NCBI GenBank assembly: GCA_036323355.1
Contig: AP028876.1
Location: 558,001-622,000 of the forward strand
Direction of reading: 5' to 3'
DNA from: Gottschalkiaceae bacterium SANA
GTDB lineage: Bacteria > Bacillota > Clostridia > Tissierellales > GPF-1
Length of the DNA: 64,000 nucleotides
The notes below the pieces were generated by a model. The model did not search any database. It saw only the letters and a program-made list of their open reading frames with translations, and was not told where the DNA came from. The position numbers and the translations under genes are program-made. Positions 1-64,000 of this stretch are shown in pieces. Within the stretch, counting starts at the first letter, position 1. Every line of letters begins with the position of its first letter.

Positions 1-1
1 T

Positions 2-1084
2 CACAAGGTTCTATTTTTATCTACATATATTAATTTTAAGCTGACGGGCGAGTATAGAGACAGCGTCACTTCGGCATCAGGGTATTTGCCATTCTCAGGC
101 AAGCGGTTGGATTGGGCAAAGAAAAATGATATCGAAGGACGAATTTTCCATGTCGATCGGAATAAACTTTTTGATTTGGTTGATCCGGGAAAATTGATCG
201 GGAATCTTACGCAGGAGGCAGCTGACGCCTTGCGCTTGCCTGTTGGGATTCCAGTGGTTGCAGCTGGATCTGACAAGGCCTGCGAAACCCTTGGGGTTGG
301 GTGTTTGGAAGCAAAAACAGCCAGTGTATCTCTAGCTTCCATGGTAACCGTACAGACAACAACAGAAGAGTATCTGCCCTTATACAAATATGGGACGGTG
401 TTCCCAGCGGCTATGAAGGGAAAATACAATCCAGAACTGGGGATTACCCGGGGTTTTTGGCTGATATCTTGGTTTGTAGACGAGTTTGCGGAATTGGAAC
501 GGCAAGAATCCAAGGAGAGACAGGTCAGCATTGAAAAATTGCTGAATGAGAAGCTTGCTGCGGTACCGCCTGGAGCGGAAGGCTTGTTGATGCAACCGTA
601 TTGGATGAGTGATGTTCGGCACCCTGGTGCCTCGGGCACATTGATCGGATTAAAAGATGTTCATACACGGATCCATATCTACCGGGCCCTTGTGGAAGGA
701 TTGGGATACTCTATTAAAGAAGGTATTCGCAGCATCGAGAAAAAGACGAAAAAGAAGATTGAGCGGATCGCCTTATCGGGTGGCGGTGCACAAAGTGAAA
801 TTCTTTGTCAGATGTTGGCAAATATTTTCAATCGACCTGTTTATGTGGTACAGTCTCACGAAACAACAGGGCTGGGTGCGGCGCTCTTGGGGTATTTGCA
901 TTTGGGCATCTATTCAACAATAGAGGAAGCGGTTGATGAGATGGTCCATGTCACCCATGTGTATGAGCCACAAAAAAATGAAGTCATCATTTACGAACAA
1001 CTTTACGAGGACGTCTATCAACTGACATATCAACGATTGAAGCCGGTTTACCGCAAGATGGCAGATCTGGCATGCATCAAGTAA
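2..1084 (+). CDS. FGGY-family carbohydrate kinase, 5' truncated by window edge
   Basis: The reading frame is open from base 2, so the gene starts upstream of the window; the first in-window start-like codon (TTG at 86) is not the true start. The residues before it (STYINFKLTGEYRD, then SASGYLPFSG) are typical of the FGGY N-terminal domain. The C-terminal domain is complete, with the ATP-site motif GGGAQSEILCQMLAN and the TTGLGAALLG helix. Family members phosphorylate sugars or polyols such as xylulose, glycerol or erythritol. The substrate cannot be told from the sequence, but the GlpA-like dehydrogenase 13 bases downstream suggests a polyol whose phosphate is then oxidised. It is the first visible gene of an operon running to 9285. 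Confidence 0.9.
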   Translation, partial: HKVLFLSTYINFKLTGEYRDSVTSASGYLPFSGKRLDWAKKNDIEGRIFHVDRNKLFDLVDPGKLIGNLTQEAADALRLPVGIPVVAAGSDKACETLGVGCLEAKTASVSLASMVTVQTTTEEYLPLYKYGTVFPAAMKGKYNPELGITRGFWLISWFVDEFAELERQESKERQVSIEKLLNEKLAAVPPGAEGLLMQPYWMSDVRHPGASGTLIGLKDVHTRIHIYRALVEGLGYSIKEGIRSIEKKTKKKIERIALSGGGAQSEILCQMLANIFNRPVYVVQSHETTGLGAALLGYLHLGIYSTIEEAVDEMVHVTHVYEPQKNEVIIYEQLYEDVYQLTYQRLKPVYRKMADLACIK

Positions 1085-1097
1085 ATGAGGTGTAGAG

Positions 1098-2891
1098 ATG
1101 AAGAATAAAATAATGAAGGTTATTCAAGAAAATAAGAGTCTCTCAGGCTACAAGATCGGGGTAAGTGTTTCTTCGGAACAAATTGTAACCCTGACAGGCC
1201 AGGTGGATGAGTGGCAACAGGTGGTGGATTGCGGTCATTTGGTCGCAAGGGTCAAAGGGGTTCGAAATATTGTCAATGACATGACGGCCAAAGGAATCGT
1301 GATTCCCAAGCGGGATCGAAGCAAGGAGATTCAACGAGCGATTGAGAATGGAAAAGAGACGACTTGCGACATTGTGGTTATTGGAGCCGGGGTGATTGGG
1401 TGCGCCATCGCACGGGAACTGGCCAAGTATCAGGTGTCAACAATCGTCGTAGAAAAAAACAGTGATGTGGCAGAGGAAGCAACCAAAGCCAACAACGGCA
1501 ATATTCATCCTGGTGTTTTGGCCAAGCCAGGTACTTTGAAGGCAAAGCTCAATTTAAAGGGAAACCAAATGTATACCCAGCTTTCCAAGGATCTGAATTT
1601 TGAATTGCAACGACCGGGTTCTTTGAATGTGATCTATAAAAAGAGTGAATGGCGAAAAATGAAGGCACTAGAGGTCATGAAGAAAACAGGCCTGGGGCAT
1701 CTTGTTCCGCAGATGCGTCAGGTGATGAAGGTGCCGGGGCTGAAATGGCTCACCAGTCAAGAAGTGAAGCAAATGGAACCTCATCTGAAAGGCAATCCCA
1801 TTGGCGGATTTTGGATGACGACCATGGGCTTAGTGGAACCCTACGAGGTGTGCATTGCCCTAGCGGAAAATGCAGTGGAAAATGGAACCGAGTTTCGACT
1901 GAACACTGAGGTGCTGGATGTCTTGGTGGAAAATGGACGAACGGTTGGTGTGGTGACCAATCAGGGTGTGATTCGAAGCGAGATTGTCATTAATGCGGCT
2001 GGGGTCTATACCGATACCATTGCGGAAATGGCTGGTGACCGATTCTTTACCATTCATCCAAGAAGGGGTGCTATTGCCATCATCGATAAGAGTCGAAAGG
2101 GATTCTTAAAAACCCCCGCCGGAATTCGCGGTGGAAAAGAAGCGAAAAAGAATAATACCAAGGGTGGTGGAGCATCAGTTACACCAGAGGGTAATTTACT
2201 TTGGGGACCAACGGCGGTTGAGATTCCGTGGAAAGAGGATAAATCAGTTGAAGCCTCCGATCTGGATTATATAACTAAGCTCGGCATGTCCGTGACCAAT
2301 GAGGTGAAGCGTTCGGAGATCATCACATTCTTTGCGGGAATTCGCGCGGCGGATTATATGGAGGATTTCATTATTGAAAGATCCCGAAAGGTTGGCGGTT
2401 TGATTCATGTTGCTGGCATTCAATCACCAGGCCTTGCTTCGGCGCCGGCGATCGCGGAAATGGTAGCCGGTCTTGTGAATCAAGAGAGAGGTGGGTTAAT
2501 GGATAATCCAAATTTCAATCCGATTCGAAAAGCAAAGCCACAATTTCGTCATCTGTCCCACCAAGAGCAGGATCAGCTGATTCAAAAGAATGCCAAGTAT
2601 GGGAATATCATTTGCCGTTGTGAGCTGATCACGGAAGGTGAGATTCTAGACGCGATTCATTCCACGATTCCTGCGACAACGGTCGATGCAGTCAAACGCA
2701 GGACAAGGTCAGGAATGGGCAGATGCCAAGGGGGATTCTGTGGACCAAGGGTGTTGGAAATTTTGGCCAGAGAGTTGGAAAAAGAACCGACTGAAATTAC
2801 ATTAAAAGGAAACGAATCCTATATTTTAAAGGCCGATAGTCGACAACCGATCGTTGTGGAAGGAGGAAGCCATGAAAGAATTGAGTGTTGA
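1098..2891 (+). CDS. BON-domain-fused GlpA-like FAD oxidoreductase with BFD-type [2Fe-2S] domain
   Basis: 597 aa. Residues about 8-62 match a BON domain (VTLTGQVDEW then VARVKGVRNIVND). A Rossmann FAD motif GAGVIG lies at 96-101 and opens a DAO/glycerol-3-phosphate-dehydrogenase-like flavoprotein domain to about 470. The C-terminus has a BFD-like [2Fe-2S] domain with C506, C508, C543 and C548 (CRC ... CQGGFC). This GlpA-type layout oxidises glycerol-3-phosphate or a related hydroxy-phosphate and passes electrons to partner proteins. The added BON module is unusual. The ATG has GAGG upstream. The 3' end overlaps the next gene by 20 bases, implying translational coupling. Substrate is inferred from family only. 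Confidence 0.85.
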   Translation: MKNKIMKVIQENKSLSGYKIGVSVSSEQIVTLTGQVDEWQQVVDCGHLVARVKGVRNIVNDMTAKGIVIPKRDRSKEIQRAIENGKETTCDIVVIGAGVIGCAIARELAKYQVSTIVVEKNSDVAEEATKANNGNIHPGVLAKPGTLKAKLNLKGNQMYTQLSKDLNFELQRPGSLNVIYKKSEWRKMKALEVMKKTGLGHLVPQMRQVMKVPGLKWLTSQEVKQMEPHLKGNPIGGFWMTTMGLVEPYEVCIALAENAVENGTEFRLNTEVLDVLVENGRTVGVVTNQGVIRSEIVINAAGVYTDTIAEMAGDRFFTIHPRRGAIAIIDKSRKGFLKTPAGIRGGKEAKKNNTKGGGASVTPEGNLLWGPTAVEIPWKEDKSVEASDLDYITKLGMSVTNEVKRSEIITFFAGIRAADYMEDFIIERSRKVGGLIHVAGIQSPGLASAPAIAEMVAGLVNQERGGLMDNPNFNPIRKAKPQFRHLSHQEQDQLIQKNAKYGNIICRCELITEGEILDAIHSTIPATTVDAVKRRTRSGMGRCQGGFCGPRVLEILARELEKEPTEITLKGNESYILKADSRQPIVVEGGSHERIEC

Positions 2892-4134
2892 TGTTGCGGT
2901 AATTGGTGGCGGTCCTGCCGGATTAGCTGCGGCAATCGAGGCGAAAGATCAGGGTGCAGACCATGTTATCATTCTGGAGAGGGACGTTGAACTCGGTGGC
3001 ATTTTGCAACAATGCATCCATGATGGATTTGGACTTCATCGCTTTGGAAAGCGGCTTTCTGGTTGTGGATATGCCCATCACTTTATTGAATCGGTGGCAG
3101 AAAAAGCGATCGATGTAAAGTTGAAAACCATTGTGTTGGAAATTACGGATCAAAAGATTATTTATGCCATGAATGAAGTCGATGGAATGATGAAAATAAC
3201 ATGTGGGGCGATGATTCTGGCTATGGGGTGTCGGGAACGGACACGATCCCAAGTCTTTATCTGGGGAACGAGGCCCAGCGGTGTGTTGACCGCGGGTACT
3301 GTGCAACGTTATATCAACATGGAAGGATATTTACCAGGCCAGAAGGCCGTAATTTTAGGGTCCGGAGACATCGGATTGATCATGGCGAGACGAATGACCT
3401 TGGAAGGTATTGAAGTGGAAGGAGTCTACGAGGTAATGGAGTCACCAGGCGGACTGACCAGAAACATCAGTCAGTGCCTGAAGGATTTTCAGATTCCCAT
3501 GCACCTTGCCACGACAGTGGTACGTATACATGGAAATAAGAAATTGGAAGGCGTCACGGTGGCGCAAGTGGATGAAAATCGTCAACCGATTCAAGGGACT
3601 CAACGATTTATTCCCTGCGACCTATTGGTCCTTGCGGTTGGATTGATTCCAGAGAATGAATTGTCTAGGCAATTGGAAGTAGAGATGGATTCCAGAACCA
3701 AGGGTCCCATTGTTGATGAGCATTTTATGACTTCGATTCCGGGTGTTTTTGCAGCGGGTAATGTGGTCACTGTTTTTGATTTAGTGGATTATGTATCTTT
3801 GACTGGAGAAATCGCCGGTCGGGGTGCTGCCAAGTTCATACAAGGTAAGTTGAATCTTCAAATGCCCGCAAAGGATGTTTTGCCGGGTGATTCTGTGAAC
3901 TTTGTGGTTCCACAACGGATCCGTACGGTCAACGCAGAAGATTCCATTCCAATTTATTTCCGAGTGAAAAAGGAAATGAGAAAAGTAGAAGTGACAGCAA
4001 CCGTTGATGGTCAGGTGTGCATGCGGAAAAAACATGCCATTGCTTTGCCTCCAGAGATGATGGTGGAAACCATTCAGTTGGAAAAAATTCATGAAGATGC
4101 GCGGGAACTTCGCGTGAGTGTAAAGGTGGGATAG
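2872..4134 (+). CDS. NAD(P)/FAD-dependent oxidoreductase (pyridine nucleotide-disulfide type)
   Basis: 420 aa. I chose ATG 2872 because AGGAGG sits just before it; the open frame reaches 2854 without a better start. A FAD Rossmann motif GGGPAG is at residues 12-17, a second nucleotide-binding motif GSGDIG at 163-168, and the FAD-closing motif near TSIPGVFAAGNV is present. In Clostridia this family often follows a GlpA-like gene and precedes a DUF1667 gene. The three together are commonly annotated as an anaerobic glycerol-3-phosphate dehydrogenase-like set, with this protein plausibly linking the [2Fe-2S] flavoprotein to NAD(P). Overlaps the upstream gene by 20 bases and is followed after 3 bases by the DUF1667 gene. 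Confidence 0.85.
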   Translation: MKELSVDVAVIGGGPAGLAAAIEAKDQGADHVIILERDVELGGILQQCIHDGFGLHRFGKRLSGCGYAHHFIESVAEKAIDVKLKTIVLEITDQKIIYAMNEVDGMMKITCGAMILAMGCRERTRSQVFIWGTRPSGVLTAGTVQRYINMEGYLPGQKAVILGSGDIGLIMARRMTLEGIEVEGVYEVMESPGGLTRNISQCLKDFQIPMHLATTVVRIHGNKKLEGVTVAQVDENRQPIQGTQRFIPCDLLVLAVGLIPENELSRQLEVEMDSRTKGPIVDEHFMTSIPGVFAAGNVVTVFDLVDYVSLTGEIAGRGAAKFIQGKLNLQMPAKDVLPGDSVNFVVPQRIRTVNAEDSIPIYFRVKKEMRKVEVTATVDGQVCMRKKHAIALPPEMMVETIQLEKIHEDARELRVSVKVG

Positions 4135-4137
4135 AAA

Positions 4138-4518
4138 ATGAAAAAAGAATTTACTTGCATCGTTTGTCCCATGAGTTGTGCTTTGACTGTGGAAGAAGGC
4201 AATGGTGAGATTTTAGTTATGGGAAATGGATGTAAGCGTGGAAAAGAGTTTGGAATCAATGAATTTACAAACCCCAAGCGAATGGTTACCACAACGGTCA
4301 AGGTCACGGGAAGCCATTTAAAGCGATTGCCGGTGATTAGCACAGATGAGTTGCCCCTTGATCATCTTTTTGTCTATATGCATGACTTGTATCAGGTGAT
4401 TTTAGAAGCACCCATTGAAAAAGGCCAAATTATTATTGGAAATATTGGAAACACTGGCGTGGATATTGTCGCTTCACGAAGCCTCAAACAAATTGAATCA
4501 ATAAAGGAGAATGCATAA
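4138..4518 (+). CDS. DUF1667 domain protein
   Basis: 126 aa, the usual length of the family. Four cysteines are placed for a metal or Fe-S site: C7, C10 and C14 (CIVCPMSC) and C32 (GNGCKRG). DUF1667 proteins have no proven activity but occur with the two flavoproteins found just upstream, so a small Fe-S electron-transfer or assembly role is the usual inference. It begins 3 bases after the upstream stop and ends inside the ribosome-site region of the next gene, so it belongs to the same transcript. Confidence 0.88.
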   Translation: MKKEFTCIVCPMSCALTVEEGNGEILVMGNGCKRGKEFGINEFTNPKRMVTTTVKVTGSHLKRLPVISTDELPLDHLFVYMHDLYQVILEAPIEKGQIIIGNIGNTGVDIVASRSLKQIESIKENA

Positions 4519-4519
4519 A

Positions 4520-5938
4520 ATGGGAAATGAGAAGGTACTTGAAAGATTTGAGCAAATCGTAGGGAAAGAATTTGTACAGACAGAGGAAGCTATTTTACAG
4601 GAATATGCAACGGATATTACAGGACTTCGCATGGTGCAAAAACATTTTGGATGGAAATCGGAAAACTTAGCACAGTGCATTGTCAAGATTCACACAAAAG
4701 AAGAAGCGGTGGAAGCCATCCAATTTTTGAATCAAGAAAAAATCGTTAACGTTCCGCGAACGGGAGGCTCTGGCGTTTGTTTGGGACTGGAAACACCCAA
4801 AGGATCAGTCGTTTTGGATTTGAGCGAAATGAATGAAATTCTGGAGATCAACGAACAAAATTTGACGGTGACTACGCAAGCCGGGGTTGCCTTGGAGCGC
4901 TTAGAGAATGTGCTCAATAAAAAGGGCTATACGACGGGTCATTTCCCACAGTCTTTGCCATTGGCTCAGATGGGTGGCTTAGTTGCTACACGCAGCATTG
5001 GTCAATTTTCCACTCGATACGGCGGAATTGAAGATTTGCTTGTTGGCATTGAAGGGGTTTTGCCTGATGGTCAACTGGTGCGCATCAAGAATATTCCAAG
5101 AAAATCAACGGGTCCAGATCTTCGTCATATCTGGTTGGGATCAGAAGGTACCATGGGTTTGATCACGGAAGTGACAGTGAAGATTTTTCCCATGGCAGAA
5201 GATCGATGCATGCAAGCCTATGCGATCGATTCGTTCCATACGGGACTGGCCATCATTCAAGAGATCGTACAGGCAGGATGGAAACCCGCTGTAACTCGTC
5301 TTCATGACCAAACAGAAGCGGCAGAAAGCTATGGACCCTTTATGCAAGCAGGTGAATCCATGTTACTATTCTTATCAGAAGGTCCAAAGGGTTATGCGGA
5401 TTTGGAAGGCAAAGCGATTCAAGAGATTGTGGAGAAGCATGGCGCACGTGCCTTGGGAAGCAAACCATTGGAGCTATGGCTGGCCCATCGCAATGATATC
5501 TGCGAGCACCTGGATATGTATGCCAAGCAAGGCGCTGTGGCCGATACCTGCGAAATTTCAGCTATGTGGTCGGACATAGGAAAGATTTATACAGAAGTAT
5601 TAGAGCGAGCGAAAAAGGAAGTGCCGCATTTGGTTGCGATTACGGGTCACTCGTCTCATAGTTATGAGCAGGGAACCAATATCTACTTCATGATGGGAGC
5701 CATGTGTGCACCACAGGTGGAAGCGGCGCAAAAGACCTATGATCAACTTTTTGGTATAATTATGGAAACAACGCTTAAGTACAATGGATCGATTTGCCAT
5801 CACCATGGGGTAGGCCGATACCGTGCCAAGTGGATGAAAGAAGAATTGGGATCTGCTTATCCAATGTTGGAAAAAATTAAAACGGCATTTGATCCCAATG
5901 GCATTATGAATCGGGGAGCTTTGTTGCCCGTTGAGTAA
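4520..5938 (+). CDS. FAD-binding oxidase resembling alkylglycerone-phosphate synthase
   Basis: 472 aa. ATG 4520 is preferred over ATG 4511 because GGAG at 4506-4509 is too close to the latter. It is a vanillyl-alcohol-oxidase/GlcD superfamily flavoprotein with a FAD_binding_4 domain (PRTGGSGVCLG) and a C-terminal FAD-oxidase domain. Several stretches look more like alkylglycerone-phosphate synthase (AGPS) than glycolate oxidase: GHFPQSLPLAQMGGLVATR, STRYGGIEDL, STGPDLRHIWLGSEGTMG and the histidine triplet CHHHGVGRYRAKW. AGPS forms ether lipids from acyl-DHAP; bacterial relatives are mostly uncharacterised. The placement beside glycerol-phosphate type genes and directly before etfB suggests it shares their substrates or passes electrons to Etf. 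Enzyme identity is inferred. Confidence 0.8.
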   Translation: MGNEKVLERFEQIVGKEFVQTEEAILQEYATDITGLRMVQKHFGWKSENLAQCIVKIHTKEEAVEAIQFLNQEKIVNVPRTGGSGVCLGLETPKGSVVLDLSEMNEILEINEQNLTVTTQAGVALERLENVLNKKGYTTGHFPQSLPLAQMGGLVATRSIGQFSTRYGGIEDLLVGIEGVLPDGQLVRIKNIPRKSTGPDLRHIWLGSEGTMGLITEVTVKIFPMAEDRCMQAYAIDSFHTGLAIIQEIVQAGWKPAVTRLHDQTEAAESYGPFMQAGESMLLFLSEGPKGYADLEGKAIQEIVEKHGARALGSKPLELWLAHRNDICEHLDMYAKQGAVADTCEISAMWSDIGKIYTEVLERAKKEVPHLVAITGHSSHSYEQGTNIYFMMGAMCAPQVEAAQKTYDQLFGIIMETTLKYNGSICHHHGVGRYRAKWMKEELGSAYPMLEKIKTAFDPNGIMNRGALLPVE

Positions 5939-5956
5939 AAATAATGGGGTGAAAAG

Positions 5957-6763
5957 TTGAAAATTGTAGCGTGTATGAAGCAAGTCTTGGACTTGGATCA
6001 AGTGCTTTCCTCAGATTGGGTCGTACAGGAAAATCAAACCATTGATCTCTCCTATGCAAATCGCGTGATCAATACCTATGATGAATTGGGACTGGAAATG
6101 ATGTTGCGCTTGCAGGACCAAGATCCGAACTGCAAGTCCATTGCCCTCACGGTAGGAACAGAAGAAACCGAATCTATGTTGAGAAAAGCTTTGGCTCTTT
6201 TGGTGGGTGAGGCAATTCGTATCGACTGTGCAATTTCGATGAATCAGATGCCACAAGCAGTGGCGCGCATGCTTTGGGCGGGAATTGAAAAGATTGACGA
6301 TGTTGACTTGGTGATCTGTGGTCGTCAGTCGAGTGGAAGTGATTATGGACAAACGGGTCTTATCTTGGCGGAGCTTTTAAACTGGCCGTGTATTAGCTTG
6401 GTCACAGATTTTGTTCGACAAAATGATCAGTGGATGATTACGCATCAGGTGGATGATGGACTTGAGGAAGTTGTTGTAGAGGGACCTGTCGTTTTGACCA
6501 TGACGCAATCAGCAGATCACTTTTTACGCATGGCAACTCTCCGAAATACCATGGTTGCCAAGAAAAAAGAAATCACACTCTGGTCACTTTCAGAGTTGGA
6601 AAAGTGGAAATTGGCTAAAAAAGATGCAGGTGTTCGCTTGTCTAAAATCTTCACGATTGAAGATAGTAAGGATTGCGTCATGCTGGATGGGCCAGAGATT
6701 TTTGTGGATCGTATGATCAAAGAGATGAAAGAAGTGAATCGAAGTGAAGGAGTCGGCTTATGA
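5957..6763 (+). CDS. etfB: Electron transfer flavoprotein beta subunit
   Basis: 268 aa, starting with TTG 5957 (MKIVACMKQV, the standard EtfB opening). ETF-domain motifs are visible: INTYDELGLEMMLRL near the N-terminus and CGRQSSGSDYGQTG, the equivalent of the GRQ-D-GQ nucleotide-binding loop. EtfB pairs with EtfA to carry electrons from flavin dehydrogenases; some pairs bifurcate electrons between NADH and ferredoxin. The stop overlaps the etfA start (ATGA). It sits between two GlcD-superfamily oxidases, matching the etfB-etfA-glcD order of the lactate dehydrogenase/Etf complex of acetogens. Whether this pair bifurcates cannot be decided here. Confidence 0.92.
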   Translation: MKIVACMKQVLDLDQVLSSDWVVQENQTIDLSYANRVINTYDELGLEMMLRLQDQDPNCKSIALTVGTEETESMLRKALALLVGEAIRIDCAISMNQMPQAVARMLWAGIEKIDDVDLVICGRQSSGSDYGQTGLILAELLNWPCISLVTDFVRQNDQWMITHQVDDGLEEVVVEGPVVLTMTQSADHFLRMATLRNTMVAKKKEITLWSLSELEKWKLAKKDAGVRLSKIFTIEDSKDCVMLDGPEIFVDRMIKEMKEVNRSEGVGL

Positions 6764-7716
6764 CAATCGGTGTTGTCGGTGAGATGCGAGATGGAAAATT
6801 GACGCAAGAGACAATGGAATCAATTTGTCGCGCGGTTCAAGTCAACAAAGATTTGCAGATGGAGATTGACTTGGTTTTGATGGAACAGCCAGAAAAGCTT
6901 AGGTCTCCTTGGTTGGATCACTGGGGTGTGGACCACGTCATTGCCTATGAGAGTAAGCAATCAGATTGGGACATAGAAACAAAGCTTGCCGCCCTCGAGG
7001 TCTATGTTCATGAGGCAAAGCCCATGGCCTTGTTTTTTGCAGGGAGCATACAGGGACAAGAGCTTGCCCCGAGACTTGCGACTCGTTCAAAGGCATCCGT
7101 TCTTGTGGATTGCACGGCTGTTGAAGTAAACCCAATCGAGCAAGAATTTCTTGTTACCAAACCCATATATGGGGGGAATGCCTATGGAGAGTATCACGTA
7201 CCATTTCCTTGTTATTTGAGTTTTCGTGCGAAATCGATTGCGGTTGAGGTAGAAAAAGAAGCGCCGTTGTCAATCCAATGGCGAACGTTTGATGAAACAA
7301 ACAGAAAAAACGTGATTGTTAGCCGTCGATTGATTCGTGCTGCGAAGTATGATCTGGAGGAAAAGAAAGTTCTTTTTGTTTGTGGGCGAGGTCTTCAAAA
7401 ATCAGAAAATATCAAGCGAGTGGAGGCCCTTGCTTGCCGAGTTGGTGCGGGCCTTGCCGGAACAAAAAAAGCCATTGAAAATGGTTGGTTGCCTTTGGAG
7501 ACCATGATTGGTCAAACTGGGAAAATTTTGGCTCCGGAACTGTGCATTGTGCTAGGCGTATCAGGTGCAAGCCCTTTCGTTCATGGTATAAAAGGGGCTA
7601 AGAAAATCATGGCTGTCAACAAGGATGAAGAAGCGCGGATTTTTCAAGTCTCTGATATTGGGAGTGCAGATGACTGCGAGTTGGTCATCGAAGTCATGGA
7701 AAGAAAATTTGATTAA
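6760..7716 (+). CDS. etfA: Electron transfer flavoprotein alpha subunit
   Basis: 318 aa. The C-terminal FAD-binding domain is canonical (GRGLQKSENIKRVEALA, then GWLPLETMIGQTGK, PELCIVLGVSGASPFVHGI and INKD-like VNKDEEARIFQVSDIG). The N-terminus begins directly with the Etf fold, so it lacks the ferredoxin-like extension seen in EtfA of the acetogen lactate dehydrogenase complex (LctC). It is translationally coupled to etfB by a 4-base overlap. Its job is to hold the FAD that exchanges electrons with the neighbouring FAD oxidases. Confidence 0.92.
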   Translation: MTIGVVGEMRDGKLTQETMESICRAVQVNKDLQMEIDLVLMEQPEKLRSPWLDHWGVDHVIAYESKQSDWDIETKLAALEVYVHEAKPMALFFAGSIQGQELAPRLATRSKASVLVDCTAVEVNPIEQEFLVTKPIYGGNAYGEYHVPFPCYLSFRAKSIAVEVEKEAPLSIQWRTFDETNRKNVIVSRRLIRAAKYDLEEKKVLFVCGRGLQKSENIKRVEALACRVGAGLAGTKKAIENGWLPLETMIGQTGKILAPELCIVLGVSGASPFVHGIKGAKKIMAVNKDEEARIFQVSDIGSADDCELVIEVMERKFD

Positions 7717-7740
7717 AACTTATTGGAAGGAGGGAAAAGA

Positions 7741-9285
7741 ATGACGGATGAGTTGTTGCGATTTGATCAGGAACAGATTCAAGGATTTTTACAAGATGAG
7801 TCGAAATGTACGGGTTGGGCAGAGTCCATCTCTTTTCCTGAAACCGAGGAAGAAATTCAAGCTCTAGTGGCTCTTTGTCAGGGCAAGCATCTTTCCCTTA
7901 CTATTCAAGGGAATCTAACAGGGATTTGTGGCGGTGCAGTACCGCAAGGTGGGCATATTCTTAATCTTTCCAAGATGAACCGAATCCTGGAATTTAAGTT
8001 AGAGGAAGGTTTGGTGAGGGTGGAACCAGGGCTTCTTTTGCAAGATCTCAATCAAGCCTTGCGGAAAAAGCAAAGAGAAAAGGCGCTTTTCTTTCCGCCG
8101 GATCCTACGGAAGCTTTGGCGAGTATCGGGGGTATGGCAGCCTGCAATGCTTCGGGAGCAGGTTCCTATTTTTATGGGGCAACACGTAATTATGTGCATG
8201 GAATTCGCATGGTAACGGCGCAGGGTATTTTGCACGTGAGGCGAGGAGAGAAAACACAAGAGGCCTTATTGCAGGAATTGGGCGAGCCAGAGGGATCTTT
8301 TTTACTGGAAAAGAAAGTCTTGGGCAAAAATGTTGCCGGTTATGACTGGCAACCCAATGGAGATGCGGTGGATTTACTGCTGAGTTCGGAAGGAAGCTTA
8401 GGGATTATTTCGGAGCTTGAATTGCGTTTGATGCCAGTGCCTATGCAAAAAATGGGTATTCTTTTCTTTTTTCGTGAGAATGAGCTTGCCATTGAATTTG
8501 TTCGTTGGATACGGGGAGAGAATGTTGATTGGCTTGAGGAAAGACCTGTGGGTGGACCGATTGCGATTGAGTATATGAATCAATCAGCCTTTCAAATTGT
8601 GAAGGAATTTCGTGAGCTTAAACCGGAGTTGAAACGCTTTCAGCAGATTCCACACGCAGTAGAAGCGGGTGTTTACCTAGAGTTTCATGAAGAATCGGAA
8701 GAGAAAATCGAGCAAGTGGCAGAACAATTGCTTGGCTTGAATGATCATTTTAATATGGTAGAGGGTCAGGAATGGTGCGCCTTTGATGAAGAGAGCCTGG
8801 AACAGATTCGCGTTTTCCGCCATGCTGTACCAGAATGTGCAAATCTTCGCATGGTGGAGCGAAAAACCAAAGAGTCTAGACTGAGAAAGTTGGGTACAGA
8901 CTTTGCTGTTCCCAATGATAAACTGAAGGCGTGTATGATCATGTATCAACAAGGCCTTGATCAGTTGGGGATTGATTCATTGATTTTCGGTCATATTGGG
9001 GATAACCATCTTCATATTAATTTCTTGCCAAAGACTTGGGAGGAAGCGGAAAAAAGTCAATTGCTGATCGCGGAATGGGAATCGCAAGTCATTGCCTGGC
9101 GGGGAACCATTACGGCTGAGCATGGTGTGGGCCGCACCAAGCGATCAGCCTTTCAGCGCATGTACTCATCGAAAGACGTGCAAATCATGAAATCCATCAA
9201 GGAACGATTTGATCCAGAAGGGATTTTCAATCCGGGTGTCATTTTTGACGCAAAAAAACCCGCAAAGAAAAATGCGGGTGCTTGA
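7741..9285 (+). CDS. GlcD-type FAD-linked oxidase (2-hydroxyacid dehydrogenase)
   Basis: 514 aa. ATG 7741 follows GGAGGG; an in-frame ATG at 7723 lacks a site. FAD_binding_4 features include GNLTGICGGAVPQGG, ASIGGMAACNASGAGS and SEGSLGIISELELRL. The C-terminal domain has FGHIGDNHLHINFLP and ITAEHGVGRTK, the histidine motifs of D-lactate/glycolate dehydrogenases. It is the last gene of the operon and directly follows etfBA, as in lctBCD-type lactate dehydrogenases, so oxidation of a 2-hydroxyacid with electron transfer to EtfBA is the best guess. Its final codons overlap a terminator serving the opposing gene. Confidence 0.88.
   Translation: MTDELLRFDQEQIQGFLQDESKCTGWAESISFPETEEEIQALVALCQGKHLSLTIQGNLTGICGGAVPQGGHILNLSKMNRILEFKLEEGLVRVEPGLLLQDLNQALRKKQREKALFFPPDPTEALASIGGMAACNASGAGSYFYGATRNYVHGIRMVTAQGILHVRRGEKTQEALLQELGEPEGSFLLEKKVLGKNVAGYDWQPNGDAVDLLLSSEGSLGIISELELRLMPVPMQKMGILFFFRENELAIEFVRWIRGENVDWLEERPVGGPIAIEYMNQSAFQIVKEFRELKPELKRFQQIPHAVEAGVYLEFHEESEEKIEQVAEQLLGLNDHFNMVEGQEWCAFDEESLEQIRVFRHAVPECANLRMVERKTKESRLRKLGTDFAVPNDKLKACMIMYQQGLDQLGIDSLIFGHIGDNHLHINFLPKTWEEAEKSQLLIAEWESQVIAWRGTITAEHGVGRTKRSAFQRMYSSKDVQIMKSIKERFDPEGIFNPGVIFDAKKPAKKNAGA
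9252..9278 (-). terminator. Rho-independent terminator of the panE-family gene, inside the 3' end of the glcD-like CDS
   Basis: On the minus strand the hairpin CCCGCA/TGCGGG (9259-9264 with 9273-9278) is followed by seven T. On the plus strand there is no T-run after the hairpin, so it mainly stops transcription from the opposing gene. Confidence 0.8.
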
Positions 9286-9286
9286 T

Positions 9287-10216
9287 TTATAGAGATTTAG
9301 CCATCATTTGATTTTTCAGTTCCATGGATCGAATGGTGGCGAAGAGCATTTCATTGGTCGGCGTTTTTATGCCGACCTTTTTTGCGCGTTCAATGACGAC
9401 ACCTGCAAAGGCTTCCACTTCTGTTTTTCGTTTGGCCTCCATATCCTGGCACATGGAAGTTTTCATGGCTGGGTGAAGGGACATTAAGACTTTTTTCCAC
9501 TCCATCACGTCATCTGCCTTTAAGTTGATGCCCTCCGCTTGTGCCAGAGCGATCACTTCATGCATGGCCGCATCGACCAAGATATTGGGAAGTTCTTTCG
9601 TTTGAAAGAGCTGATAAGGTGCTTGCAGGATGGCAGATACCTGGTTGATTCCGACATTGATCATAAATTTCCACCACATATCGCGATCCAAATCTTCTGG
9701 CACATGATATTCGATACCGGCTTTCTTAAATAGATCGGATACGAGTTTTATGGCAGGGTGATCGGGATTTTCATGTCCGAAATGGATAATGCCAGGCAAA
9801 GAGAATCGCACATTGCCAGCTTCTCGAACTGCGTCGATCTTGACGATCATAGCGGGCAAAATGGTCGCTTGAGGGAAGGATGCAGCCAAAATTTCTTCAC
9901 TGACGATGCCGTTCATCAGGGACAGCAGAATGGTATCGGGACCGACAAAGGGTTTCATCGTCTCCATAGTTGCGGCCAGATGATGATGCTTGACGGCAAC
10001 GAGAATGAGATCCATGGGAGCCGCATTTTCTGGTGCCAAGTATTCTAGATACAAGGGCGTGTTGTTGATCGAAATGGGATTGTTCAAATATCGATCGATT
10101 CGCTTTCCATCGGCAAGAACAGAAAATTCAAGGTTTTTTGTACGAGCGAGTTTTTCGGCGACAATGCCACCTATAGCCCCAAGGCCGATTAAGCCGACTT
10201 TGTTGATTTGTTTCAT
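9287..10216 (-). CDS. Ketopantoate reductase (PanE/ApbA) family protein
   Basis: 309 aa. N-terminal NADP Rossmann motif GLGAIGG at residues 10-16, a VAVKHHH segment, and the C-terminal all-helical domain. The family's catalytic lysine fits K in MWWKFMINVGINQ, and the conserved glutamate fits TEVEAFAG. PanE reduces 2-dehydropantoate to pantoate, but many paralogues act on other 2-keto acids. No pantothenate genes are nearby, so the substrate is open. GGAGGTCAG precedes the ATG. It lies 23 bases downstream of a methyltransferase gene on the same strand and probably shares its transcript. Confidence 0.85.
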   Translation of the reverse strand: MKQINKVGLIGLGAIGGIVAEKLARTKNLEFSVLADGKRIDRYLNNPISINNTPLYLEYLAPENAAPMDLILVAVKHHHLAATMETMKPFVGPDTILLSLMNGIVSEEILAASFPQATILPAMIVKIDAVREAGNVRFSLPGIIHFGHENPDHPAIKLVSDLFKKAGIEYHVPEDLDRDMWWKFMINVGINQVSAILQAPYQLFQTKELPNILVDAAMHEVIALAQAEGINLKADDVMEWKKVLMSLHPAMKTSMCQDMEAKRKTEVEAFAGVVIERAKKVGIKTPTNEMLFATIRSMELKNQMMAKSL

Positions 10217-10239
10217 AGTCTGACCTCCAGATCATGATC

Positions 10240-10824
10240 TTATTTATTTGCAATGCCCCAAACAAAACTTCGGCGCATAAAATAGTGCGTTTCTATCGGG
10301 ATTAATTCAAGTTCGTCAATGCGTTGATCGGTTCTTCGATTCAAATGACAACCCTTTGCGATTTGCTTCCAAATCGGTGTAATCAGCTGCATGGCGGAAG
10401 CCAAGACAGGACCATCCGAAAGGATGTGTTCGATAAATAAATAGGAACCACCGGGTTTTAATACGCGTTGAATTTCTTTAAGCCCTTTTTGTGCGTCTGG
10501 TACAGAGCAAAAAACCAGACAGGCGATGACGGTATCAAAGGAATCGTCTTCGTAAGGAAGTGATTCTACAGTGCCGATTGTTTGGACGAGGGGTAGTGTT
10601 TCTGGGAAGCTAAAAGATGCAATGGTGGGTTGGATACGCTGATCAAAGAGCGATAAGGAATCAATTTGATCAAAGAGGTAGTAGCGAAGATTAATACCCG
10701 AACCCGGTCCGATTTCTAGTACATGACCCTTTGCTTTGGGTATTAAATATCTTCTGGCATCTGCCAGTCCATTTCTTTCGAGCGGGTGCATAAAGTGATC
10801 ATAGAAACTTTTTCCGTATTCCAT
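10240..10824 (-). CDS. Class I SAM-dependent methyltransferase
   Basis: 194 aa. Motif I is VLEIGPGSGINLRYYL (about residues 35-50), and a motif IV/post-I region DTVIACLVFCSVPD and RVLKPGGSYLFIEH are visible, typical of UbiE/Methyltransf_11 proteins. The C-terminus resembles small methyltransferases with a CHLNRRTD segment. The substrate is not known. The gene is upstream of the panE-family gene on the minus strand and diverges from the HD-domain gene at 10918. Confidence 0.85.
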   Translation of the reverse strand: MEYGKSFYDHFMHPLERNGLADARRYLIPKAKGHVLEIGPGSGINLRYYLFDQIDSLSLFDQRIQPTIASFSFPETLPLVQTIGTVESLPYEDDSFDTVIACLVFCSVPDAQKGLKEIQRVLKPGGSYLFIEHILSDGPVLASAMQLITPIWKQIAKGCHLNRRTDQRIDELELIPIETHYFMRRSFVWGIANK

Positions 10825-10917
10825 GGCAATGCCTCCTTTTATGTATCCTATCCCAAATGGAGGAAAAGATGCAAGCTGTAGTATAATAAAGTAAAAAAGA
10901 ATCTTGGGAGGCTCGCG

Positions 10918-11424
10918 ATGAAAATAAATGAATGGGAAGAATTTCTTCGAAGTGGATTGGATGGAATGAAGCCACGAAGCGGATTTGCCTTTGTCGATGG
11001 CTCATTTGATGAACGAATGCATGCCCATGGAGTTGCTTATTTTTGTGTCATGCTGGCAAAGAAGCGCGGCCTTAATACCAAGCTGGCTTATTGCATGGGA
11101 CTGCTTCATGATTGGGGACGGATTTATGGGGAAGACTTTACTTCTAGTCATGGCAAGACAGGAGCAGAAAGTCTAAAAGAGCAGGTTAAAGCTTGGGGTG
11201 ATTTCACTCATACGGAGCAAGCTATGCTTTTAGACGCCATTGAGTTCCACTCGAAAAAGAAACGAATAGATGGTCCTTATGCTGAAATTTTAAAAGATGC
11301 TGATCTATTTGAGCGGGCCTTCTCTTTGGGTGATCTGAGATATGAGGCTCATCCAAAGAAAGAAGGACGCTTGTTGAATGTGCTAGAAGAGTTTGAATTG
11401 CAGAGAAATGGAAAGGGAAGCTGA
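10918..11424 (+). CDS. HD-domain metal-dependent phosphohydrolase
   Basis: 168 aa. HD-type metal ligands are recognisable: HAHGVAYFCVMLAKK, then the signature GLLHDWGR, H in IEFHSKKK and D in ILKDADLFERA. The layout resembles the YqeK/HDIG family of small phosphohydrolases, whose substrates are often nucleotides. Preceded by TTGGGAGG and by TATAAT at 10882-10887. The gene is monocistronic, with a strong terminator overlapping its stop codon. Confidence 0.8.
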   Translation: MKINEWEEFLRSGLDGMKPRSGFAFVDGSFDERMHAHGVAYFCVMLAKKRGLNTKLAYCMGLLHDWGRIYGEDFTSSHGKTGAESLKEQVKAWGDFTHTEQAMLLDAIEFHSKKKRIDGPYAEILKDADLFERAFSLGDLRYEAHPKKEGRLLNVLEEFELQRNGKGS

Positions 11425-11447
11425 GGAGACTCAGCTTCTTTTATTTT
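11418..11447 (+). terminator. Rho-independent terminator after the HD gene
   Basis: Perfect 8-bp stem AAGCTGAG/CTCAGCTT (11418-11425 with 11430-11437), loop GAGA, then CTTTTATTTT. The stem contains the stop codon of the HD gene. Confidence 0.88.
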
Positions 11448-11528
11448 AAGAAAAAGGTAAGGCTCTGGTTCAGGTTTAGTTAAGAATTGAATTCTATACT
11501 AAGAAAAGAAATGAAAGGGAGGCACCTC

Positions 11529-12752
11529 ATGAAAAATAAGCGATTTAAAATAAAAAAACGATGGATTCTACTATTGGTTTTGGTACTTGCGGTAGGAGGC
11601 TTTTATGCTTTGAAAATAAAAGCACCAGCACAAGCGGCTGCAAAGCCATCTTTTTCAACAACAAGCTTGACGAAGCAAACCGTAAGTGAGAAAGTATTGA
11701 TCTCAGGATTGGCAGTTTCAGAAAAAGAGCAAATGATGCAGGCTGGTTTCACAGGAGAGATCAATGAAATTGCAGTAGCAGAAGGTGAATCGGTTGAAAA
11801 AGATCAAGTGCTGATTCGAATGGAAGATTCCAAGGCTTTAGCAATCGTAAAACAAGCAGAATTAAATCTTCAGGAAGCCAAAGAAAAGTTGGCAAAATTC
11901 AATCGGGATGCAGGGCAAACCATCAGAATGAATTATGAATCAGCTAAGATGGCCTATGATCGTTCGATACAGACCAATGAAGAACAGCAACAGCTTTTAT
12001 CATTGGGTTCGATCTCTGCACAGTCTGCAAATCAAGCGAAAGAGGCGTTAACACAAGCCCAATCATCCTATTTAGAAGCGAAAATTCAATATGAAGCCTT
12101 CGATTTGGAGCAGGAACGGGCAAAACGTATTTTAGGTGTAGAGCAAGCTGAGAGTGAGTTGGCTGATGCTAAGGAAGAATGGAACAATGCTGAAGTCAAA
12201 TCACCGATTGCTGGGGTTATAACCAAGATTGCTGTGAAATCAGGTGATCAAGTACAGGTTGGTAGCAACTTGATTGAAGTGAAAGATGTTGGGTCACTGA
12301 AGGTGCTTTCCACGATTAATGAATTTGATGCAGCCAACTTGCAACAAGGAAAAGCAGTGATCATTCGCCGCAATGCAGACCCAAGTAAAGAGTATCACGG
12401 AACGATTATCTACTTGTCACCGGCCGGGGTTCGTCTGAATGGGAAGACGGTCTTTGAAGTAGAGGTACAAGTGGATGATGAAGATGATCTCTTTAAAATC
12501 AACAACTCAGTTCAGATGGAGATCGTCATCAATGAAAAAGAAAACGTATTGGCTGTACCATTCGAGGCTGTTGGTGACCAAGATGGGCAAAAAGTTTTGT
12601 ATGTAGAACGAGAGGGCATTGAAACAATCATTCCGGTTGAATTGGGTGTTCGAGGAGACTATAAGGTAGAGGTGTCGGGTCAAGGCTTAGAAGATGGCGA
12701 TACGATACGTGTATATGTTGAAGATGCTGGTGCCTTTATCGAGAGGTGGTAA
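11529..12752 (+). CDS. HlyD/MacA-type efflux adaptor (membrane fusion protein)
   Basis: 407 aa. ATG 11529 follows GGGAGG; the in-frame ATG at 11487 has no site. A basic N-terminus (KNKRFKIKKRW) leads into one membrane helix (ILLLVLVLAVGGFYAL). Then come lipoyl/biotinyl-like half-motifs (INEIAVAEGESVEKDQVLIRMED and VKSPIAGVITKIAVKSGDQVQ) around a coiled-coil hairpin, followed by beta-barrel and membrane-proximal domains. Adaptors of this class bridge a MacB-type ABC pump to an outer component. It heads a four-gene operon with an ATPase, a permease and a TolC-like protein. Confidence 0.88.
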   Translation: MKNKRFKIKKRWILLLVLVLAVGGFYALKIKAPAQAAAKPSFSTTSLTKQTVSEKVLISGLAVSEKEQMMQAGFTGEINEIAVAEGESVEKDQVLIRMEDSKALAIVKQAELNLQEAKEKLAKFNRDAGQTIRMNYESAKMAYDRSIQTNEEQQQLLSLGSISAQSANQAKEALTQAQSSYLEAKIQYEAFDLEQERAKRILGVEQAESELADAKEEWNNAEVKSPIAGVITKIAVKSGDQVQVGSNLIEVKDVGSLKVLSTINEFDAANLQQGKAVIIRRNADPSKEYHGTIIYLSPAGVRLNGKTVFEVEVQVDDEDDLFKINNSVQMEIVINEKENVLAVPFEAVGDQDGQKVLYVEREGIETIIPVELGVRGDYKVEVSGQGLEDGDTIRVYVEDAGAFIERW

Positions 12753-12755
12753 GCG

Positions 12756-13448
12756 ATGATTCAATTGGAAAAATTAACCAAGGTCTATGAACAAGGTGAG
12801 ATTCGTGTAGAAGCCTTGAAAGATATTGATCTTCATGTGAAAAAAGGTGATTTCATGGCGATTATGGGACCTTCTGGTTCTGGAAAGTCGACTTTAATGA
12901 ATGTATTGGGATGTTTGGATCAAGCCACATCGGGTGTGTATTGGATTGATGGAACCCATGTTGAGGACCTGACAGAAAATGAATTGTCCGATGTACGGAA
13001 TCAAAAAATCGGATTTATCTTTCAATCTTTTAATCTTTTGCCTAAACTTAATGCGCAACAAAATGTTGAGTTACCCATGGTTTATGCAGGAAAATCGACT
13101 AAGGAACGAGACCAACGTGCAAAAAAAGCCTTGGAGCAAGTTGGCCTTGGAGATCGTGGCAAACATCGACCCTCAGAAATGTCGGGCGGACAGCGTCAGC
13201 GGGTTGCTATTGCACGCGCTTTGGCAACGGATCCTGCCATTCTTCTTGCTGATGAACCAACTGGAAACTTAGACTCAAAGTCAACAGAAGAAATCATTGG
13301 GTTATTTAAAGCCTTGCATGAAGAGGGACGCACCATTATTATGGTTACTCATGAACCGGATGTTGCCAAGCATTGTTCTCGCGTGATTGTTATTAAAGAT
13401 GGTGAGATTGTTGACGATTATCGAAATCAGGAGGGAAAACGCATATGA
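12756..13448 (+). CDS. ABC transporter ATP-binding protein, MacB/LolD type
   Basis: 230 aa. Walker A GPSGSGKST, Q-loop IFQSFNLLPKL, signature MSGGQRQRVAIARAL, Walker B ILLADEPTGNLDS and the switch histidine MVTHEPDVAKH are all intact. Size and motifs fit the MacB/FtsE/LolD class, which drives mechanotransmission rather than classic import. It starts 3 bases after the adaptor gene and overlaps the permease gene by 4 bases. Confidence 0.95.
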   Translation: MIQLEKLTKVYEQGEIRVEALKDIDLHVKKGDFMAIMGPSGSGKSTLMNVLGCLDQATSGVYWIDGTHVEDLTENELSDVRNQKIGFIFQSFNLLPKLNAQQNVELPMVYAGKSTKERDQRAKKALEQVGLGDRGKHRPSEMSGGQRQRVAIARALATDPAILLADEPTGNLDSKSTEEIIGLFKALHEEGRTIIMVTHEPDVAKHCSRVIVIKDGEIVDDYRNQEGKRI

Positions 13449-14638
13449 AAGAGTTATTTAGGATTGCTTTAAGTTCCATTTGGTCCAATAAAATGCGTTC
13501 GATTCTGACTATGCTTGGCATTATTATTGGTATTTCTTCCGTCGTGACTATTGTCTCTATCGGCGATGGAACAAAAGCGAATATGAATGATCAACTTTCC
13601 GACTTGAGTGGGAATAATTTTCAGGTTTATATAAATTATCGATTGGATTCAGATGTCTATGATAAGGCGATGATTACAAGAGATGATATTGCTGCTTTGC
13701 AGACCAAGTTTCAAGCAGAAACCTTAGAGATTGCTCCAGACAGCAGTGTATCGGGTGAAATCGTCGGTAATCTTGAAAAAGCGGGTGCAAACTTTCGTGG
13801 TTCGTCGTCGGGTACAATGAAAATGTCAAAAGCAACAATCATTGAGGGGCGAGATCTCTTGGATGAGGAACGTGTGAATAAAAAAAATGTGGTTGTTATT
13901 GACGAACGATTGGCGAAAGATCTATTCCCGGGTCAATCGGCGATTGGACAAACTTTATTTTTACAGTTAAATGATATGAGCACAGGCTTTCAAGTGGTGG
14001 GGGTCTATACCCAAAAAGATCAACGTTCAGAGACCTATGGCGGCTTTATTCCTATTGGAACGGCCCAAAAGATCTTGAATCAAACGCAATATGGATCGCT
14101 AAATATCTATCCGGCAGAAGGACAAAGTACGGATGTATTGAGTACAAGGATAGTCAAATTTTTAGAAAGCCGTCATGATGCGGAAGGGCAAAGTTTCTAC
14201 ATGGTTTATAGTCCGAAAGCGGCTATGGCATCGGTGAATGACGTGTTAAGCAAGGTTACCCTTTTGATCGCAGCTATTGCGGGAATCGCACTTTTAGTCG
14301 GTGGAATTGGCGTGATGAATATTATGTTGGTTTCCGTAACGGAACGGATTCGAGAGATCGGTATACGGAAAGCTCTTGGTGCGAAACGTCATCATATTCT
14401 GATTCAGTTCTTAATTGAATCGGTGCTTTTAACCTTGATGGGTGGGATTATTGGAGCGGTATTGGGCATGGGACTTGCTGCCGTTGCCTGTACTTTGATG
14501 AAGGTACCAAGGGTGATATCAACAGATGCAATCCTATATGCGTCGGCTTTTTCTATCGCAATTGGTTTGTTCTTTGGGATCTATCCGGCCAATCAAGCAG
14601 CGAAACTAAGTCCAATTGAAGCCTTGCGTCATGAGTAG
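13445..14638 (+). CDS. ABC transporter permease, MacB/FtsX family
   Basis: 397 aa. The N-terminal cytoplasmic/transmembrane start ALSSIWSNKMRSILTMLGIIIGISSVV is typical of MacB. A large extracytoplasmic domain (about 45-270) precedes three C-terminal helices in the FtsX domain (LLIAAIAGIALLVGGIGVMNI, then ERIREIGIRKALGAK). Such permeases work as dimers with the ATPase at 12756 to export peptides or drugs. Overlaps the ATPase gene by 4 bases. Confidence 0.93.
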   Translation: MKELFRIALSSIWSNKMRSILTMLGIIIGISSVVTIVSIGDGTKANMNDQLSDLSGNNFQVYINYRLDSDVYDKAMITRDDIAALQTKFQAETLEIAPDSSVSGEIVGNLEKAGANFRGSSSGTMKMSKATIIEGRDLLDEERVNKKNVVVIDERLAKDLFPGQSAIGQTLFLQLNDMSTGFQVVGVYTQKDQRSETYGGFIPIGTAQKILNQTQYGSLNIYPAEGQSTDVLSTRIVKFLESRHDAEGQSFYMVYSPKAAMASVNDVLSKVTLLIAAIAGIALLVGGIGVMNIMLVSVTERIREIGIRKALGAKRHHILIQFLIESVLLTLMGGIIGAVLGMGLAAVACTLMKVPRVISTDAILYASAFSIAIGLFFGIYPANQAAKLSPIEALRHE

Positions 14639-14651
14639 AGGAGAAAATACG

Positions 14652-15950
14652 ATGAAACGAATAAAAGGGTTAACTTTTGGCTTGATTTTTATGTTGGGCA
14701 TTTCATCCAGTGGGTTTGCTGGTGAAACTGGATTGACATTAGAACAAGCACAAATGCAAGCAAAATCGGAGCCAAGTTATCAAGTGACCGTATTAAATGA
14801 TCAAATTGAATTGGCCGAAAAAAATTTGAAAGAAGCCATGAAAGAATCGCCCAAGGCTGCAAAGCGTACCTATGCAAATATAGCCGATTGGAGTGGGCTT
14901 TCCATTCAAAATCAGCGAGAGATCTATTTGGTCCCTTTAAGTTTAAAGGAACAAGTAGCGAGCCTTCAGCAACAAATAGAGGATTTGAAAGTCAGTGGTG
15001 AGAACCGTGTAGAGACCAGGTTCTTTGCTTTGGCTGATGCACAAGCAGAATTACATCTGGCAAATCTCAAGTTAGAATTGGCAAAGATGAACCAGGCTTC
15101 TGCAAAGATTCGTTATGCAAGTGGGAGTATCTCATTGATGACGTATCATGATGCCTCTTATGCATTCTTGAATCAGGAACGGAATCAATTCCAGTCGCAA
15201 TTGAAGACGGATGCGGCATTGGAAAAATTCAATCAAAAGTTACAGAAAACCATCAAAGAAGATCAACCATTAGAAATTATTTGGGGTCCTTTACCCATGA
15301 TGCCTAGAGCGTTAACAAATGAAGAAATTAATCAATTGGCCCTAGGTTCTGATCAATTTAGATCGGCTATGGGAGCGTATCAAAAGACGGTATTGGAGAT
15401 TCGGGCTATTGAAGATGGATTCAGGGGTCCTAAGTTTGAAAAAAATCGTCCTGATGCTTATCCGCAGTACCTATTAAGCGAGATTGAGGAAGTCGGAAAA
15501 ATGGCAGATGCTTTGCTTGATAGTAAAGCTTCGATTAAGGATCGCTATGCGAAGTTACAAGCTTTGAATCTTGCCATTCGACAAGATGTAATGACTCTGA
15601 AAAACAAAGAGCAAGAACAAGAGTATGTTGAGGGGAAATTGTTGAGCGGGCAAGGAAGTGAAAAAGAATTTCTTGAATCGGAGATTGGAGCAGCTGAAGC
15701 AAGTCTTCGCTACAATCAGGACCGTTTGGCATATGACCAGGCTGTAGAATCTTGGAAGCGAGATCTAAAGAAATGGAATGAGAACCTTTCTGCAGAAGGT
15801 GATACATGGAACCAGGAACTAAACGCCTATGTTGCAGGTTGGAAGTATGATCCGGAGACAACAATGGATCGAATCGGGCGAGAGTATACAAATTGGATCT
15901 TGCGATCTCACGGCATTTCACCTAGTATTTTAGATAATGACAAAAAATAA
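14652..15950 (+). CDS. TolC-like (outer-membrane efflux protein family) exported coiled-coil protein
   Basis: 432 aa. ATG 14652 follows GAGGAG. A signal peptide (KRIKGLTFGLIFMLGISSSGFA) is followed by LTLEQAQMQAKSEPSYQV, the usual opening of TolC-family repeats, and then by long heptad-rich helices. It closes the MacAB-like operon. In a Gram-positive cell there is no outer membrane for a TolC channel, so it may act in the cell wall space or as a sensor/accessory of the pump. TolC-family genes beside MacAB genes are known in Clostridia but their role is unproven. Confidence 0.75.
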   Translation: MKRIKGLTFGLIFMLGISSSGFAGETGLTLEQAQMQAKSEPSYQVTVLNDQIELAEKNLKEAMKESPKAAKRTYANIADWSGLSIQNQREIYLVPLSLKEQVASLQQQIEDLKVSGENRVETRFFALADAQAELHLANLKLELAKMNQASAKIRYASGSISLMTYHDASYAFLNQERNQFQSQLKTDAALEKFNQKLQKTIKEDQPLEIIWGPLPMMPRALTNEEINQLALGSDQFRSAMGAYQKTVLEIRAIEDGFRGPKFEKNRPDAYPQYLLSEIEEVGKMADALLDSKASIKDRYAKLQALNLAIRQDVMTLKNKEQEQEYVEGKLLSGQGSEKEFLESEIGAAEASLRYNQDRLAYDQAVESWKRDLKKWNENLSAEGDTWNQELNAYVAGWKYDPETTMDRIGREYTNWILRSHGISPSILDNDKK

Positions 15951-16045
15951 GTATTAAGATCGTCATGCACGAAAACTTTTTGAAGAGAGTATTCCTTATA
16001 AAATGGATATGAAATAAGAAAGAGATGTTGATTTTGATATGATGC

Positions 16046-16101
16046 CTCCAAAGTAGACACGGTAAGTAATTAAATTGCCTAATCTACTTTGGAGTTTTTT
16101 T
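16046..16101 (+). terminator. Hairpin with T-run downstream of the export operon
   Basis: A perfect 12-bp stem CTCCAAAGTAGA/TCTACTTTGGAG (16046-16057 with 16083-16094) with a 25-base loop, followed by seven T. It probably ends the export operon transcript. The gap 15951-16240 otherwise holds only the carbamate kinase promoter and its leader. Confidence 0.75.
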
Positions 16102-16158
16102 GTATGCAGGATTTGTAAGATTTTACAGTCCAAAACAGGAAAACGGTATCATTTCAAA

Positions 16159-16187
16159 TTGACAAGTTCCATTGATTTCGATAAGGT
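16159..16187 (+). promoter_or_regulatory. Probable promoter of the carbamate kinase gene
   Basis: A perfect -35 box TTGACA at 16159-16164 is followed after 17 bases by TAAGGT at 16182-16187, a weak -10. Weak -10 with a strong -35 suggests an activated or low-level promoter. Confidence 0.45.
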
Positions 16188-16240
16188 GCAAGTAGGATTA
16201 TAAAAAAGTGAGTACGAATAAGATCAAGGAGGGCACAAAG

Positions 16241-17200
16241 ATGGAAAGATATCATAATTCGATACCCCGCGTGGTGATCGCCCTAGGAGGAAACGCCCTT
16301 GGAAAGTCACCTGAAGAACAAAAAATCAAAGTGAAGGAAACGACGAAGCCCTTGATTGAATTGATCAATCAGGGAAATGAGATTATTATTTGTCACGGAA
16401 ACGGACCCCAGGTAGGAATGATCAATTTGGCATTCGAGGAAGCGTCCAAAGCCAACGACAAGATTGCTGCCTTTGATTTGCCGGAATGTACGGCAATGAG
16501 TCAGGGCTATATTGGATTTCATTTACAAAACGCTCTACAAGCGGAGATTCGTGCACAGAAGAAACCATGGTTTGTTGCAACTGTGGTTACTCAAATTGAG
16601 GTGGACCGTGAGGACCCGGCATTTCAAAATCCAACCAAACCGATCGGTGGTTTTTATACAAAGGTTGAGGCAGAGGGCATGATGGCCAAGGATTCTTCAT
16701 TGGTGATGAAAGAAGATGCTAATCGAGGATATCGTCGGATGGTGGCATCGCCAAAACCTGTGCGTATTCTGGAGAAAGAATCCATCGTTAATATGCTGGA
16801 TAATGAGTTTATTGTTATTACTTGCGGTGGTGGTGGAATTCCTGTTGTAGAGAATGAAGACGGTAGTTTTTCAGGCGTGTCTGCGGTGATTGACAAGGAT
16901 TTTGCAGCAGCGCAATTGGCGAAAGCGGTCCATGCTGATTATCTGTATATTTTAACAGCCGTTGATCGGGTAGCCATCAACTTTGGAAAGCCGGAACAGA
17001 AGGACCTAGAGAAAATGTCTGTTGAGGAAGCCATCCGTTATTGTCAAGAGGGTCAATTTGCGCCGGGTAGCATGCTGCCCAAGGTGCAAGCTGCCATTCG
17101 ATTTGTCCAAGGCGGAGAAAATCGAAAGGCAGTGATTGCTTCTTTGGAAAAGGCGCCACTGGCCATCAAGGGCGAAAGTGGTACGCTTATTTATTCATAA
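16241..17200 (+). CDS. arcC: Carbamate kinase
   Basis: 319 aa. ATG 16241 is chosen because AAGGAGGG lies 8 bases upstream; the frame is open back to 16208. Amino-acid-kinase fold motifs are IALGGNALG, ICHGNGPQVGM, VITCGGGGIPVV, DKDFAAAQLA and FAPGSMLPKVQAA, all diagnostic of carbamate kinase. It makes ATP from carbamoyl phosphate in arginine, agmatine or purine (allantoin/urate) fermentation. No arcA or arcB is adjacent, so the source of carbamoyl phosphate is not shown. It appears monocistronic. Confidence 0.95.
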   Translation: MERYHNSIPRVVIALGGNALGKSPEEQKIKVKETTKPLIELINQGNEIIICHGNGPQVGMINLAFEEASKANDKIAAFDLPECTAMSQGYIGFHLQNALQAEIRAQKKPWFVATVVTQIEVDREDPAFQNPTKPIGGFYTKVEAEGMMAKDSSLVMKEDANRGYRRMVASPKPVRILEKESIVNMLDNEFIVITCGGGGIPVVENEDGSFSGVSAVIDKDFAAAQLAKAVHADYLYILTAVDRVAINFGKPEQKDLEKMSVEEAIRYCQEGQFAPGSMLPKVQAAIRFVQGGENRKAVIASLEKAPLAIKGESGTLIYS

Positions 17201-17274
17201 AAAGTTGAGTGTCTTATGAAAGTAAGAGAAACTTCCCGTATACTAGTAGAGAAGAATTGTGGGGAGGATACGAA

Positions 17275-18282
17275 ATGGGAAAGATGATAGTAAGCGCTTG
17301 TCTGGTTGGTTGTGCCTGTCGATATGACGGAAAATCCATGCCGGACCCCTTGTTAAAGGCGATGTTTGAGGCTGGAGACTTGATTGCCGTTTGTCCAGAG
17401 CTTTTGGGGGGATTAGATACCCCAAGAAATCCGGCTGAGATTGTTTCAGAAGACCCTGTTGAGCTTTTTACGAATCAAGGGATAGATGTTACCACTGCGT
17501 ACAGAAGTGGCGCTGATCAAGCTGTAGCGGTTGCGAAATCTATTGATGCAAAGCTGGCAATTTTAAAGTCGAAGAGTCCTTCCTGTGGATCGAAACAGAT
17601 ATACGATGGAAGTTTTCAGCGGCAAGTGATTTCAGGTGCCGGGGTGACCACAAGAGCAATGCGAACTGCGGGAATCGAGGTGGTGAATGAAGAGGAGGCC
17701 AGTAAAAGATTCAAGAAGAATTGCACCAGAATTTTGCTGCTGCGCCATGCAGAATCATTTTTTTCTTCCGATGAGCGGAACCGAGGCTTATCTGAGAGTG
17801 GAGTGCATGCAGCGAGTGTGTTGGTTGAAAGATATAAAGACATCTTTCAGCCAGAACGAATTTATTCGAGTCCTTACAGACGAGCGCTGGATACGGTGAA
17901 ACCATTGGCTAAAGCGTGGGACAGAAAAATTGAACTTGATGAACGCCTACGGGAGCGAATGTCGTCAGAAACACCTTTGGATGATTTTACTGCCTTTACA
18001 AAGAAACAATGGTTGGACCATCACTTTGCCTTGCTTGGATGTGAATCGTTGAACGATGTCGCAAAACGAGGAAAGGAAATGATGATGGAGGTTGAAGCAG
18101 AAAATCGTGGAAAGACCGTCCTGCTTTCCACCCATGGTACCTGGATGGCGGCTGTCATGCATGCTTTTAATCCTAGTTTTGGTTATTCAGAGTGGAAGAA
18201 ACTAAAGATGCCAGATCTTTGGGAGATGATCTTCTACCGAGGTGTTTGGGTAGAGACAAAACGAGTCGCGAAAGGACGATAG
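17275..18282 (+). CDS. Fusion of a DUF523/TudS desulfidase domain and a histidine phosphatase domain
   Basis: 335 aa. ATG 17275 follows GGGGAGG. Residues 1-145 are a DUF523 domain, the family of thiouracil desulfidase TudS: C9, C13, C15 in SACLVGCACRYDG, C40 in VCPELLGGLDTPRNPAEI and C104 in KSPSCGS, enough to hold a [4Fe-4S] cluster. From about 150 a histidine phosphatase domain follows with the catalytic RHAES (157-161), YSSPYRRALDTVKPL, and the second histidine in STHGTWMAAV. Both halves look catalytically intact. TudS removes sulfur from thiolated bases; the phosphatase substrate is unknown. The two might act on one thionucleotide, which is inference. Confidence 0.85.
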   Translation: MGKMIVSACLVGCACRYDGKSMPDPLLKAMFEAGDLIAVCPELLGGLDTPRNPAEIVSEDPVELFTNQGIDVTTAYRSGADQAVAVAKSIDAKLAILKSKSPSCGSKQIYDGSFQRQVISGAGVTTRAMRTAGIEVVNEEEASKRFKKNCTRILLLRHAESFFSSDERNRGLSESGVHAASVLVERYKDIFQPERIYSSPYRRALDTVKPLAKAWDRKIELDERLRERMSSETPLDDFTAFTKKQWLDHHFALLGCESLNDVAKRGKEMMMEVEAENRGKTVLLSTHGTWMAAVMHAFNPSFGYSEWKKLKMPDLWEMIFYRGVWVETKRVAKGR

Positions 18283-18287
18283 AAGAA

Positions 18288-18336
18288 AAGAGTGCTTCAA
18301 GCAGCGGATTGATTGCTTCAAGTACTCTTTTATTTG
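18288..18336 (+). terminator. Rho-independent terminator after the TudS-phosphatase gene
   Basis: A 16-position stem (18288-18303 with 18314-18329) with one mismatch and one G-T pair, then a T-rich tail TTTATTT. Confidence 0.8.
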
Positions 18337-18402
18337 TGCAGACTATGATAAAATAAAAGAAAAGAAAGTAGAAGTGGTTGGAAAAGGGCGGGAGGGATAG
18401 TT

Positions 18403-19218
18403 ATGATTCAAGCGATGCTGACAAGACAGTCGAGCCGTTCATTTACCCGAGATTCCTTAAAGCAAAAGCGGGAAATGATCGATCAAATTTTGCGTGATTC
18501 AAAAATGGGACCTTTAGGCCATCCCATTGACTTATTGCGGGTTTCTCCACTGGAATTAAAAAAACAGGGGATTGGTCAATTGGCTACTTTTGGCGTAATT
18601 TCAGGAAATACAGAATACCTATTTGGAATTATCCCAAATACCCGTGCGGGCCTCGTAAATTATGGATATGCCATGGAAAAGGTTGCTATTTCTCTTTGGA
18701 AAGAGGGGATAGGATCTTGTTGGTTAGGGGGAAGTTTTAAGAAAAGTAAGTTGGAAGCCCTGTATTTAATGAAAGAGACGCGAAGTATACCGGCGGTTTT
18801 GGCCATTGGTATTCCCCATAAGGACCAGTCTATGGTGGAGCGAGTGGTAAAATTGAAAACAAGGCCAGTGAATCGGAAGCCATTTTCAGACTTGTTTTTC
18901 GATAGAGGATTTCATCAGGCCTTGTTGATTAAGCCAAACTCGAAATGGGAGACCATTTTTACCTGTGTACAGCGGGCCCCATCCGCTAGAAACGCACAGC
19001 CTTGGCGAATTGTCCGGGAATATAACGCCTATCATTTTTATTTACGGACTCGAGAGGAAACCAATTTGAATCGGATCGACATGGGTATTGCTATTTGTCA
19101 TTTCGATCTTGCACGAATGGAACTTGGAATTGAGGGGAATTGGCGCGTGACCAGACCCTTGGAAAATCAAAATTATAAATACTTTATCAGCTTTGTAAAA
19201 GAGAAGGAGTGGGCATGA
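18403..19218 (+). CDS. Nitroreductase-family flavoprotein
   Basis: 271 aa. The N-terminal RQSSRSFTRD is the FMN-phosphate binding start of nitroreductases; GYAMEKVAISLWKEGIGSCWLGG and a second half with RAPSARNAQPWRI match the large (about 270 aa) putative nitroreductase TM1586 type, which carries two related halves. Members reduce nitro compounds, quinones or flavins with NAD(P)H; the substrate is unknown. Overlaps the GNAT gene by 4 bases (ATGA). Confidence 0.82.
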   Translation: MIQAMLTRQSSRSFTRDSLKQKREMIDQILRDSKMGPLGHPIDLLRVSPLELKKQGIGQLATFGVISGNTEYLFGIIPNTRAGLVNYGYAMEKVAISLWKEGIGSCWLGGSFKKSKLEALYLMKETRSIPAVLAIGIPHKDQSMVERVVKLKTRPVNRKPFSDLFFDRGFHQALLIKPNSKWETIFTCVQRAPSARNAQPWRIVREYNAYHFYLRTREETNLNRIDMGIAICHFDLARMELGIEGNWRVTRPLENQNYKYFISFVKEKEWA

Positions 19219-20096
19219 AATCAGCCATCGAATGGGATTCATCGGAGAAACAACAAGTCGTCGATTTTTTGATTCATGTATTTGAGAATCATGAATTTGT
19301 TAGTGTAGAATCGATCAATGAAATCTTTTACCAATCTGTATATTTGGGCGGAGAAACCTACATGGCAAGTTTTCGAGACGGTCAAGCGATCGCTGTTGCA
19401 GCCATGATTGTAGAGGCGATTGAGCGAGATTCTATCGTATACTTCAGCACCTGTTATTGTTTGGAGGGTCAGGAAGATTATTTAGAGAAAATGATCGAAT
19501 CCTTAGAGAAGAAAGCGAAAATTTGGGGTGCAACGATTTCAAAGATTGGATTGCGGAAGGAAAATAATAGCTTGAAGGATCGTCTTTTACCTAGCTTGGC
19601 TTATTCTCCCACCTATCGGATCGTTCAGATGGGGAAAGAAGTCCAAGGGGAAGTGCGTTTGCCTGAAGGATTTAGCGATCAGATTGTAGGCTTAGATTTC
19701 TTAGAAAAATATGTCGATTTGCACAATGAAGCCTTTCTTAAGACTCCCAACAGCGGCGAATTGTCCTTAGGTGAGGTTCAGGAGTTGTTGGAACGTCAAG
19801 AACAGGGACAAGCTCGATTGGGTTTTCTGGTTCACCGCGGAGAATTCGTTGGAACCTATCTTTTATCCATGGAAAAGGAAGTGTTATGGGCGGATGCCAT
19901 AACCATCAATCCAAGATATCAGGGACAAGGTTGGGGAAAAATCTTGATGCAAAACATTGAAAATCAAGCTGCTTCCATGGCGAAGTCGCTTCATCTTTTG
20001 GTCGTAGATGCCAATGCGACCGCCTTTCATCTTTATCAGAGGTCGGAATTTTTAGAGGAAAAAGTGTATAGCGAATGGTTTGAAAAGAGCCTATAA
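19215..20096 (+). CDS. GNAT-family N-acetyltransferase
   Basis: 293 aa. ATG 19215 is set by AAGGAG at 19204-19209. The C-terminal GNAT fold is clear: ADAITINPRYQGQGWGKILMQNIE is the acetyl-CoA binding motif A, followed by VVDANATAFHLYQRSEF. The N-terminal half (about 1-130) may be a degenerate second GNAT domain. The substrate is unknown. Translationally coupled to the nitroreductase gene. Confidence 0.82.
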   Translation: MKSAIEWDSSEKQQVVDFLIHVFENHEFVSVESINEIFYQSVYLGGETYMASFRDGQAIAVAAMIVEAIERDSIVYFSTCYCLEGQEDYLEKMIESLEKKAKIWGATISKIGLRKENNSLKDRLLPSLAYSPTYRIVQMGKEVQGEVRLPEGFSDQIVGLDFLEKYVDLHNEAFLKTPNSGELSLGEVQELLERQEQGQARLGFLVHRGEFVGTYLLSMEKEVLWADAITINPRYQGQGWGKILMQNIENQAASMAKSLHLLVVDANATAFHLYQRSEFLEEKVYSEWFEKSL

Positions 20097-20098
20097 TA

Positions 20099-20145
20099 AA
20101 ACCCACGATTCTATCTTGTTTACATAAGAGGGAAATCGTGGGTTT
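20099..20145. terminator. Bidirectional terminator between convergent genes
   Basis: A 12-bp stem AAACCCACGATT/AATCGTGGGTTT (20099-20110 with 20134-20145) lies between the stop codons of the GNAT gene (+) and the methyltransferase gene (-). Confidence 0.8.
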
Positions 20146-20148
20146 CAT

Positions 20149-20862
20149 TTATCGTGCGATGCACACATAAGGGACAGAATTCTCACTAAGAGGAGACTTG
20201 TCGAAACCACCGAAGGTTTGCAGGTCTTTAAAGCCTGCTTCTTTCAACAAGTGCTCTAGCCTTGCTTTTTTAAGTGGGATCAGGGGAATGGAGTTTTTCA
20301 AAATTTGATTTTCTGTTTCCAGCTTCAAGGCAGTCTGAAAATCGATGCGTCCGTCTGGCCGTTTGATATAGGTGCGAGTGAATTCCAGGCTTGGTGTTTT
20401 GATGGTGGCTAGCCCCAGGCTCTCTTTTTCCATGATCATGTCGTAGTGGATCATTTGCAGACGGAATTCTCCGCCGGCTTTTAAAAGGGCCTTCACTTTT
20501 CTTAGAAACCGCAGCAGAGCTTGTTCATCAGGAAGATGAACCAAGGTATTGCCCAAACAAAGAATACGATCAAAGTGATCATTTGGGAAGTAATGGTCAA
20601 TGGCCATCATATCCATGGTGGCGTAGTGAGCCCCCGTATGGGCATGGTTGCAACGGGCTAGACGGACCATGGTTGGATCCTTGTCGATGGCATGGATCTG
20701 AAATCCGTCAGTGGCTAGACCTTGAGCAAGAGTGCCCGTGGAACAACCGATATCGAGTATGGTACTGTTGGGCGCTAAGTCTTCTTTGGCAAAAGCCCAT
20801 TTACCTTGGGTAAGGGGAAAAATCTCGTCATAGTAGACGGAAATTGATTCATAAAAATTCAT
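20149..20862 (-). CDS. Class I SAM-dependent methyltransferase
   Basis: 237 aa. Motif I is ILDIGCSTGTLAQGL (about residues 35-49), acidic end of strand 2 HAIDKDPTM, and FDRILCLGNTLVHL, then a post-motif LLKAGGEFRLQM. It resembles YcgJ/Tehb-like small-molecule methyltransferases. The substrate cannot be named. Single gene, divergent from the sensor kinase at 20953. Confidence 0.85.
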   Translation of the reverse strand: MNFYESISVYYDEIFPLTQGKWAFAKEDLAPNSTILDIGCSTGTLAQGLATDGFQIHAIDKDPTMVRLARCNHAHTGAHYATMDMMAIDHYFPNDHFDRILCLGNTLVHLPDEQALLRFLRKVKALLKAGGEFRLQMIHYDMIMEKESLGLATIKTPSLEFTRTYIKRPDGRIDFQTALKLETENQILKNSIPLIPLKKARLEHLLKEAGFKDLQTFGGFDKSPLSENSVPYVCIAR

Positions 20863-20952
20863 AAAAACCTCCTTTGTCTTACGTGAAAATGATACCCAAT
20901 TTCAGTGAGAAGTATGCCTTTTGTGGTAAGATAAAGGCATCGAGGTGAAGTG

Positions 20953-22059
20953 ATGAAGTTGAAAAAATGGTGGGTACTCGAAAAAAGCATGATGATGATT
21001 GCCATATTTGTTCTGGTTCTTGTTTTTGAGCGCGCAGCCTCTACACGCCGTGAGATCTTGTTGCTCGTGAGTGGTGGTTTGTTATTAATGGGTATCATTC
21101 GAAGTCGTTTGAGAAGACCGTGGGTGCTTGCGGGATCTTATTTGGCAGATGGATTCTTATTGATCTTATTGGAGTTTTATTCACGATTTGCAATCAACCT
21201 TGCCATTCAAGGTATTTATATTCTTTTGATTGTCGATGCTTATCGGTATTTAGACAAGAAGAAATTTCTGGGAGTTGGCATTGGAATTAGCTTTGTCGGG
21301 ATGGCAAAATTTATTCAGCAGATTGCCTTGGAGGCGAACTTTTTAATTTTGTCTCAGACGATATTTTTCGGCATGATACACGGTTTGGTGTTGACAACGC
21401 TGTGGTTTTCACGCTCTTATCGGGAAGAAAAGGAAAAAATCGAGCAAGCAAATCGCAAAATTGAAGCCTTAAGCCGGGATCGGGAGCGGGCACGTCTTGC
21501 ACGAGAACTCCACGATTCCATCGGACATTCTTTAACCGCGTTGATCATGCAGCTTGAGATCGTCAAGCGATCAGAAGATACGCTTTCAGATTCTGGGAAA
21601 CAGGGCTTGGAAGAGGCGGCTGATAGCGCGAGGCAAACGCTGACAGAGGTGCGAAGCGTTGTAGATGCACTTCAGGAAGACGAAGTCGAGAATAGCTTTC
21701 AAGAGATGTTGAAGAAATTGTTGCGAACCTATACCGAGAAGACTCGGATTCGGGTGCAAGTGGACGGAATGGATTGCTTGCCAGCCTTTCTTTCGCGAGA
21801 GGCTTTGGATTTGTATAGAATTATTCAAGAGTTTTTGACAAATACAGGACGCCATGGTCAAGCCACGGAGATTCACATACACTGGGCGATGAATTCAGAG
21901 TTTTTGATCCTCACAATTACAGATAATGGCGTGGGGGCAGAATCCATTGTTTGTGGGAATGGCTTGACAGGGATGAGGGAGCGTGTGGGAAGACTGGGCG
22001 GGGAGATTGATTTTTCGGGAGAAAATGGATTTCGAACGAGAATTCAGATTCCTAAATGA
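20953..22059 (+). CDS. Sensor histidine kinase, NarX/DesK (HisKA_3) type, without adjacent regulator
   Basis: 368 aa. ATG 20953 is favoured over GTG 20950 by spacing to GAGGTG. About six hydrophobic membrane segments fill residues 10-155. The HisKA_3 dimerisation helix holds the phospho-acceptor in ARLARELHDSIGHSL, and a C-terminal ATPase domain shows TDNGVG and GNGLTGMRERVGRLGG. Such kinases pair with NarL/LuxR-type regulators. No regulator is adjacent, but an orphan NarL-type regulator lies at 29042. The signal is unknown. Confidence 0.9.
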   Translation: MKLKKWWVLEKSMMMIAIFVLVLVFERAASTRREILLLVSGGLLLMGIIRSRLRRPWVLAGSYLADGFLLILLEFYSRFAINLAIQGIYILLIVDAYRYLDKKKFLGVGIGISFVGMAKFIQQIALEANFLILSQTIFFGMIHGLVLTTLWFSRSYREEKEKIEQANRKIEALSRDRERARLARELHDSIGHSLTALIMQLEIVKRSEDTLSDSGKQGLEEAADSARQTLTEVRSVVDALQEDEVENSFQEMLKKLLRTYTEKTRIRVQVDGMDCLPAFLSREALDLYRIIQEFLTNTGRHGQATEIHIHWAMNSEFLILTITDNGVGAESIVCGNGLTGMRERVGRLGGEIDFSGENGFRTRIQIPK

Positions 22060-22081
22060 TTCATTTTTCGACAAAGAGTTA

Positions 22082-22104
22082 CCCCCTCGGAAAATCCAAG
22101 GGGG
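22082..22104. repeat. Short inverted repeat after the kinase gene
   Basis: CCCCCT (22082-22087) and AGGGGG (22099-22104) can form a small GC-rich hairpin. No T-run follows, so it is at best a weak terminator or a processing site. The rest of 22060-22253 shows no convincing gene. Confidence 0.4.
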
Positions 22105-22253
22105 CGGAGGAGTATTGGACATTAATCAGCTTAATATAGGGGGAAAGCTAATTAGAAGAAATTTCTCTTCAATATTTTCATACCCATTATTTAAAAAACT
22201 ATCAGATAATTCACAAAAAAATAGCGACTAGGTTTTATTGAAAGGATGGGAAA

Positions 22254-23045
22254 ATGGGACAAGGAATTTATCACTATTTCGGATATGATCTTTCCTTTGA
22301 GGAGCGAACTGAAGAAATTAGCAAGGCGGGATTTGAGTCGACCATGCTTTGGTGGGGAGATGAAGACTTTATCCCCTTGTCCAAAGCGGAGCAGGTTGAA
22401 TGTGTCCGTCGGGCTGGACTAAAGGTAGAGAATGTTCATGCACCCTACGCCCATATTTGGAAGCTTTGGGCCAAGGACCTGCAAATTGCTGCTGAAGCGC
22501 AGCAAGAGTATTGCCGCTATATCGATGAATGCAAGGCTTATCAAATACCTATGATGGTTGTTCATGGGATGTCTCAGGAGCCCATCGAGGATGAGCAACA
22601 GGGATTTGAAAGTTTTAGCCTATTATTAGCGCATGCAAAGGCGGCTGGAGTAACATTGGCCGTGGAAAACACCATTGAGGATTCACGGTTTGATCATCTC
22701 TTGGAACAATTGATTCCCGAGGGAATGAAGTGGTGCTATGACTCCTCTCACGATTGGATATATAGCGAGTCTCCAACACGATTGTTAAGTACGTATGGAA
22801 AGGCACTTGCATGCTTGCATCTTTCGGACAATGATGGCCAATTTGACCGGCATTGGCTTCCGGGAAAGGGACTGGTTTCTTTTGAACAGATTCAAGAACT
22901 CTTAAAAAATCAAGGCTTTGACGGACAGTGGTCACTGGAGGTCTTTCCTCAGGAGGTGATAGGCTCGGCGAATGCTTTTTTGTCCGAAGCAAGGGAACGA
23001 TTAACATGGGTCATGGAAGGAGCGAGGCATGAAGCTAAGGTATAG
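22254..23045 (+). CDS. Sugar phosphate isomerase/epimerase (xylose isomerase-like TIM barrel)
   Basis: 263 aa. AP-endonuclease-2/xylose-isomerase-like barrel with metal ligands suggested by VENVHAPYAH, LAVENTIED, WCYDSSHDW, CLHLSDNDGQFDRHWLPGKG and WSLEVFPQE. Members isomerise or epimerise sugars and inositol derivatives. The substrate is unknown. The 3' end overlaps the next gene by 17 bases, so the two are co-translated. Confidence 0.85.
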   Translation: MGQGIYHYFGYDLSFEERTEEISKAGFESTMLWWGDEDFIPLSKAEQVECVRRAGLKVENVHAPYAHIWKLWAKDLQIAAEAQQEYCRYIDECKAYQIPMMVVHGMSQEPIEDEQQGFESFSLLLAHAKAAGVTLAVENTIEDSRFDHLLEQLIPEGMKWCYDSSHDWIYSESPTRLLSTYGKALACLHLSDNDGQFDRHWLPGKGLVSFEQIQELLKNQGFDGQWSLEVFPQEVIGSANAFLSEARERLTWVMEGARHEAKV

Positions 23046-23565
23046 AAAAGCGGATCCCTTGGATGATGAGGATCTTCGGATACTGATGAAGGGAATGAAT
23101 GATCCCGAGATTCAGCATCTAGTGACGCCGAATTTTGAAGAAGGTCCCTTGTCGATCGTGAATCTGGTCGACTATCGAACCAGCATTTTAGCCTCTCATA
23201 TCGTCAACCATCAATTCATTATTTTCGATGGAGACAGACCCATAGGAGACCTTTCGTTAATGGAAGATCCAGAGCATCTGTTTCTGCGGATTCCACATAG
23301 CGGATGGCTAGGGATTTGTATTTCGGATGGTGCATATCGAGGCAAGGGGATTGGTAGACAGGCCATGCAATTTATAGAGAATTTTGCCTGGGACTTGGGC
23401 ATGGTTCGGGTCGAACTTGGTGTGTTCTCATACAACGAGCGAGCGGCGAACCTTTATCTGAAGATGGGCTATCATGAAATTGCACGGATTCCAAACTTTG
23501 TCTGGTATCAAGAACGATGGTGGGCGGATATTCGAATGGAGAAAATAAACCCCTCGCAGAGCTAA
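23029..23565 (+). CDS. GNAT-family N-acetyltransferase, RimJ/RimL-like
   Basis: 178 aa. GICISDGAYRGKGIGRQAMQ is the acetyl-CoA binding motif; VRVELGVFSYNERAANLYLKMGY is the typical C-terminal strand-helix. Likely acetylates an amino group of a protein, sugar or small molecule. Overlaps the isomerase gene by 17 bases, and its stop codon lies inside the following terminator. Confidence 0.85.
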   Translation: MKLRYRKADPLDDEDLRILMKGMNDPEIQHLVTPNFEEGPLSIVNLVDYRTSILASHIVNHQFIIFDGDRPIGDLSLMEDPEHLFLRIPHSGWLGICISDGAYRGKGIGRQAMQFIENFAWDLGMVRVELGVFSYNERAANLYLKMGYHEIARIPNFVWYQERWWADIRMEKINPSQS

Positions 23566-23582
23566 CTCGCGAGGGAATTTTT
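23551..23582 (+). terminator. Rho-independent terminator overlapping the GNAT gene end
   Basis: Stem CCCTCGC/GCGAGGG (23551-23557 with 23569-23575), then AATTTTT. Confidence 0.85.
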
Positions 23583-24783
23583 ATGTGGATTCTATCATGG
23601 GAAAGATCTCGAGGCTCTGTGAAAGAATCCCATTCAGTGCTGCCAAAAGAATACCGTAGTTGGTGATGGGCAGTTCTAGGGCACGACATTGATTCAAACG
23701 CGACCGCATGGTCTTTTCGTTAAGCATGCAGGAACCACAATGAATGACGAAGTCATAGTCTGCCAAGTCTTCGGGGAAATCGTGGCCCATGGTAAAGGTG
23801 AATTGCAAATCTTTACCGGTCTTTTTTTGGAGGAGCTTGGGGATTTTGACCCGTCCGATATCCTCATGGGAATGATTGTGCGTGCAGCTCTCTGCGATCA
23901 ATATTCGACTATGTTCATTTAATTGATCAAGGAATTTGATTCCCTCTACAAAGAGGGAAAGATCTCCCTTGTGTCGTGCAAAGAGGGTGGAAAACCCTGT
24001 TAATGGAATTTGATCGGAGAGGGTTTCTGAAACAAAATGGAAGGCCTGTGAATCTGTCACGGCGAGATCAATCTTCGGGTGGTCTCGAAGGGTTTGTTTT
24101 AATTCCGTATCGCGACAGACCAGGCATCGAATGCCATGATCCAGACAGTCGCGGATGACTTGCACTTGCGGCAAGATCAACCGTCCCTTGGGGGCTTCCG
24201 AATCGACCGGAACAATTAAGAGAACCGTACTGCTAGCCGGCAGGAGATCACCGAGGATTGGTTTTTCTTTTTGTTCTGTTTGGAGTTTTTTTATCAGTGC
24301 AGTTTTTAACTCCAGAATACCAACTTCTTCTTCAGTCGAAACGAGCTGAGCGGAAGGGTATTGTTCCAAAAGAGATTGTCGTTGATTCTCTTTGAGTAGG
24401 TCAATCTTGTTGATTACCAAAAGATGGGGGATTTGATACTGCTGAAATCGCTTTTGTACCTCCTCGAATGCTTGCCAATCCGGATCGGTTGCATCGGTCA
24501 CATAGAGGGCAAAGTCAGTCTTTTGCAGGATTTTCAGGGAGCGTTTCACACGTAGATCCCCTAAAAGACCTTCATCATCAATGCCTGCCGTATCGATAAA
24601 GACAACTGGACCATGGGGAAGCAGTTCCATGGTTTTTTCTACAGGGTCCGTGGTTGTGCCCAAGACTGCTGAGACCAGAGAAATTTTTTGACCAATTATG
24701 GCATTCATCAGGGAAGATTTTCCTGAATTTCTTTTCCCGAAAATTGCGATATGGTCGCGATTCGCTTTGGGTGTCTGTTGCAT
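23581..24783 (-). CDS. hydF: [FeFe] hydrogenase H-cluster maturation GTPase HydF
   Basis: 400 aa. N-terminal Era-like GTPase with P-loop GKRNSGKSS, switch GTTTDPV, DTAG and NKID. The C-terminal cluster-binding domain carries C300 (ESCTHN), C349 and C352 (HCGSC), the HydF [4Fe-4S] ligands. HydF is the scaffold on which the di-iron subcluster from HydE and HydG is assembled and handed to the hydrogenase. It is the last gene of the regulator-hydE-hydG-hydF operon; clients are the hydrogenases at 53863 and 56474. Confidence 0.95.
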   Translation of the reverse strand: MQQTPKANRDHIAIFGKRNSGKSSLMNAIIGQKISLVSAVLGTTTDPVEKTMELLPHGPVVFIDTAGIDDEGLLGDLRVKRSLKILQKTDFALYVTDATDPDWQAFEEVQKRFQQYQIPHLLVINKIDLLKENQRQSLLEQYPSAQLVSTEEEVGILELKTALIKKLQTEQKEKPILGDLLPASSTVLLIVPVDSEAPKGRLILPQVQVIRDCLDHGIRCLVCRDTELKQTLRDHPKIDLAVTDSQAFHFVSETLSDQIPLTGFSTLFARHKGDLSLFVEGIKFLDQLNEHSRILIAESCTHNHSHEDIGRVKIPKLLQKKTGKDLQFTFTMGHDFPEDLADYDFVIHCGSCMLNEKTMRSRLNQCRALELPITNYGILLAALNGILSQSLEIFPMIEST

Positions 24784-24792
24784 GAGTACCTC

Positions 24793-26169
24793 CTATAGAT
24801 AGAGATCACGTTCGCCGTTTTGGATTCGTTTGATATTTTCTTGGGTCAGGGCGCGAACTTTTAGATTTTCAATGTTTTGAATTTCTTTATCGATCAAGGC
24901 AAAGCCTTTTTCTCGGATTTCGTCATCCCCGTAATCCAATAGATATTCCGTCAGGGTCATGAGGGCGTTCGGGGTACAGATATTACCGATTTGTCCCGAT
25001 TTGGCCAAGCGCATAAATCGGTCCCCGGTTCTACCGGAACGATAACATGCTGTGCAGTATGAGGGAATTACATCGTCGTCAATCAGGGATTTCAGGACTG
25101 CCAGAGGGGTGCGGTGATCGGCTGTTTCAAATTGCACAAGTTCTACGCCTTGTTCTTTTAGGGTGTATCCGCCGACATCGGTACAAGATCCTGCGCTGAC
25201 TTGGCTGATGCCGTGTTGAATCAGTTTTTTTCGCATAGCTTCTGTTTCCCGGGTGGAAAGAATTAATCCTGTGAAAGGAAGGGCCAGCCGGAGAATTGCG
25301 ACAAGTTTCATAAAGGTGAAGTCGTCAATAATATGGGGATATTCATCTAGACTCATTCCTTCTGCTTTTTTTAATCGTGGAACGGAGATGGTATGGAATC
25401 CAACCCCGTGGGCTTTTTCCAGATGGGCATTATGCATCATCATGGCGAGTACCTCGAATTTCCATGGTCCTAAGCCAAAAAGAACCCCGCCGCCTACATC
25501 GTCAATGCCCGCTTCCATGGCGCGATCGAATGCTGTCAGATGGTAGGTATAATCGCCTTTCAGGGAATGAGGATGCGTCTTTTCATAGCTCGCTTGGTGG
25601 TAGGTCTCTTGAAAGAGAATATAGGTACCGATCTCTGCATCTTTTAGGCGTCGATAATTTTCAACCGTTGTTGCCGCAATGTTCACATTGATTCGGCGAA
25701 TGGCATCCTTCTCCGTTTTTGTGGTGTATACGGCGTCGATGGCGTCGAGGATATAATCGATGGTGCAATTGACGGGATCCTCGCCCGCTTCCAGGGCAAT
25801 GCGCTTGTGGCCGCTCTTCTCCATAATTTGGGTCTCACTCTGGATCTCTTCCCGCGATAATTTTCGGCGTGGGAAGTCGTTGTCGCGTTTGTAGCCGCAA
25901 TAGGTACAGGAGTTGACGCAATAATTGCTGACGTAGAGGGGAGCGAAGATCACGAGTCGATTGCCATAGATTTCTTCCTTGATGGAACGGGCAATTTGAA
26001 AGAGCTGCTGGAGTTCTGAATCCTTGGTGATATTTAATAAGATGGCAATGTCTTTTGGGGATAAAGCCTCTTTGTTTTTTGCTTTGGTTAAAACATTTTG
26101 AATGGCCTCTTTGTTGGCGTGTTCGGTTTGTTCTAAAAGATTTTGTATGGATTCGTGATTAATGATCAT
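24793..26169 (-). CDS. hydG: [FeFe] hydrogenase H-cluster radical SAM maturase HydG
   Basis: 458 aa. Radical SAM motif CX3CX2C at C84, C88 and C91 (CVNSCTYCGY). The second, dangler-bearing cluster site is CX2CX22C at C372, C375 and C398 (CTACYRSGRTGDRF ... GNIC), the mark that separates HydG from ThiH. HydG splits tyrosine to give the CO and cyanide ligands of the H-cluster. The start overlaps the hydE stop by 11 bases; hydF follows after 9 bases. Confidence 0.96.
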   Translation of the reverse strand: MIINHESIQNLLEQTEHANKEAIQNVLTKAKNKEALSPKDIAILLNITKDSELQQLFQIARSIKEEIYGNRLVIFAPLYVSNYCVNSCTYCGYKRDNDFPRRKLSREEIQSETQIMEKSGHKRIALEAGEDPVNCTIDYILDAIDAVYTTKTEKDAIRRINVNIAATTVENYRRLKDAEIGTYILFQETYHQASYEKTHPHSLKGDYTYHLTAFDRAMEAGIDDVGGGVLFGLGPWKFEVLAMMMHNAHLEKAHGVGFHTISVPRLKKAEGMSLDEYPHIIDDFTFMKLVAILRLALPFTGLILSTRETEAMRKKLIQHGISQVSAGSCTDVGGYTLKEQGVELVQFETADHRTPLAVLKSLIDDDVIPSYCTACYRSGRTGDRFMRLAKSGQIGNICTPNALMTLTEYLLDYGDDEIREKGFALIDKEIQNIENLKVRALTQENIKRIQNGERDLYL

Positions 26170-27211
26170 TTTTTTTCCTCCTTTGGCTATGGTCTCCGCG
26201 GGTCATGTTGACGCGGAAGCCTGCAGATGCAATTCGACCTTCAATGCATTGTCGGCAATGGGCCGCTTCGTCACCGGTACAAATCTTTCCGTCGTATAGA
26301 GCGTAAAGCTCTCGGACCGAGGTGGGAGACAGATTGGGCATGACGACATTGGCGCCGGCAAGCAAACCTTGTTCTCTTCCATGCGGATTCACCGAACCCA
26401 AGGCGGTGGTAGCCGGAAGAAGCACGTCTGGCAAAATTAATCGAATGATCGACAAAAGCAGACAGGTCATTTCCAGGGTTCCCGGATTGGCATTTGCCAG
26501 GGGGGTGTCTGATTGGGGAAGAAAGGGTCCGATTCCAACCATATGTGGCTGAAGTTCCTGTAAAAACAACAGATCGTCAATCAAATCATCTTGGGTTTGA
26601 CCTGGGGCACCCACCATAAATCCAGCGCCTATTTGAAAGCCGATCTCCTTGAGATCTTGAAGGGATTGAAGACGTGTGTGATTCTCTTCTCCTTGATGAA
26701 GAGAGGCGTATAGGGAGGGGGAAGCAGCTTCGTGGCGCAAGAGGTAACGATCTGCTCCTGCGGCATAGAAGGCTTGGTAGGCACTTCTTGGCCATTCTCC
26801 AACAGATAAAGTAATGGCACAATCGGGGTATGTTGCCTTGATTCGCTTTACCAAAGACACAATTCGGTCTTCAGTATAATAGGGGTCTTCTCCTCCCTGT
26901 AAGACAAAGGTGCGATAACCAAGCCAATAGCCTTGATCGCAAGAGGTCAGGATCTGATCCTCTGTTAGCCGATAGCGTTCGACAGATTTGTTGGAGCGGC
27001 GGATCCCACAGTAGAGACAGTCTCTTTTACAATAGTTTGTAAATTCGATGAGTCCGCGCATATAAACATCCAGACCATAGTGATCGCGGCGGGCATGAAT
27101 GGCTTGCTGCTTCAGTGCAACAAGTGCAGCATCATCAAGAGCTTCAAAAAAGGAGCGCCACTCTTCACGTGTCAAGAATCGTTCATTTGTCAACTTTTCA
27201 ATCCAGTTCAT
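26159..27211 (-). CDS. hydE: [FeFe] hydrogenase H-cluster radical SAM maturase HydE
   Basis: 350 aa. Radical SAM CX3CX2C at C61, C65 and C68 (CKRDCLYCGIR), followed by GYRTFVLQGGEDPYY, the family's SAM-binding GGE region. HydE supplies part of the di-iron subcluster, thought to act on a cysteine-iron complex made by HydG. The start overlaps the upstream regulator gene by 14 bases and the end overlaps hydG by 11 bases, so translation is coupled throughout the operon. Confidence 0.95.
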   Translation of the reverse strand: MNWIEKLTNERFLTREEWRSFFEALDDAALVALKQQAIHARRDHYGLDVYMRGLIEFTNYCKRDCLYCGIRRSNKSVERYRLTEDQILTSCDQGYWLGYRTFVLQGGEDPYYTEDRIVSLVKRIKATYPDCAITLSVGEWPRSAYQAFYAAGADRYLLRHEAASPSLYASLHQGEENHTRLQSLQDLKEIGFQIGAGFMVGAPGQTQDDLIDDLLFLQELQPHMVGIGPFLPQSDTPLANANPGTLEMTCLLLSIIRLILPDVLLPATTALGSVNPHGREQGLLAGANVVMPNLSPTSVRELYALYDGKICTGDEAAHCRQCIEGRIASAGFRVNMTRGDHSQRRKKNDH

Positions 27212-27464
27212 GTGAAATCTCCTTTTTCGAAATGGCTGTTTTTACTTGGACATTAGGAATTCTTCCCAAACGTCCTGTTAGCGTGTTGATGGCATCTAAG
27301 GATCCTAATAGGGTGATTGTGATCACGGTAAGACCATGTTCTGGCATGGGTAAGCCCATTCGTCCTTTGACAATGCCCTTAAATTCAGCGATGCAATTAT
27401 TGAATCGATGTTGGTTTTGTTCCGGATTTTCCAGGATTGCGCTGATTACAGCAATTCTTTTCAT
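27198..27464 (-). CDS. TM1266-type iron-only hydrogenase system regulator
   Basis: 88 aa. The true start is ATG 27464 with TTGGGAGG upstream; a longer open frame reaches 27605 but runs through the leader hairpins. MKRIAVISAILENPEQNQHRFN and GLTVITITLLGSLDAINTLTGRLG match the small ferredoxin-like (ACT-like) TM1266 family found with hydrogenase genes. Its regulatory role is assumed from context and fold. First gene of the maturation operon. Confidence 0.88.
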   Translation of the reverse strand: MKRIAVISAILENPEQNQHRFNNCIAEFKGIVKGRMGLPMPEHGLTVITITLLGSLDAINTLTGRLGRIPNVQVKTAISKKEISHELD

Positions 27465-27474
27465 AGTTCCTCCC

Positions 27475-27505
27475 AATAAAAATAGCGTTTTCAGTAAGAA
27501 AACGC
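27475..27505 (-). terminator. Terminator-like hairpin in the leader of the hydrogenase maturation operon
   Basis: On the minus strand GCGTTTTC/GAAAACGC (an 8-bp stem, loop TTACT) is followed by TATTTTTATT and then directly by the ribosome site of the first gene. The position between promoter and first gene points to attenuation. Confidence 0.65.
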
Positions 27506-27620
27506 GCACAAGAGAAAGCAGACCCAGGGTCTGTTTAAGCTTTCTTTCGACGCAGATTTCTTTGTCGTCAGAGTTAATTGGATTGTCAAACACGCAAGGA
27601 GTCACAAGACGCCTTGGTGT
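27506..27620 (-). ncRNA. Structured 5' leader of the hydrogenase maturation operon (candidate riboswitch or attenuator)
   Basis: From the predicted transcript start near 27621 the leader can form, in order: a 9-bp stem with one bulge (27590-27599 with 27612-27620; ACAC-CAAGG with CCTTG-GTGT), a short GACG/CGTC stem (27566-27569 with 27549-27552), and a two-part hairpin (AGAAAG/CTTTCT outside CAGAC/GTCTG, within 27513-27545). These precede the terminator-like hairpin at 27475-27505. I could not match it to a known riboswitch class from memory. Confidence 0.5.
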
Positions 27621-27627
27621 TGTTAAT

Positions 27628-27656
27628 ACTTTAACAAAAATATGTAATGATTACAA
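27628..27656 (-). promoter_or_regulatory. Promoter of the hydrogenase maturation operon
   Basis: Minus strand -35 TTGTAA (27656-27651), 17-base spacer, -10 TAAAGT (27633-27628). The predicted start falls within a base or two of the first leader hairpin. Confidence 0.55.
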
Positions 27657-27756
27657 CATGAAATATTTACCATTTTAGTATTAAGCTTTGTTTTTTCTTG
27701 CCAATAACTAAGGCTCTCCCTCATAATAGAAAGTGGATGAAAAGGAGTGATATGGG

Positions 27757-29067
27757 ATGAAGGATAGGAAAACAAAAATTGATGAATATTTTAAAAAAAT
27801 CGACAAATTGGGATGGGATCTTAACCTTCGATCCATATTTGAATTATTAAAATACGTGGGGAACCCACAAAATCAAATCGCGGTTGTTCATGCCGCAGGT
27901 ACCAATGGAAAGGGGAGTACTCTGGCTTTTCTTTCGTCCATTATGGAAGAGACAGGATTGCAAGTCGGACGATTCACTTCGCCAGCCTTGGTAGATCGAA
28001 ATGAGATGATTACAATCAATGGTGTGAAAATTTCAGATGCTGAGATGGAACGAGGAATTTCGATGGTTGAAGAGGCCTGCCAGAAAATGGTCGATTCTGG
28101 ATTTCGGCATCCAACGTCCTTCGAGGTGATGGCAGTCCTTGCATTTCTTTATTTTAAAGGTCAGGTGGACCTCGCTCTCATTGAAACGGGAATGGGTGGC
28201 AGACTGGACGCAACCAATGTGGTAGCGGAAGCAAAATTGTGTATAATTACACCGATTGGAATGGATCATGAGGCGTTTTTAGGGGATTGTTTGGAGAAAA
28301 TTGCTATGGAAAAAGCAGGTGTTTTTCGCCCAAAAGTACCCGTTGTTTCAGCTCCGCAAGAAAAGCAAGTAGAAGCGACTCTGCGGGAAAAAGCACAGTT
28401 GATTGAAGCGCCGTTTATTCTGATTGACAGGTCAAATCTCTCAGTCTTAGAAGAAGGAACTTCCCTCCGATTTATTTATCGTAGTGTTGAGTACAAAACT
28501 GAAATATTAGGACGCCATCAGGCGGTCAATGCTGCTGTGGCAATTGAATCAGCAAAGCGATTGGACAAAATGGGCTGGTCCGTGACAGATGAAGATTTGC
28601 TTCAAGGCATTTCAAAGGCTCATTGGCCTGGGCGGTTTGAAATTTTACGAAGAGATCCCTTGGTGGTGATTGATGGTGCTCACAATGCGCAGGGCATGCA
28701 GGCCTTAAATCATGCGAGAAAGCAGATTTTAAAGGGTGAATATCGTGTGGTAGTTGGTATTTTGGGTGAAAAGGACATGGGACCTGATTTTTTAGAAATA
28801 CTAGGAGAGGCTAGCGAAGTATGGACGGCGACGCCAAATAATCCGAGAGCATTGTCCGCTAGTAACCTGTCAACCAGACTATTGAAACAGGGAATTAAGA
28901 GTGAAGCAGTAGAGGATTTTGAAGTTTTAATTGATTTACTAGCAAGTGAATCCACTTTGAGTGGTTCTTTTCCCTGCTTGATATTTGGGTCTCTTTATTT
29001 GATTGGACCCTTGGGCAATGCTTTGAAGAGGAGGTTGAAGAATGATTCGTGTTTTAATTGTGGATGA
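27757..29067 (+). CDS. folC: Folylpolyglutamate synthase/dihydrofolate synthase
   Basis: 436 aa. Mur-ligase fold with the P-loop AAGTNGKGST, the family motif GRFTSPALVDRNEMITING, ETGMGGRLDATNV, PIGMDHEAFLG and KAGVFRP. The C-terminal domain has DGAHNAQGMQAL. FolC adds glutamate to folates and, in many bacteria, also makes dihydrofolate from dihydropteroate. The stop overlaps the response-regulator gene by 26 bases. Confidence 0.95.
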   Translation: MKDRKTKIDEYFKKIDKLGWDLNLRSIFELLKYVGNPQNQIAVVHAAGTNGKGSTLAFLSSIMEETGLQVGRFTSPALVDRNEMITINGVKISDAEMERGISMVEEACQKMVDSGFRHPTSFEVMAVLAFLYFKGQVDLALIETGMGGRLDATNVVAEAKLCIITPIGMDHEAFLGDCLEKIAMEKAGVFRPKVPVVSAPQEKQVEATLREKAQLIEAPFILIDRSNLSVLEEGTSLRFIYRSVEYKTEILGRHQAVNAAVAIESAKRLDKMGWSVTDEDLLQGISKAHWPGRFEILRRDPLVVIDGAHNAQGMQALNHARKQILKGEYRVVVGILGEKDMGPDFLEILGEASEVWTATPNNPRALSASNLSTRLLKQGIKSEAVEDFEVLIDLLASESTLSGSFPCLIFGSLYLIGPLGNALKRRLKNDSCFNCG

Positions 29068-29686
29068 CCAAGAGATCATGCGACATGGACTTAAGATGAT
29101 ATTGGGACAAGAATCGGATTTGGAGGTCGTCGGAACTGCGGGAAATGGAGAGGAAGCCCTTGCTTTTTGCCGGACACACGAGCCGCCGGATGTGGTCTTG
29201 TTGGATATTCAAATGCCAGTGATGAACGGGGTGGAGACAACCAAGGCATTGAAACTGTTCAACCCTAACATTCGGGTTGTGATTTTAACAACCTTTCATG
29301 ACGATGACTATATCTTTGATTCCTTACGGGAAGGTGCTCATGGGTATTTGTTGAAGGATGCGCCGCCTGAAACGATTGTTCAGTCAATTCGCGCGGTTTA
29401 TGAGGGTGGAGCGATGATTCAGCCTGAGATTGCATCAAGAGTCATTCGACAATTCAATAAAATACGGGATGAACGCCCTCTTTTTATGGGGGGCGCTAAA
29501 GAAAATTTGACAAAAAGAGAAAAAGAGATTTGTCTATTGATCTCACAAGGGTTAAATAACCGTGAGATTGCAGAGAAATTATTTCTTAGTGAAGGAACGG
29601 TGAAAAATCACGTGACGCGAATCTTGGATAAATTGGATTTAAGGGACCGGACACAATTGGCGATCTACACATTACATAAGTTATAG
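29042..29686 (+). CDS. NarL/LuxR-type response regulator without adjacent kinase
   Basis: 214 aa. Receiver domain with the acidic pocket VDD (8-9), phospho-acceptor D55 (VVLLDIQMP), T in ILTTFHDD and K in LLKDAPP. The LuxR-type helix-turn-helix (LTKREKEICLLISQGLNNREIAEKLFLSEGTVKNH region) is intact. It is a DNA-binding transcription regulator. Its start lies inside folC. No kinase is beside it; the HisKA_3 kinase at 20953 is the nearest class-matched candidate. Confidence 0.92.
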   Translation: MIRVLIVDDQEIMRHGLKMILGQESDLEVVGTAGNGEEALAFCRTHEPPDVVLLDIQMPVMNGVETTKALKLFNPNIRVVILTTFHDDDYIFDSLREGAHGYLLKDAPPETIVQSIRAVYEGGAMIQPEIASRVIRQFNKIRDERPLFMGGAKENLTKREKEICLLISQGLNNREIAEKLFLSEGTVKNHVTRILDKLDLRDRTQLAIYTLHKL

Positions 29687-29697
29687 AGAGGGTTCCG

Positions 29698-31833
29698 ATG
29701 GGAAAATTACAAGGGATTTGCAGAAAAATGAGTGGATTATTCCTTTTAGTTATGTTGTTGGGAAATACTGCTTGGGCGGAGTCGGATGCAATTTCAATTT
29801 CATATTATGACAATTATCCTCTGTGTTTTCAAGATGAAAAGGGGCAGCCTCAGGGTGTTTTTATCGATATTATGAATGAAGTGGCCGATCAGGAAGACTG
29901 GAAAGTAGAGTACGAGTATCACACTTTAAAGGAACAGCTAGCCCTTGTTGCCGAGGGGAAGGTTGATCTTGGGATGGCAGTCGCATATTCAGATGCGCGA
30001 GCCAAGCAAGTACGATTTCAGCTTGAAACAATCTATTCCAATTGGGGACAGATTTTTGTTGGGGTGGATGAAATTGCCGTTGACTCTTTAGAGTCTCTGG
30101 CGAAATATCGTATCGCTTTGGTTCGAGGTGATATCTACTCAATCGAGCTAGAAGAAAGTTTCGAATTTTTGGGGTTGGTTAAGAACTTTGTTTATGTGGA
30201 TGGGTTCACTGATGTATTTAAAGCGATTGATGGGGGAAAAGCGGATGCAGGCGCGGTTGCCAGAACGTTTGGTCTCTTGAATATGGATAAGTATTGGGTG
30301 AGGGCTACGACATTGGCAATTCGTCCTGCAAAAGTGAAGATTATTGGCGCACCGGGCCAAGAAAATCTGCTTGCAGGGATCGATCGATGGATGTTGGTTG
30401 TCCAAGAGGATCCAAATTCGAAGTATTACAATATTTTATCTAGATGGCTTCGGGAAGAGGTGCGGGATGAGGTTGTTCCAGAATGGCTATTCTGGGTGTT
30501 GGCAATTGTTGTCCTTATGGGTCTTTTGTCTTTGGGATTCGTTTATTTTTTGAGGAAAATGGTGGCGAAACAGACCCAGGAATTGACCTATTTGGCTTAT
30601 CACGATTCCCTTACAGGCTTACCGAATCGCCGCACCATGAATCGACTGATTAAAGAAAACTACCTGGAAGAAGGATATGATTTTTTGTTGATTGACTTAG
30701 ATCAGTTTCGGCGGGTCAATGATTTGTACGGACATGAAATGGGAGACCAATTATTGGTTGAATTTACTTGCAGAATGGAGAAAATCCTTCCGAATTCAGC
30801 GATTCTTAGTCGTTTAGGCGGAGATGAATTCACCATACTCTTGCCTCGTGGTCAGGGCGAATTGATTGCGAATCAGTTGTTACAGATCATGAAAAAGCCG
30901 ATTGAAGTGGGTTCAGAAACCTTTGAGATTGAGATGAGCATTGGTCTTGCGCATTTACCAGAGGACGGCGAAGATTATGATACCCTGACGCAGAAAGCGG
31001 AAATGGCTATGTATCAGGCCAAGGGGAAAGGAAATGAAAAGATTCAATGGTTTCGAGTAGAAATGGAAGAAAAGCTCCATCAAACCCATTGGTATCTGAA
31101 GTATATGAGAGGGGCAATTGGACGAAATGAATTCTATTTGGTCTATCAACCGATTGTAGACACATATACCCAGAAAAGGGTAGGTGTAGAAGCCTTATTG
31201 CGCTGGAAACATGACGGTCAGATGATTCCACCTTCGATCTTTATTCCTATTGCAGAGCAATCTGGATTGATCCATGAGATCGGTGACTGGGTTGTGATCG
31301 AAGCTATTTCTCAAATGATAGCTTGGCGTGGACAAACAAATAGTCCACACTTTGTGAGCTTGAATTTATCTGCGATCCAATTGAATCATGAAGGGTTTAT
31401 CGATCACTTGGATGCTATGGTGGATCGTTTAGGTGCAGATAAATCAAAGATCCATTTTGAGGTGACGGAAAATGCTGAGATTGAAAAAATCGGCCATTCT
31501 CGTCTTGCCCTGGAATCCTTAAAGCGAAGCGGTTATCATATTTCTCTGGATGACTTCGGCATGGGGTATTCGTCTATGAATTATTTGAAAGAATTGCCCA
31601 TTGACACCATGAAAATTGATCGAGCTTTTATTATGGAGATTGGTCGAGATTGTGAAAGTGAAATTTTGATTGAAGAGTTGCTGATTTTGGCAAAGCGGTT
31701 GAATCTGATGACGATTGCGGAGGGCGTTGAGACCGAGGAACAATGGCTGTTTCTAAAGGAACATGGATGTCCGATGATTCAGGGATACTATTATGGTCGG
31801 CCGGTATTGCCAGATGAATTGATGAGAAGATGA
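29698..31833 (+). CDS. Membrane GGDEF-EAL protein with a periplasmic solute-binding-type sensor
   Basis: 711 aa. A signal sequence (about 1-27) leads to a SBP_bac_3-like sensor (about 30-255; SISYYDNYPLCFQDEKGQPQG start). One membrane helix follows near 260-284. The GGDEF motif at 374-378 is intact, and the EAL domain keeps EAL at 498-500, VTENAEI, DDFGMGYSS, KIDRAFI and EGVETEEQ. So both c-di-GMP synthesis and breakdown look possible, with activity presumably set by a ligand such as an amino acid. Follows the regulator gene by 11 bases, likely one operon. Confidence 0.93.
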   Translation: MGKLQGICRKMSGLFLLVMLLGNTAWAESDAISISYYDNYPLCFQDEKGQPQGVFIDIMNEVADQEDWKVEYEYHTLKEQLALVAEGKVDLGMAVAYSDARAKQVRFQLETIYSNWGQIFVGVDEIAVDSLESLAKYRIALVRGDIYSIELEESFEFLGLVKNFVYVDGFTDVFKAIDGGKADAGAVARTFGLLNMDKYWVRATTLAIRPAKVKIIGAPGQENLLAGIDRWMLVVQEDPNSKYYNILSRWLREEVRDEVVPEWLFWVLAIVVLMGLLSLGFVYFLRKMVAKQTQELTYLAYHDSLTGLPNRRTMNRLIKENYLEEGYDFLLIDLDQFRRVNDLYGHEMGDQLLVEFTCRMEKILPNSAILSRLGGDEFTILLPRGQGELIANQLLQIMKKPIEVGSETFEIEMSIGLAHLPEDGEDYDTLTQKAEMAMYQAKGKGNEKIQWFRVEMEEKLHQTHWYLKYMRGAIGRNEFYLVYQPIVDTYTQKRVGVEALLRWKHDGQMIPPSIFIPIAEQSGLIHEIGDWVVIEAISQMIAWRGQTNSPHFVSLNLSAIQLNHEGFIDHLDAMVDRLGADKSKIHFEVTENAEIEKIGHSRLALESLKRSGYHISLDDFGMGYSSMNYLKELPIDTMKIDRAFIMEIGRDCESEILIEELLILAKRLNLMTIAEGVETEEQWLFLKEHGCPMIQGYYYGRPVLPDELMRR

Positions 31834-31834
31834 C

Positions 31835-31869
31835 CAACAAAAGCCTTTCCGCTGGAAGGGCTTTTGTTG
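31835..31869 (+). terminator. Hairpin after the GGDEF-EAL gene
   Basis: A 16-bp stem with one G-T pair (31835-31850 with 31854-31869) and a 3-base loop. There is no T-run after it, although the right arm itself has TTTTGTT. Confidence 0.7.
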
Positions 31870-32013
31870 TCTAGTGAGATTCAATTAACTGCCAGAGGGA
31901 GTCGACTTGCCGTGTTTCAAGACGATTTTCACGATCGTCAGATTCTGTAGGATGATTTGCAGGGATAAAACATGGGTGATCATATGAAGTTTGAACAAGT
32001 TGGCAATGGAAAA

Positions 32014-32036
32014 CCTCCCGATCGGGAGGCTTTTTT
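32014..32036. terminator. Terminator between the GGDEF-EAL gene and the ABC exporter operon
   Basis: Palindrome CCTCCCGATCGGGAGG (32014-32029) followed by C and six T on the plus strand and by TTTT on the minus strand. It touches the stop codon of the minus-strand exporter gene. No gene is evident in 31870-32013. Confidence 0.8.
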
Positions 32037-33882
32037 ATGCCAATTGGGTTTCAAATTGACTGCTATACAATTGGTAGTAAAATCCTTTGGATGCTAAAAG
32101 ACTATGATGGTTGCCCCGTTCGATAATTCTTCCTTCTTGAATGACAAGGATTTGATCTGCGTTTCGGATGGTAGATAATCGATGGGCGATGACAAAACTG
32201 GTTCGGCCTTCCATTAGGGTCTTCATGCCCTTTTGGATCTGGAACTCGGTTCGCGTATCCACGCTGGATGTTGCCTCATCTAGAATGAGGATATCTGGAT
32301 TGGAAAGAATCGCACGAGCAATGGAAATCAATTGCTTTTGTCCCTGACTGAGGTTGCCGCCCTCTTCTGTTAAATTGGAATGGTAGCCTTTGGGCAATCG
32401 ATGGATAAAGCTATGGGCGTTGGCCAGTTTTGCCGCCTGGATAATTTCTTCTTCTGTGGCGTCTAATCGACCGTATTGAATGTTTTCATAAATGGTTCCT
32501 GAGAAGAGATAAGGGTCCTGCAGAACAATGCCCAAGCGCTGTCTTAGCTCTTCTTTTTTTAGGGTATGAATCGGATTTTCATCGATTAGGATTTCACCGG
32601 ATTGGATGTCATAGAATCGAGTCAGCAGATTGATTATGGTGGTTTTCCCCGCACCGGTTGGACCAACGAGGGCAATCACCTGGCCGGGTTCTACTGCGAA
32701 GCTAACGGATTGGAGAACCGGTTTGTCTGCAACATAGTGAAAATCGACATCTTTAAAAGCGACAGCACCCGATAGGGTTTTCACACCGATGGCAGAGGCG
32801 TGTTCTTCAATTTCCGGCTTCTCGTCCAAGACTTCAAAGACGCGTTCTGCACCGGCAATGGCTGCTTGAACGGTGTTGTATAACTGGGCAACTTGGTTGA
32901 GGGGTCTGCCGAATTGTCTGGAATAGTTCATAAAGCTGGCAATTAAGCCAAGGCTTGCCTGTCCCTGTATCACGAGGAGGCCGCCGACACCGACCACGAA
33001 GGCATAGGTGAGGTTGTTTGTCATGCCCATAAGAGGACCCATCATGCCACCGAAGAATTGCGCACGAATGGATGCGCTACGCAGAGCATCGTTTTCGACA
33101 TCGAATTTTTCGATAATGGCATTTTCTTGTCCGTAGGCTTTTACTACCTTTTGGCCGCTGATATACTCCTCGATAATCGTATTGACATTGCCCAGGGAAG
33201 CCTGCTGTTGTTTAAAGGCTTTTCTGGTTCGCTTGATGACGCGGTTTACAATCAAAAAGATCAAAGGCACAGTCGCAATGGTAACCAAGGCGAGGATCCA
33301 ATTTAGGCGGAACATAACAATCGTTACGCCTAGGATGGTAATGACACTGGAGATCAATTGTGTAATAGATTGGGTCAGGGTATTGCTGACATTGTCGATA
33401 TCATTGGTCATGCGACTCATCAAGTCCCCATGGGGATGGGTGTCAAAATAGCGCAGGGACAAGCTTTGTACATGTTCAAATAAATCTTGTCGAAGGCGCA
33501 AGACGGTATCTTGTGCGATATTTGCCATCAAATAAGTCTGTGCCCAGGTGAAGAGGGCGCTAATGACGTAAACAAGGATCATCAAACCTGCAAACTTGGC
33601 TAGTTGAGCCAAGGGTGATGCATCAAAGAGGGCATCGATGGCTCGCCCCATCAGATAGGGACCAGCTAGGCTGCTGCCTACGGAGAGTAAAACCAGGAAG
33701 ATGACAAACCCTAGGAGCCATTTGCTGCCTGCCAAGTATTTCCACAGTCGCTTGAGGGTCGTCTTTGAATCCTTGGGGCGAACGATGGGTTTAAGATGGT
33801 GGCCTGGCCCTCTTCCGGGACCACGAGAAGGCCTTGGTCCAGCACCTTGGTTGGCTGGCCTTGCTTTTGTTGATTTACTCAT
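32035..33882 (-). CDS. ABC exporter half-transporter (permease-ATPase), second subunit
   Basis: 615 aa. Start taken at ATG 33882, 8 bases after GGGAGG; ATG 33888 is too close. After a Gly/Pro/Arg-rich tail (about 5-45) comes a six-helix ABC membrane domain and an ATPase with Walker A GPTGAGKTT, signature LSQGQKQLISIARA, Walker B ILILDEATSSVDTRT and H-loop VIAHRLST. It forms a pair with the gene upstream (33875-35614), like the BmrCD/YheHI heterodimers that export drugs or lipids. Overlaps that gene by 8 bases. Confidence 0.93.
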   Translation of the reverse strand: MSKSTKARPANQGAGPRPSRGPGRGPGHHLKPIVRPKDSKTTLKRLWKYLAGSKWLLGFVIFLVLLSVGSSLAGPYLMGRAIDALFDASPLAQLAKFAGLMILVYVISALFTWAQTYLMANIAQDTVLRLRQDLFEHVQSLSLRYFDTHPHGDLMSRMTNDIDNVSNTLTQSITQLISSVITILGVTIVMFRLNWILALVTIATVPLIFLIVNRVIKRTRKAFKQQQASLGNVNTIIEEYISGQKVVKAYGQENAIIEKFDVENDALRSASIRAQFFGGMMGPLMGMTNNLTYAFVVGVGGLLVIQGQASLGLIASFMNYSRQFGRPLNQVAQLYNTVQAAIAGAERVFEVLDEKPEIEEHASAIGVKTLSGAVAFKDVDFHYVADKPVLQSVSFAVEPGQVIALVGPTGAGKTTIINLLTRFYDIQSGEILIDENPIHTLKKEELRQRLGIVLQDPYLFSGTIYENIQYGRLDATEEEIIQAAKLANAHSFIHRLPKGYHSNLTEEGGNLSQGQKQLISIARAILSNPDILILDEATSSVDTRTEFQIQKGMKTLMEGRTSFVIAHRLSTIRNADQILVIQEGRIIERGNHHSLLASKGFYYQLYSSQFETQLA

Positions 33883-35614
33883 TGTCATCACCTCCCAATT
33901 GAGAATCATAGAGTTCACGGTAGACGGCACTTTTCTTCATCAGGGAATCATGGGTGCCAATGGATTCAAGGGCACCGTCATCGAGGACGAGAATCGTATC
34001 GGCAGTCATTACCGAGCTAATGCGTTGTGCGATTAGGATACTGGTACGATTTTTCATAAAGTGTTTCAAAGCAGCGCGAATTTTCACCTCGGTTTCAACG
34101 TCGACAGCAGATGTGCTATCGTCGAGGATTAAAATGGCTGGATCGGTTACAAGTGCGCGAGCAATGGCGATTCTCTGTTTCTGTCCACCTGAGAGATTGA
34201 CGCCACGCTGTTCTAGGTAGGTGTCGTATCCGTCTGGCATTTTTGTAATAAAGTCATGGGCCTGGGCGATCTTGGCCGCATGAATCATTTCTTCTTCGGT
34301 GGTGTTGGGTCGACCAAAGGTTAAATTTTCACGGATTGTGCCGCTGAAAAGAACGGCTTTTTGCATGGCAAATCCAATCTGGCTTCTGAGCCATTCTTTG
34401 GAAAGTGTTTTGACATTGATACCATCGATCAAAACCTGGCCTTGGCTGGTATCGTAAAATCGTGGAATCAATTGAACCAAAGTCGATTTTCCAGATCCTG
34501 TGGATCCCAGGATCGCCAGGGTCTTTCCTGGAGAGATGGTGAGATTGATATTCTTTAAGACAGGGTCGGCGCAGTTGGCTTGATAGGCAAAGCAAACATC
34601 GCGAAATTCGACTTCCCCATAAAGGGAGGCAGGAGTAACTGGGTCGATTTGATTGAGCACGGCAGGTGTGGCGTCCAATACCTCCAGAATCCGAGAAGCA
34701 GAAGCTTCTGCTCTCGACATATTCATCATGACCATGGCTACCATCATCAAAGACATCAACAACAACATGATGTAGTTGATAAAGGACATGATCTGTCCGA
34801 TCTGCATGTCTCCTGCAATGACGGAACCGCCTCCATACCAGATGGCTGCAACAATCGCTAGATTCAGAATCATTAAGATCACCGGAAAGATCATGGCAAG
34901 AATATGTGCCGCCTTAACGGAGATGTCTCTGTATTCGTGATTGACGGTATTGAAACGATTGTTTTCAAAATCTTTTCGCACAAAAGCCTTGATGACACGA
35001 ATGCCCGATAAATTTTCCTGAACCACTTGGTTGACAGAATCTAGTTTTCCTTGCACCTGTTTATAGATTGGAAAGGCCTTTCTGATGACCAAGGTGAGAA
35101 TGATCAATAGGAGTGGAATCATAATCCCCATAATCCAGGCCAATTGCGGACTGACGATTAGGGCCATTACAACGGATCCAATCAGCATGATCGGCGCGCG
35201 GATTAAAAGCCGCAGGGATAGAAAGCTTAAGGTTTGCACCTGGGTTACGTCATTGGTTAGGCGGGTGATTAATTGCCCGGTTTCCAGTTGGTCAAGATTG
35301 GGAAAGGACAGGGATTGAATTTTCACAAAGAGGTCTCTGCGAAGATCACGAGCCATGGACATGGAGGCTTTTGATGCATAATAGGCGCTGACAATGCCAC
35401 CGAAGGCACCAATGAGAGCCATCAGAATCAAGAATCCTCCATTTTTCAGAATATAGGGCATATCTTTTTCTGCGACACCAGTATCTACCATGCGTTGCAT
35501 GATGGCAGGCTGCATCAATTCAGCCAAGACAGCGAACATCACGAGAATAGGTGCAATCAAGGCCCATTTTTTGTAGGGTGACATATAGCGATAGATGCGT
35601 CTGAGCGACTTCAT
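33875..35614 (-). CDS. ABC exporter half-transporter (permease-ATPase), first subunit
   Basis: 579 aa. ATG 35614 is set by AAGGAG and by the ATGA overlap with marR. Six membrane segments, then an ATPase with Walker A GSTGSGKST, signature LSGGQKQRIAIARAL, Walker B ILILDDSTSAVDVET. Here the residue after Walker B is D rather than the catalytic E, the usual mark of the degenerate site in heterodimeric exporters; the partner keeps E (DEAT). The operon with a MarR repressor suggests drug or toxic-compound response. Confidence 0.93.
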   Translation of the reverse strand: MKSLRRIYRYMSPYKKWALIAPILVMFAVLAELMQPAIMQRMVDTGVAEKDMPYILKNGGFLILMALIGAFGGIVSAYYASKASMSMARDLRRDLFVKIQSLSFPNLDQLETGQLITRLTNDVTQVQTLSFLSLRLLIRAPIMLIGSVVMALIVSPQLAWIMGIMIPLLLIILTLVIRKAFPIYKQVQGKLDSVNQVVQENLSGIRVIKAFVRKDFENNRFNTVNHEYRDISVKAAHILAMIFPVILMILNLAIVAAIWYGGGSVIAGDMQIGQIMSFINYIMLLLMSLMMVAMVMMNMSRAEASASRILEVLDATPAVLNQIDPVTPASLYGEVEFRDVCFAYQANCADPVLKNINLTISPGKTLAILGSTGSGKSTLVQLIPRFYDTSQGQVLIDGINVKTLSKEWLRSQIGFAMQKAVLFSGTIRENLTFGRPNTTEEEMIHAAKIAQAHDFITKMPDGYDTYLEQRGVNLSGGQKQRIAIARALVTDPAILILDDSTSAVDVETEVKIRAALKHFMKNRTSILIAQRISSVMTADTILVLDDGALESIGTHDSLMKKSAVYRELYDSQLGGDDNE

Positions 35615-36048
35615 TCTTTTTCTCCTTTTTCCTTCTCTTGAAGATGTTGGCAAAACTTGGTAAAAACACGCTCCAAGGTTTCTTTTTCTTCTGTGGTCAT
35701 CAGATTGGAAAACTCTTGGTCCATTTTATGAAAGACACGAGCAGAAGCGTCTTGCGCTTCGCGGCCGAGCTCTGTCAATTGGATTTCCAGAATTCGCTGA
35801 TCCTGGGGTGATGGCGTACGAATCAGTAGTCCGTTTTTTTCCATACGCTGCAGCATACGGGTTAGGGTAGCAGGTCTGATATCCATTTTTTGTAAAAGAT
35901 CTTTTTGAGTTTTACAGTTATGGGAAACAAGAAGGCGAAGAATGCGGGGTTGTCCCTTCGACAAACCATAGGGGTCTAATTGATTGCCTAAGTATCGATG
36001 AGCAAGTCGATAGGTGCGACCGAATTGCCGGAAAAAATTATGTTTCAT
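35611..36048 (-). CDS. MarR-family transcription regulator
   Basis: 145 aa. The winged helix is visible as KTQKDLLQKMDIRPATLTRMLQRMEKNGLL followed by the wing RTPSPQDQRILEIQLTELG. It is the first gene of the exporter operon and overlaps it by 4 bases (ATGA). Two TTAGTTAGCTAACTAA-type palindromes flank its promoter, so autorepression relieved by a ligand that the exporter removes is likely (inference from a very common arrangement). Confidence 0.93.
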   Translation of the reverse strand: MKHNFFRQFGRTYRLAHRYLGNQLDPYGLSKGQPRILRLLVSHNCKTQKDLLQKMDIRPATLTRMLQRMEKNGLLIRTPSPQDQRILEIQLTELGREAQDASARVFHKMDQEFSNLMTTEEKETLERVFTKFCQHLQEKEKGEKE

Positions 36049-36063
36049 AAGTTCTCCTTTCTG

Positions 36064-36079
36064 TTAGTTAGCTAACTAA
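36064..36079. promoter_or_regulatory. MarR-type operator 1
   Basis: Perfect 16-base palindrome TTAGTTAGCTAACTAA immediately downstream of the -10 box of the marR promoter, covering the transcription start. Confidence 0.75.
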
Positions 36080-36107
36080 ATAATATCATGAGAGGGTAAG
36101 AAGTCAA
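36080..36107 (-). promoter_or_regulatory. Promoter of marR and the exporter operon
   Basis: Minus strand -35 TTGACT (36107-36102), 16-base spacer, -10 TATTAT (36085-36080). It lies between the two palindromic operators. Confidence 0.75.
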
Positions 36108-36117
36108 GAATTAAATG

Positions 36118-36131
36118 TAGTCAGCTAACTA
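36118..36131. promoter_or_regulatory. MarR-type operator 2
   Basis: TAGTCAGCTAACTA, the operator 1 core with one changed base, located just upstream of the -35 box. Its centre is 53 bp from the centre of operator 1, about five helical turns. Confidence 0.65.
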
Positions 36132-36235
36132 TTTATGCAAAAAGTCATGGTCTTTTAGATAAAATGATGACAGTAGGCACAAGACGCTGAGCGAAAATTT
36201 TCGTATAATAGGGGTAGAAGAAAGGTGGGAGTAGA

Positions 36236-37174
36236 ATGAAGAGACGAATGTTTGGCATGATGGTAGTGATTATAATGTTAATGTCCGGGTGTCAATCGGG
36301 AACAGATCTGGATGCTTATCGCGCAGCAGTGGAGAAGACGGATGCGGCGACATCAGGAAATTCGGAATTTAAACTGACGATCAACAATGAATTTAACTTG
36401 AAAGAAAGTACGCCAGAATCGCAAAAAGCAATGGCTTTGTTTGAGCGGATTGTATTTTCCACTGCGACGCGTTTCGATGAAACTCGAATTCAATCCGATC
36501 TGTATTTGAATTTTGGCGGAATTGGATTTGACGCCTCTTATTATCGCGATGGCGAGCTTGAATTTATGAAGTTGCCCTTGGTTGGAAAGTATATGAAGTT
36601 GGATGAGATAGATCCTGGCATGGCGATTGATTCTGACTTGTTGGAGAGTTTTGACCCGGTTGGAAAAGAATGGCTTCGCATGATGCGGGAAGAGAATATA
36701 TTCAAAGGGAAACGTCATGTGCTTTCAACAGCAGACGGCGATGTAAAGGTCACTCGATTTTCTATTGAACTGACAGATGAACAGATTCAGCAAGGTTTGG
36801 CATTGATTGCGGATTTAATTGAAGAAAATGAGGAAGAAATACTTGCCAGTGGATTTTTTGGCGAGACTAATCAGAAGAATGGACATCAATTGATTCAGGA
36901 AGCAGCGGAGAGCGTACGATCTGTGCGGTTTGAAGACTTCGTCTATACCACGGACATTGACATCGATGGCTATGTGATACAAAGCGAGTTTTCAGGCATA
37001 CTGAAAGTTGGAGACGGCGAGGATGGGATCACACGAGTCACGGTACAATCACTGAATTGGGGATTTAATCAGGAACCGGAGTTCTCGATTCCAACTCCTC
37101 AAGCGGACGAGTGGGCAGATCAAGAGGATCTTAGGACGGATTCCTTCTTTTCGATGGATATTCTGGGGAAATAA
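36236..37174 (+). CDS. Lipoprotein of unknown function, LolA/LppX-like in outline
   Basis: 312 aa. The signal peptide ends in a lipobox LMSGC (C19). The rest is acidic, rich in beta strand, and describes a single extracytoplasmic domain with a repeated pattern of substrate-less lipoproteins such as DUF6612 or LppX relatives; I cannot assign it firmly. TATAAT stands at 36204-36209. It is followed 11 bases later by an ABC-2 exporter operon and may be its extracellular partner. Confidence 0.7.
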   Translation: MKRRMFGMMVVIIMLMSGCQSGTDLDAYRAAVEKTDAATSGNSEFKLTINNEFNLKESTPESQKAMALFERIVFSTATRFDETRIQSDLYLNFGGIGFDASYYRDGELEFMKLPLVGKYMKLDEIDPGMAIDSDLLESFDPVGKEWLRMMREENIFKGKRHVLSTADGDVKVTRFSIELTDEQIQQGLALIADLIEENEEEILASGFFGETNQKNGHQLIQEAAESVRSVRFEDFVYTTDIDIDGYVIQSEFSGILKVGDGEDGITRVTVQSLNWGFNQEPEFSIPTPQADEWADQEDLRTDSFFSMDILGK

Positions 37175-37185
37175 GGAGGATAAGT

Positions 37186-38121
37186 ATGAATCTAGTGGAG
37201 ATACAAGGCGTAGAAAAACACTTTGGTGAGATCCATGCGGTTGACGGGATTGACATGCATGTGAAAAAAGGAGAAATTCTAGGATTACTGGGTCCCAATG
37301 GCGCGGGAAAATCAACGACGATTTCGATGATTGCAACCTTGCTGGAACCGACAGAAGGCACCATTCTTTTTATGGGAGAATCCATTCAGGCGGATCCCAA
37401 ACAAATTCAAAATGTTCTTGGCTTTGTGCCGCAAGAGATCGCCTTATATCCAACCCTAACAGGGAAAGAAAATCTTCAGTTTTGGGGTCGGGTCTATGGA
37501 CTCCGCGGCAGTAAATTGAAGGAACGGATTTCGGAAATCTCCCAGGTGATTGGGTTGGATGAACGGTTGAAAGACCGCGTGGACACCTATTCTGGTGGGA
37601 TGAAGCGACGCTTGAATATTGGGGTTGCGCTTCTTCACAAGCCTGCGTTTATTATTATGGATGAGCCAACAGTGGGCATTGATCCGCAATCACGCAGTTT
37701 TATTCTCGATACGGTGCGGGAATTACGGGATCAGGGAAGTACCATTTTGTATACGACACACTATATGGAAGAGGTGGAATCCCTTTGCGATCGGATTTAT
37801 ATTATGGATCATGGAAAGATTATTGCGGAAGGAACCAAGGAATCCCTCACAGAAATGATCGATGCCAGCGAGGTGATTCGTTTGTCTGTGGAAAAAATTG
37901 ATCCCTTGTTGATAACCACCTTGCAAGAATTGAAGTTTGTGGAAAAGGCGGTTGTAGAGGAAAACTCGATTTACTTGACAGTTAAGGAAAACGGCAATCA
38001 CTATCAGTCAATTATGAATGCGCTTTTGGGATCGGGTACGCAATTAAAGGGAATGGATATTCAAAAGCCGAGTTTGGAAACCGTATTTTTGCATTTAACC
38101 GGCAGAGGACTGCGTGATTAG
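37186..38121 (+). CDS. ABC transporter ATP-binding protein (ABC-2/drug-export type)
   Basis: 311 aa. Walker A GPNGAGKSTT, Q-loop FVPQEIALYPTLT, signature YSGGMKRRLNIGVAL, Walker B IIMDEPTVGIDPQ and H-loop YTTHYMEEVE. A C-terminal extension of about 80 aa is usual for CcmA/DrrA-type export ATPases. It serves the two permeases downstream and is preceded by GGAGG. Confidence 0.95.
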   Translation: MNLVEIQGVEKHFGEIHAVDGIDMHVKKGEILGLLGPNGAGKSTTISMIATLLEPTEGTILFMGESIQADPKQIQNVLGFVPQEIALYPTLTGKENLQFWGRVYGLRGSKLKERISEISQVIGLDERLKDRVDTYSGGMKRRLNIGVALLHKPAFIIMDEPTVGIDPQSRSFILDTVRELRDQGSTILYTTHYMEEVESLCDRIYIMDHGKIIAEGTKESLTEMIDASEVIRLSVEKIDPLLITTLQELKFVEKAVVEENSIYLTVKENGNHYQSIMNALLGSGTQLKGMDIQKPSLETVFLHLTGRGLRD

Positions 38122-38130
38122 GAGGAGAAT

Positions 38131-39492
38131 ATGATTCGAATATGGGAAATCATTAAAAAGGATTTCAAAATTATTGTCTCGGATCGAAAGGCCTTGTTTA
38201 TCATCTTGGCAATGCCCCTCTTGTTGACAGGAATTTTGAGCATGGCTTTAGGTGGTTCTTTTCAAGAGTCGGGAAAACGAAAGGCGATTCCGATTGCCCT
38301 TGTGGTAGAAGGCGATGTTCAACTGGATCAGGATCGATTTATTACCCTGCTGGATTCTGGTCCGCTGAAGACATCCATGACACAGGACTCCCGAGCAGAG
38401 CTAGAAGAAGCGATACGTGATTTTAGTCCGATTGCAATGTTTCAAGAAGATTTTTTTGGGAGTGAAGAAATTGACCAGCTTGTAGAGCTCACGGTGATGG
38501 ATCGAGAGATGGCGGAAGCGGCCTTAGATGCGACAGAGGTTCATGCGGTGATCGTATTGCCCAAGTATTACACCTACGATATGTATATGAATTTTTTCAC
38601 CCCTTTTCGGAATCAAATCGAAGTGGAGGTTTTGGGGCATACGGATTACCAGTATACCCTCCGGATTATAAAAGAAGTCGTGAATGGTTTTTTCCAGGTC
38701 ATCAATACAGGGGTCATTGAGAAAAATGTTTTGCTTTCCGTCGGCAGTCTCGCTGGAGAATCTCAAGTGGTGTATGAAAATATGGAAGAGATCATCAAAG
38801 GATTTGTAGGGAGTATGGAGGGGGTTCAGATACAGGAACTTCAAGGAACGGAACGAGTTCATGTGGATAGCTTCACCTACTACGCGGCTGCGATGTTGGC
38901 CATGTTTGTCTTGTTTACAGCGGGTTTTGGAAGCCGTTCTCTTCTGACAGAAAAACGGGACCATACAGCCAATAGGATGCAAAGTGCTGGAGTTTCCCTT
39001 CTGGATATGATGGTTGGCAAGTGGATCATGATGGTGGGATTGACGATTTGTCAGATGCTTGTTCTTTTTGTTTTTTCGCGGTTTGTTTTTGGGGTGCGAT
39101 GGACTTCGCCGACTGGATTGATGATTACCAGTCTGGTTGTCGGCATGGCGGTTGCCTCATTGGGGACCTTGATCAGTTTAATCTCCTATCGCAGCAATAA
39201 TTACAAGGTTGCCAATCTTTTTGAGAGTGTGATTGTTCAGATCATGGCAATATTGGGTGGAAGCTATATTCCCTTGGAGGTATTGCCAAAAGGACTTTCC
39301 TTAGTGGCTCCCTTCACAATCAATGGATTAACCTTGCAGGCGATTATTACCCTGCAAAGGGGATTCGGTTTCTTATCTGTACTATGGATTTGGGCGGCCT
39401 TATTGGGAATTTCCATGGGTTTGCTTGTGCTTGTTTTTGCTTTGTCGCGATGGAAGGGAGGGATTCAAGATGAGAAGCATTCTATGGCTTAA
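38131..39492 (+). CDS. ABC-2 type permease
   Basis: 453 aa. First helix near residues 22-40 (ALFIILAMPLLLTGILSMAL), a large extracytoplasmic domain, then about five C-terminal helices. This is the ABC2_membrane_3/YhgE-like plan of export permeases. It overlaps the second permease gene by 23 bases and probably forms a heterodimer with it. Confidence 0.9.
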   Translation: MIRIWEIIKKDFKIIVSDRKALFIILAMPLLLTGILSMALGGSFQESGKRKAIPIALVVEGDVQLDQDRFITLLDSGPLKTSMTQDSRAELEEAIRDFSPIAMFQEDFFGSEEIDQLVELTVMDREMAEAALDATEVHAVIVLPKYYTYDMYMNFFTPFRNQIEVEVLGHTDYQYTLRIIKEVVNGFFQVINTGVIEKNVLLSVGSLAGESQVVYENMEEIIKGFVGSMEGVQIQELQGTERVHVDSFTYYAAAMLAMFVLFTAGFGSRSLLTEKRDHTANRMQSAGVSLLDMMVGKWIMMVGLTICQMLVLFVFSRFVFGVRWTSPTGLMITSLVVGMAVASLGTLISLISYRSNNYKVANLFESVIVQIMAILGGSYIPLEVLPKGLSLVAPFTINGLTLQAIITLQRGFGFLSVLWIWAALLGISMGLLVLVFALSRWKGGIQDEKHSMA

Positions 39493-40630
39493 GCTTCGTC
39501 TTTTGAAGCGTGACTATATGATCCTTGTGATTCTTACAGCCATGGCGTTACTCCTGACCGGGATTTTTGGTGGAAGCATGATGGGGAATTATCAGCCAAG
39601 TATTTTAGTCGTCTCGCAAGAAAGCTCTCCTGAAGCGGATCGATTTCTTGAATTGATGCAGACGTCAGAGACCTTTCGATTTGAGTGGGCAGATCAGGCG
39701 GATGCGATTATGCGAGTGGAATCCGATGAAGTCATGGCAGCGTTAATTTTACCACTTGGGTTTGGGGTGGATTTAAAATCCAGTATTGCGCCGAGTATTT
39801 CTTTATTTCAATCCAAGGATGCCCTTGAATTGATGGAGCTTAAAAATTGGGTTCGCACCATGGTATTTCGCATGCAATCCGATCAGCGGATGGTGGACTT
39901 TTCTGTGGAAAACTTTCAAGGGGACGAGTTGGGTGCCAAAGTACTGGCGGAAGCTGACACCCATTGGGCAAATAAAGTTCCTGTGGTGGTTCATACTACG
40001 ACAAAGACGACTGGTTTTTTTGATTTTTATGATATTAAGATCCATTATATGGTCGGATTTTTACTCTTTTTCACCACCTTTAGTATTGTCTTTACCATGG
40101 CAGATTTACTGCAGGAAAAGAAACAATTTACTTGGAATCGGCAGATGATTTCACCGATTTCAAAGAAGAAAATCCTAGCTGGAAATATCTTTTATTCTTG
40201 GTGCTTGGGCTTTATGCAAGCATTGGTGTTGATCGGTGCAGGTGGGTTTTTATTTGATATTGATTGGAAGGCGCCTTTGGCCGTACTCTTGGTTCTGAGC
40301 ATGTATATTTTAGCCATTGCTGGACTGGGGATGTTAATTACAGGATTTGTTCGAACCCTAGAGCAATTATCAGCGATTACGCCAGTGATTTTGGTTTCAT
40401 TCGCCATGCTGGGTGGATGCATGTGGCCCCTGGAAAGTGTCAGTAATCCTATTTTATTATTCGCGGCGAATCTTACGCCGCACAAATGGGCCTTGCAGGC
40501 TATTGAACGCCTGGTTATGTTCGATGCTTCGATTGAAACGATCGGATTTCCCATTCTAGTTTTGGCTGTGATGAGTCTGGTGTTTTTTGTTTTGGGACTC
40601 TGGCGATTTCAAAAACATGCTGTTTCATAA
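39470..40630 (+). CDS. ABC-2 type permease
   Basis: 386 aa. ATG 39470 follows GGAGGG; the frame is open from 39425 but only in the overlap. One N-terminal helix (MILVILTAMALLLTGIFGGS), an extracytoplasmic domain, and C-terminal helices with the ABC-2 motif LTPHKWALQAIERL. Partner of the preceding permease. Substrate unknown. Confidence 0.9.
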   Translation: MRSILWLKLRLLKRDYMILVILTAMALLLTGIFGGSMMGNYQPSILVVSQESSPEADRFLELMQTSETFRFEWADQADAIMRVESDEVMAALILPLGFGVDLKSSIAPSISLFQSKDALELMELKNWVRTMVFRMQSDQRMVDFSVENFQGDELGAKVLAEADTHWANKVPVVVHTTTKTTGFFDFYDIKIHYMVGFLLFFTTFSIVFTMADLLQEKKQFTWNRQMISPISKKKILAGNIFYSWCLGFMQALVLIGAGGFLFDIDWKAPLAVLLVLSMYILAIAGLGMLITGFVRTLEQLSAITPVILVSFAMLGGCMWPLESVSNPILLFAANLTPHKWALQAIERLVMFDASIETIGFPILVLAVMSLVFFVLGLWRFQKHAVS

Positions 40631-40651
40631 CCGCGCTTTTGCGCGGTTTTT
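40629..40651 (+). terminator. Rho-independent terminator after the ABC-2 operon
   Basis: 8-bp stem AACCGCGC/GCGCGGTT (40629-40636 with 40641-40648), loop TTTT, ending in a run of five T. Confidence 0.9.
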
Positions 40652-40689
40652 GCTTTTCTACGGGTACAATATGGGTAGGAGAGATAAAC

Positions 40690-41541
40690 ATGGAAGCAGG
40701 ATATTATGTGAAAGTTGGCAATCAAATTCGCTGTGAACTCTGTCCCAACCGATGTGTGATTGAAGAGGGAAAAACTGGGGTTTGTGGTGTTCGAAAACAT
40801 ATAAAGGGGAAACTGGTTACTGAAAGTTATGGGAAGGTTACGGCCTTGCAGGTGGATCCCATTGAAAAGAAGCCTTTGGCATATTTTCATCCCGGGGTTC
40901 AGGTGTTCTCTATCGGTAGTTATGGGTGTAATTTGAAGTGCCCATATTGTCAGAATCACCCTATCGCTCATGGAAAACCGGCATCCACCGCATACAGTCC
41001 CGATGAAGTGGTGGAAGCGGTGCAACGTAGAGAGTTAAACTTTTTAGCTTTTACATATAATGAACCCTTGGTGGGATTCGAATTTGTTTTGGATACGGCG
41101 AAATTGGCCAAAGAGGCGGGTATAACCACGATCATGGTATCGAATGGTTATGTGGAAGGAGAACCGCTAGCGGATTTGTTGCCCTACATTGATGCATGGA
41201 ATATTGATCTGAAAGGATTTTATCCGCAGACCTATCAAAGATTGGGCGGGCAGGTCCAACCGGTGCTTAAAACCATTGAACAAGTAGCTGCAGTGGCGCA
41301 TGTGGAGATTACAATCCTGCTTGTTCCGGGAATCAATGATGACCGGGAGGAATTAAAATCCTTGTTTGAATGGCTTGGTGCATTGGATCCGTCTATACCG
41401 CTACATTTGAATCGATATTTTCCAGCGTGGAATTATCATGAACCACCGACATCGGTGGATTGGATGAAAGCGGTCGCCCAAGATGCTAGGCATGTGTGTC
41501 ATCGTGTAAATTTAGGTAATATTTGGGAGGTGAAAGTATGA
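40690..41541 (+). CDS. amrS: AmmeMemoRadiSam system radical SAM enzyme
   Basis: 283 aa. ATG 40690 follows TAGGAGAG. Early cysteines C15, C18 and C22 (CELCPNRC) and C32 come before the radical SAM motif C80, C84 and C87 (CNLKCPYCQN). TYNEPLVGFEF and IDLKGF are typical of this pyruvate-formate-lyase-activase-like family. The enzyme is always found with AMMECR1 and Memo-like proteins; its reaction is unknown. Overlaps the partner gene by 4 bases (ATGA). Confidence 0.9.
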   Translation: MEAGYYVKVGNQIRCELCPNRCVIEEGKTGVCGVRKHIKGKLVTESYGKVTALQVDPIEKKPLAYFHPGVQVFSIGSYGCNLKCPYCQNHPIAHGKPASTAYSPDEVVEAVQRRELNFLAFTYNEPLVGFEFVLDTAKLAKEAGITTIMVSNGYVEGEPLADLLPYIDAWNIDLKGFYPQTYQRLGGQVQPVLKTIEQVAAVAHVEITILLVPGINDDREELKSLFEWLGALDPSIPLHLNRYFPAWNYHEPPTSVDWMKAVAQDARHVCHRVNLGNIWEVKV

Positions 41542-42950
41542 TTGTAGGCCTTGCATTGGTTCCTCATCCTCCGATAATTTTGAAAGAAATCGGAAAAGGT
41601 GAGGAAAGGAAAGCGAAGGAAACTTTGCGAGGAATGGAAGCGGTAAAAAAGAAAATTCGTGGAATTGAGCCTGATTTAATCATCTGCGTTTCCCCCCACG
41701 GTGCATTTTTCACGGATGGATTTTGTTTTTTGGATGAGCGCTGGGCCCATGGTGATTTTGGCTCTTTTGGCATGCCCGAACTAGGAATGAAAAAGGAAAT
41801 TGCTCAGGAACTGAATCGTGAATTAGAAGAAATATTAGCGCGAAAGGGGATCCCCGCCTTGTTTTTGACCAAGGAAATAGCGAAAGACTATGGGATCAAG
41901 GCCGAGTTGGACCATGGATGCATGGTGCCGCTACAAATTATTGATGAGGGGCATAAGGCTTATCGGATTCTTCATATTACGGTTAGTGGATTGTCTAGAA
42001 TGGCCCATTATCGACTGGGAATGGCATTGGCCGAGCTACTTGAGCGATCCAATCTCAAGACGGTTGTTGTGGCTAGCGGCGATCTTTCTCATGCGCTGAA
42101 GGAGAAAGGTCCCTATTCCTATCATCCATCGGGTGCTCTCTTTGATCATGAAGTAAGAACAGCGATTCGAAAAGGTGATGTGTTCTCTTTGCTAACAATT
42201 GAGGAGCAATTGGTGAAAGATGCCGCTCAATGCGGATTGCCGTCATTTTTGGTGGGGGTAGGCACCCTAGACGGTAAGCACATCCATTCAGAAGTCTTTT
42301 CCTATGAAGGTCCTTTTGGGGTTGGGTATTTAACGGCATTTTTGGAACCCGGAAATCCAATGGAATCTTGGGTTGAGACCTTGGATGCCCATTTTCTGCA
42401 ACAAATGGAGAAGCAAAAAGAAAAAGAAGATCCGGTTTTGCGACTGGCGCGCTGCGCAATTGAAGAGAAGGTTCGTCACCGAAAACGAGTGTTATGGAAA
42501 ACCGTAAGGGAAGAAGACCTTTTAGATTTGGAAGAAAAACAATTCGGGGCTTTTGTCTCCATCTTTGAATCTGGACAATTGCGGGGATGCATTGGAACGA
42601 TTGAACCGAGCTACGCACATTTGGGTGAAGAAATTATTGAAAACGCGATTGCAGCTGCAATGCATGATCCGAGATTTCTTCCAATCGAAGCAAAAGAATT
42701 GCCCTTCTTGTCGGTTAAGGTCGATGTGGTGCAACCTCCGGAAGCGATTAAGTATCTGGCGGATTTGGATCCACAGCAATATGGTGTCATCGTGGAATGG
42801 GAGGGACGGCGTGGGGTCTTGCTCCCTCGTTTGCAAGGTGTAGACACGGCAACAGAGCAAGTTCGTATTGCCAAGCACAAGGCTGGGATTCCCTATGAGG
42901 AAAAGGTGAAGATGGCTCGTTTCGAAGTCATTCGATATGAAAACAAATAA
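41538..42950 (+). CDS. AmmeMemoRadiSam system protein: class III extradiol-dioxygenase-like domain fused to AMMECR1
   Basis: 470 aa. Residues 1-270 are a LigB-type extradiol dioxygenase-like domain (GLALVPHPPIIL start, ICVSPHGAFF, LDHGCMVPLQII, VVASGDLSHAL). Residues about 300-470 are an AMMECR1 domain with the signature QLRGCIGTIEP, HDPRFLPI and GRRGVLLPRLQGVDTA. The pair with the radical SAM enzyme upstream forms a widespread system of unknown function, with an inferred link to protein or tRNA modification. The start shares ATGA with amrS. Confidence 0.9.
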   Translation: MIVGLALVPHPPIILKEIGKGEERKAKETLRGMEAVKKKIRGIEPDLIICVSPHGAFFTDGFCFLDERWAHGDFGSFGMPELGMKKEIAQELNRELEEILARKGIPALFLTKEIAKDYGIKAELDHGCMVPLQIIDEGHKAYRILHITVSGLSRMAHYRLGMALAELLERSNLKTVVVASGDLSHALKEKGPYSYHPSGALFDHEVRTAIRKGDVFSLLTIEEQLVKDAAQCGLPSFLVGVGTLDGKHIHSEVFSYEGPFGVGYLTAFLEPGNPMESWVETLDAHFLQQMEKQKEKEDPVLRLARCAIEEKVRHRKRVLWKTVREEDLLDLEEKQFGAFVSIFESGQLRGCIGTIEPSYAHLGEEIIENAIAAAMHDPRFLPIEAKELPFLSVKVDVVQPPEAIKYLADLDPQQYGVIVEWEGRRGVLLPRLQGVDTATEQVRIAKHKAGIPYEEKVKMARFEVIRYENK

Positions 42951-42975
42951 CCGGTGAAAGCCGGTTATTTGTTTC
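42945..42975 (+). terminator. Rho-independent terminator after the AMMECR1 fusion gene
   Basis: 10-bp stem AAATAACCGG/CCGGTTATTT (42945-42954 with 42961-42970), loop TGAAAG, then GTTT. Confidence 0.8.
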
Positions 42976-43113
42976 TGAGGCGAGAGATGAAAATTGATGT
43001 TTTGAAATAGTAAAATTGATAAGTTGTGAAAAACGAAAAAATTCAAGGCGAAGAAAAAGAAGCATTTAGGGTATATAAGTACTAAATAAATCCAAAGAGA
43101 AAGAAGGGATGAC

Positions 43114-43611
43114 ATGCAAGAGCGCTGGATTATGGAGTTTAATCATTTGAACACTTCACAATGGAAAGAATTATTGCACGATCCCATCACGGGTAATCGA
43201 AGCGGAGCATTTTATGTTTCGGAAGGGTTCGGCGTTTTCTCTGGGGACATGCAGGAGATGGATGAGAATGGCTATTGCTCGATTCGAAGTGAAGTATCTG
43301 GCTTGGATTTTAAAGAAGCGAAGGGATTGATCTTGGACTTGGTAGGAGACGGGCAAAGCTATTTCATTGACTTGCGCATGCTACTGCCTTTAGGGCCTTT
43401 TGGGTTTTACACAGCATTTTATACCCTGCCTGGAATTCGGCAAAAAATTTATCTGCCATTTTCTGAGTTTGAGCCGAGTTATTTGGGAGAAACCTTGGCA
43501 GCTTCGCCACCGTTGAATCCCATTCATATTTCTAGTATGGGTGTGATGGTTTTGGATGTGATGGATGGAGATTTTGAGCTGAAAATCCGTTCAATCGGTG
43601 CATATAAATAA
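43114..43611 (+). CDS. CIA30 family protein
   Basis: 165 aa. A single galactose-binding-like CIA30 domain: W near the start, FSGDMQEMDENGYCSIRSE, KGLILDLVGDGQSYFIDLR and YTLPGIRQKIYLPFSEFEPSYLG. CIA30 proteins are known as complex I assembly factors in mitochondria, but bacterial ones have no proven role. Single gene with a palindromic terminator shared with the lipoprotein gene on the other strand. Confidence 0.8.
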   Translation: MQERWIMEFNHLNTSQWKELLHDPITGNRSGAFYVSEGFGVFSGDMQEMDENGYCSIRSEVSGLDFKEAKGLILDLVGDGQSYFIDLRMLLPLGPFGFYTAFYTLPGIRQKIYLPFSEFEPSYLGETLAASPPLNPIHISSMGVMVLDVMDGDFELKIRSIGAYK

Positions 43612-43635
43612 AGACCCGTGATTTCACGGGTCTTT
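43610..43635. terminator. Bidirectional terminator between convergent genes
   Basis: Near-perfect palindrome: AAAGACCCGTGA (43610-43621) pairs with TCACGGGTCTTT (43624-43635), followed by CTCTTTT on the plus strand. Confidence 0.8.
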
Positions 43636-43640
43636 CTCTT

Positions 43641-44243
43641 TTACTTTACTTCAAAATGCATTTCATAGGTGGAAAGCTCGCTTCTTGCTGCTTCTGCAAA
43701 GATGACAGGAAGATCAAGTTCTTCTTTTGTAATTTCAACAGCGCCTTCTTCAGCATTCCAGTATAAATTATATTCAAAGGAGTCTTTTAGGAAATTTGGT
43801 GAAAAGAAAATGCGATCACTTTTTTCGGCTTCTTTTAAGCCAATGATGGGAGATCCAAATTTCACCTTCGGCTTTTGATCAATACTGATTTGTTTTTGAT
43901 CGTAGGGAACTTCAACGGCATGATCAGCCATGGCAAATCTCATTTTACTTGGCATCAATTCAAGCTCGGTGGCATTGAGTGCAAGTAGCAAGGGTTGGTA
44001 AGGAATGCGAACAACCTGGCTCACTTCTTCAACCCAAGGATAGCCAAATGTATCGTTAAAACCGATTAAGGTGCCATCTACTTTGATCTTTAATCCTTCG
44101 TAGTCAGTTGATGTTTCTTGTGCTTTAAATTCTTCCATCAAATCAACGACTTCAACTTCTGCTTCGACGTCTTTGCTTCCACCACATCCTACTAAGAATG
44201 AAAGTGATAAAATCAGAACCAATCCCAAGGCAAATTTCTTCAT
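43641..44243 (-). CDS. Lipoprotein with a possible copper-amine-oxidase-like domain
   Basis: 200 aa. Lipobox FLVGC (C20) after a hydrophobic signal. Residues about 45-105 (IKVDGTLIGFND ... VVRIPYQPLLLALNATE) loosely resemble the copper amine oxidase N-terminal-like domain often found in clostridial surface proteins; this is tentative. The remaining region (DRIFFSPNFLKDSFEYNLYW) is unassigned. Its promoter has a strong palindromic operator, so it is likely regulated by a metal- or ligand-sensing repressor. Confidence 0.6.
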   Translation of the reverse strand: MKKFALGLVLILSLSFLVGCGGSKDVEAEVEVVDLMEEFKAQETSTDYEGLKIKVDGTLIGFNDTFGYPWVEEVSQVVRIPYQPLLLALNATELELMPSKMRFAMADHAVEVPYDQKQISIDQKPKVKFGSPIIGLKEAEKSDRIFFSPNFLKDSFEYNLYWNAEEGAVEITKEELDLPVIFAEAARSELSTYEMHFEVK

Positions 44244-44268
44244 ATGATCCTCCTAAATTTTGAATTAT

Positions 44269-44286
44269 CTGTAATAATTATTACAG
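44269..44286. promoter_or_regulatory. 18-base palindromic operator in the lipoprotein promoter region
   Basis: Perfect palindrome CTGTAATAATTATTACAG a few bases downstream of the predicted transcription start of the lipoprotein gene. The regulator is unknown. Confidence 0.65.
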
Positions 44287-44299
44287 TACACGATACTTA

Positions 44300-44328
44300 A
44301 TTTTAACGATTTTGTAACAAAATAGCAA
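44300..44328 (-). promoter_or_regulatory. Promoter of the lipoprotein gene
   Basis: Minus strand -35 TTGCTA (44328-44323), 17-base spacer, -10 TAAAAT (44305-44300). The spacer carries a further palindrome, ATTTTGTAACAAAAT on the plus strand (44309-44323). Confidence 0.6.
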
Positions 44329-44365
44329 GAAAAAGAAAAATAAATTCATGGATGATTTGTTGGTA

Positions 44366-44374
44366 TGGTATAAT
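44366..44374 (+). promoter_or_regulatory. Extended -10 promoter of aroQ and the shikimate cluster
   Basis: TGGTATAAT: a perfect -10 with the TGn extension, 29 bases before the aroQ start. No clear -35 box was seen. Confidence 0.55.
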
Positions 44375-44402
44375 ATTCCACAAAATAGGAGGAGACAATC
44401 GA

Positions 44403-44843
44403 ATGAAAGTATTGGTGATCAATGGACCGAATCTCAATATGTTGGGGGTTCGGGAACCAGAAATTTATGGAAGTCGAACCTATGCTGATCTTGAGGCTAA
44501 AATTTTAGAAGACGCTCGAAAGTTGCAACTACAAGTAAAAGTAAAGCAAAGCAATTATGAAGGCGAAATTGTAACAATGATTCAAAAGGCTTATGGAAAG
44601 TACGATGGGATTGTCATCAACCCAGCAGCCTATACCCATACCAGTGTTGCCGTGCTAGATGCATTGAAGGCGGTTGGGCTGCCAGCGATAGAGGTTCATC
44701 TTTCAGATATCCAACAACGGGAGGATTTTCGCAAGCATTCAGTGACGGTGGCTGGCTGTATTGCACAGGTGGCTGGCCTTGGATTTGAAAGCTATGGAGA
44801 AGGGCTAAAACAATTGAAAGAATATTTGGAAACAATCGCCTGA
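44403..44843 (+). CDS. aroQ: Type II 3-dehydroquinate dehydratase
   Basis: 146 aa, the typical size. ATG 44403 follows AGGAGG; the frame is open from 44352. Motifs: VINGPNLNMLGVREPEIYG, the lid EGEIVTMIQKA, VINPAAYTHTSVA and IEVHLSDIQQREDFRKHS, giving the catalytic tyrosine and histidine. It catalyses the third step of the shikimate pathway. First gene of a cluster with aroA-like, chorismate mutase and aroE. Confidence 0.96.
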   Translation: MKVLVINGPNLNMLGVREPEIYGSRTYADLEAKILEDARKLQLQVKVKQSNYEGEIVTMIQKAYGKYDGIVINPAAYTHTSVAVLDALKAVGLPAIEVHLSDIQQREDFRKHSVTVAGCIAQVAGLGFESYGEGLKQLKEYLETIA

Positions 44844-44922
44844 ATGAAGAGGAAAGCGGAATCTCCTGTGCTATAATAAAGACATAAATCCAATGTTTTT
44901 TTAGCTGAAAGGAGAATACATT

Positions 44923-46188
44923 TTGAAATCGATTGTGATTCAACCATCTTCCCTAAAGGGAAGTGTACTGGTCTCCGCGGAGGATGAAACAGCGCGTATT
45001 GCAGTTTGTTGCGCTGCTCTTTCGCATGGAATGAGTTATTTAAGCCACATGCCACAGACCTATGATTTTCAGCTTTTTATTGAAGCTGTCTCTCAAATGG
45101 GCATGAAGGTGATGAAAAAGAGGGATGTGGGCAATCGGGTTGACTACCTGATCAAAGGCACCAAGCATTTGCAGGGTGCGACGATTCAAAATGCCGGAAG
45201 TGAGAAGAACCTTCGCTGGTTAATTCCTTTGGCAGGCCGATGTGAAGAACCAGTTCGTCTATCCACAAAGAGTAAGATCTCTCCTGATTTTTTGGTCCCA
45301 TATTTGGCGGTCTTGAATGAAAAACGAGTGATTTATCATAGTGAAAAGGGTCATTTGCCTCTCGTGGTTGATGGCACATTGCCGGCCGGAGAGTATCGAA
45401 TTCCGGACGACTTTCCTCCCTTTGCCCTGGCTGGATTGATTTTGGCGCTACCCTTGATGGAGCGGGATTCTTGGATTGAGCTTCCAATTGCTTATGAGCT
45501 TGATCCTTGTCATGATCTGGTGATTGATTTGATGGCACGGTTTGAGATGGAAGTCATTGAGGAACAAAGTCGATTACGTTTGCCAGCAAGACAAAGCTAT
45601 AAACCCGCTGATTTTACCATTGAAGGGAATATGCAGACCGGCAGGATCTGGCTTTTGGCAGATGCCATTGGCGGTGAGGTTGAGATTGAAGGAATCAAGC
45701 GATCTTCACTGCAGTCAGAGCAGATTTGGCGATCCTTATTTCAAGAACTCGGGTTAGAGATACATAAAGACGACTTAAAGTATCACCTAGAAGGTCATCA
45801 GTATGCTGGATTAAAGTTGATATGCGAGGAAGAAGATTTTGCGATTTTCGCAACGGCGCTATTGTTGTTTGCGGAAGGGGAAAGTTGGTTACAAATGGAA
45901 AATATTTCAAAAAGAACCCTACAAAGGCTGAATGGTTTGCAAAGCCTTGGGGCAGAGATAGAAATTCAGGATGGATCCTGGCGCGTAAAGGGAAAAGACA
46001 AATTGTTGGGTGGAGAAGTCAATGTGTCTGGCGATCCGTTCTTTGGTATGATTGTAGCCATTTTATCTACGCGATCCATACAGCCCATGATCATTCGAGG
46101 GTTTGAATGGATTCATAAACAGGAACCGAAATTTTGGAAACAATTTGCCCGTTTGGGTGGAAAGGTCAACGAGGAGGAAATGGTGTGA
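44923..46188 (+). CDS. EPSP synthase (AroA) homologue with degenerate active-site motifs
   Basis: 421 aa, full family length, opening with TTG. The fold matches 3-phosphoshikimate 1-carboxyvinyltransferase throughout, including GTLPAGEYRIP, FTIEGNMQTGRIWLLADAIGGEVEIEGI and LQSLGAEIEI. But the signature residues are altered: the N-terminal GSKS is SAEDE, the RP site is SPD, the SSQ site is FPPF, KESDR reads SKRTLQR and DHR reads DPFF. It may be a diverged enzyme or a paralogue that no longer makes EPSP. Lies between aroQ and the chorismate mutase gene and overlaps the latter by 4 bases. Confidence 0.72.
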   Translation: MKSIVIQPSSLKGSVLVSAEDETARIAVCCAALSHGMSYLSHMPQTYDFQLFIEAVSQMGMKVMKKRDVGNRVDYLIKGTKHLQGATIQNAGSEKNLRWLIPLAGRCEEPVRLSTKSKISPDFLVPYLAVLNEKRVIYHSEKGHLPLVVDGTLPAGEYRIPDDFPPFALAGLILALPLMERDSWIELPIAYELDPCHDLVIDLMARFEMEVIEEQSRLRLPARQSYKPADFTIEGNMQTGRIWLLADAIGGEVEIEGIKRSSLQSEQIWRSLFQELGLEIHKDDLKYHLEGHQYAGLKLICEEEDFAIFATALLLFAEGESWLQMENISKRTLQRLNGLQSLGAEIEIQDGSWRVKGKDKLLGGEVNVSGDPFFGMIVAILSTRSIQPMIIRGFEWIHKQEPKFWKQFARLGGKVNEEEMV

Positions 46189-46469
46189 CAGAAAAACAGA
46201 CATTAGCAACGCTTCGAAAGGGAATTGATGAGATCGATTGTCAAATTGTTCAATTATTCGAGGCGCGAATGGAAATAGCGGGAAGAATTGCCGATGCAAA
46301 GAGTACCATTGGAAAACCAGTATTTGACGAAGCGAGAGAACAGGTTGTGTTGAGAAAAAATGCCGACCGCTTGCAGCATCAGGAATGGCGAGATCAACTG
46401 CAATCGGTCTTGCGAGAAATGATGAAGCAAAGCCGTACGATTCAAAAGAGGAGGATGTCGGAAGAATGA
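46185..46469 (+). CDS. Chorismate mutase (AroQ fold, monofunctional)
   Basis: 94 aa, starting at GTG 46185 with GAGGAGG upstream and a 4-base overlap with the aroA-like gene. LRKGIDEIDCQIVQLFEARMEI gives the helical chorismate-mutase-II start with Arg, then RIADAKSTIGKPVFDEAREQVV with the family's lysine and glutamate, and MMKQSRTIQ with the glutamine. It turns chorismate into prephenate for Phe/Tyr synthesis. No prephenate dehydratase domain is fused. Overlaps aroE by 4 bases. Confidence 0.9.
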   Translation: MTEKQTLATLRKGIDEIDCQIVQLFEARMEIAGRIADAKSTIGKPVFDEAREQVVLRKNADRLQHQEWRDQLQSVLREMMKQSRTIQKRRMSEE

Positions 46470-47299
46470 AATATGGATTGATCGGCAAGGGAATTTCAAA
46501 GAGCTTGTCTCCGGCAATTCATCGGCTTATTTTTCAAAAATTGGCCATGGATGAGGACTATTTTCTCTTCGATCTGGAAGAAGAGGACGTTGGGAATCAT
46601 CTGGAAGACTTTCGTGCAAGGGGCAAAGGTTGCAATGTTACCATGCCCTATAAGCAAGTTGTAATGCCATTATTGGATGAAATTGATCCAGCGGCTCAGG
46701 CAATCGGCGCGGTCAACACCATTTCCAATAAGGATGGCAAGTTAAAGGGATGGAATACGGATTATTGGGGATTTGAATGGATGCTGAAACGAATTCATGG
46801 AAAGGCACAAGGGAAGAGTGTGGCTTTTTTGGGTACAGGTGGTGTCATGAAGGCGGGATTCCGTTATTTTTACGATCATGGCGCCTCAGAAATCTGGATT
46901 GTTTCTCGAAATCCTGAAAAGACCAAGGGTCAATTTGAAGGTGCAGATTGGTTTCAGGATCCAAGAATCCATTGGCTGGATTATCGTGGTCTGGATGGCA
47001 TTCAAGGGGATTATTTGGTAAACTGCACCCCTTGCGGCATGGTCGCTGGATTACCAGCCTGTGCAGTACCGGAGTCTGTGGTGAAGAATTTTCACTCTAT
47101 TTTAGAGGTGATTTATCACCCCTGGGAGACAGACTTGCTGAAAATGGCTCGAAAACTCAGCAAGCCCGCTGAAAATGGTTTTAGCCTTCTATTGGGACAA
47201 GCCATTGCCGCGGAGGAGATTTGGCAAAAGGAAACCATGCCGGATTTGATGTTTGCAGAAATTTATAAGGAATTGTCGAATCGGGAGGAGAACAAATGA
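46466..47299 (+). CDS. aroE: Shikimate dehydrogenase
   Basis: 277 aa. ATG 46466 is fixed by the ATGA overlap and GAGGAGG upstream. Substrate motif SKSLSPAIHR, catalytic lysine in NVTMPYKQ, GAVNTI, GWNTDYWGF with the catalytic Asp, the NADP loop GTGGVMKAG and NCTPCGM. Reduces 3-dehydroshikimate. The loop reads GTGGVMKA where most have GAGGAAKA. Overlaps the next gene by 4 bases. Confidence 0.93.
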   Translation: MKYGLIGKGISKSLSPAIHRLIFQKLAMDEDYFLFDLEEEDVGNHLEDFRARGKGCNVTMPYKQVVMPLLDEIDPAAQAIGAVNTISNKDGKLKGWNTDYWGFEWMLKRIHGKAQGKSVAFLGTGGVMKAGFRYFYDHGASEIWIVSRNPEKTKGQFEGADWFQDPRIHWLDYRGLDGIQGDYLVNCTPCGMVAGLPACAVPESVVKNFHSILEVIYHPWETDLLKMARKLSKPAENGFSLLLGQAIAAEEIWQKETMPDLMFAEIYKELSNREENK

Positions 47300-48411
47300 G
47301 CAAGGTATTTATGATGGATTTACGGTCCCGGGGGACTAGCTCCAATAAGCAGGCGAAGATAAAAAAATTATTAGAGGCAGCAGGTAGCGGCCTTTTTCAT
47401 AAGGATGATTTGATTGCTGTAAAAACCCATTTTGGCGAGCAGGGTAATGATGGATTTATCCGACCTATTTATTTACGTTCAGGAGTCGATTGGCTTCGTG
47501 AGGAAAAGACGAAACCATTTTTAACGGATACCAATACCCTTTACTCTGGCAAGCGAGCCCATGCGGTGGATCATGAGGAAACAGCAGCCAGCCATGGCTT
47601 TGTTCCTATTGTCATCAATGCACCGATTGTGATTGCGGACGGGCTTCGGGGTGAGAATGAGATTGAAATTTCAATCGATGGAAAACATTTTCAAACGGTT
47701 CGAATTGCTGGAGCGATTGCTCAAGCAGATGGCATGGTGGTTTTCAGTCACTTTAAAGGGCATCAGATGGCTGGATTTGGCGGTGCTATTAAAAATTTAG
47801 CGATGGGGTGTGCGACACCGGCTGGAAAGCGGGATCAACATGCAACCCGTCAAAAAGTAATCGAGAGTAAATGCGTAGCTTGTGGCACCTGTCAAACCGT
47901 CTGTCCGGTGAATGCAATTGAAATTGGAGAAACTGCCTTTATTGATTCTGCGGTCTGCATCGGTTGCGGAGAGTGCATGACAGTTTGTCCTACAGATGCA
48001 ATCGGTTTGAATTGGGATACAGAAATTCCAGAATTTAACGAACGCATGGTAGAGTATGCTTATGGCGCGGTGAAGGATAAGCCGGTTGTTTATGTGAATT
48101 TTGTTTTGCAGGTTGCACCAGATTGTGATTGCGCGCCGTGGAGCGATGCGCCCATCGTTGGTGATATTGGGATCTTGGCGTCAACGGACCCTGTTGCATT
48201 GGATCGAGCTTGTTTAGATTTGGTGAATCAACAGGAAATTAATCCCGCTTCATGCTTGGCCCATGAGCATGCAGACAGTGAGTTTTTAATGGCGAATCAG
48301 CGCGATTTATTTAAAGCGGTTCATCCGAATACCCGGGGGGAAATCCAGTTGTCCTATGGGGAAACCATTGGTTTGGGGTCTCAAAAGTATGAAATCGAGG
48401 TATTGAAATGA
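47296..48411 (+). CDS. DUF362 protein with two [4Fe-4S] ferredoxin motifs
   Basis: 371 aa. An N-terminal DUF362 domain (LIAVKTHFGEQGNDGFIRP, FLTDTNTLYSGKR, HFKGHQMAGFGGAIKNLAMG) is followed by two ferredoxin motifs, CVACGTCQTVCPVNAI and CIGCGECMTVCPTDAI, and a return to DUF362 sequence (DIGILASTDPVALDRACLDLV). Function unknown; redox or Fe-S assembly roles are guessed. It is translationally coupled to aroE (ATGA) and to the MBL gene (ATGA), an odd but firm association. Confidence 0.88.
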   Translation: MSKVFMMDLRSRGTSSNKQAKIKKLLEAAGSGLFHKDDLIAVKTHFGEQGNDGFIRPIYLRSGVDWLREEKTKPFLTDTNTLYSGKRAHAVDHEETAASHGFVPIVINAPIVIADGLRGENEIEISIDGKHFQTVRIAGAIAQADGMVVFSHFKGHQMAGFGGAIKNLAMGCATPAGKRDQHATRQKVIESKCVACGTCQTVCPVNAIEIGETAFIDSAVCIGCGECMTVCPTDAIGLNWDTEIPEFNERMVEYAYGAVKDKPVVYVNFVLQVAPDCDCAPWSDAPIVGDIGILASTDPVALDRACLDLVNQQEINPASCLAHEHADSEFLMANQRDLFKAVHPNTRGEIQLSYGETIGLGSQKYEIEVLK

Positions 48412-49259
48412 TTGCGTTTCGTATTCAAGCAATCGTTGACAATTGCACACGTCCTGCGAAAGAGCCTCTTGCAACAGAGGCGGGCCTTTCCTATTGGATC
48501 GAATATGGGGACAAAAATTTACTGTTTGATACAGGCCATAAAGAGGCGATTCAAAAAAACCTGCCTTTGTTAAATCGAAAGCTTAATCAAATTGACGGCA
48601 TTATTCTCAGCCATGGGCACTATGACCATACAGGCGGTATGACCTGGGTAATGGAAGAATTGAATAAGGATATTCCCATTTATGCCAAGGCATCCGTAAC
48701 GGATCCAGTCTGGTCGGAACGCATTACCGGAATGGCATACGCAGGAACGGATCCAGAAATTCTTGCGCCGATTCAGAAAAATTTGCATGCCATAGAATCT
48801 GTGGAGGAAATTATGCCGGGTTTCTTTTTGGTGCCGCGAGCAAGCCAGCGGTTCCCGCAGCCGGAGAGCAGCAAGTTTTTATTTGAAGGGGAAGAAGGGC
48901 ATTTGCTTCCAGATTCCTTTAGAAATGAGTGCTTTGTTGTTGTTCAACGACCAGAAGGTATTGTGGTATTATCCGGGTGTTCCCATCAAGGCATTGCCAA
49001 TATTGTAGATAAGGCGCAAACCCTTTTTCCTAATCAGCCGGTAGTCTCTGTTATTGGAGGGTTTCATCTGCAAGGAAGAAAACCAGATTTTAAAGAAAGA
49101 CCGGAAACCATTGATGCTGTGGCTCGATTTCTTCAAAGGCAAGTTGTAGGAACCATTCATACCGGTCATTGCACCAGTGTTCCAGGATTTGAAAGGCTGC
49201 AAACCATCCTAGGCGATCAGGTCGATTATTTCTATGCAGGTGATGTTTTAGAACTTTAA
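48408..49259 (+). CDS. MBL-fold metallo-hydrolase (dihydropterin/RFA-P synthase-like)
   Basis: 283 aa. Metal motif HGHYDHTGG, then SGCSHQGIANIVD, GGFHLQGR and HTGHCTS. This is the DHPS-like subfamily related to the archaeal ribofuranosyl-aminobenzene 5'-phosphate synthase, found widely in anaerobes with unknown substrates. The aminobenzoate connection is suggestive next to shikimate genes but is inference. Its stop codon overlaps a possible SigI promoter. Confidence 0.88.
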   Translation: MIAFRIQAIVDNCTRPAKEPLATEAGLSYWIEYGDKNLLFDTGHKEAIQKNLPLLNRKLNQIDGIILSHGHYDHTGGMTWVMEELNKDIPIYAKASVTDPVWSERITGMAYAGTDPEILAPIQKNLHAIESVEEIMPGFFLVPRASQRFPQPESSKFLFEGEEGHLLPDSFRNECFVVVQRPEGIVVLSGCSHQGIANIVDKAQTLFPNQPVVSVIGGFHLQGRKPDFKERPETIDAVARFLQRQVVGTIHTGHCTSVPGFERLQTILGDQVDYFYAGDVLEL

Positions 49260-49288
49260 CCCCCAGTTTTCCTTTACCGGCACTCGTA
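49259..49288 (+). promoter_or_regulatory. Possible SigI-type promoter upstream of sigI
   Basis: ACCCCC (49259-49264), matching the SigI -35 known from Bacillus, is followed 20 bases later by CGTA (49285-49288), one change from the known CGAA -10. Autoregulation is expected for sigI-rsgI operons. Confidence 0.35.
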
Positions 49289-49310
49289 TTTATGAGTAGG
49301 AGGTGCTTCT

Positions 49311-50009
49311 GTGGATAACAAGAACCATGACCTTCTGAATAAAATTGAATGGGCAAAGAAAGACCACCAGGCATTAAATGCCCTTTTGAAGGAACAGCGC
49401 GGGATTGTTATTCGTGTTGTTGATCAATATCCCATACCAAATCGAAGAGACGAGCATATGCAGATCGGGATGATCGCCATGCAAGAAGCAATAATGAAAT
49501 ATGATGCAAAGCGAGGAAAATTTTCTTCTTTTGCCTCGCAAGTGGTTCGGTCGCGTTTAATTGATTACGAGAGAAAGGTATATCGACAGACACATTACGA
49601 ATCTTTGGACTTGGTGACAGGGGAAGAACAAGAATTAAGTTATTCGGAAATCCAGCAGGCCATGCAAGTCTATCATAGGGATCAAGAGCGAGAATTGATT
49701 CAGTTGGAAATCAGTGCATATAGCCAAGAATTGGAGTCATGGGGATTGTCTTTTACAGAACTAGTGAGGGTTTCACCAAAACAGGACCGTCTGCGAAAAC
49801 GATATTTTCGCGTCATTCACTATGTTTTGGCGTCTCGGGATCTATTGGAATGGACCAATACCCATCATAAATTGCCGATCCTTGCATTAATTGAAGGGGT
49901 TGGTGAAAAAAAGCGAAACCTGGAGCGAGGCAGGAAATATATCTTGTCGATGATCGTTTTAATGCAAGGCGAGTATCCGCGGTTGAAGTCACGTATTACG
50001 GAGGTGTAG
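49311..50009 (+). CDS. sigI: RNA polymerase sigma factor SigI
   Basis: 232 aa, GTG start with GGAGGTG upstream. A sigma-70 region 2-like segment (AMQEAIMKYDAKRGKFSSFASQVVRSRLIDYERK) and the C-terminal DNA-binding region (ILALIEGVGEKKRNLERGRKYILSMIVLMQGEYP) match SigI. SigI factors control cell-wall, heat or polysaccharide responses and are held by RsgI. The rsgI gene follows within 3 bases. Confidence 0.92.
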   Translation: MDNKNHDLLNKIEWAKKDHQALNALLKEQRGIVIRVVDQYPIPNRRDEHMQIGMIAMQEAIMKYDAKRGKFSSFASQVVRSRLIDYERKVYRQTHYESLDLVTGEEQELSYSEIQQAMQVYHRDQERELIQLEISAYSQELESWGLSFTELVRVSPKQDRLRKRYFRVIHYVLASRDLLEWTNTHHKLPILALIEGVGEKKRNLERGRKYILSMIVLMQGEYPRLKSRITEV

Positions 50010-50012
50010 AAG

Positions 50013-51083
50013 GTGAAGGGAACGATTATGGAGCAAAAAAAGAAGCGTTGGATTGTCCTCGATGAAAAGGGACGATTTCGTAAAATCTCCATCAATCACA
50101 CCCTGGGGCTTGAAATTGGTGATCAGATGGAAATGGAAGAGCCTAGGCTGCAAATGAATTGGCGATCTGCCATGGCTATGGTTACTGCCATGCTTGTTAT
50201 ATTCAGTGGTTGGCTCTATCAGCTACCATATGGATTTATGGTGGTTGACATCAATCCAAGCACGGAATTGGTTTATAATCGATTCCAACGCATTCTGAGA
50301 GTCAATCCGTTAAACGAAGATGCCGAAGGCTTGGTAGGTATAGAATTGAAACATCGATCGTTGGAATATGCGGTTGAGGAAGTGGTTGCAGCTGCTGAGG
50401 AAGCCGGATTTTTAGAAAAAGATGGTTATGTTTTGTTGACCAACCAAGAGAAGGAAAATCGTGTTAACGAAGAAGGCTTTGTTGAAAACTTATATCAAGC
50501 TATGTTGGATAATGGAATGGATTTAACCATCGCAGCTTTGGAAGTGACCGAGAATGAATACCATCATGCTAAGGGAATCGGTGTATCGCCAGGTAAAGCG
50601 ATTTTGAGGGAACAGATCAAATCTCAAATGGGCGAGATCAAAGAAACCGGCGGCAGTGTTGGCGCATTGATTCGAGAAGTAAATCGAGTCACCAAGCCGA
50701 CCAAGGATGAGAAGGATTCAGCGCGACTAATCATGCAGGAAGAAAAACGGACAAGGAGCAATGAAGAATCGAATGCCGGTCAAGGCCAGGGTCGAAACCA
50801 AGAAGGTAAGGACAAGATACCGTCAGGTCAGGCAAAAAAAGAAGAAAATTCAGGTGACATTGAGTCCGAAAATGAGAAGGAAGATCAGACCAATGGCAAA
50901 GGAAGTCCTGGGTCTAATGGAAATACAGGAAATACGGAAAATGATGAAAGCATTGGAAATAATGGAAATTCCGGAAATAATGGAAATTCCGGTAACCCCG
51001 GAAATAATGGAAATTCCGGAAACTCTGGAAATAATGGGAACTCCGGAAACTCTGGAGGAGACGGGTCCTCAAATGGACAATAA
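50013..51083 (+). CDS. rsgI: Anti-sigma factor RsgI with a low-complexity Gly/Asn/Ser tail
   Basis: 356 aa. GTG 50013 is preferred because GGAGG is 8 bases upstream and the opening matches known RsgI. The cytoplasmic RsgI_N domain is 1-48, the membrane helix 51-70, then the extracytoplasmic domain with VVDINPSTEL; its N81-P82 bond is the site where RsgI proteins are reported to cut themselves. From about residue 245 the protein is disordered, ending in GNNGNSGN-type repeats to residue 356. It holds SigI at the membrane; the tail may sense wall polymers. Confidence 0.9.
   Translation: MKGTIMEQKKKRWIVLDEKGRFRKISINHTLGLEIGDQMEMEEPRLQMNWRSAMAMVTAMLVIFSGWLYQLPYGFMVVDINPSTELVYNRFQRILRVNPLNEDAEGLVGIELKHRSLEYAVEEVVAAAEEAGFLEKDGYVLLTNQEKENRVNEEGFVENLYQAMLDNGMDLTIAALEVTENEYHHAKGIGVSPGKAILREQIKSQMGEIKETGGSVGALIREVNRVTKPTKDEKDSARLIMQEEKRTRSNEESNAGQGQGRNQEGKDKIPSGQAKKEENSGDIESENEKEDQTNGKGSPGSNGNTGNTENDESIGNNGNSGNNGNSGNPGNNGNSGNSGNNGNSGNSGGDGSSNGQ
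50955..51055 (+). repeat. Tandem 9/18-base repeats in the rsgI tail
   Basis: An 18-base unit GGAAATAATGGAAATTCC occurs at 50955, 50973 and 51000, with a variant at 51027; the units between are 9-base relatives. They code for GNN/GNS triplets of the disordered tail. Confidence 0.9.
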
Positions 51084-51103
51084 TTGAAGTGAATTGAAGT
51101 GTG

Positions 51104-51139
51104 AACCCCCAAATTCATGAAAATTTGGGGGTTCTTTAT
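51104..51139 (+). terminator. Rho-independent terminator after rsgI
   Basis: 12-bp stem AACCCCCAAATT/AATTTGGGGGTT (51104-51115 with 51122-51133), then CTTTATA. Confidence 0.8.
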
Positions 51140-51140
51140 A

Positions 51141-51168
51141 TTGCGCTTTATCTAACCTTCGTTATAAT
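51141..51168 (+). promoter_or_regulatory. Probable promoter of the MFS transporter gene
   Basis: TTGCGC (51141-51146), 16 bases, then a perfect TATAAT (51163-51168), 20 bases before the start codon. Confidence 0.55.
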
Positions 51169-51187
51169 AGGGAAGAGGGGTGATGGG

Positions 51188-52393
51188 ATGAAAGGCAATC
51201 AACGAGTGAACGTGATCAATGGTATTTTTTTGGCGCTTGCTTTGAATTTAACGAAACCGTATAATGCAAAATTTGCCTTGCGATTGGGTGGAAGCGATTA
51301 TCACGTTGCCATGATTTCGTCTCTGCCGGCTATTGTTGCAGCATTGAGCCTGATTCCCATATCCATATGGATTGAACAGGCAAAGGATCAGCAGAAGCGT
51401 ACAGCGATACTGATGTTTCTACATAAATTGTTTTATTTGGGGATGGCGCTCTTGCCATTTTTCCATGGGATTGACCGGGCAGCGATATTTGTTTTGTGTG
51501 TTGGATTTATGAACCTGCCCTTTGCAGCGGCTCAGCTGGGTCATCAATCTTATGTCGGGACGATTTTTTCTCCTGTGGAGCGAGGGTTCGCCATGGGGCT
51601 TCGGAATCGTTATTCCGACTCAGCTAGGCTATTGGTGATGATAGCAACAGGGCAATTGATGTTACGGATCCCCAAGACCAATCAGGACTTTATTCAGCTT
51701 TATCAGATTTTTTTTATTTTAGCTTTTCTTATTGGCCTTGGAGAAGTGATTAGTTTTATGAAATTTTCGAAGATCGAATCTTCCAAGAAGACGGAGGGTG
51801 GAGGAATCAAGTTGGTTCAAGAAGTTTTGAAGCGTCTGCCGGAGGAAAAGGAATTTTTGCTCTATACAGCATGCGCCTTGGTCTTTTATTTCGGATGGCA
51901 AATGGGCTGGCCTTTGTTTAGCTTATATATGATTCAAGATTTGGGGGCTGATGAGTTTTGGTTGAGTGTTATTTCTGTAAGCGCGAGCCTATTTAGCATT
52001 TTGTCAGTGACATTTTGGGCGAAGTTGGCAGATGAAAAAGGGAATCGGACAGTCATTGTTATGACGACGTTTTTGATGGCCCTAACACCCGCAGTTTTTG
52101 CTGTAACTAAAACTTTGCCAATGATGGCTCTACTTCAAATTATTCCAGGAACGGCTACATCGGGAACCATTTTGGTACTGTTTAACAGCCTTTTAGAGGT
52201 TACACCAACAAAAAATCGAACGATATATTTGGCGTTTTTCACGACAGCTGTTAATATTTCGGCAAGTATAGCGCCAGTTTTTAGTGTTTGGATCAAGAGT
52301 CAAACTGCCATTGTGCCTGCTCTTTTATTGACGGCCGTTGTGCGAATGATAGGATGTGCTGCCTTGTATTTCAGAAGAAAGACACGAGTGTGA
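51188..52393 (+). CDS. MFS transporter
   Basis: 401 aa. ATG 51188 follows GAGGGGTGATGGG; the longer open frame from 51101 crosses the terminator and promoter. About twelve hydrophobic helices in two halves, with AKLADEKGNR and GFAMGLRNRY as loop motifs typical of MFS drug or metabolite permeases. Substrate unknown. Single gene. Confidence 0.88.
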   Translation: MKGNQRVNVINGIFLALALNLTKPYNAKFALRLGGSDYHVAMISSLPAIVAALSLIPISIWIEQAKDQQKRTAILMFLHKLFYLGMALLPFFHGIDRAAIFVLCVGFMNLPFAAAQLGHQSYVGTIFSPVERGFAMGLRNRYSDSARLLVMIATGQLMLRIPKTNQDFIQLYQIFFILAFLIGLGEVISFMKFSKIESSKKTEGGGIKLVQEVLKRLPEEKEFLLYTACALVFYFGWQMGWPLFSLYMIQDLGADEFWLSVISVSASLFSILSVTFWAKLADEKGNRTVIVMTTFLMALTPAVFAVTKTLPMMALLQIIPGTATSGTILVLFNSLLEVTPTKNRTIYLAFFTTAVNISASIAPVFSVWIKSQTAIVPALLLTAVVRMIGCAALYFRRKTRV

Positions 52394-52432
52394 AGTAGTC
52401 TCTCGGGGTAAGAATACAGGGGAGGTATGAGC

Positions 52433-52888
52433 ATGAATGGAATAAAAAAATATGAAGTGAAGAATCGGCAAGATAAATTGAAAGACTTATCAGACATACA
52501 AGTTGAAGTCACACAAAATTCCGGGACAGAACAGCCCTTTGACAATGAATTTTGGGATGAAAAACGGGAGGGAATTTATGTGGATCTGCTCTCGGGTGAA
52601 CCCCTTTTTTCTTCCTTGGATAAGTATGATGCGGGGTGCGGATGGCCTAGTTTTACAAAACCCATTCATCGGGAATTGATTATTGAGAAACGGGATTTCC
52701 AGCATTTTATGGTGAGAACTGAGGTCAGAAGTCGCTATGGTGATGCTCATTTGGGTCATGTGTTTTCGGATGGACCAGAACCGGCAGGACTCAGATACTG
52801 TATTAATTCTGCATCATTGCGGTTTATTCCAAAAAAGGAGATGGAAGTGGAAGGGTATGGCGCTTATCTGCATTTATTTCAAACATAG
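52433..52888 (+). CDS. msrB: Peptide-methionine (R)-S-oxide reductase
   Basis: 151 aa. ATG 52433, 7 bases after GGAGG, is preferred over ATG 52427. Motifs: [35 protein letters not shown] and the catalytic cysteine in [15 protein letters not shown]. The zinc CXXC pairs of many MsrB proteins are not seen. It repairs oxidised methionine in proteins. MsrA is not fused here. Confidence 0.93.
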
Positions 52889-52889
52889 A

Positions 52890-52919
52890 AAATGCTGCGA
52901 AAATTCGCAGCATTTTTTT
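52890..52919. terminator. Bidirectional terminator between msrB and the membrane protein gene
   Basis: AAATGCTGCGAA (52890-52901) pairs with TTCGCAGCATTT (52904-52915), followed by a run of T on the plus strand. Confidence 0.88.
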
Positions 52920-52922
52920 ATT

Positions 52923-53687
52923 TTATTTATCTTCTCGATGGATTTCCTTTGTGGCATAATGAATTTTTGTTTTTTTCTTTTTCTCTGGTTTAATTTTTTC
53001 TTCCACAGCTTCTTCAGGAGCAACTTCCTCTTGAGGAAATTCTTGGCTGAAACTTAGGTTTTCATCATCTTCTTCTTTTTTCTTTTTCTTTCCGGGTTGA
53101 AAAAGGAGATAAAAACCAATAAAAACAAAGAGTGCGGGTACTGCACCGATACGAAGTAGATTTTCAACTTGAGGGGTCATAATCGTCGATGCGATAAATA
53201 AAGAGACGCCAATTAAAAGAATGATGAGACCTGCACCGAGTAGGCGATTGGATTGCATGCGCTCTTTCTCGAAGAAATAGGTCGTCATAAATCCAAAACC
53301 CAGCAGAATAAAGAAGAGTCCATTGGATGGAAGTGTTGTCCATTCCTCAAGCAATTGATTGATTCCGATGACCGCAAGGATCATGCCGGGATAGATGAAT
53401 CCATTTCCTTTTTTGGTGAAGTAGAGCAGGTAGAACAGTCCTCCCAAGATGAGAAGGATAAAACTGGAAGATATAGACAAATTCAGGATATTATCAAGCC
53501 CCAATCCGACAAGAAAGACCCCGATGAGGAGATTGAAAGCGCCTTTATTGCTACCGTAGCTCGCAAGGAAAGCACCGCCGCATGCGACTAGAAATACCTC
53601 GGCTCCTACAAAATCATAGCGAATAAGTAATAAAGAGACCCCGAAAAGGATTAAGAGTGTTGCGATAAAGACATTGTTTTTATTCAT
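52923..53687 (-). CDS. Multi-pass membrane protein of unknown function
   Basis: 254 aa. ATG 53687 follows AGGAGG; the open frame reaches 53780 without a site. About seven or eight short hydrophobic helices fill residues 5-190, then a cytoplasmic tail rich in Lys and Glu (KKKKKEEDDE ... EKKKKTKI). The plan recalls LiaF/DUF5668-type small membrane proteins, but no family is certain. It is transcribed alone. Confidence 0.7.
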   Translation of the reverse strand: MNKNNVFIATLLILFGVSLLLIRYDFVGAEVFLVACGGAFLASYGSNKGAFNLLIGVFLVGLGLDNILNLSISSSFILLILGGLFYLLYFTKKGNGFIYPGMILAVIGINQLLEEWTTLPSNGLFFILLGFGFMTTYFFEKERMQSNRLLGAGLIILLIGVSLFIASTIMTPQVENLLRIGAVPALFVFIGFYLLFQPGKKKKKEEDDENLSFSQEFPQEEVAPEEAVEEKIKPEKKKKTKIHYATKEIHREDK

Positions 53688-53794
53688 GTGAACCTCCTGA
53701 TTTAGATTCTTATGGTTTGAATCGCTATATTTATTATACCAAGATTTGTCAGGTTCATTCGATGCAATCGATAAATTCACAAAGATTTTAAATA

Positions 53795-53859
53795 AAATTA
53801 AGCCTTAGAGTCAAATTCCTTGCAACAAACGCTTGAAAGGAGTCTCTAAGGCTTAATTT
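53795..53859. terminator. Long inverted repeat after the hydrogenase operon
   Basis: A perfect 16-bp stem AAATTAAGCCTTAGAG/CTCTAAGGCTTAATTT (53795-53810 with 53844-53859) with a 33-base loop. Minus-strand reading ends in TTTTATTTAAAA, so it can terminate the operon at 53863-58444. Confidence 0.75.
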
Positions 53860-53862
53860 CTT

Positions 53863-55308
53863 TTATTTATGCCGATGAAGGGAGATTTTTTGCAAGTCAA
53901 ATACGCGTAATGCGTCTTCTTGGTCTCTTTCCATGGCAAGCTTGCCGTAGGACTCGACGGCTTTTTTGTCCTTGGGACCGTGATGCATGGTAACTGGACC
54001 CTTAATGCAACCGCCAACACAGGCCATTCCTTCAATGAAGTTTGCTGTCTGTCGATTAAATTTCGTCAGTTTCAAGGCTTTGTCGCATTCCTTGATCCCG
54101 TCGCAAGCCAGACTTTTGATCTCAACATCCAAGTTCAACTGCTCTGCCGCATGTTTGACGGATTCGGTTAAGCCACCTGATGCAGCGAAGATTCGACCAA
54201 AATAGGAGGCGTTGTTTAAGGGGATGGGTTCTAGTTCTTCTAGGGCGATTCCCTTTGCATCAATCAAAGCAGAAAGCTCTTCGAAGGTTAAAACATATTC
54301 CGTATCTCCCAGAAGATCTGCTTGCTTTTTCTCAGATTTTTTTGCGACACATGGGCCGATAAATACGGTGATTGCATCTGGGTCGATTTTCTTAATCAAT
54401 CGAGAGGTGGCAATCATAGGGGAAACCGTTGTGGAAACCAAATTTTTTAATTCTGGATACTCGTGATTCACATATTGTACAAAGGCGGGACAACAAGAAC
54501 TGGTCATTAGGGAATGGGTCTGTAAATGACTTGCCAATTCTTTTGTCTCTTCGATGGACACTAGGTCCGCACCTAAGGCGACTTCGATAACATCTTTGAA
54601 TCCAAGGGCCTTGATTCCGGCGATAACTTGTCCCAGTTGAGCTGAATTGTATTGGGTAGAAAAGGCCGGTGCAACCATGGCATAAACAGGCCGATCCCCC
54701 TGAAGACTCTCAATAATATCGGTGATTTCTGACTTGTCTTGTATGGCACCAAAGGGACATTGATAGACGCAGGCACCACATTCGATGCATTTATCAGGGT
54801 TGATGACTGCTTTTTTATCTTCGTTAATTTCGATAGCCCCGGTTGGACAGGCTTTTCGACAAGGACGCTTTACATCTGAGATTGCGTTGTAGGGGCAGGC
54901 TTTGGCACAGCGTCCGCATTCGATGCACTTGCTGTGATTCATAATGGCTTTTCCGCCTATGTAGGTGATAGCACCGACAGGGCAGGCTTGCTCGCACCGG
55001 TGTGCCAGGCAGCCGCGACAATTTTCGGTGATGGTAAATCGTTGCACGGGACATTGATCACAGGCAGCATCAAGGACTTCCACAATTAAAGGATTGTCAG
55101 AATTTCCACCTTGGGCCATATGGATTCGCTCTTTTGTTACTTCTCGTTCATGATAGACGCAGCAGCGAAATCGGGGTTCAGGTCCCGGATTTAAGACGAG
55201 GGGAATAAAATCTTTTTTCTCTTCTAAATTTCCTTCAAATGAATAGCGTGCCACTTCACGTAGCACTTCGTATTTTACAAATTGCACTTGGTTTTCGAAT
55301 ACTCTCAT
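53863..55308 (-). CDS. [FeFe] hydrogenase catalytic subunit, group B-like, with multiple [4Fe-4S] sites
   Basis: 481 aa. N-terminal cysteine clusters CRGC/CEQACP (97-109), CIECGRCAKACP (128-139), CRKACP (150-154) and CIECGACVYQCP (174-184) hold several [4Fe-4S] clusters. H-cluster motifs follow: L1 TSSCCPA with C272 and C273, L2 FIGPCVAKKSE with C320, and L3 EGMACVGGCIKG with C430 and C434. All cysteines of the H-cluster and the proton-relay cysteine are present, so it is likely active in H2 evolution or uptake. Last gene of the HydS operon. Group B assignment is from motif pattern, not a tree. Confidence 0.88.
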   Translation of the reverse strand: MRVFENQVQFVKYEVLREVARYSFEGNLEEKKDFIPLVLNPGPEPRFRCCVYHEREVTKERIHMAQGGNSDNPLIVEVLDAACDQCPVQRFTITENCRGCLAHRCEQACPVGAITYIGGKAIMNHSKCIECGRCAKACPYNAISDVKRPCRKACPTGAIEINEDKKAVINPDKCIECGACVYQCPFGAIQDKSEITDIIESLQGDRPVYAMVAPAFSTQYNSAQLGQVIAGIKALGFKDVIEVALGADLVSIEETKELASHLQTHSLMTSSCCPAFVQYVNHEYPELKNLVSTTVSPMIATSRLIKKIDPDAITVFIGPCVAKKSEKKQADLLGDTEYVLTFEELSALIDAKGIALEELEPIPLNNASYFGRIFAASGGLTESVKHAAEQLNLDVEIKSLACDGIKECDKALKLTKFNRQTANFIEGMACVGGCIKGPVTMHHGPKDKKAVESYGKLAMERDQEDALRVFDLQKISLHRHK

Positions 55309-55319
55309 ATAGTCACCTC

Positions 55320-56474
55320 TTAAAATCTATGGACTTGAACTTCTTTTCCAATTTTTTTCAATTCTTCCATCAGGGATTCAACCACGTGCATTTTGATGCT
55401 TAGAGCAGCAGGAAAATCTGGATTCTGATGGGCTGGGTTGATGGCCCGGCCAATAAAGAACTGGATATGGGTTGAGTCGTTGATTAACAATTTTGCTAGA
55501 CGGGTTGCACCGTCTTGGCGTGCGGGGTCATAATCCGGCAGTTTTAACCGGAATGCCTCTAGGCGATCGATCGTCTTTTGCAAGGTTAAAACACCCTCAG
55601 TTACCAGGTCAATGCCTTTCATCTTGGCAACGGGTGGGATTTCCGGATCTAAATAATCTAGGCAGGTTTCAATTTCGCGATGAAGTTCTCGACTAAGGAT
55701 ATTGGCTGCTGTACCGCCGCAAACAATTTTTTTGCCGCCTTGTTTCATAAATTTCTTAACAAGATAGGAATCATCATCGGGATCAATGGGTGGGCCGGTA
55801 AATAAGCTGAGATTTTCCGGTGCACGAAGTTTTACGGTTACCGCGGTCGTATCATCTCCAGGATGATAATTATAAAGCTTTGCACAGGCATCAATCAGCC
55901 GCTGATTCAATTGATCCGCTGTTTTGACGGATTGTCGGGAAAGAAAGCTGGCGACATGTTCCCATTCCCATCCATGGTTGAGGGTTTCGCCAACGCCGGC
56001 ATGGATGACGCCATCACTGCACAAAGTGAGACTGTCGCCTTCTTGCAAGTGAAAACTGGAGCGTTGAACGATTTTTCCGTCAAAGGAAATTTTTCGTTTT
56101 TTAATAGAAAGAATTGTTCCTTTTCGTAAAATGAAAATTGGCGGATTGTCGTATTCCAACATAACACAGTTGCCTTCAGGATCAATGGAGATGACACCAA
56201 AGGTAGAATAGGCAATCTTTCTTACCTGGCAAACTGGCAGTGTTTTCATCAGGGTATCGACAGTTTCCTCGATAGATTCTCCCTTGATCAACATGGTTCC
56301 GGCAATTTTGGTGGTCATGGTGGCGAGAATATTTGCCTTGACGCCGCTTCCCAATCCATCTGCTAGAACGATGACCGTTCGATTGGTATCACGAAAAATT
56401 TCCACCTTGTCGCCACATAGTTCTTCACCGACTTTGTTTAGGCTTTGAGTGGCGATATCAATATAGTAATTCAT
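55320..56474 (-). CDS. SpoIIE-type serine phosphatase of the hydrogen-sensing operon
   Basis: 384 aa. A PP2C/SpoIIE catalytic domain occupies about 1-230: ADGLGSGVKAN, LCSDGVIHAG and PGDDTTAV supply the metal aspartates. The C-terminal 150 aa (starting VCGGTAANILSREL) form a separate domain also seen in homologues next to hydrogenases. The start overlaps the hydS stop by one base (TAATG). Such phosphatases accompany group C [FeFe] hydrogenases and are thought to relay the redox or H2 signal by dephosphorylating an unknown protein. Confidence 0.85.
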   Translation of the reverse strand: MNYYIDIATQSLNKVGEELCGDKVEIFRDTNRTVIVLADGLGSGVKANILATMTTKIAGTMLIKGESIEETVDTLMKTLPVCQVRKIAYSTFGVISIDPEGNCVMLEYDNPPIFILRKGTILSIKKRKISFDGKIVQRSSFHLQEGDSLTLCSDGVIHAGVGETLNHGWEWEHVASFLSRQSVKTADQLNQRLIDACAKLYNYHPGDDTTAVTVKLRAPENLSLFTGPPIDPDDDSYLVKKFMKQGGKKIVCGGTAANILSRELHREIETCLDYLDPEIPPVAKMKGIDLVTEGVLTLQKTIDRLEAFRLKLPDYDPARQDGATRLAKLLINDSTHIQFFIGRAINPAHQNPDFPAALSIKMHVVESLMEELKKIGKEVQVHRF

Positions 56475-58201
56475 TAGAAATCCCCCTCGTCGGATAAAAC
56501 GATGTCCTTCAGGCGGTTGAGATTGATTTTGGTATCGGCTGTGGTCTCGCCAAGGAGACTTGCAATTTCTTGAGCGACACGCATTTGGTTTTCGATGACG
56601 CCTTGACAGGTCATAATTGTTTCTCGTTTGACTCGCATGAGTTCAACTTGATTTTTTTCTGCTTGAGTAATATCGGCTAGAATGCCCAGAATCAGATCTT
56701 CCTTTTCCAACATGACGATATTTACGATAAATGTTTTTTTGATTGATGGAAAGTGAATCCGTTGTCCAAGGATATTTTTCTTGGTGTCTCGTACCTGTAG
56801 GAAGAGATCATCCTCTAAAAAGGCAGCAATGGGGAAGTCCTTGACTGGGCTGCCTTCTGGATTGAAGGCTTGGTCAAATGCTGGATTGATATCTCGAATT
56901 AACAGATCTCGATCCAGGATCACAATACCGTTTGGTGTCGAGTCAAAAATGACAGATTGCATGCTTTCTGCCTTCTGGCGAAGATAGGGCATGCACATCT
57001 GCGCATCAGAGATGCCCATAACAACAGCGCGCGCCTTTTCTCGGCAGGTATCGTAGCCGCAAGCACCGCAATTCAACTGATCTTCCTTGGTGTATTTGCC
57101 CATGCGAACCAGAGCATTTTGAATATCTGCTTCTGTAGCAATATCGTAGCAAAGGTTTTTTGCCTCAAAGGTTTTTGAAAGATCGAGATGGTCAAATTCA
57201 AAATGATTCTTTTTCTTTGCTTCCTTGAGGGTTTTCTTGGTATCCACATACTGGTGAAGACGCATTTCTCGTTCAAAATGGCAGGTGCCATCATCCGGCA
57301 TGCCGGGTCCATTGATGCAGGAGCCGCTACAGATGTTAATTTCGATGCAATAGTGGTCTAGAGCGCCCTTTCTCATGGCGTCGAGGATATCTTTACATTC
57401 CTCAATCCCATCGACACGAACGTATTTGTATTGATGATTGATACGGGTTCTAAAGTCGCTTTTAAATAGACTTCCACCAAGGGGATAGGCGCAGCCGCGC
57501 TTGGTTGAAACGTGATCAAAAGGAGTTGGTGTCAGATGAGTCAGGGTTACCTTCTCTTCAGCAAACCAATCCCGGAGTTCTTCGAAAGTGATGACCGCAT
57601 CGATGACTCCGCGATTTTGGAATCCTTCGGCCTCCACTTTTTTTGCCATACAGGGGCCGATAAAAACCACATAGGCTTCTTCAAATCGACTCTTCAGTAG
57701 TTTGCCATGGGCAATCATCGGAGAAACGACTGGAAGCAGATAAGGGATGGATTCTGGATAATATTGCTCAACAAGGTAATTGGCGGAAGGACAACTAGTA
57801 GTAATTAGATTTTTCATATTGCCATCTTCAATAAAAGTTTCATAGGTCTGAGAAACGACTTCGGCGCCAATGGCTGTTTCCTCAACATGGGTAAAACCTA
57901 AATATTTAAGTGCAGTTACAATCTGGCTGGGCTCATCCATTTTAAAGGCAGATGCGAAAGAGGGTGCAATGGTCACTATTACGCGACGCTTCGATTGGAT
58001 TGCAAGTTTGACCTTGTCAATATCCTGTGCAATCTTCAGGGCGCCTTGGGGACAAACCACCTGGCATTTGCCACATTTGATACAAAGCTCGTTGATAATC
58101 TCTCGACGGTCACCTAGAAAGGCAATCGCTTTGGTTGGGCAGGTGCGCAGGCATTTATAGCACTCGTCGCATTTTTCTTTGTCAAAATCGATAAAGGACA
58201 T
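56474..58201 (-). CDS. hydS: Sensory [FeFe] hydrogenase with PAS domain (HydS, group C)
   Basis: 575 aa. Two ferredoxin motifs (CDECYKCLRTCP at 11-21 and CIKCGKCQVVCP at 40-50) lead into the H-cluster domain: L1 TTSCPSA with C137, L2 FIGPCMAKK with C184, and L3 ICSGSCINGPG with C291 and C295. The proton-relay cysteine of active enzymes is serine (S136). A further Fe-S site, C378, C381, C386 and C403 (LNCGACGYDTC), and a PAS domain (about 414-525) follow. This matches group C hydrogenases, which sense rather than make hydrogen. The gene begins right after the stop of the [2Fe-2S] protein. Confidence 0.9.
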   Translation of the reverse strand: MSFIDFDKEKCDECYKCLRTCPTKAIAFLGDRREIINELCIKCGKCQVVCPQGALKIAQDIDKVKLAIQSKRRVIVTIAPSFASAFKMDEPSQIVTALKYLGFTHVEETAIGAEVVSQTYETFIEDGNMKNLITTSCPSANYLVEQYYPESIPYLLPVVSPMIAHGKLLKSRFEEAYVVFIGPCMAKKVEAEGFQNRGVIDAVITFEELRDWFAEEKVTLTHLTPTPFDHVSTKRGCAYPLGGSLFKSDFRTRINHQYKYVRVDGIEECKDILDAMRKGALDHYCIEINICSGSCINGPGMPDDGTCHFEREMRLHQYVDTKKTLKEAKKKNHFEFDHLDLSKTFEAKNLCYDIATEADIQNALVRMGKYTKEDQLNCGACGYDTCREKARAVVMGISDAQMCMPYLRQKAESMQSVIFDSTPNGIVILDRDLLIRDINPAFDQAFNPEGSPVKDFPIAAFLEDDLFLQVRDTKKNILGQRIHFPSIKKTFIVNIVMLEKEDLILGILADITQAEKNQVELMRVKRETIMTCQGVIENQMRVAQEIASLLGETTADTKINLNRLKDIVLSDEGDF

Positions 58202-58444
58202 CTATAGTCTTCCTTTAATGGAGACATTAAAGAATTCATCGACCGTGTCTGGAGACACCGAGTAGACGGGCTCATCGTCAATTTTAACCGATACGGCTTG
58301 AGCACATTGGCCCAGGCAGAAGGATGACTTGAGTAAAACTTGATCTTCCAGGGAGCCCTCCGCAATCTTTCCTTTCAGTTGTTGAATGACCTCATAAGAT
58401 CCTTTTAAGTGACAGGCACTACCAATACAAACTTGAACAACCAT
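58202..58444 (-). CDS. NuoE/thioredoxin-like [2Fe-2S] ferredoxin
   Basis: 80 aa. ATG 58444 follows GGAGG; the open frame to 58495 has no site. Two cysteine pairs CIGSACHLKG and FCLGQCAQA give the CX4C and CX3C pattern of the thioredoxin-like [2Fe-2S] fold. It opens the hydrogen-sensing operon and ends directly before hydS. It is expected to trade electrons with the hydrogenases. Confidence 0.88.
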   Translation of the reverse strand: MVVQVCIGSACHLKGSYEVIQQLKGKIAEGSLEDQVLLKSSFCLGQCAQAVSVKIDDEPVYSVSPDTVDEFFNVSIKGRL

Positions 58445-58477
58445 CTTTTTCCTCCGTTTTCCTAAATTTTCATTCTT

Positions 58478-58506
58478 ATAATACCCTATTGACAAAAAAA
58501 TATCAA
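58478..58506 (-). promoter_or_regulatory. Promoter of the hydrogen-sensing hydrogenase operon
   Basis: Minus strand -35 TTGATA (58506-58501), 17-base spacer, -10 TATTAT (58483-58478): five of six matches at each box. Confidence 0.75.
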
Positions 58507-58599
58507 TACCTTTTATTCTTAGTCGTTAAAAAAATAACAATAAGCGTTTTCCTTTCTGGTTTTCAGGCGTTAACTTTTTATGAAGAGACGTAAAAACTA

Positions 58600-58627
58600 T
58601 TGATTTTTTGCTGAATTCCTGTAAGAT
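58600..58627 (+). promoter_or_regulatory. Probable promoter of the lipoprotein gene at 58665
   Basis: TTGATT (58600-58605), 16 bases, TAAGAT (58622-58627). Between the two divergent promoters, 58507-58599 shows no clear operator. Confidence 0.5.
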
Positions 58628-58664
58628 AGAGTAGACAGTAAAGCCAGTTCAAGGGGGAAAATTA

Positions 58665-59297
58665 ATGAAAAATTGGATAGCGGGAAGTCTTCTGCTCGTA
58701 TTAGTCGTAATCGTATTGAGTGGGTGTGCTCCAGCAGAACCAAAAATTGAGAATGGGCCAGTTTCTTTTACTGAAGTCTATCTGGATGAATTAGATGAAA
58801 CAATGCAGGCAGCGGTGAAAGAGGCGGTACAAACCCCAGGGATTTATCGCTTTGATGAAGTTGACGTTGTTTTAATCGTAAAGGATATGGACGTATCAGA
58901 AGATCAAGTCTTAGCGGTTAAGCGTGCAAATTATGTTGATGGTTCCATCGAGTTGATTATTGGTCTTGATGACATTGGTGATCCCAATGGATTAGAATCC
59001 AATTATGCCTATGCACTTGCACAAATCGGAGTCCCGATGATTGAAAAAGAAATGACCGTGCAGGATGAAGAAACATATTTGGCTGAAAATCGAAAAGAAA
59101 TTACTGGGATCTATGAAAGTCGAAAAGATGAGAATCATATTCTTGTTAAAACCGGAGAAGAAACGTTAACTCTAGACAGTACCATCGTGAATCCGATTCT
59201 TGAGTTTCTTCAAGAGGGACAAGAAGTACGTGTTGTTTATGAAATTCAAGTGGATGGCAAGGCTTTGATGATGGATATTAGCAGCGTAACGAAGTAA
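58665..59297 (+). CDS. Lipoprotein of unknown function
   Basis: 210 aa. Lipobox VLSGC (C21). The mature part is acidic, with an N-terminal half (about 30-130) of unknown fold and a C-terminal stretch (ITGIYESRKDENHILVK ... EGQEVRVVYEIQVDG) that looks like a small OB-like DUF3221 domain; this is tentative. Divergent from the hydrogen-sensing operon. Single gene with a strong terminator. Confidence 0.65.
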   Translation: MKNWIAGSLLLVLVVIVLSGCAPAEPKIENGPVSFTEVYLDELDETMQAAVKEAVQTPGIYRFDEVDVVLIVKDMDVSEDQVLAVKRANYVDGSIELIIGLDDIGDPNGLESNYAYALAQIGVPMIEKEMTVQDEETYLAENRKEITGIYESRKDENHILVKTGEETLTLDSTIVNPILEFLQEGQEVRVVYEIQVDGKALMMDISSVTK

Positions 59298-59299
59298 TG

Positions 59300-59322
59300 A
59301 ACCGGCGAAAGCCGGTTTTTTT
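59300..59322 (+). terminator. Rho-independent terminator after the lipoprotein gene
   Basis: 7-bp stem AACCGGC/GCCGGTT with a GAAA tetraloop (59300-59306, 59311-59317) and seven T. Confidence 0.92.
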
Positions 59323-59353
59323 ATTGAAGAAAGTTGTTTTTTAGGAGGATCAA

Positions 59354-59866
59354 ATGGGTGAACGTGTTGTATTGGAAAGAGAAGAATATCAAATTGAGCC
59401 ATGTAAATCGGGTTTATGCCAAAGGGAGATGCCGGTATTTCTTTCTGAAGATTTGACCTATGGTATTGAATCGGTATTGTTTCTTCAAAAAGAGATTCAT
59501 ATTCAAGTTGTTAGCATAGAGCTGGATTTTGAAGTTTTAGAATCCGGAATCTCGCAGGTGGATTATGGGGCACGATTGGAAGAAAATGAAGATGAAGAAA
59601 CGGTCAATCTGCTGATTGATTTTTGGTTGGAAGGGAAAGACCTTGCGATTTCAACGGAATGGGCCATTCCTGGTGGCATTAATTTGTCGGTACAGAAAAT
59701 GTGGTTGGAAAAGATGATAAAAACGGAAAAAATGATTCTTTGGTTTGTCGATCAAGAAGGTGAGCCTCGTTATTGTATGGCATTCGATTGGGATTCTAAT
59801 CGTTTACAGACAACGATCGAAGAACTATCCTTCTTTGATCAAACAATTTCAGAACCTTTACAATAA
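59354..59866 (+). CDS. Hypothetical protein
   Basis: 170 aa, ATG after AGGAGG. No family is recognised. It is acidic, without signal peptide or membrane helix, has two cysteines near the start (EPCKSGLCQ), and a central region of alternating strands. Probably cytoplasmic. Stands alone between two terminators. Confidence 0.6.
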   Translation: MGERVVLEREEYQIEPCKSGLCQREMPVFLSEDLTYGIESVLFLQKEIHIQVVSIELDFEVLESGISQVDYGARLEENEDEETVNLLIDFWLEGKDLAISTEWAIPGGINLSVQKMWLEKMIKTEKMILWFVDQEGEPRYCMAFDWDSNRLQTTIEELSFFDQTISEPLQ

Positions 59867-59904
59867 AGAAACGCTGTCGAAAAGATTTTCGACAGCGTTT
59901 CTTT
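59865..59904. terminator. Bidirectional terminator between convergent genes
   Basis: A perfect 19-bp stem (59865-59883 with 59886-59904) rich in AAAG/CTTT ends, with a 2-base nominal loop. Confidence 0.85.
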
Positions 59905-60244
59905 AATTGTCACAACCGTAAACCTTGGCTACCGGCATGACAAACATAATGGCTTTTCCCTTGTCATTGAAATGATCAAAAACATCTTCTTCTAGTCGCG
60001 AGGTGATCTCATCTAAAAGACGATCGTCGCGAACAATACTGAAAATAGTTTTGTTGTAGGGCTGTCCTTCTTTGAAGATTCGATCAAAGCGTCCGATAAA
60101 AGGGATCGGTTCATGGTGTCGTTCTAAGACGCTGCGCATACCGGTTGTATCCATCGTGGTCGCGCCAATACGCAGTTCATAAAAGATATCCATGACTTCG
60201 TCATAACGAGTCAAGTCATTGAGTACGATAAACAGTGCATTCAT
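59903..60244 (-). CDS. P-II-like (GlnB superfamily) small protein
   Basis: 113 aa. The pattern MNALFIVLNDLTRYDEVMDI, then strand KTIFSIVRDDRLLDEIT and GKAIMFVMPVAKVYG follows the P-II ferredoxin-like fold, but the T-loop tyrosine region of true GlnB is missing (here ERHHEPIPF). The role is unknown; ligand binding is likely. No amt or glnA gene is near, so nitrogen control is not implied by context. Confidence 0.6.
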   Translation of the reverse strand: MNALFIVLNDLTRYDEVMDIFYELRIGATTMDTTGMRSVLERHHEPIPFIGRFDRIFKEGQPYNKTIFSIVRDDRLLDEITSRLEEDVFDHFNDKGKAIMFVMPVAKVYGCDN

Positions 60245-60395
60245 ATTTAGCCTTCTTTCTTAGATAATGAGTTTATAATACGCCTCTTGCCTGATTCTTG
60301 CAATAATAACTTTCATGCAATTGTCACAAAGCCGACACAGGTCAAGTCTATGATAAGGGTGTAGAACAAAACAAAGAAAAAATAGGAGGAAGAAA

Positions 60396-60932
60396 ATGAA
60401 AAAAATTGGATTGTTACTATTGGTAGGATTTATGGTATTTGGCTCTATGGCCTTTGCAGCAGAAGGATCAACACCGGCTGATATTTATGCAAACTTGACG
60501 GGAAAGACGACGGAAGAGGCCTGGGGCATGAGAGGCCAGGGACGATTCGGTGAATTAGCCGCTGAAGAAGGGGTAAGCGAAGCCTTTATTGCTCAGATGT
60601 TGCTTGCCAAAAAGGCAGCGATTCAAGCCATGGTTGGTGATGGATTGACGCAAGAAGAAGCAGATGAAGCGATCGCAGCCTTAGAGGCGCAAGTCGCAGA
60701 TTGTGACGGCACTCAGCAACAGGCGCAATTGTTACAAGGTCTAGGCATGCGATTTGGTAATGGACAAGGTGCCGGTCTTGGCAACGCAAACGGACAAGGT
60801 GCTGGTTTTGGTAATGCGAAAGGTCAAGGCAATGCAAATGGGCGTGGTGGAAACGGTGGAAATCGTCGAGGCACACAGGATGCAACAGGTGCACGAGCGC
60901 AAGATGGTACCTGCCTACTTCCACAAGCATAA
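60396..60932 (+). CDS. Secreted DUF2680-like protein with Gly/Asn/Gln-rich tail
   Basis: 178 aa. A signal peptide (KKIGLLLLVGFMVFGSMAFAA) precedes a DUF2680-like helical unit (IYANLTGKTTEEAW ... FGELAAEEGVSEAF). The tail from about 118 is Gly, Asn and Gln rich with two near-identical 30-base repeats (60762-60821). It carries GMRGQGR, also found in the sensor loop of the kinase at 61689. Located just before that two-component system. Confidence 0.65.
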   Translation: MKKIGLLLLVGFMVFGSMAFAAEGSTPADIYANLTGKTTEEAWGMRGQGRFGELAAEEGVSEAFIAQMLLAKKAAIQAMVGDGLTQEEADEAIAALEAQVADCDGTQQQAQLLQGLGMRFGNGQGAGLGNANGQGAGFGNAKGQGNANGRGGNGGNRRGTQDATGARAQDGTCLLPQA

Positions 60933-60944
60933 GGTATTCACAAG

Positions 60945-60983
60945 AAAGCGGATTCATCCAATCGGATGTTTTTCCGCTTTTTT
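60945..60983 (+). terminator. Terminator after the DUF2680-like gene
   Basis: Two-part hairpin: AAAGCGGA/TCCGCTTT (60945-60952 with 60973-60980) around CATCC/GGATG, ending in a T-run. The next promoter begins right behind it. Confidence 0.82.
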
Positions 60984-60991
60984 GCTATAAT
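60983..60991 (+). promoter_or_regulatory. Extended -10 promoter of the two-component operon
   Basis: TGCTATAAT (60983-60991), a perfect -10 with TGn extension, 23 bases upstream of the regulator start. It abuts the upstream terminator. Confidence 0.55.
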
Positions 60992-61014
60992 AAGGAAAAG
61001 GGGGAAGATAATCG

Positions 61015-61692
61015 ATGAATGGATTGCGCGTTTTGATAGCAGAGGATGAACAACGGCTTCGCAAAATTGTACGTACGTATTTGCAGCGTGACGGTTATGA
61101 GGTACTTGAAGCAACAAATGGTCAGGAAGCAATCGATCTTCTGGATGAAAACGAGGTCGATCTTGTCATTCTTGATGTGATGATGCCCCATGTGGACGGT
61201 TGGTCTGTTTTGCGTCAATTGCGCAGTGAGTCGGATCTTCCCGTGATTATGCTGACAGCTCGGGGCGATGAAGAAGACAAGTTGTTTGGGTTTGAGTTGG
61301 GCGCGGAAGATTATATGACAAAGCCCTTTAGCCCCAGAGAATTGATGGCGAGGGTACGCGTAGTGATGAAGCGCCACGAGAAGCGAGGAGCGGATTCCAA
61401 TGTGCAAATGGGAAAGATTACTTTATTCCCTCAATCTCATCAAGTTCAAGTGGATGAAAGCGAAATCGTTCTGTCACCCAAAGAATATGACTTGCTTTTT
61501 TATTTTGTAAACAACGCCCATCGAGTTTTGACAAGAGAAATGATTCTTGATCGGGTATGGGGATACGATTATTTTGGGGATGATCGTACTGTCGATACTC
61601 ATGTCAAACGATTGAGGAAAAAACTAGACATTGCCGGCAAACAAATTGTAACGGTGCGGGGTGCGGGATATCGGTTTGAGGAGGATGTATGA
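61015..61692 (+). CDS. OmpR/PhoB-type response regulator
   Basis: 225 aa. Receiver with D11/E10 pocket, phospho-acceptor D54 (VILDVMMP), T in MLTARGDEE and K in MTKPFSPRE. The winged helix has LSPKEYDLLFYFVNN and DDRTVDTHVKRLRKKL. Controls genes with its cognate kinase, whose gene overlaps by 4 bases. The DUF2680-like gene upstream is a likely target by position. Confidence 0.95.
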   Translation: MNGLRVLIAEDEQRLRKIVRTYLQRDGYEVLEATNGQEAIDLLDENEVDLVILDVMMPHVDGWSVLRQLRSESDLPVIMLTARGDEEDKLFGFELGAEDYMTKPFSPRELMARVRVVMKRHEKRGADSNVQMGKITLFPQSHQVQVDESEIVLSPKEYDLLFYFVNNAHRVLTREMILDRVWGYDYFGDDRTVDTHVKRLRKKLDIAGKQIVTVRGAGYRFEEDV

Positions 61693-63098
61693 GACTGAAA
61701 ATTCGAGAACGCATGTTACTCATTATTGTTGGATTGTTTTTATTGATTTTTTCCATTGGCTATCTCTATGGTTCTCAGGCTTTTCCCGGTTACTATCAGA
61801 AAGTAGAACTTGAGCGACTGACTGAGTTGATGGAGGAATTTGAACGTGTTGAGCTTGTTTCTGTGGAAGTGCCGATAGCGGAGTGGGAGACATTGGCGCT
61901 TCAAAACGATGCCCTCGTGCAGATATTCAACCCGAATGGAGATTTGATTTATTGGAAAGGGACATCGGGGCAAGGCATGCAGGGCATGCGGGGGCAAGGC
62001 CGCGGAAAAGGAATGCAGGATGGAATTAGCGACGAATACAGTGGGATTACAGTCTTGAATAATCTGCCAGGAGAGTGGCTTGTGAATCGCCATGAGACCG
62101 AAGAGGGAACGACGATTCTTTTACAAAGCCCCATGGGTGAGGTGGAAGCGGCAGTCTCTGTTTTTTTAACCTTTTTGAAACGGATCTTTATGCTAGGCTT
62201 GATTTTGGCTGTAATTGCAGCCTGGTTTGCCGCGCGGAATTTGAGTCGGCCCATCGCACGATTGAATAAGCAGGCAAAGGCCATGGCCAAGTTGGATTTT
62301 CAAGAGAGATTTTCTGAGGAACGAACCGATGAGATTGGTGAATTGGGCACTAGCATCAATGAATTATCACAGCAATTGGCAGATACCATTGAACGGCTGC
62401 AGAGTGAGTTGGCCAAGGAAAAAAATTTAGAAACCATGCGCAAAGGATTTGTTGCCAAGGTATCTCATGAGCTGCAAACGCCATTGGCCGTCATTCAAGG
62501 ATATGTGGAAGGCTTAGAGGATGGATTGCCGACTGATGAAAGAGAGCGTCGTGAGTACTATGTGGTGATTGAAGAGGAGATTCAAGCCTTAAGCCGAATG
62601 GCTAGGGACTTGACCGATCTCTCTCAATTGGAATCGGGCGCCTTTCAAATGAAAAAGGAAAAGATTGACGTACGGGCTTGGATGGAGGGTCTGGCAGAAC
62701 GATTTCGGCGAATGAACGGGTCAGAACAAATTGATTTTTTAGAGACAATCGATGAGGATGACTTGATTCTTTGGGCAGATCGTCAGCGACTGTCTCAGGC
62801 GGTATTTAATTTGTTGAATAATGCCAGGCGTCATACCGGCATAAATGGCGTAATTCGTTTTACCATTGATTCGGATTCTTCGTATATTTGGATTCGGATT
62901 TGGAATCAGGGCCATCCAATCGATTCTCGAGAGATCGAAGAATTGTGGAAGGGGTTTTATCGAGGCCAGGGAGAAGAGTCAAGAGGCATGGGGTTGGGCT
63001 TGGCCATTGTCGATCAAATTGTTAAAGCCCATCATGGAGAACGGGCGGTGGAAAATCGGGAAAATGGTGTTTTATTTACCCTAAAATTTCCACGGTAA
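61689..63098 (+). CDS. Sensor histidine kinase, HAMP-HisKA type
   Basis: 469 aa. Helix 1 near 10-28, an extracytoplasmic domain of about 120 aa with a Met/Gly/Gln-rich stretch (GQGMQGMRGQGRGKGMQDG, near 97-115), helix 2 near 155-178, a HAMP linker, HisKA with KVSHELQTPLAVIQG and an ATPase domain with GMGLGLAIVDQIVKAHHG. The Met-rich loop could bind a metal or oxidant. Overlaps the regulator gene by 4 bases. Confidence 0.93.
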   Translation: MRLKIRERMLLIIVGLFLLIFSIGYLYGSQAFPGYYQKVELERLTELMEEFERVELVSVEVPIAEWETLALQNDALVQIFNPNGDLIYWKGTSGQGMQGMRGQGRGKGMQDGISDEYSGITVLNNLPGEWLVNRHETEEGTTILLQSPMGEVEAAVSVFLTFLKRIFMLGLILAVIAAWFAARNLSRPIARLNKQAKAMAKLDFQERFSEERTDEIGELGTSINELSQQLADTIERLQSELAKEKNLETMRKGFVAKVSHELQTPLAVIQGYVEGLEDGLPTDERERREYYVVIEEEIQALSRMARDLTDLSQLESGAFQMKKEKIDVRAWMEGLAERFRRMNGSEQIDFLETIDEDDLILWADRQRLSQAVFNLLNNARRHTGINGVIRFTIDSDSSYIWIRIWNQGHPIDSREIEELWKGFYRGQGEESRGMGLGLAIVDQIVKAHHGERAVENRENGVLFTLKFPR

Positions 63099-63126
63099 AA
63101 AAGATGCGAGAAATCGCATCCTTTTT
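63097..63126 (+). terminator. Rho-independent terminator after the kinase gene
   Basis: 7-bp stem GATGCGA/TCGCATC with a GAAA loop (63103-63109, 63114-63120), then C and five T. Confidence 0.9.
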
Positions 63127-63127
63127 C

Positions 63128-63156
63128 TTGCTTGCAGAGGATGGATTCAGTATAAT
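63128..63156 (+). promoter_or_regulatory. Promoter of the MATE transporter gene
   Basis: TTGCTT (63128-63133), 17 bases, then perfect TATAAT (63151-63156), 27 bases before the start codon. Confidence 0.65.
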
Positions 63157-63182
63157 ACTAGCAATACGCAGGAGGTTTTTGG

Positions 63183-64000
63183 ATGAAGACACAAAGATTG
63201 ACAACCGAGGAGAACCAACAATTCTATCGCACCATGGTAACCATAGCGGCGCCGATTGCCATACAGTCACTAATAGGGACTTCTTTAAATATGGTGGATA
63301 CGATGATGATTGGTTCTTTGGGGGCAGAATCCATAGCAGCTGTGGGGATTGCAAATCGGATTTTCTTTTTATTTATTTTATTTGTTTTTGGTGGTTTCAG
63401 TGGTATGTCTATTTTCACCTCGCAATTCTGGGGGCAGAAAGATCTGAAAAATATTCATCGGGTTCAAGGAATTATGCTGAGTTTTGGCTTTTTGGTTAGT
63501 GGATTATTTATGATTTTGGCCTTGGTTTTTCCAAAGCAGATCATGCAAATTTTTATCGATGATCCCGAGGTGGTCCGGTTGGGCGTTTCCTATATGCGGA
63601 TTATCGCATGGAGTTACCCCTTAACGGCTATGACCTTTGCTTATAGTTACGCATCGCGAAGTGTGCATCGAACCAAGCTACCCATGGTAGCAAGCATGGT
63701 TGCTTTGTCATTGAATACCTTTTTGAACTATTGTCTGATCTACGGCAACCTTGGATTTCCCAAATGGGGTGTTGCAGGTGCTGCAACGGCAACTGTGGTT
63801 TCTCGAACAATTGAAATGGCAATACTTATTGGTGTGATCTATCTTGGCAAAGGACATCCTTTAGCAGCAAGTCGAAAAGAGATGCGGGATTACGATATGG
63901 ATATGGTAAAACGGGTGATTAAAACCTCTGCACCTGTATTTGTTAATGAGGCAACCTGGGCTTTGGGGGTAACAGTATATTATATCGCCTATGGTTTTTT
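63183..64000 (+). CDS. MATE-family efflux transporter, 3' truncated by window edge
   Basis: 272 codons are visible and the frame is open at the window end. ATG 63183 follows GGAGG. The N-terminal half shows APIAIQSLIGTSLNMVDTMMIG, LGAESIAAVGIANR, FTSQFWGQKD and the loop GNLGFPKWGVAGAATATV, typical of NorM/DinF-type MATE pumps that exchange drugs for Na+ or H+. About seven helices are present; roughly 180 further residues should lie outside the window. Single gene with its own promoter. Confidence 0.93.
   Translation, partial: MKTQRLTTEENQQFYRTMVTIAAPIAIQSLIGTSLNMVDTMMIGSLGAESIAAVGIANRIFFLFILFVFGGFSGMSIFTSQFWGQKDLKNIHRVQGIMLSFGFLVSGLFMILALVFPKQIMQIFIDDPEVVRLGVSYMRIIAWSYPLTAMTFAYSYASRSVHRTKLPMVASMVALSLNTFLNYCLIYGNLGFPKWGVAGAATATVVSRTIEMAILIGVIYLGKGHPLAASRKEMRDYDMDMVKRVIKTSAPVFVNEATWALGVTVYYIAYGF

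Follow-up and report, generated by a model that had tools for sequence, protein, structure and literature searches.

Organization of the leader

The window, i.e., the whole stretch of 64,000 nucleotides analysed here, contains on its reverse strand the operon TM1266-hydE-hydG-hydF. Its leader is found at 27465-27656 (-), between this operon and the divergent folC gene, which lies from 27757 onwards, and consists of a promoter, three hairpins and a terminator that adjoins the ribosome-binding site. From the predicted start the leader is approximately 158 nt long. The features are as follows.

27628..27656 (-): promoter TTGTAA, 17-base spacer, TAAAGT; read from the sequence, relatives alike by eye
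27620..27637 (-): Rex-type operator TTGTTAAAGTATTAACAA, a perfect 18-base palindrome over the -10 box; 0 mismatches to TTGTTAANNNNTTAACAA
27589..27621 (-): hairpin 1, at the position of family hairpin D1, loop core diverged; from folding
27543..27572 (-): D2, conserved hairpin, putatively the switching one; covariance models R1 and R2 both match it
27539..27562 (-): antiterminator 5' arm, the D2 3' half plus a tail; from folding of truncated RNA
27519..27533 (-): hairpin 3, caps the antiterminator; from folding
27496..27519 (-): antiterminator 3' arm, contains the terminator 5' arm; from duplex energy
27475..27505 (-): intrinsic terminator, stem-loop 27505-27485 and T-rich tail 27484-27475; from folding
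27469..27474 (-): ribosome-binding site GGGAGG, adjoins the T-rich tail, before ATG 27464
27198..27464 (-): TM1266 family gene, candidate partner protein; TIGR03959 87 bits, PF21699
26159..27211 (-): hydE; TIGR03956 517.5 bits
24793..26169 (-): hydG; TIGR03955 613.3 bits
23581..24783 (-): hydF; TIGR03918 524.5 bits

The initial annotation placed a plausible promoter at 27628-27656, and the hexamers are found exactly there, though they match the sigma-70 consensus weakly and an automatic scan did not list them. By eye, many relatives' leaders share this promoter layout, with the hairpins downstream of the promoter. Coordinates and folding also agree with the claimed three hairpins and a terminator whose T-run, here interrupted, abuts the ribosome site. 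The minimum free energy of the 161-nt leader is -48.9 kcal/mol, compared with -32.9 +- 3.6 for shuffled sequences (z -4.49; 0/200 shuffles as good). The leader is also open in frame with TM1266 from GTG 27605, giving 135 codons in total (27605-27198, -).

A Rex-type operator at the promoter

The TAAAGT hexamer falls within the Rex-type palindrome, which was scored against TTGTTAANNNNTTAACAA, taken by us to be the Rex operator pattern; none of 100 Markov shuffles gave a site as good. A Rex-type site with at most two mismatches is present in 24 of the 80 TM1266 leaders scanned. By its operator palindrome, a predicted binding site, the window promoter fits a Rex regulon.

In C. bescii, gel shifts support binding of Rex upstream of hydG, which there lies in one unit with a gene annotated as a CopG family regulator (PMC6391272), and in T. 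saccharolyticum a Rex site is predicted before hydG (PMC5886521). Both the operator type and the hydG target are thus alike. However, Rex works at the promoter, and a leader RNA is not described in the available portions of these two papers (PMC6391272, PMC5886521).

When the leader DNA was compared with 41 genomes including its own, the only match below E 0.001 besides itself was to a sister species of the same genus (G002, E 8e-9), and it covers the promoter and the Rex region, not the leader. At this place (L033 1500-1660) the sister species has no TM1266-hydEGF operon; the DNA upstream of folC, which contains a Rex-like site, leads directly into the GNAT gene that adjoins hydF in the window.

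A conserved and covarying RNA family

Two hairpins are common to many TM1266 leaders from relatives and GTDB genomes. D1 is a stem built around a GAG...CUU core. D2 has the plan CCU AA NNNN AA AGA (loop) UCU RA NNNN AA AGG, i.e., three short helices separated by two well-conserved, A-rich 2x2 internal loops; a D2 subtype with a longer middle helix exists. The window leader follows the D2 plan, reading UCU-GA-CGAC-AA-AGA-AA-UCU-GC-GUCG-AA-AGA, in which the UCU-AGA and CGAC-GUCG pairs are kept, but its hairpin 1, AAGGCGUCUUGUGACUCCUU, lacks the GAG...CUU core of the relatives' D1. D1 is also absent by eye in two other leaders (L041 and L044), where the promoter lies close to D2.

Covariance model R1 was built from 16 homologous leaders of one D2 subtype, the window excluded. 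Over 22 pairs, the covariation in these leaders is 0.369, compared with 0.140 in shuffled and at most 0.136 in slid alignments. Searched against the 64-kb window, R1 gives a single match (E <= 10), which is the leader at full length, 27626-27543 (-), with 22 bits and E 0.097. Among 82 TM1266 loci, 54 match at E <= 0.06, 16 of them being the seeds, and the window's own locus (L002) scores E 0.6 in that search. Model R2 was made from 68 matches, none from the window, some of them weak and one an overlapping match on the opposite strand. In its 67 distinct rows the covariation is 0.452 (0.160 shuffled, at most 0.146 slid) with double changes in 20 of the 22 pairs, values that lean towards the model, since the alignment was fitted to it. 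R2 finds the window leader with 28.8 bits (E 0.0062), the next match in the window having 17.3 bits (E 1), while three whole-genome scans with stricter filters gave no match at E <= 0.01 in the window's own genome. The initial annotation had named the absence of covariation in homologous leaders as a refutation; covariation is present in both alignments, and the kind of covariance model it proposed does recover the window leader as the only match in 64 kb. Its second refuting condition, a real transcription start below the hairpins, is addressed by the layout in relatives, where by eye the hairpins follow the promoter too. Judged on sequence, the window leader is a divergent member of the RNA family.

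Six leaders from Treponema MAGs (L065, L069-L072 and L074) resemble the family by eye, with hairpins and terminators, and R2 at E <= 0.01 finds L072 only. By eye, a D2-like hairpin is also seen in two leaders from genomes with a distant TM1266 (L028 and L031), and R2 does not match it.

No Rfam 15 family reaches its gathering score anywhere in the window or in the leaders of 20 loci, and the leaders of 8 loci give nothing even at E 1. A relaxed scan of the window leader yields four matches, all far below gathering score. The initial annotation could assign the leader to no known class by eye, which agrees with these scans of the window and of the homologous leaders, and the TM1266/hydEFG leader RNA is a family absent from Rfam 15.

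Mutually exclusive pairings

In the window, the duplex between the D2 3' strand and the terminator 5' arm has an energy of -17.4 kcal/mol, while the mean of mononucleotide shuffles is -8.4 and 2/1000 are as good. By script, a terminator-like site is found downstream of D2 in 66 of the 68 rows, and in 60 of these 66 the segment with which the D2 3' strand pairs best overlaps the terminator 5' arm, a count without a null. Cognate duplexes average -14.05 kcal/mol, those between mismatched leaders -9.63 (0/2000 permutations, 59 rows); z-scores against shuffles are modest, with a mean of -1.8 and 31/66 below -2. As the D2 3' strand can pair with the terminator 5' arm, D2 and the antiterminator exclude each other. 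By complementarity and folding, antiterminator and terminator are mutually exclusive as well. The architecture of a riboswitch or protein-controlled attenuator, read from this leader before, is supported.

In minimum-energy folds of the truncated window RNA, D2 forms at 84-108 nt. Once the terminator 5' arm is included, the long antiterminator (-40.9) is preferred to the fold with D2 (-32.0), and the full leader has -47.5 with D2 and terminator, -48.9 overall and -41.6 without the terminator. These energies suggest that read-through would be the default and that a factor must hold D2 for transcription to stop.

In three Peptostreptococcus loci (L050, L058 and L079) and one further locus (L145 of G565), D2 ends 10-12 nt upstream of the probable start codon (ATG) of hydG, which would allow its AAAGG to act as the ribosome site. 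Taking the terminator and the hydG ribosome-site versions together, formation of D2 would mean OFF in both designs, from which we infer that the leader is an OFF switch.

Genes downstream of the RNA

The RNA was searched in three overlapping genome sets at E <= 0.01. R1 matched in 17 of 391 genomes of the class, and R2 in 26 of 249 genomes of the order and 9 of 398 genomes of the phylum. Together the scans gave 57 distinct places in 48 genomes. The next gene, inspected at 55 of the 57 places, is TM1266 in 34 cases, hydG in 8, hydE in 6, hydF in 2 and another gene in 5, i.e., TM1266, hydE, hydF or hydG follows in 50/55. The two remaining places (G018:C51 and G090:C35) lie just upstream of TM1266 matches.

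The other next genes are of three kinds. An SsuC/TauC-type ABC permease is found in L110 (family-scanned) and in L106 and L144 (by eye); binding proteins neighbouring such permeases score above the SsuA-family cut-off in L113 and L114. A NifH-family gene is found in L098 and L112. The operon it heads also encodes two nitrogenase-component-1 proteins, a full HydE and a FecBCD-like importer, whose binding protein is assigned by PF01497 and whose other parts are assigned by eye. In L129 an ECF-like protein (PF12822, below cut-off) is followed by a distant HydE relative. In L112, the RNA is seen to head the NifH-like/nitrogenase-component-1-like/FecBCD-like/HydE operon at 8610-901 (-) of genome G166. 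SsuABC-like importers follow the RNA, or the RNA and hydE, in L106, L110, L114 and L144, and are possibly a clue to the signal.

In three loci the RNA lies downstream of a hydA-like gene (by eye) and upstream of TM1266 (L119, L120) or hydG (L117). This position suggests that the targets there are the maturation genes rather than the hydrogenase gene. L119 also contains two hydrogenase subunits of equal length and beginning (503-2704 and 6710-8911) that flank an RNA-TM1266-ECF-like unit, as if a block had been duplicated.

Autoregulation of TM1266 alone was considered and rejected, since the RNA also stands directly before hydG, hydE, hydF and transport genes.

Co-inheritance of the RNA with TM1266

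All 48 RNA-positive genomes contain TM1266 (23 + 12 + 13 in three separate checks). A sample of 100 genomes, the window's own included, contains 57 with HydE over cut-off. Of these, 25 carry a close TM1266; the RNA is found in 22 of them, the three exceptions being the window's own genome, G065 and G070. A distant TM1266 is carried by another 17, with the RNA in one, and in the 15 without TM1266 by the family model, the strict-filter scan found the RNA in none. Comparing close TM1266 with none gives a Fisher p of 2e-8, although the genomes are not independent. Across the whole sample, 28 of the 51 TM1266-bearing genomes have no RNA match (the same three exceptions and 25 with a distant TM1266).

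A local R2 search of 13 hyd loci, from 11 of the 15 genomes without TM1266, gave three matches up to E 5: one beyond hydF (G035, E 0.29) and two approximately 300 nt upstream of hydE (G015 and G041, E 3.9), which is chance level. In family f14, three species with TM1266 have a Rex-type site and the RNA, while in three without it (G015, G041 and G057) a Rex-type site lies close before hydE and a D2 leader is not seen by eye. In family f4, the sole genome with the RNA (G565) has TM1266, and the RNA is absent from five HydE genomes without TM1266 and from two with a distant one. Upstream of hydE, the three f14 species without TM1266 and leader (L157, L158 and L159) have AGAATCTGAAAGG or AGAATCTGGAAGG where the ribosome site lies; by eye these resemble the D2 3' strand and are perhaps the relic of a lost leader.

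Since the RNA mostly lies in the 5' leader of TM1266 itself, a joint loss of both can be a single deletion. Six genomes appeared to have TM1266 apart from the RNA. In G370, G121 and, weakly, G454, an RNA-like leader missed by the genome scan is found at TM1266 after all, while in G166, G210 and G295 there is no RNA before the TM1266 gene. In G166, TM1266 lies beside an smpB-like gene (by eye) and three copies of the RNA are found elsewhere.

The TM1266 protein

The window TM1266 has 88 residues, and its 87 bits compare with a curated TIGR03959 cut-off of 60.8. Its structural model (pLDDT 95) matches T. maritima TM1266 (2nzc) with Z 15.1 and aligns over 77-83 residues with the C-terminal domains of NikR (Z 11.7-13.8); however, the ribbon-helix-helix DNA-binding half of NikR is absent. 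Among 26 close sequences no Cys or His is conserved; R35, K75 and K80 are among the residues that are, as are basic residues at positions 3 and 33. The family models TIGR03959 and PF21699 call TM1266 no more than a putative regulator. A sensor domain that lacks the DNA-binding half and travels with an RNA is most simply understood as an RNA-reading regulator, and the evidence for this predicted role is circumstantial. We know of no NikR C-terminal or ACT domain that is an established RNA binder. A genome note on Thermovorax may concern this family (PMC9679718).

A model for the control of H-cluster maturation

On balance, the leader is more likely than not an attenuator of transcription, read by TM1266, by which the amount of the H-cluster maturation enzymes would be set. 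The promoter with its Rex-type operator would stand above the attenuator. As RNA polymerase leaves the promoter, D2 would form first; if it persists, the terminator would form and transcription would stop before TM1266-hydEGF. Opening of D2 would let its 3' half pair with the terminator 5' arm as the antiterminator, and the operon would be read. In some relatives, D2 would instead hide the hydG ribosome site. The factor that stabilises D2 would most likely be TM1266, acting in trans once it has either bound or released a signal of H-cluster supply, and the operon would thereby be under feedback. The computations show the conserved, covarying RNA, the genes next to it, the exclusive pairings and the co-inheritance with TM1266; RNA binding by TM1266 and the nature of the signal are, like the OFF direction, inferred. 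It can be speculated further, with somewhat less confidence, that TM1266 corresponds to the sensing part of a NikR-type regulator and, lacking the DNA-binding half, reads RNA. Loaded with an intermediate or product of H-cluster assembly, it would clamp D2 and so shut off hydE, hydF, hydG, the importers and the nitrogenase-like operon.

Alternatively, D2, perhaps with D1, could be a riboswitch whose direct ligand is a small molecule or ion from the H-cluster pathway, e.g., SAM, cysteine, tyrosine, iron or a sulfur compound, with TM1266 merely one of the regulated genes. A compact conserved hairpin with well-conserved internal loops would suit this, as would the existence of terminator and likely ribosome-site versions and the importers among the neighbours, riboswitch regulons often including importers. 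However, a self-sufficient riboswitch needs no protein partner, and TM1266 is present in every genome with the RNA, three of them having no RNA before the TM1266 gene, while the scan found the RNA in none of the 15 HydE genomes lacking TM1266. This co-inheritance favours control by a protein, and we regard a riboswitch as less likely, though as the main rival.

It is far less probable that the leader is passive, its stable hairpins and fixed terminator lowering basal expression and all real control being exerted by Rex. The perfect Rex-type palindrome and the gel shifts reported upstream of hydG in C. bescii (PMC6391272) agree with such a role of Rex, but the compensatory changes, the exclusive pairing with the terminator and the position of D2 at the hydG ribosome site all indicate switching, and the three f14 species keep their Rex-type site (by eye) with neither a D2 leader nor TM1266. 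Attenuation by a leader peptide or a T-box, with which the general architecture of leader and terminator would be compatible, we consider least credible of all. In the window leader no short open frame comes with a ribosome site, such a combination is found in 7 of 68 leaders when 14.2 are expected from mononucleotide shuffles, and the T-box model RF00230 matches neither the window nor the leaders of 20 loci in the Rfam scan, which did find T-boxes elsewhere in 2 of these 20 loci.

If the reading as a TM1266-dependent attenuator is correct, H-cluster assembly would be controlled at the RNA level and TM1266 would be a new kind of RNA-binding sensor protein. A defined RNA, hairpin and partner make both the control of enzyme supply and the role of TM1266 directly testable, and the neighbouring importers and the nitrogenase-like operon may belong to the same chemistry. 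Among the top-ranked matches listed in searches of the open-licence literature there is no hyd leader RNA, nor, in the text available for them, a description beyond Rex of how the supply of maturation enzymes is matched to need. The words hydrogenase, hydE and hydG do not occur in the accessible main text of RNA-discovery papers and one review (PMC8632094, PMC11109978, PMC6429828, PMC2864571, PMC2965389, PMC7266159), and neither does hydF in the RNA-discovery papers, the review aside.

Comparison with known attenuators and riboswitches

The design of the leader resembles two groups of known systems. In protein-controlled transcription attenuators and antiterminators, such as the two-hairpin RNAs of ANTAR/EutV, LicT/SacY and PyrR, a leader hairpin and the terminator share sequence and exclude each other, as they do here, and a protein in trans would make the choice here too. 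However, neither the hexaloops of ANTAR targets nor the RAT sequence is seen by eye, and the candidate partner is a protein of the NikR-C/ACT fold with other targets than those of the ANTAR, LicT and PyrR systems. The direction would also differ: the hairpin of ANTAR systems prevents termination when formed, while D2 would free the terminator instead. The second group is the transcriptional OFF riboswitches, such as SAM-I and TPP, with which the family shares an upstream hairpin whose 3' strand is the antiterminator, as well as the occurrence of terminator and likely ribosome-site versions. It differs from them in having no Rfam match and in that its conserved unit is a single short hairpin with two 2x2 internal loops.
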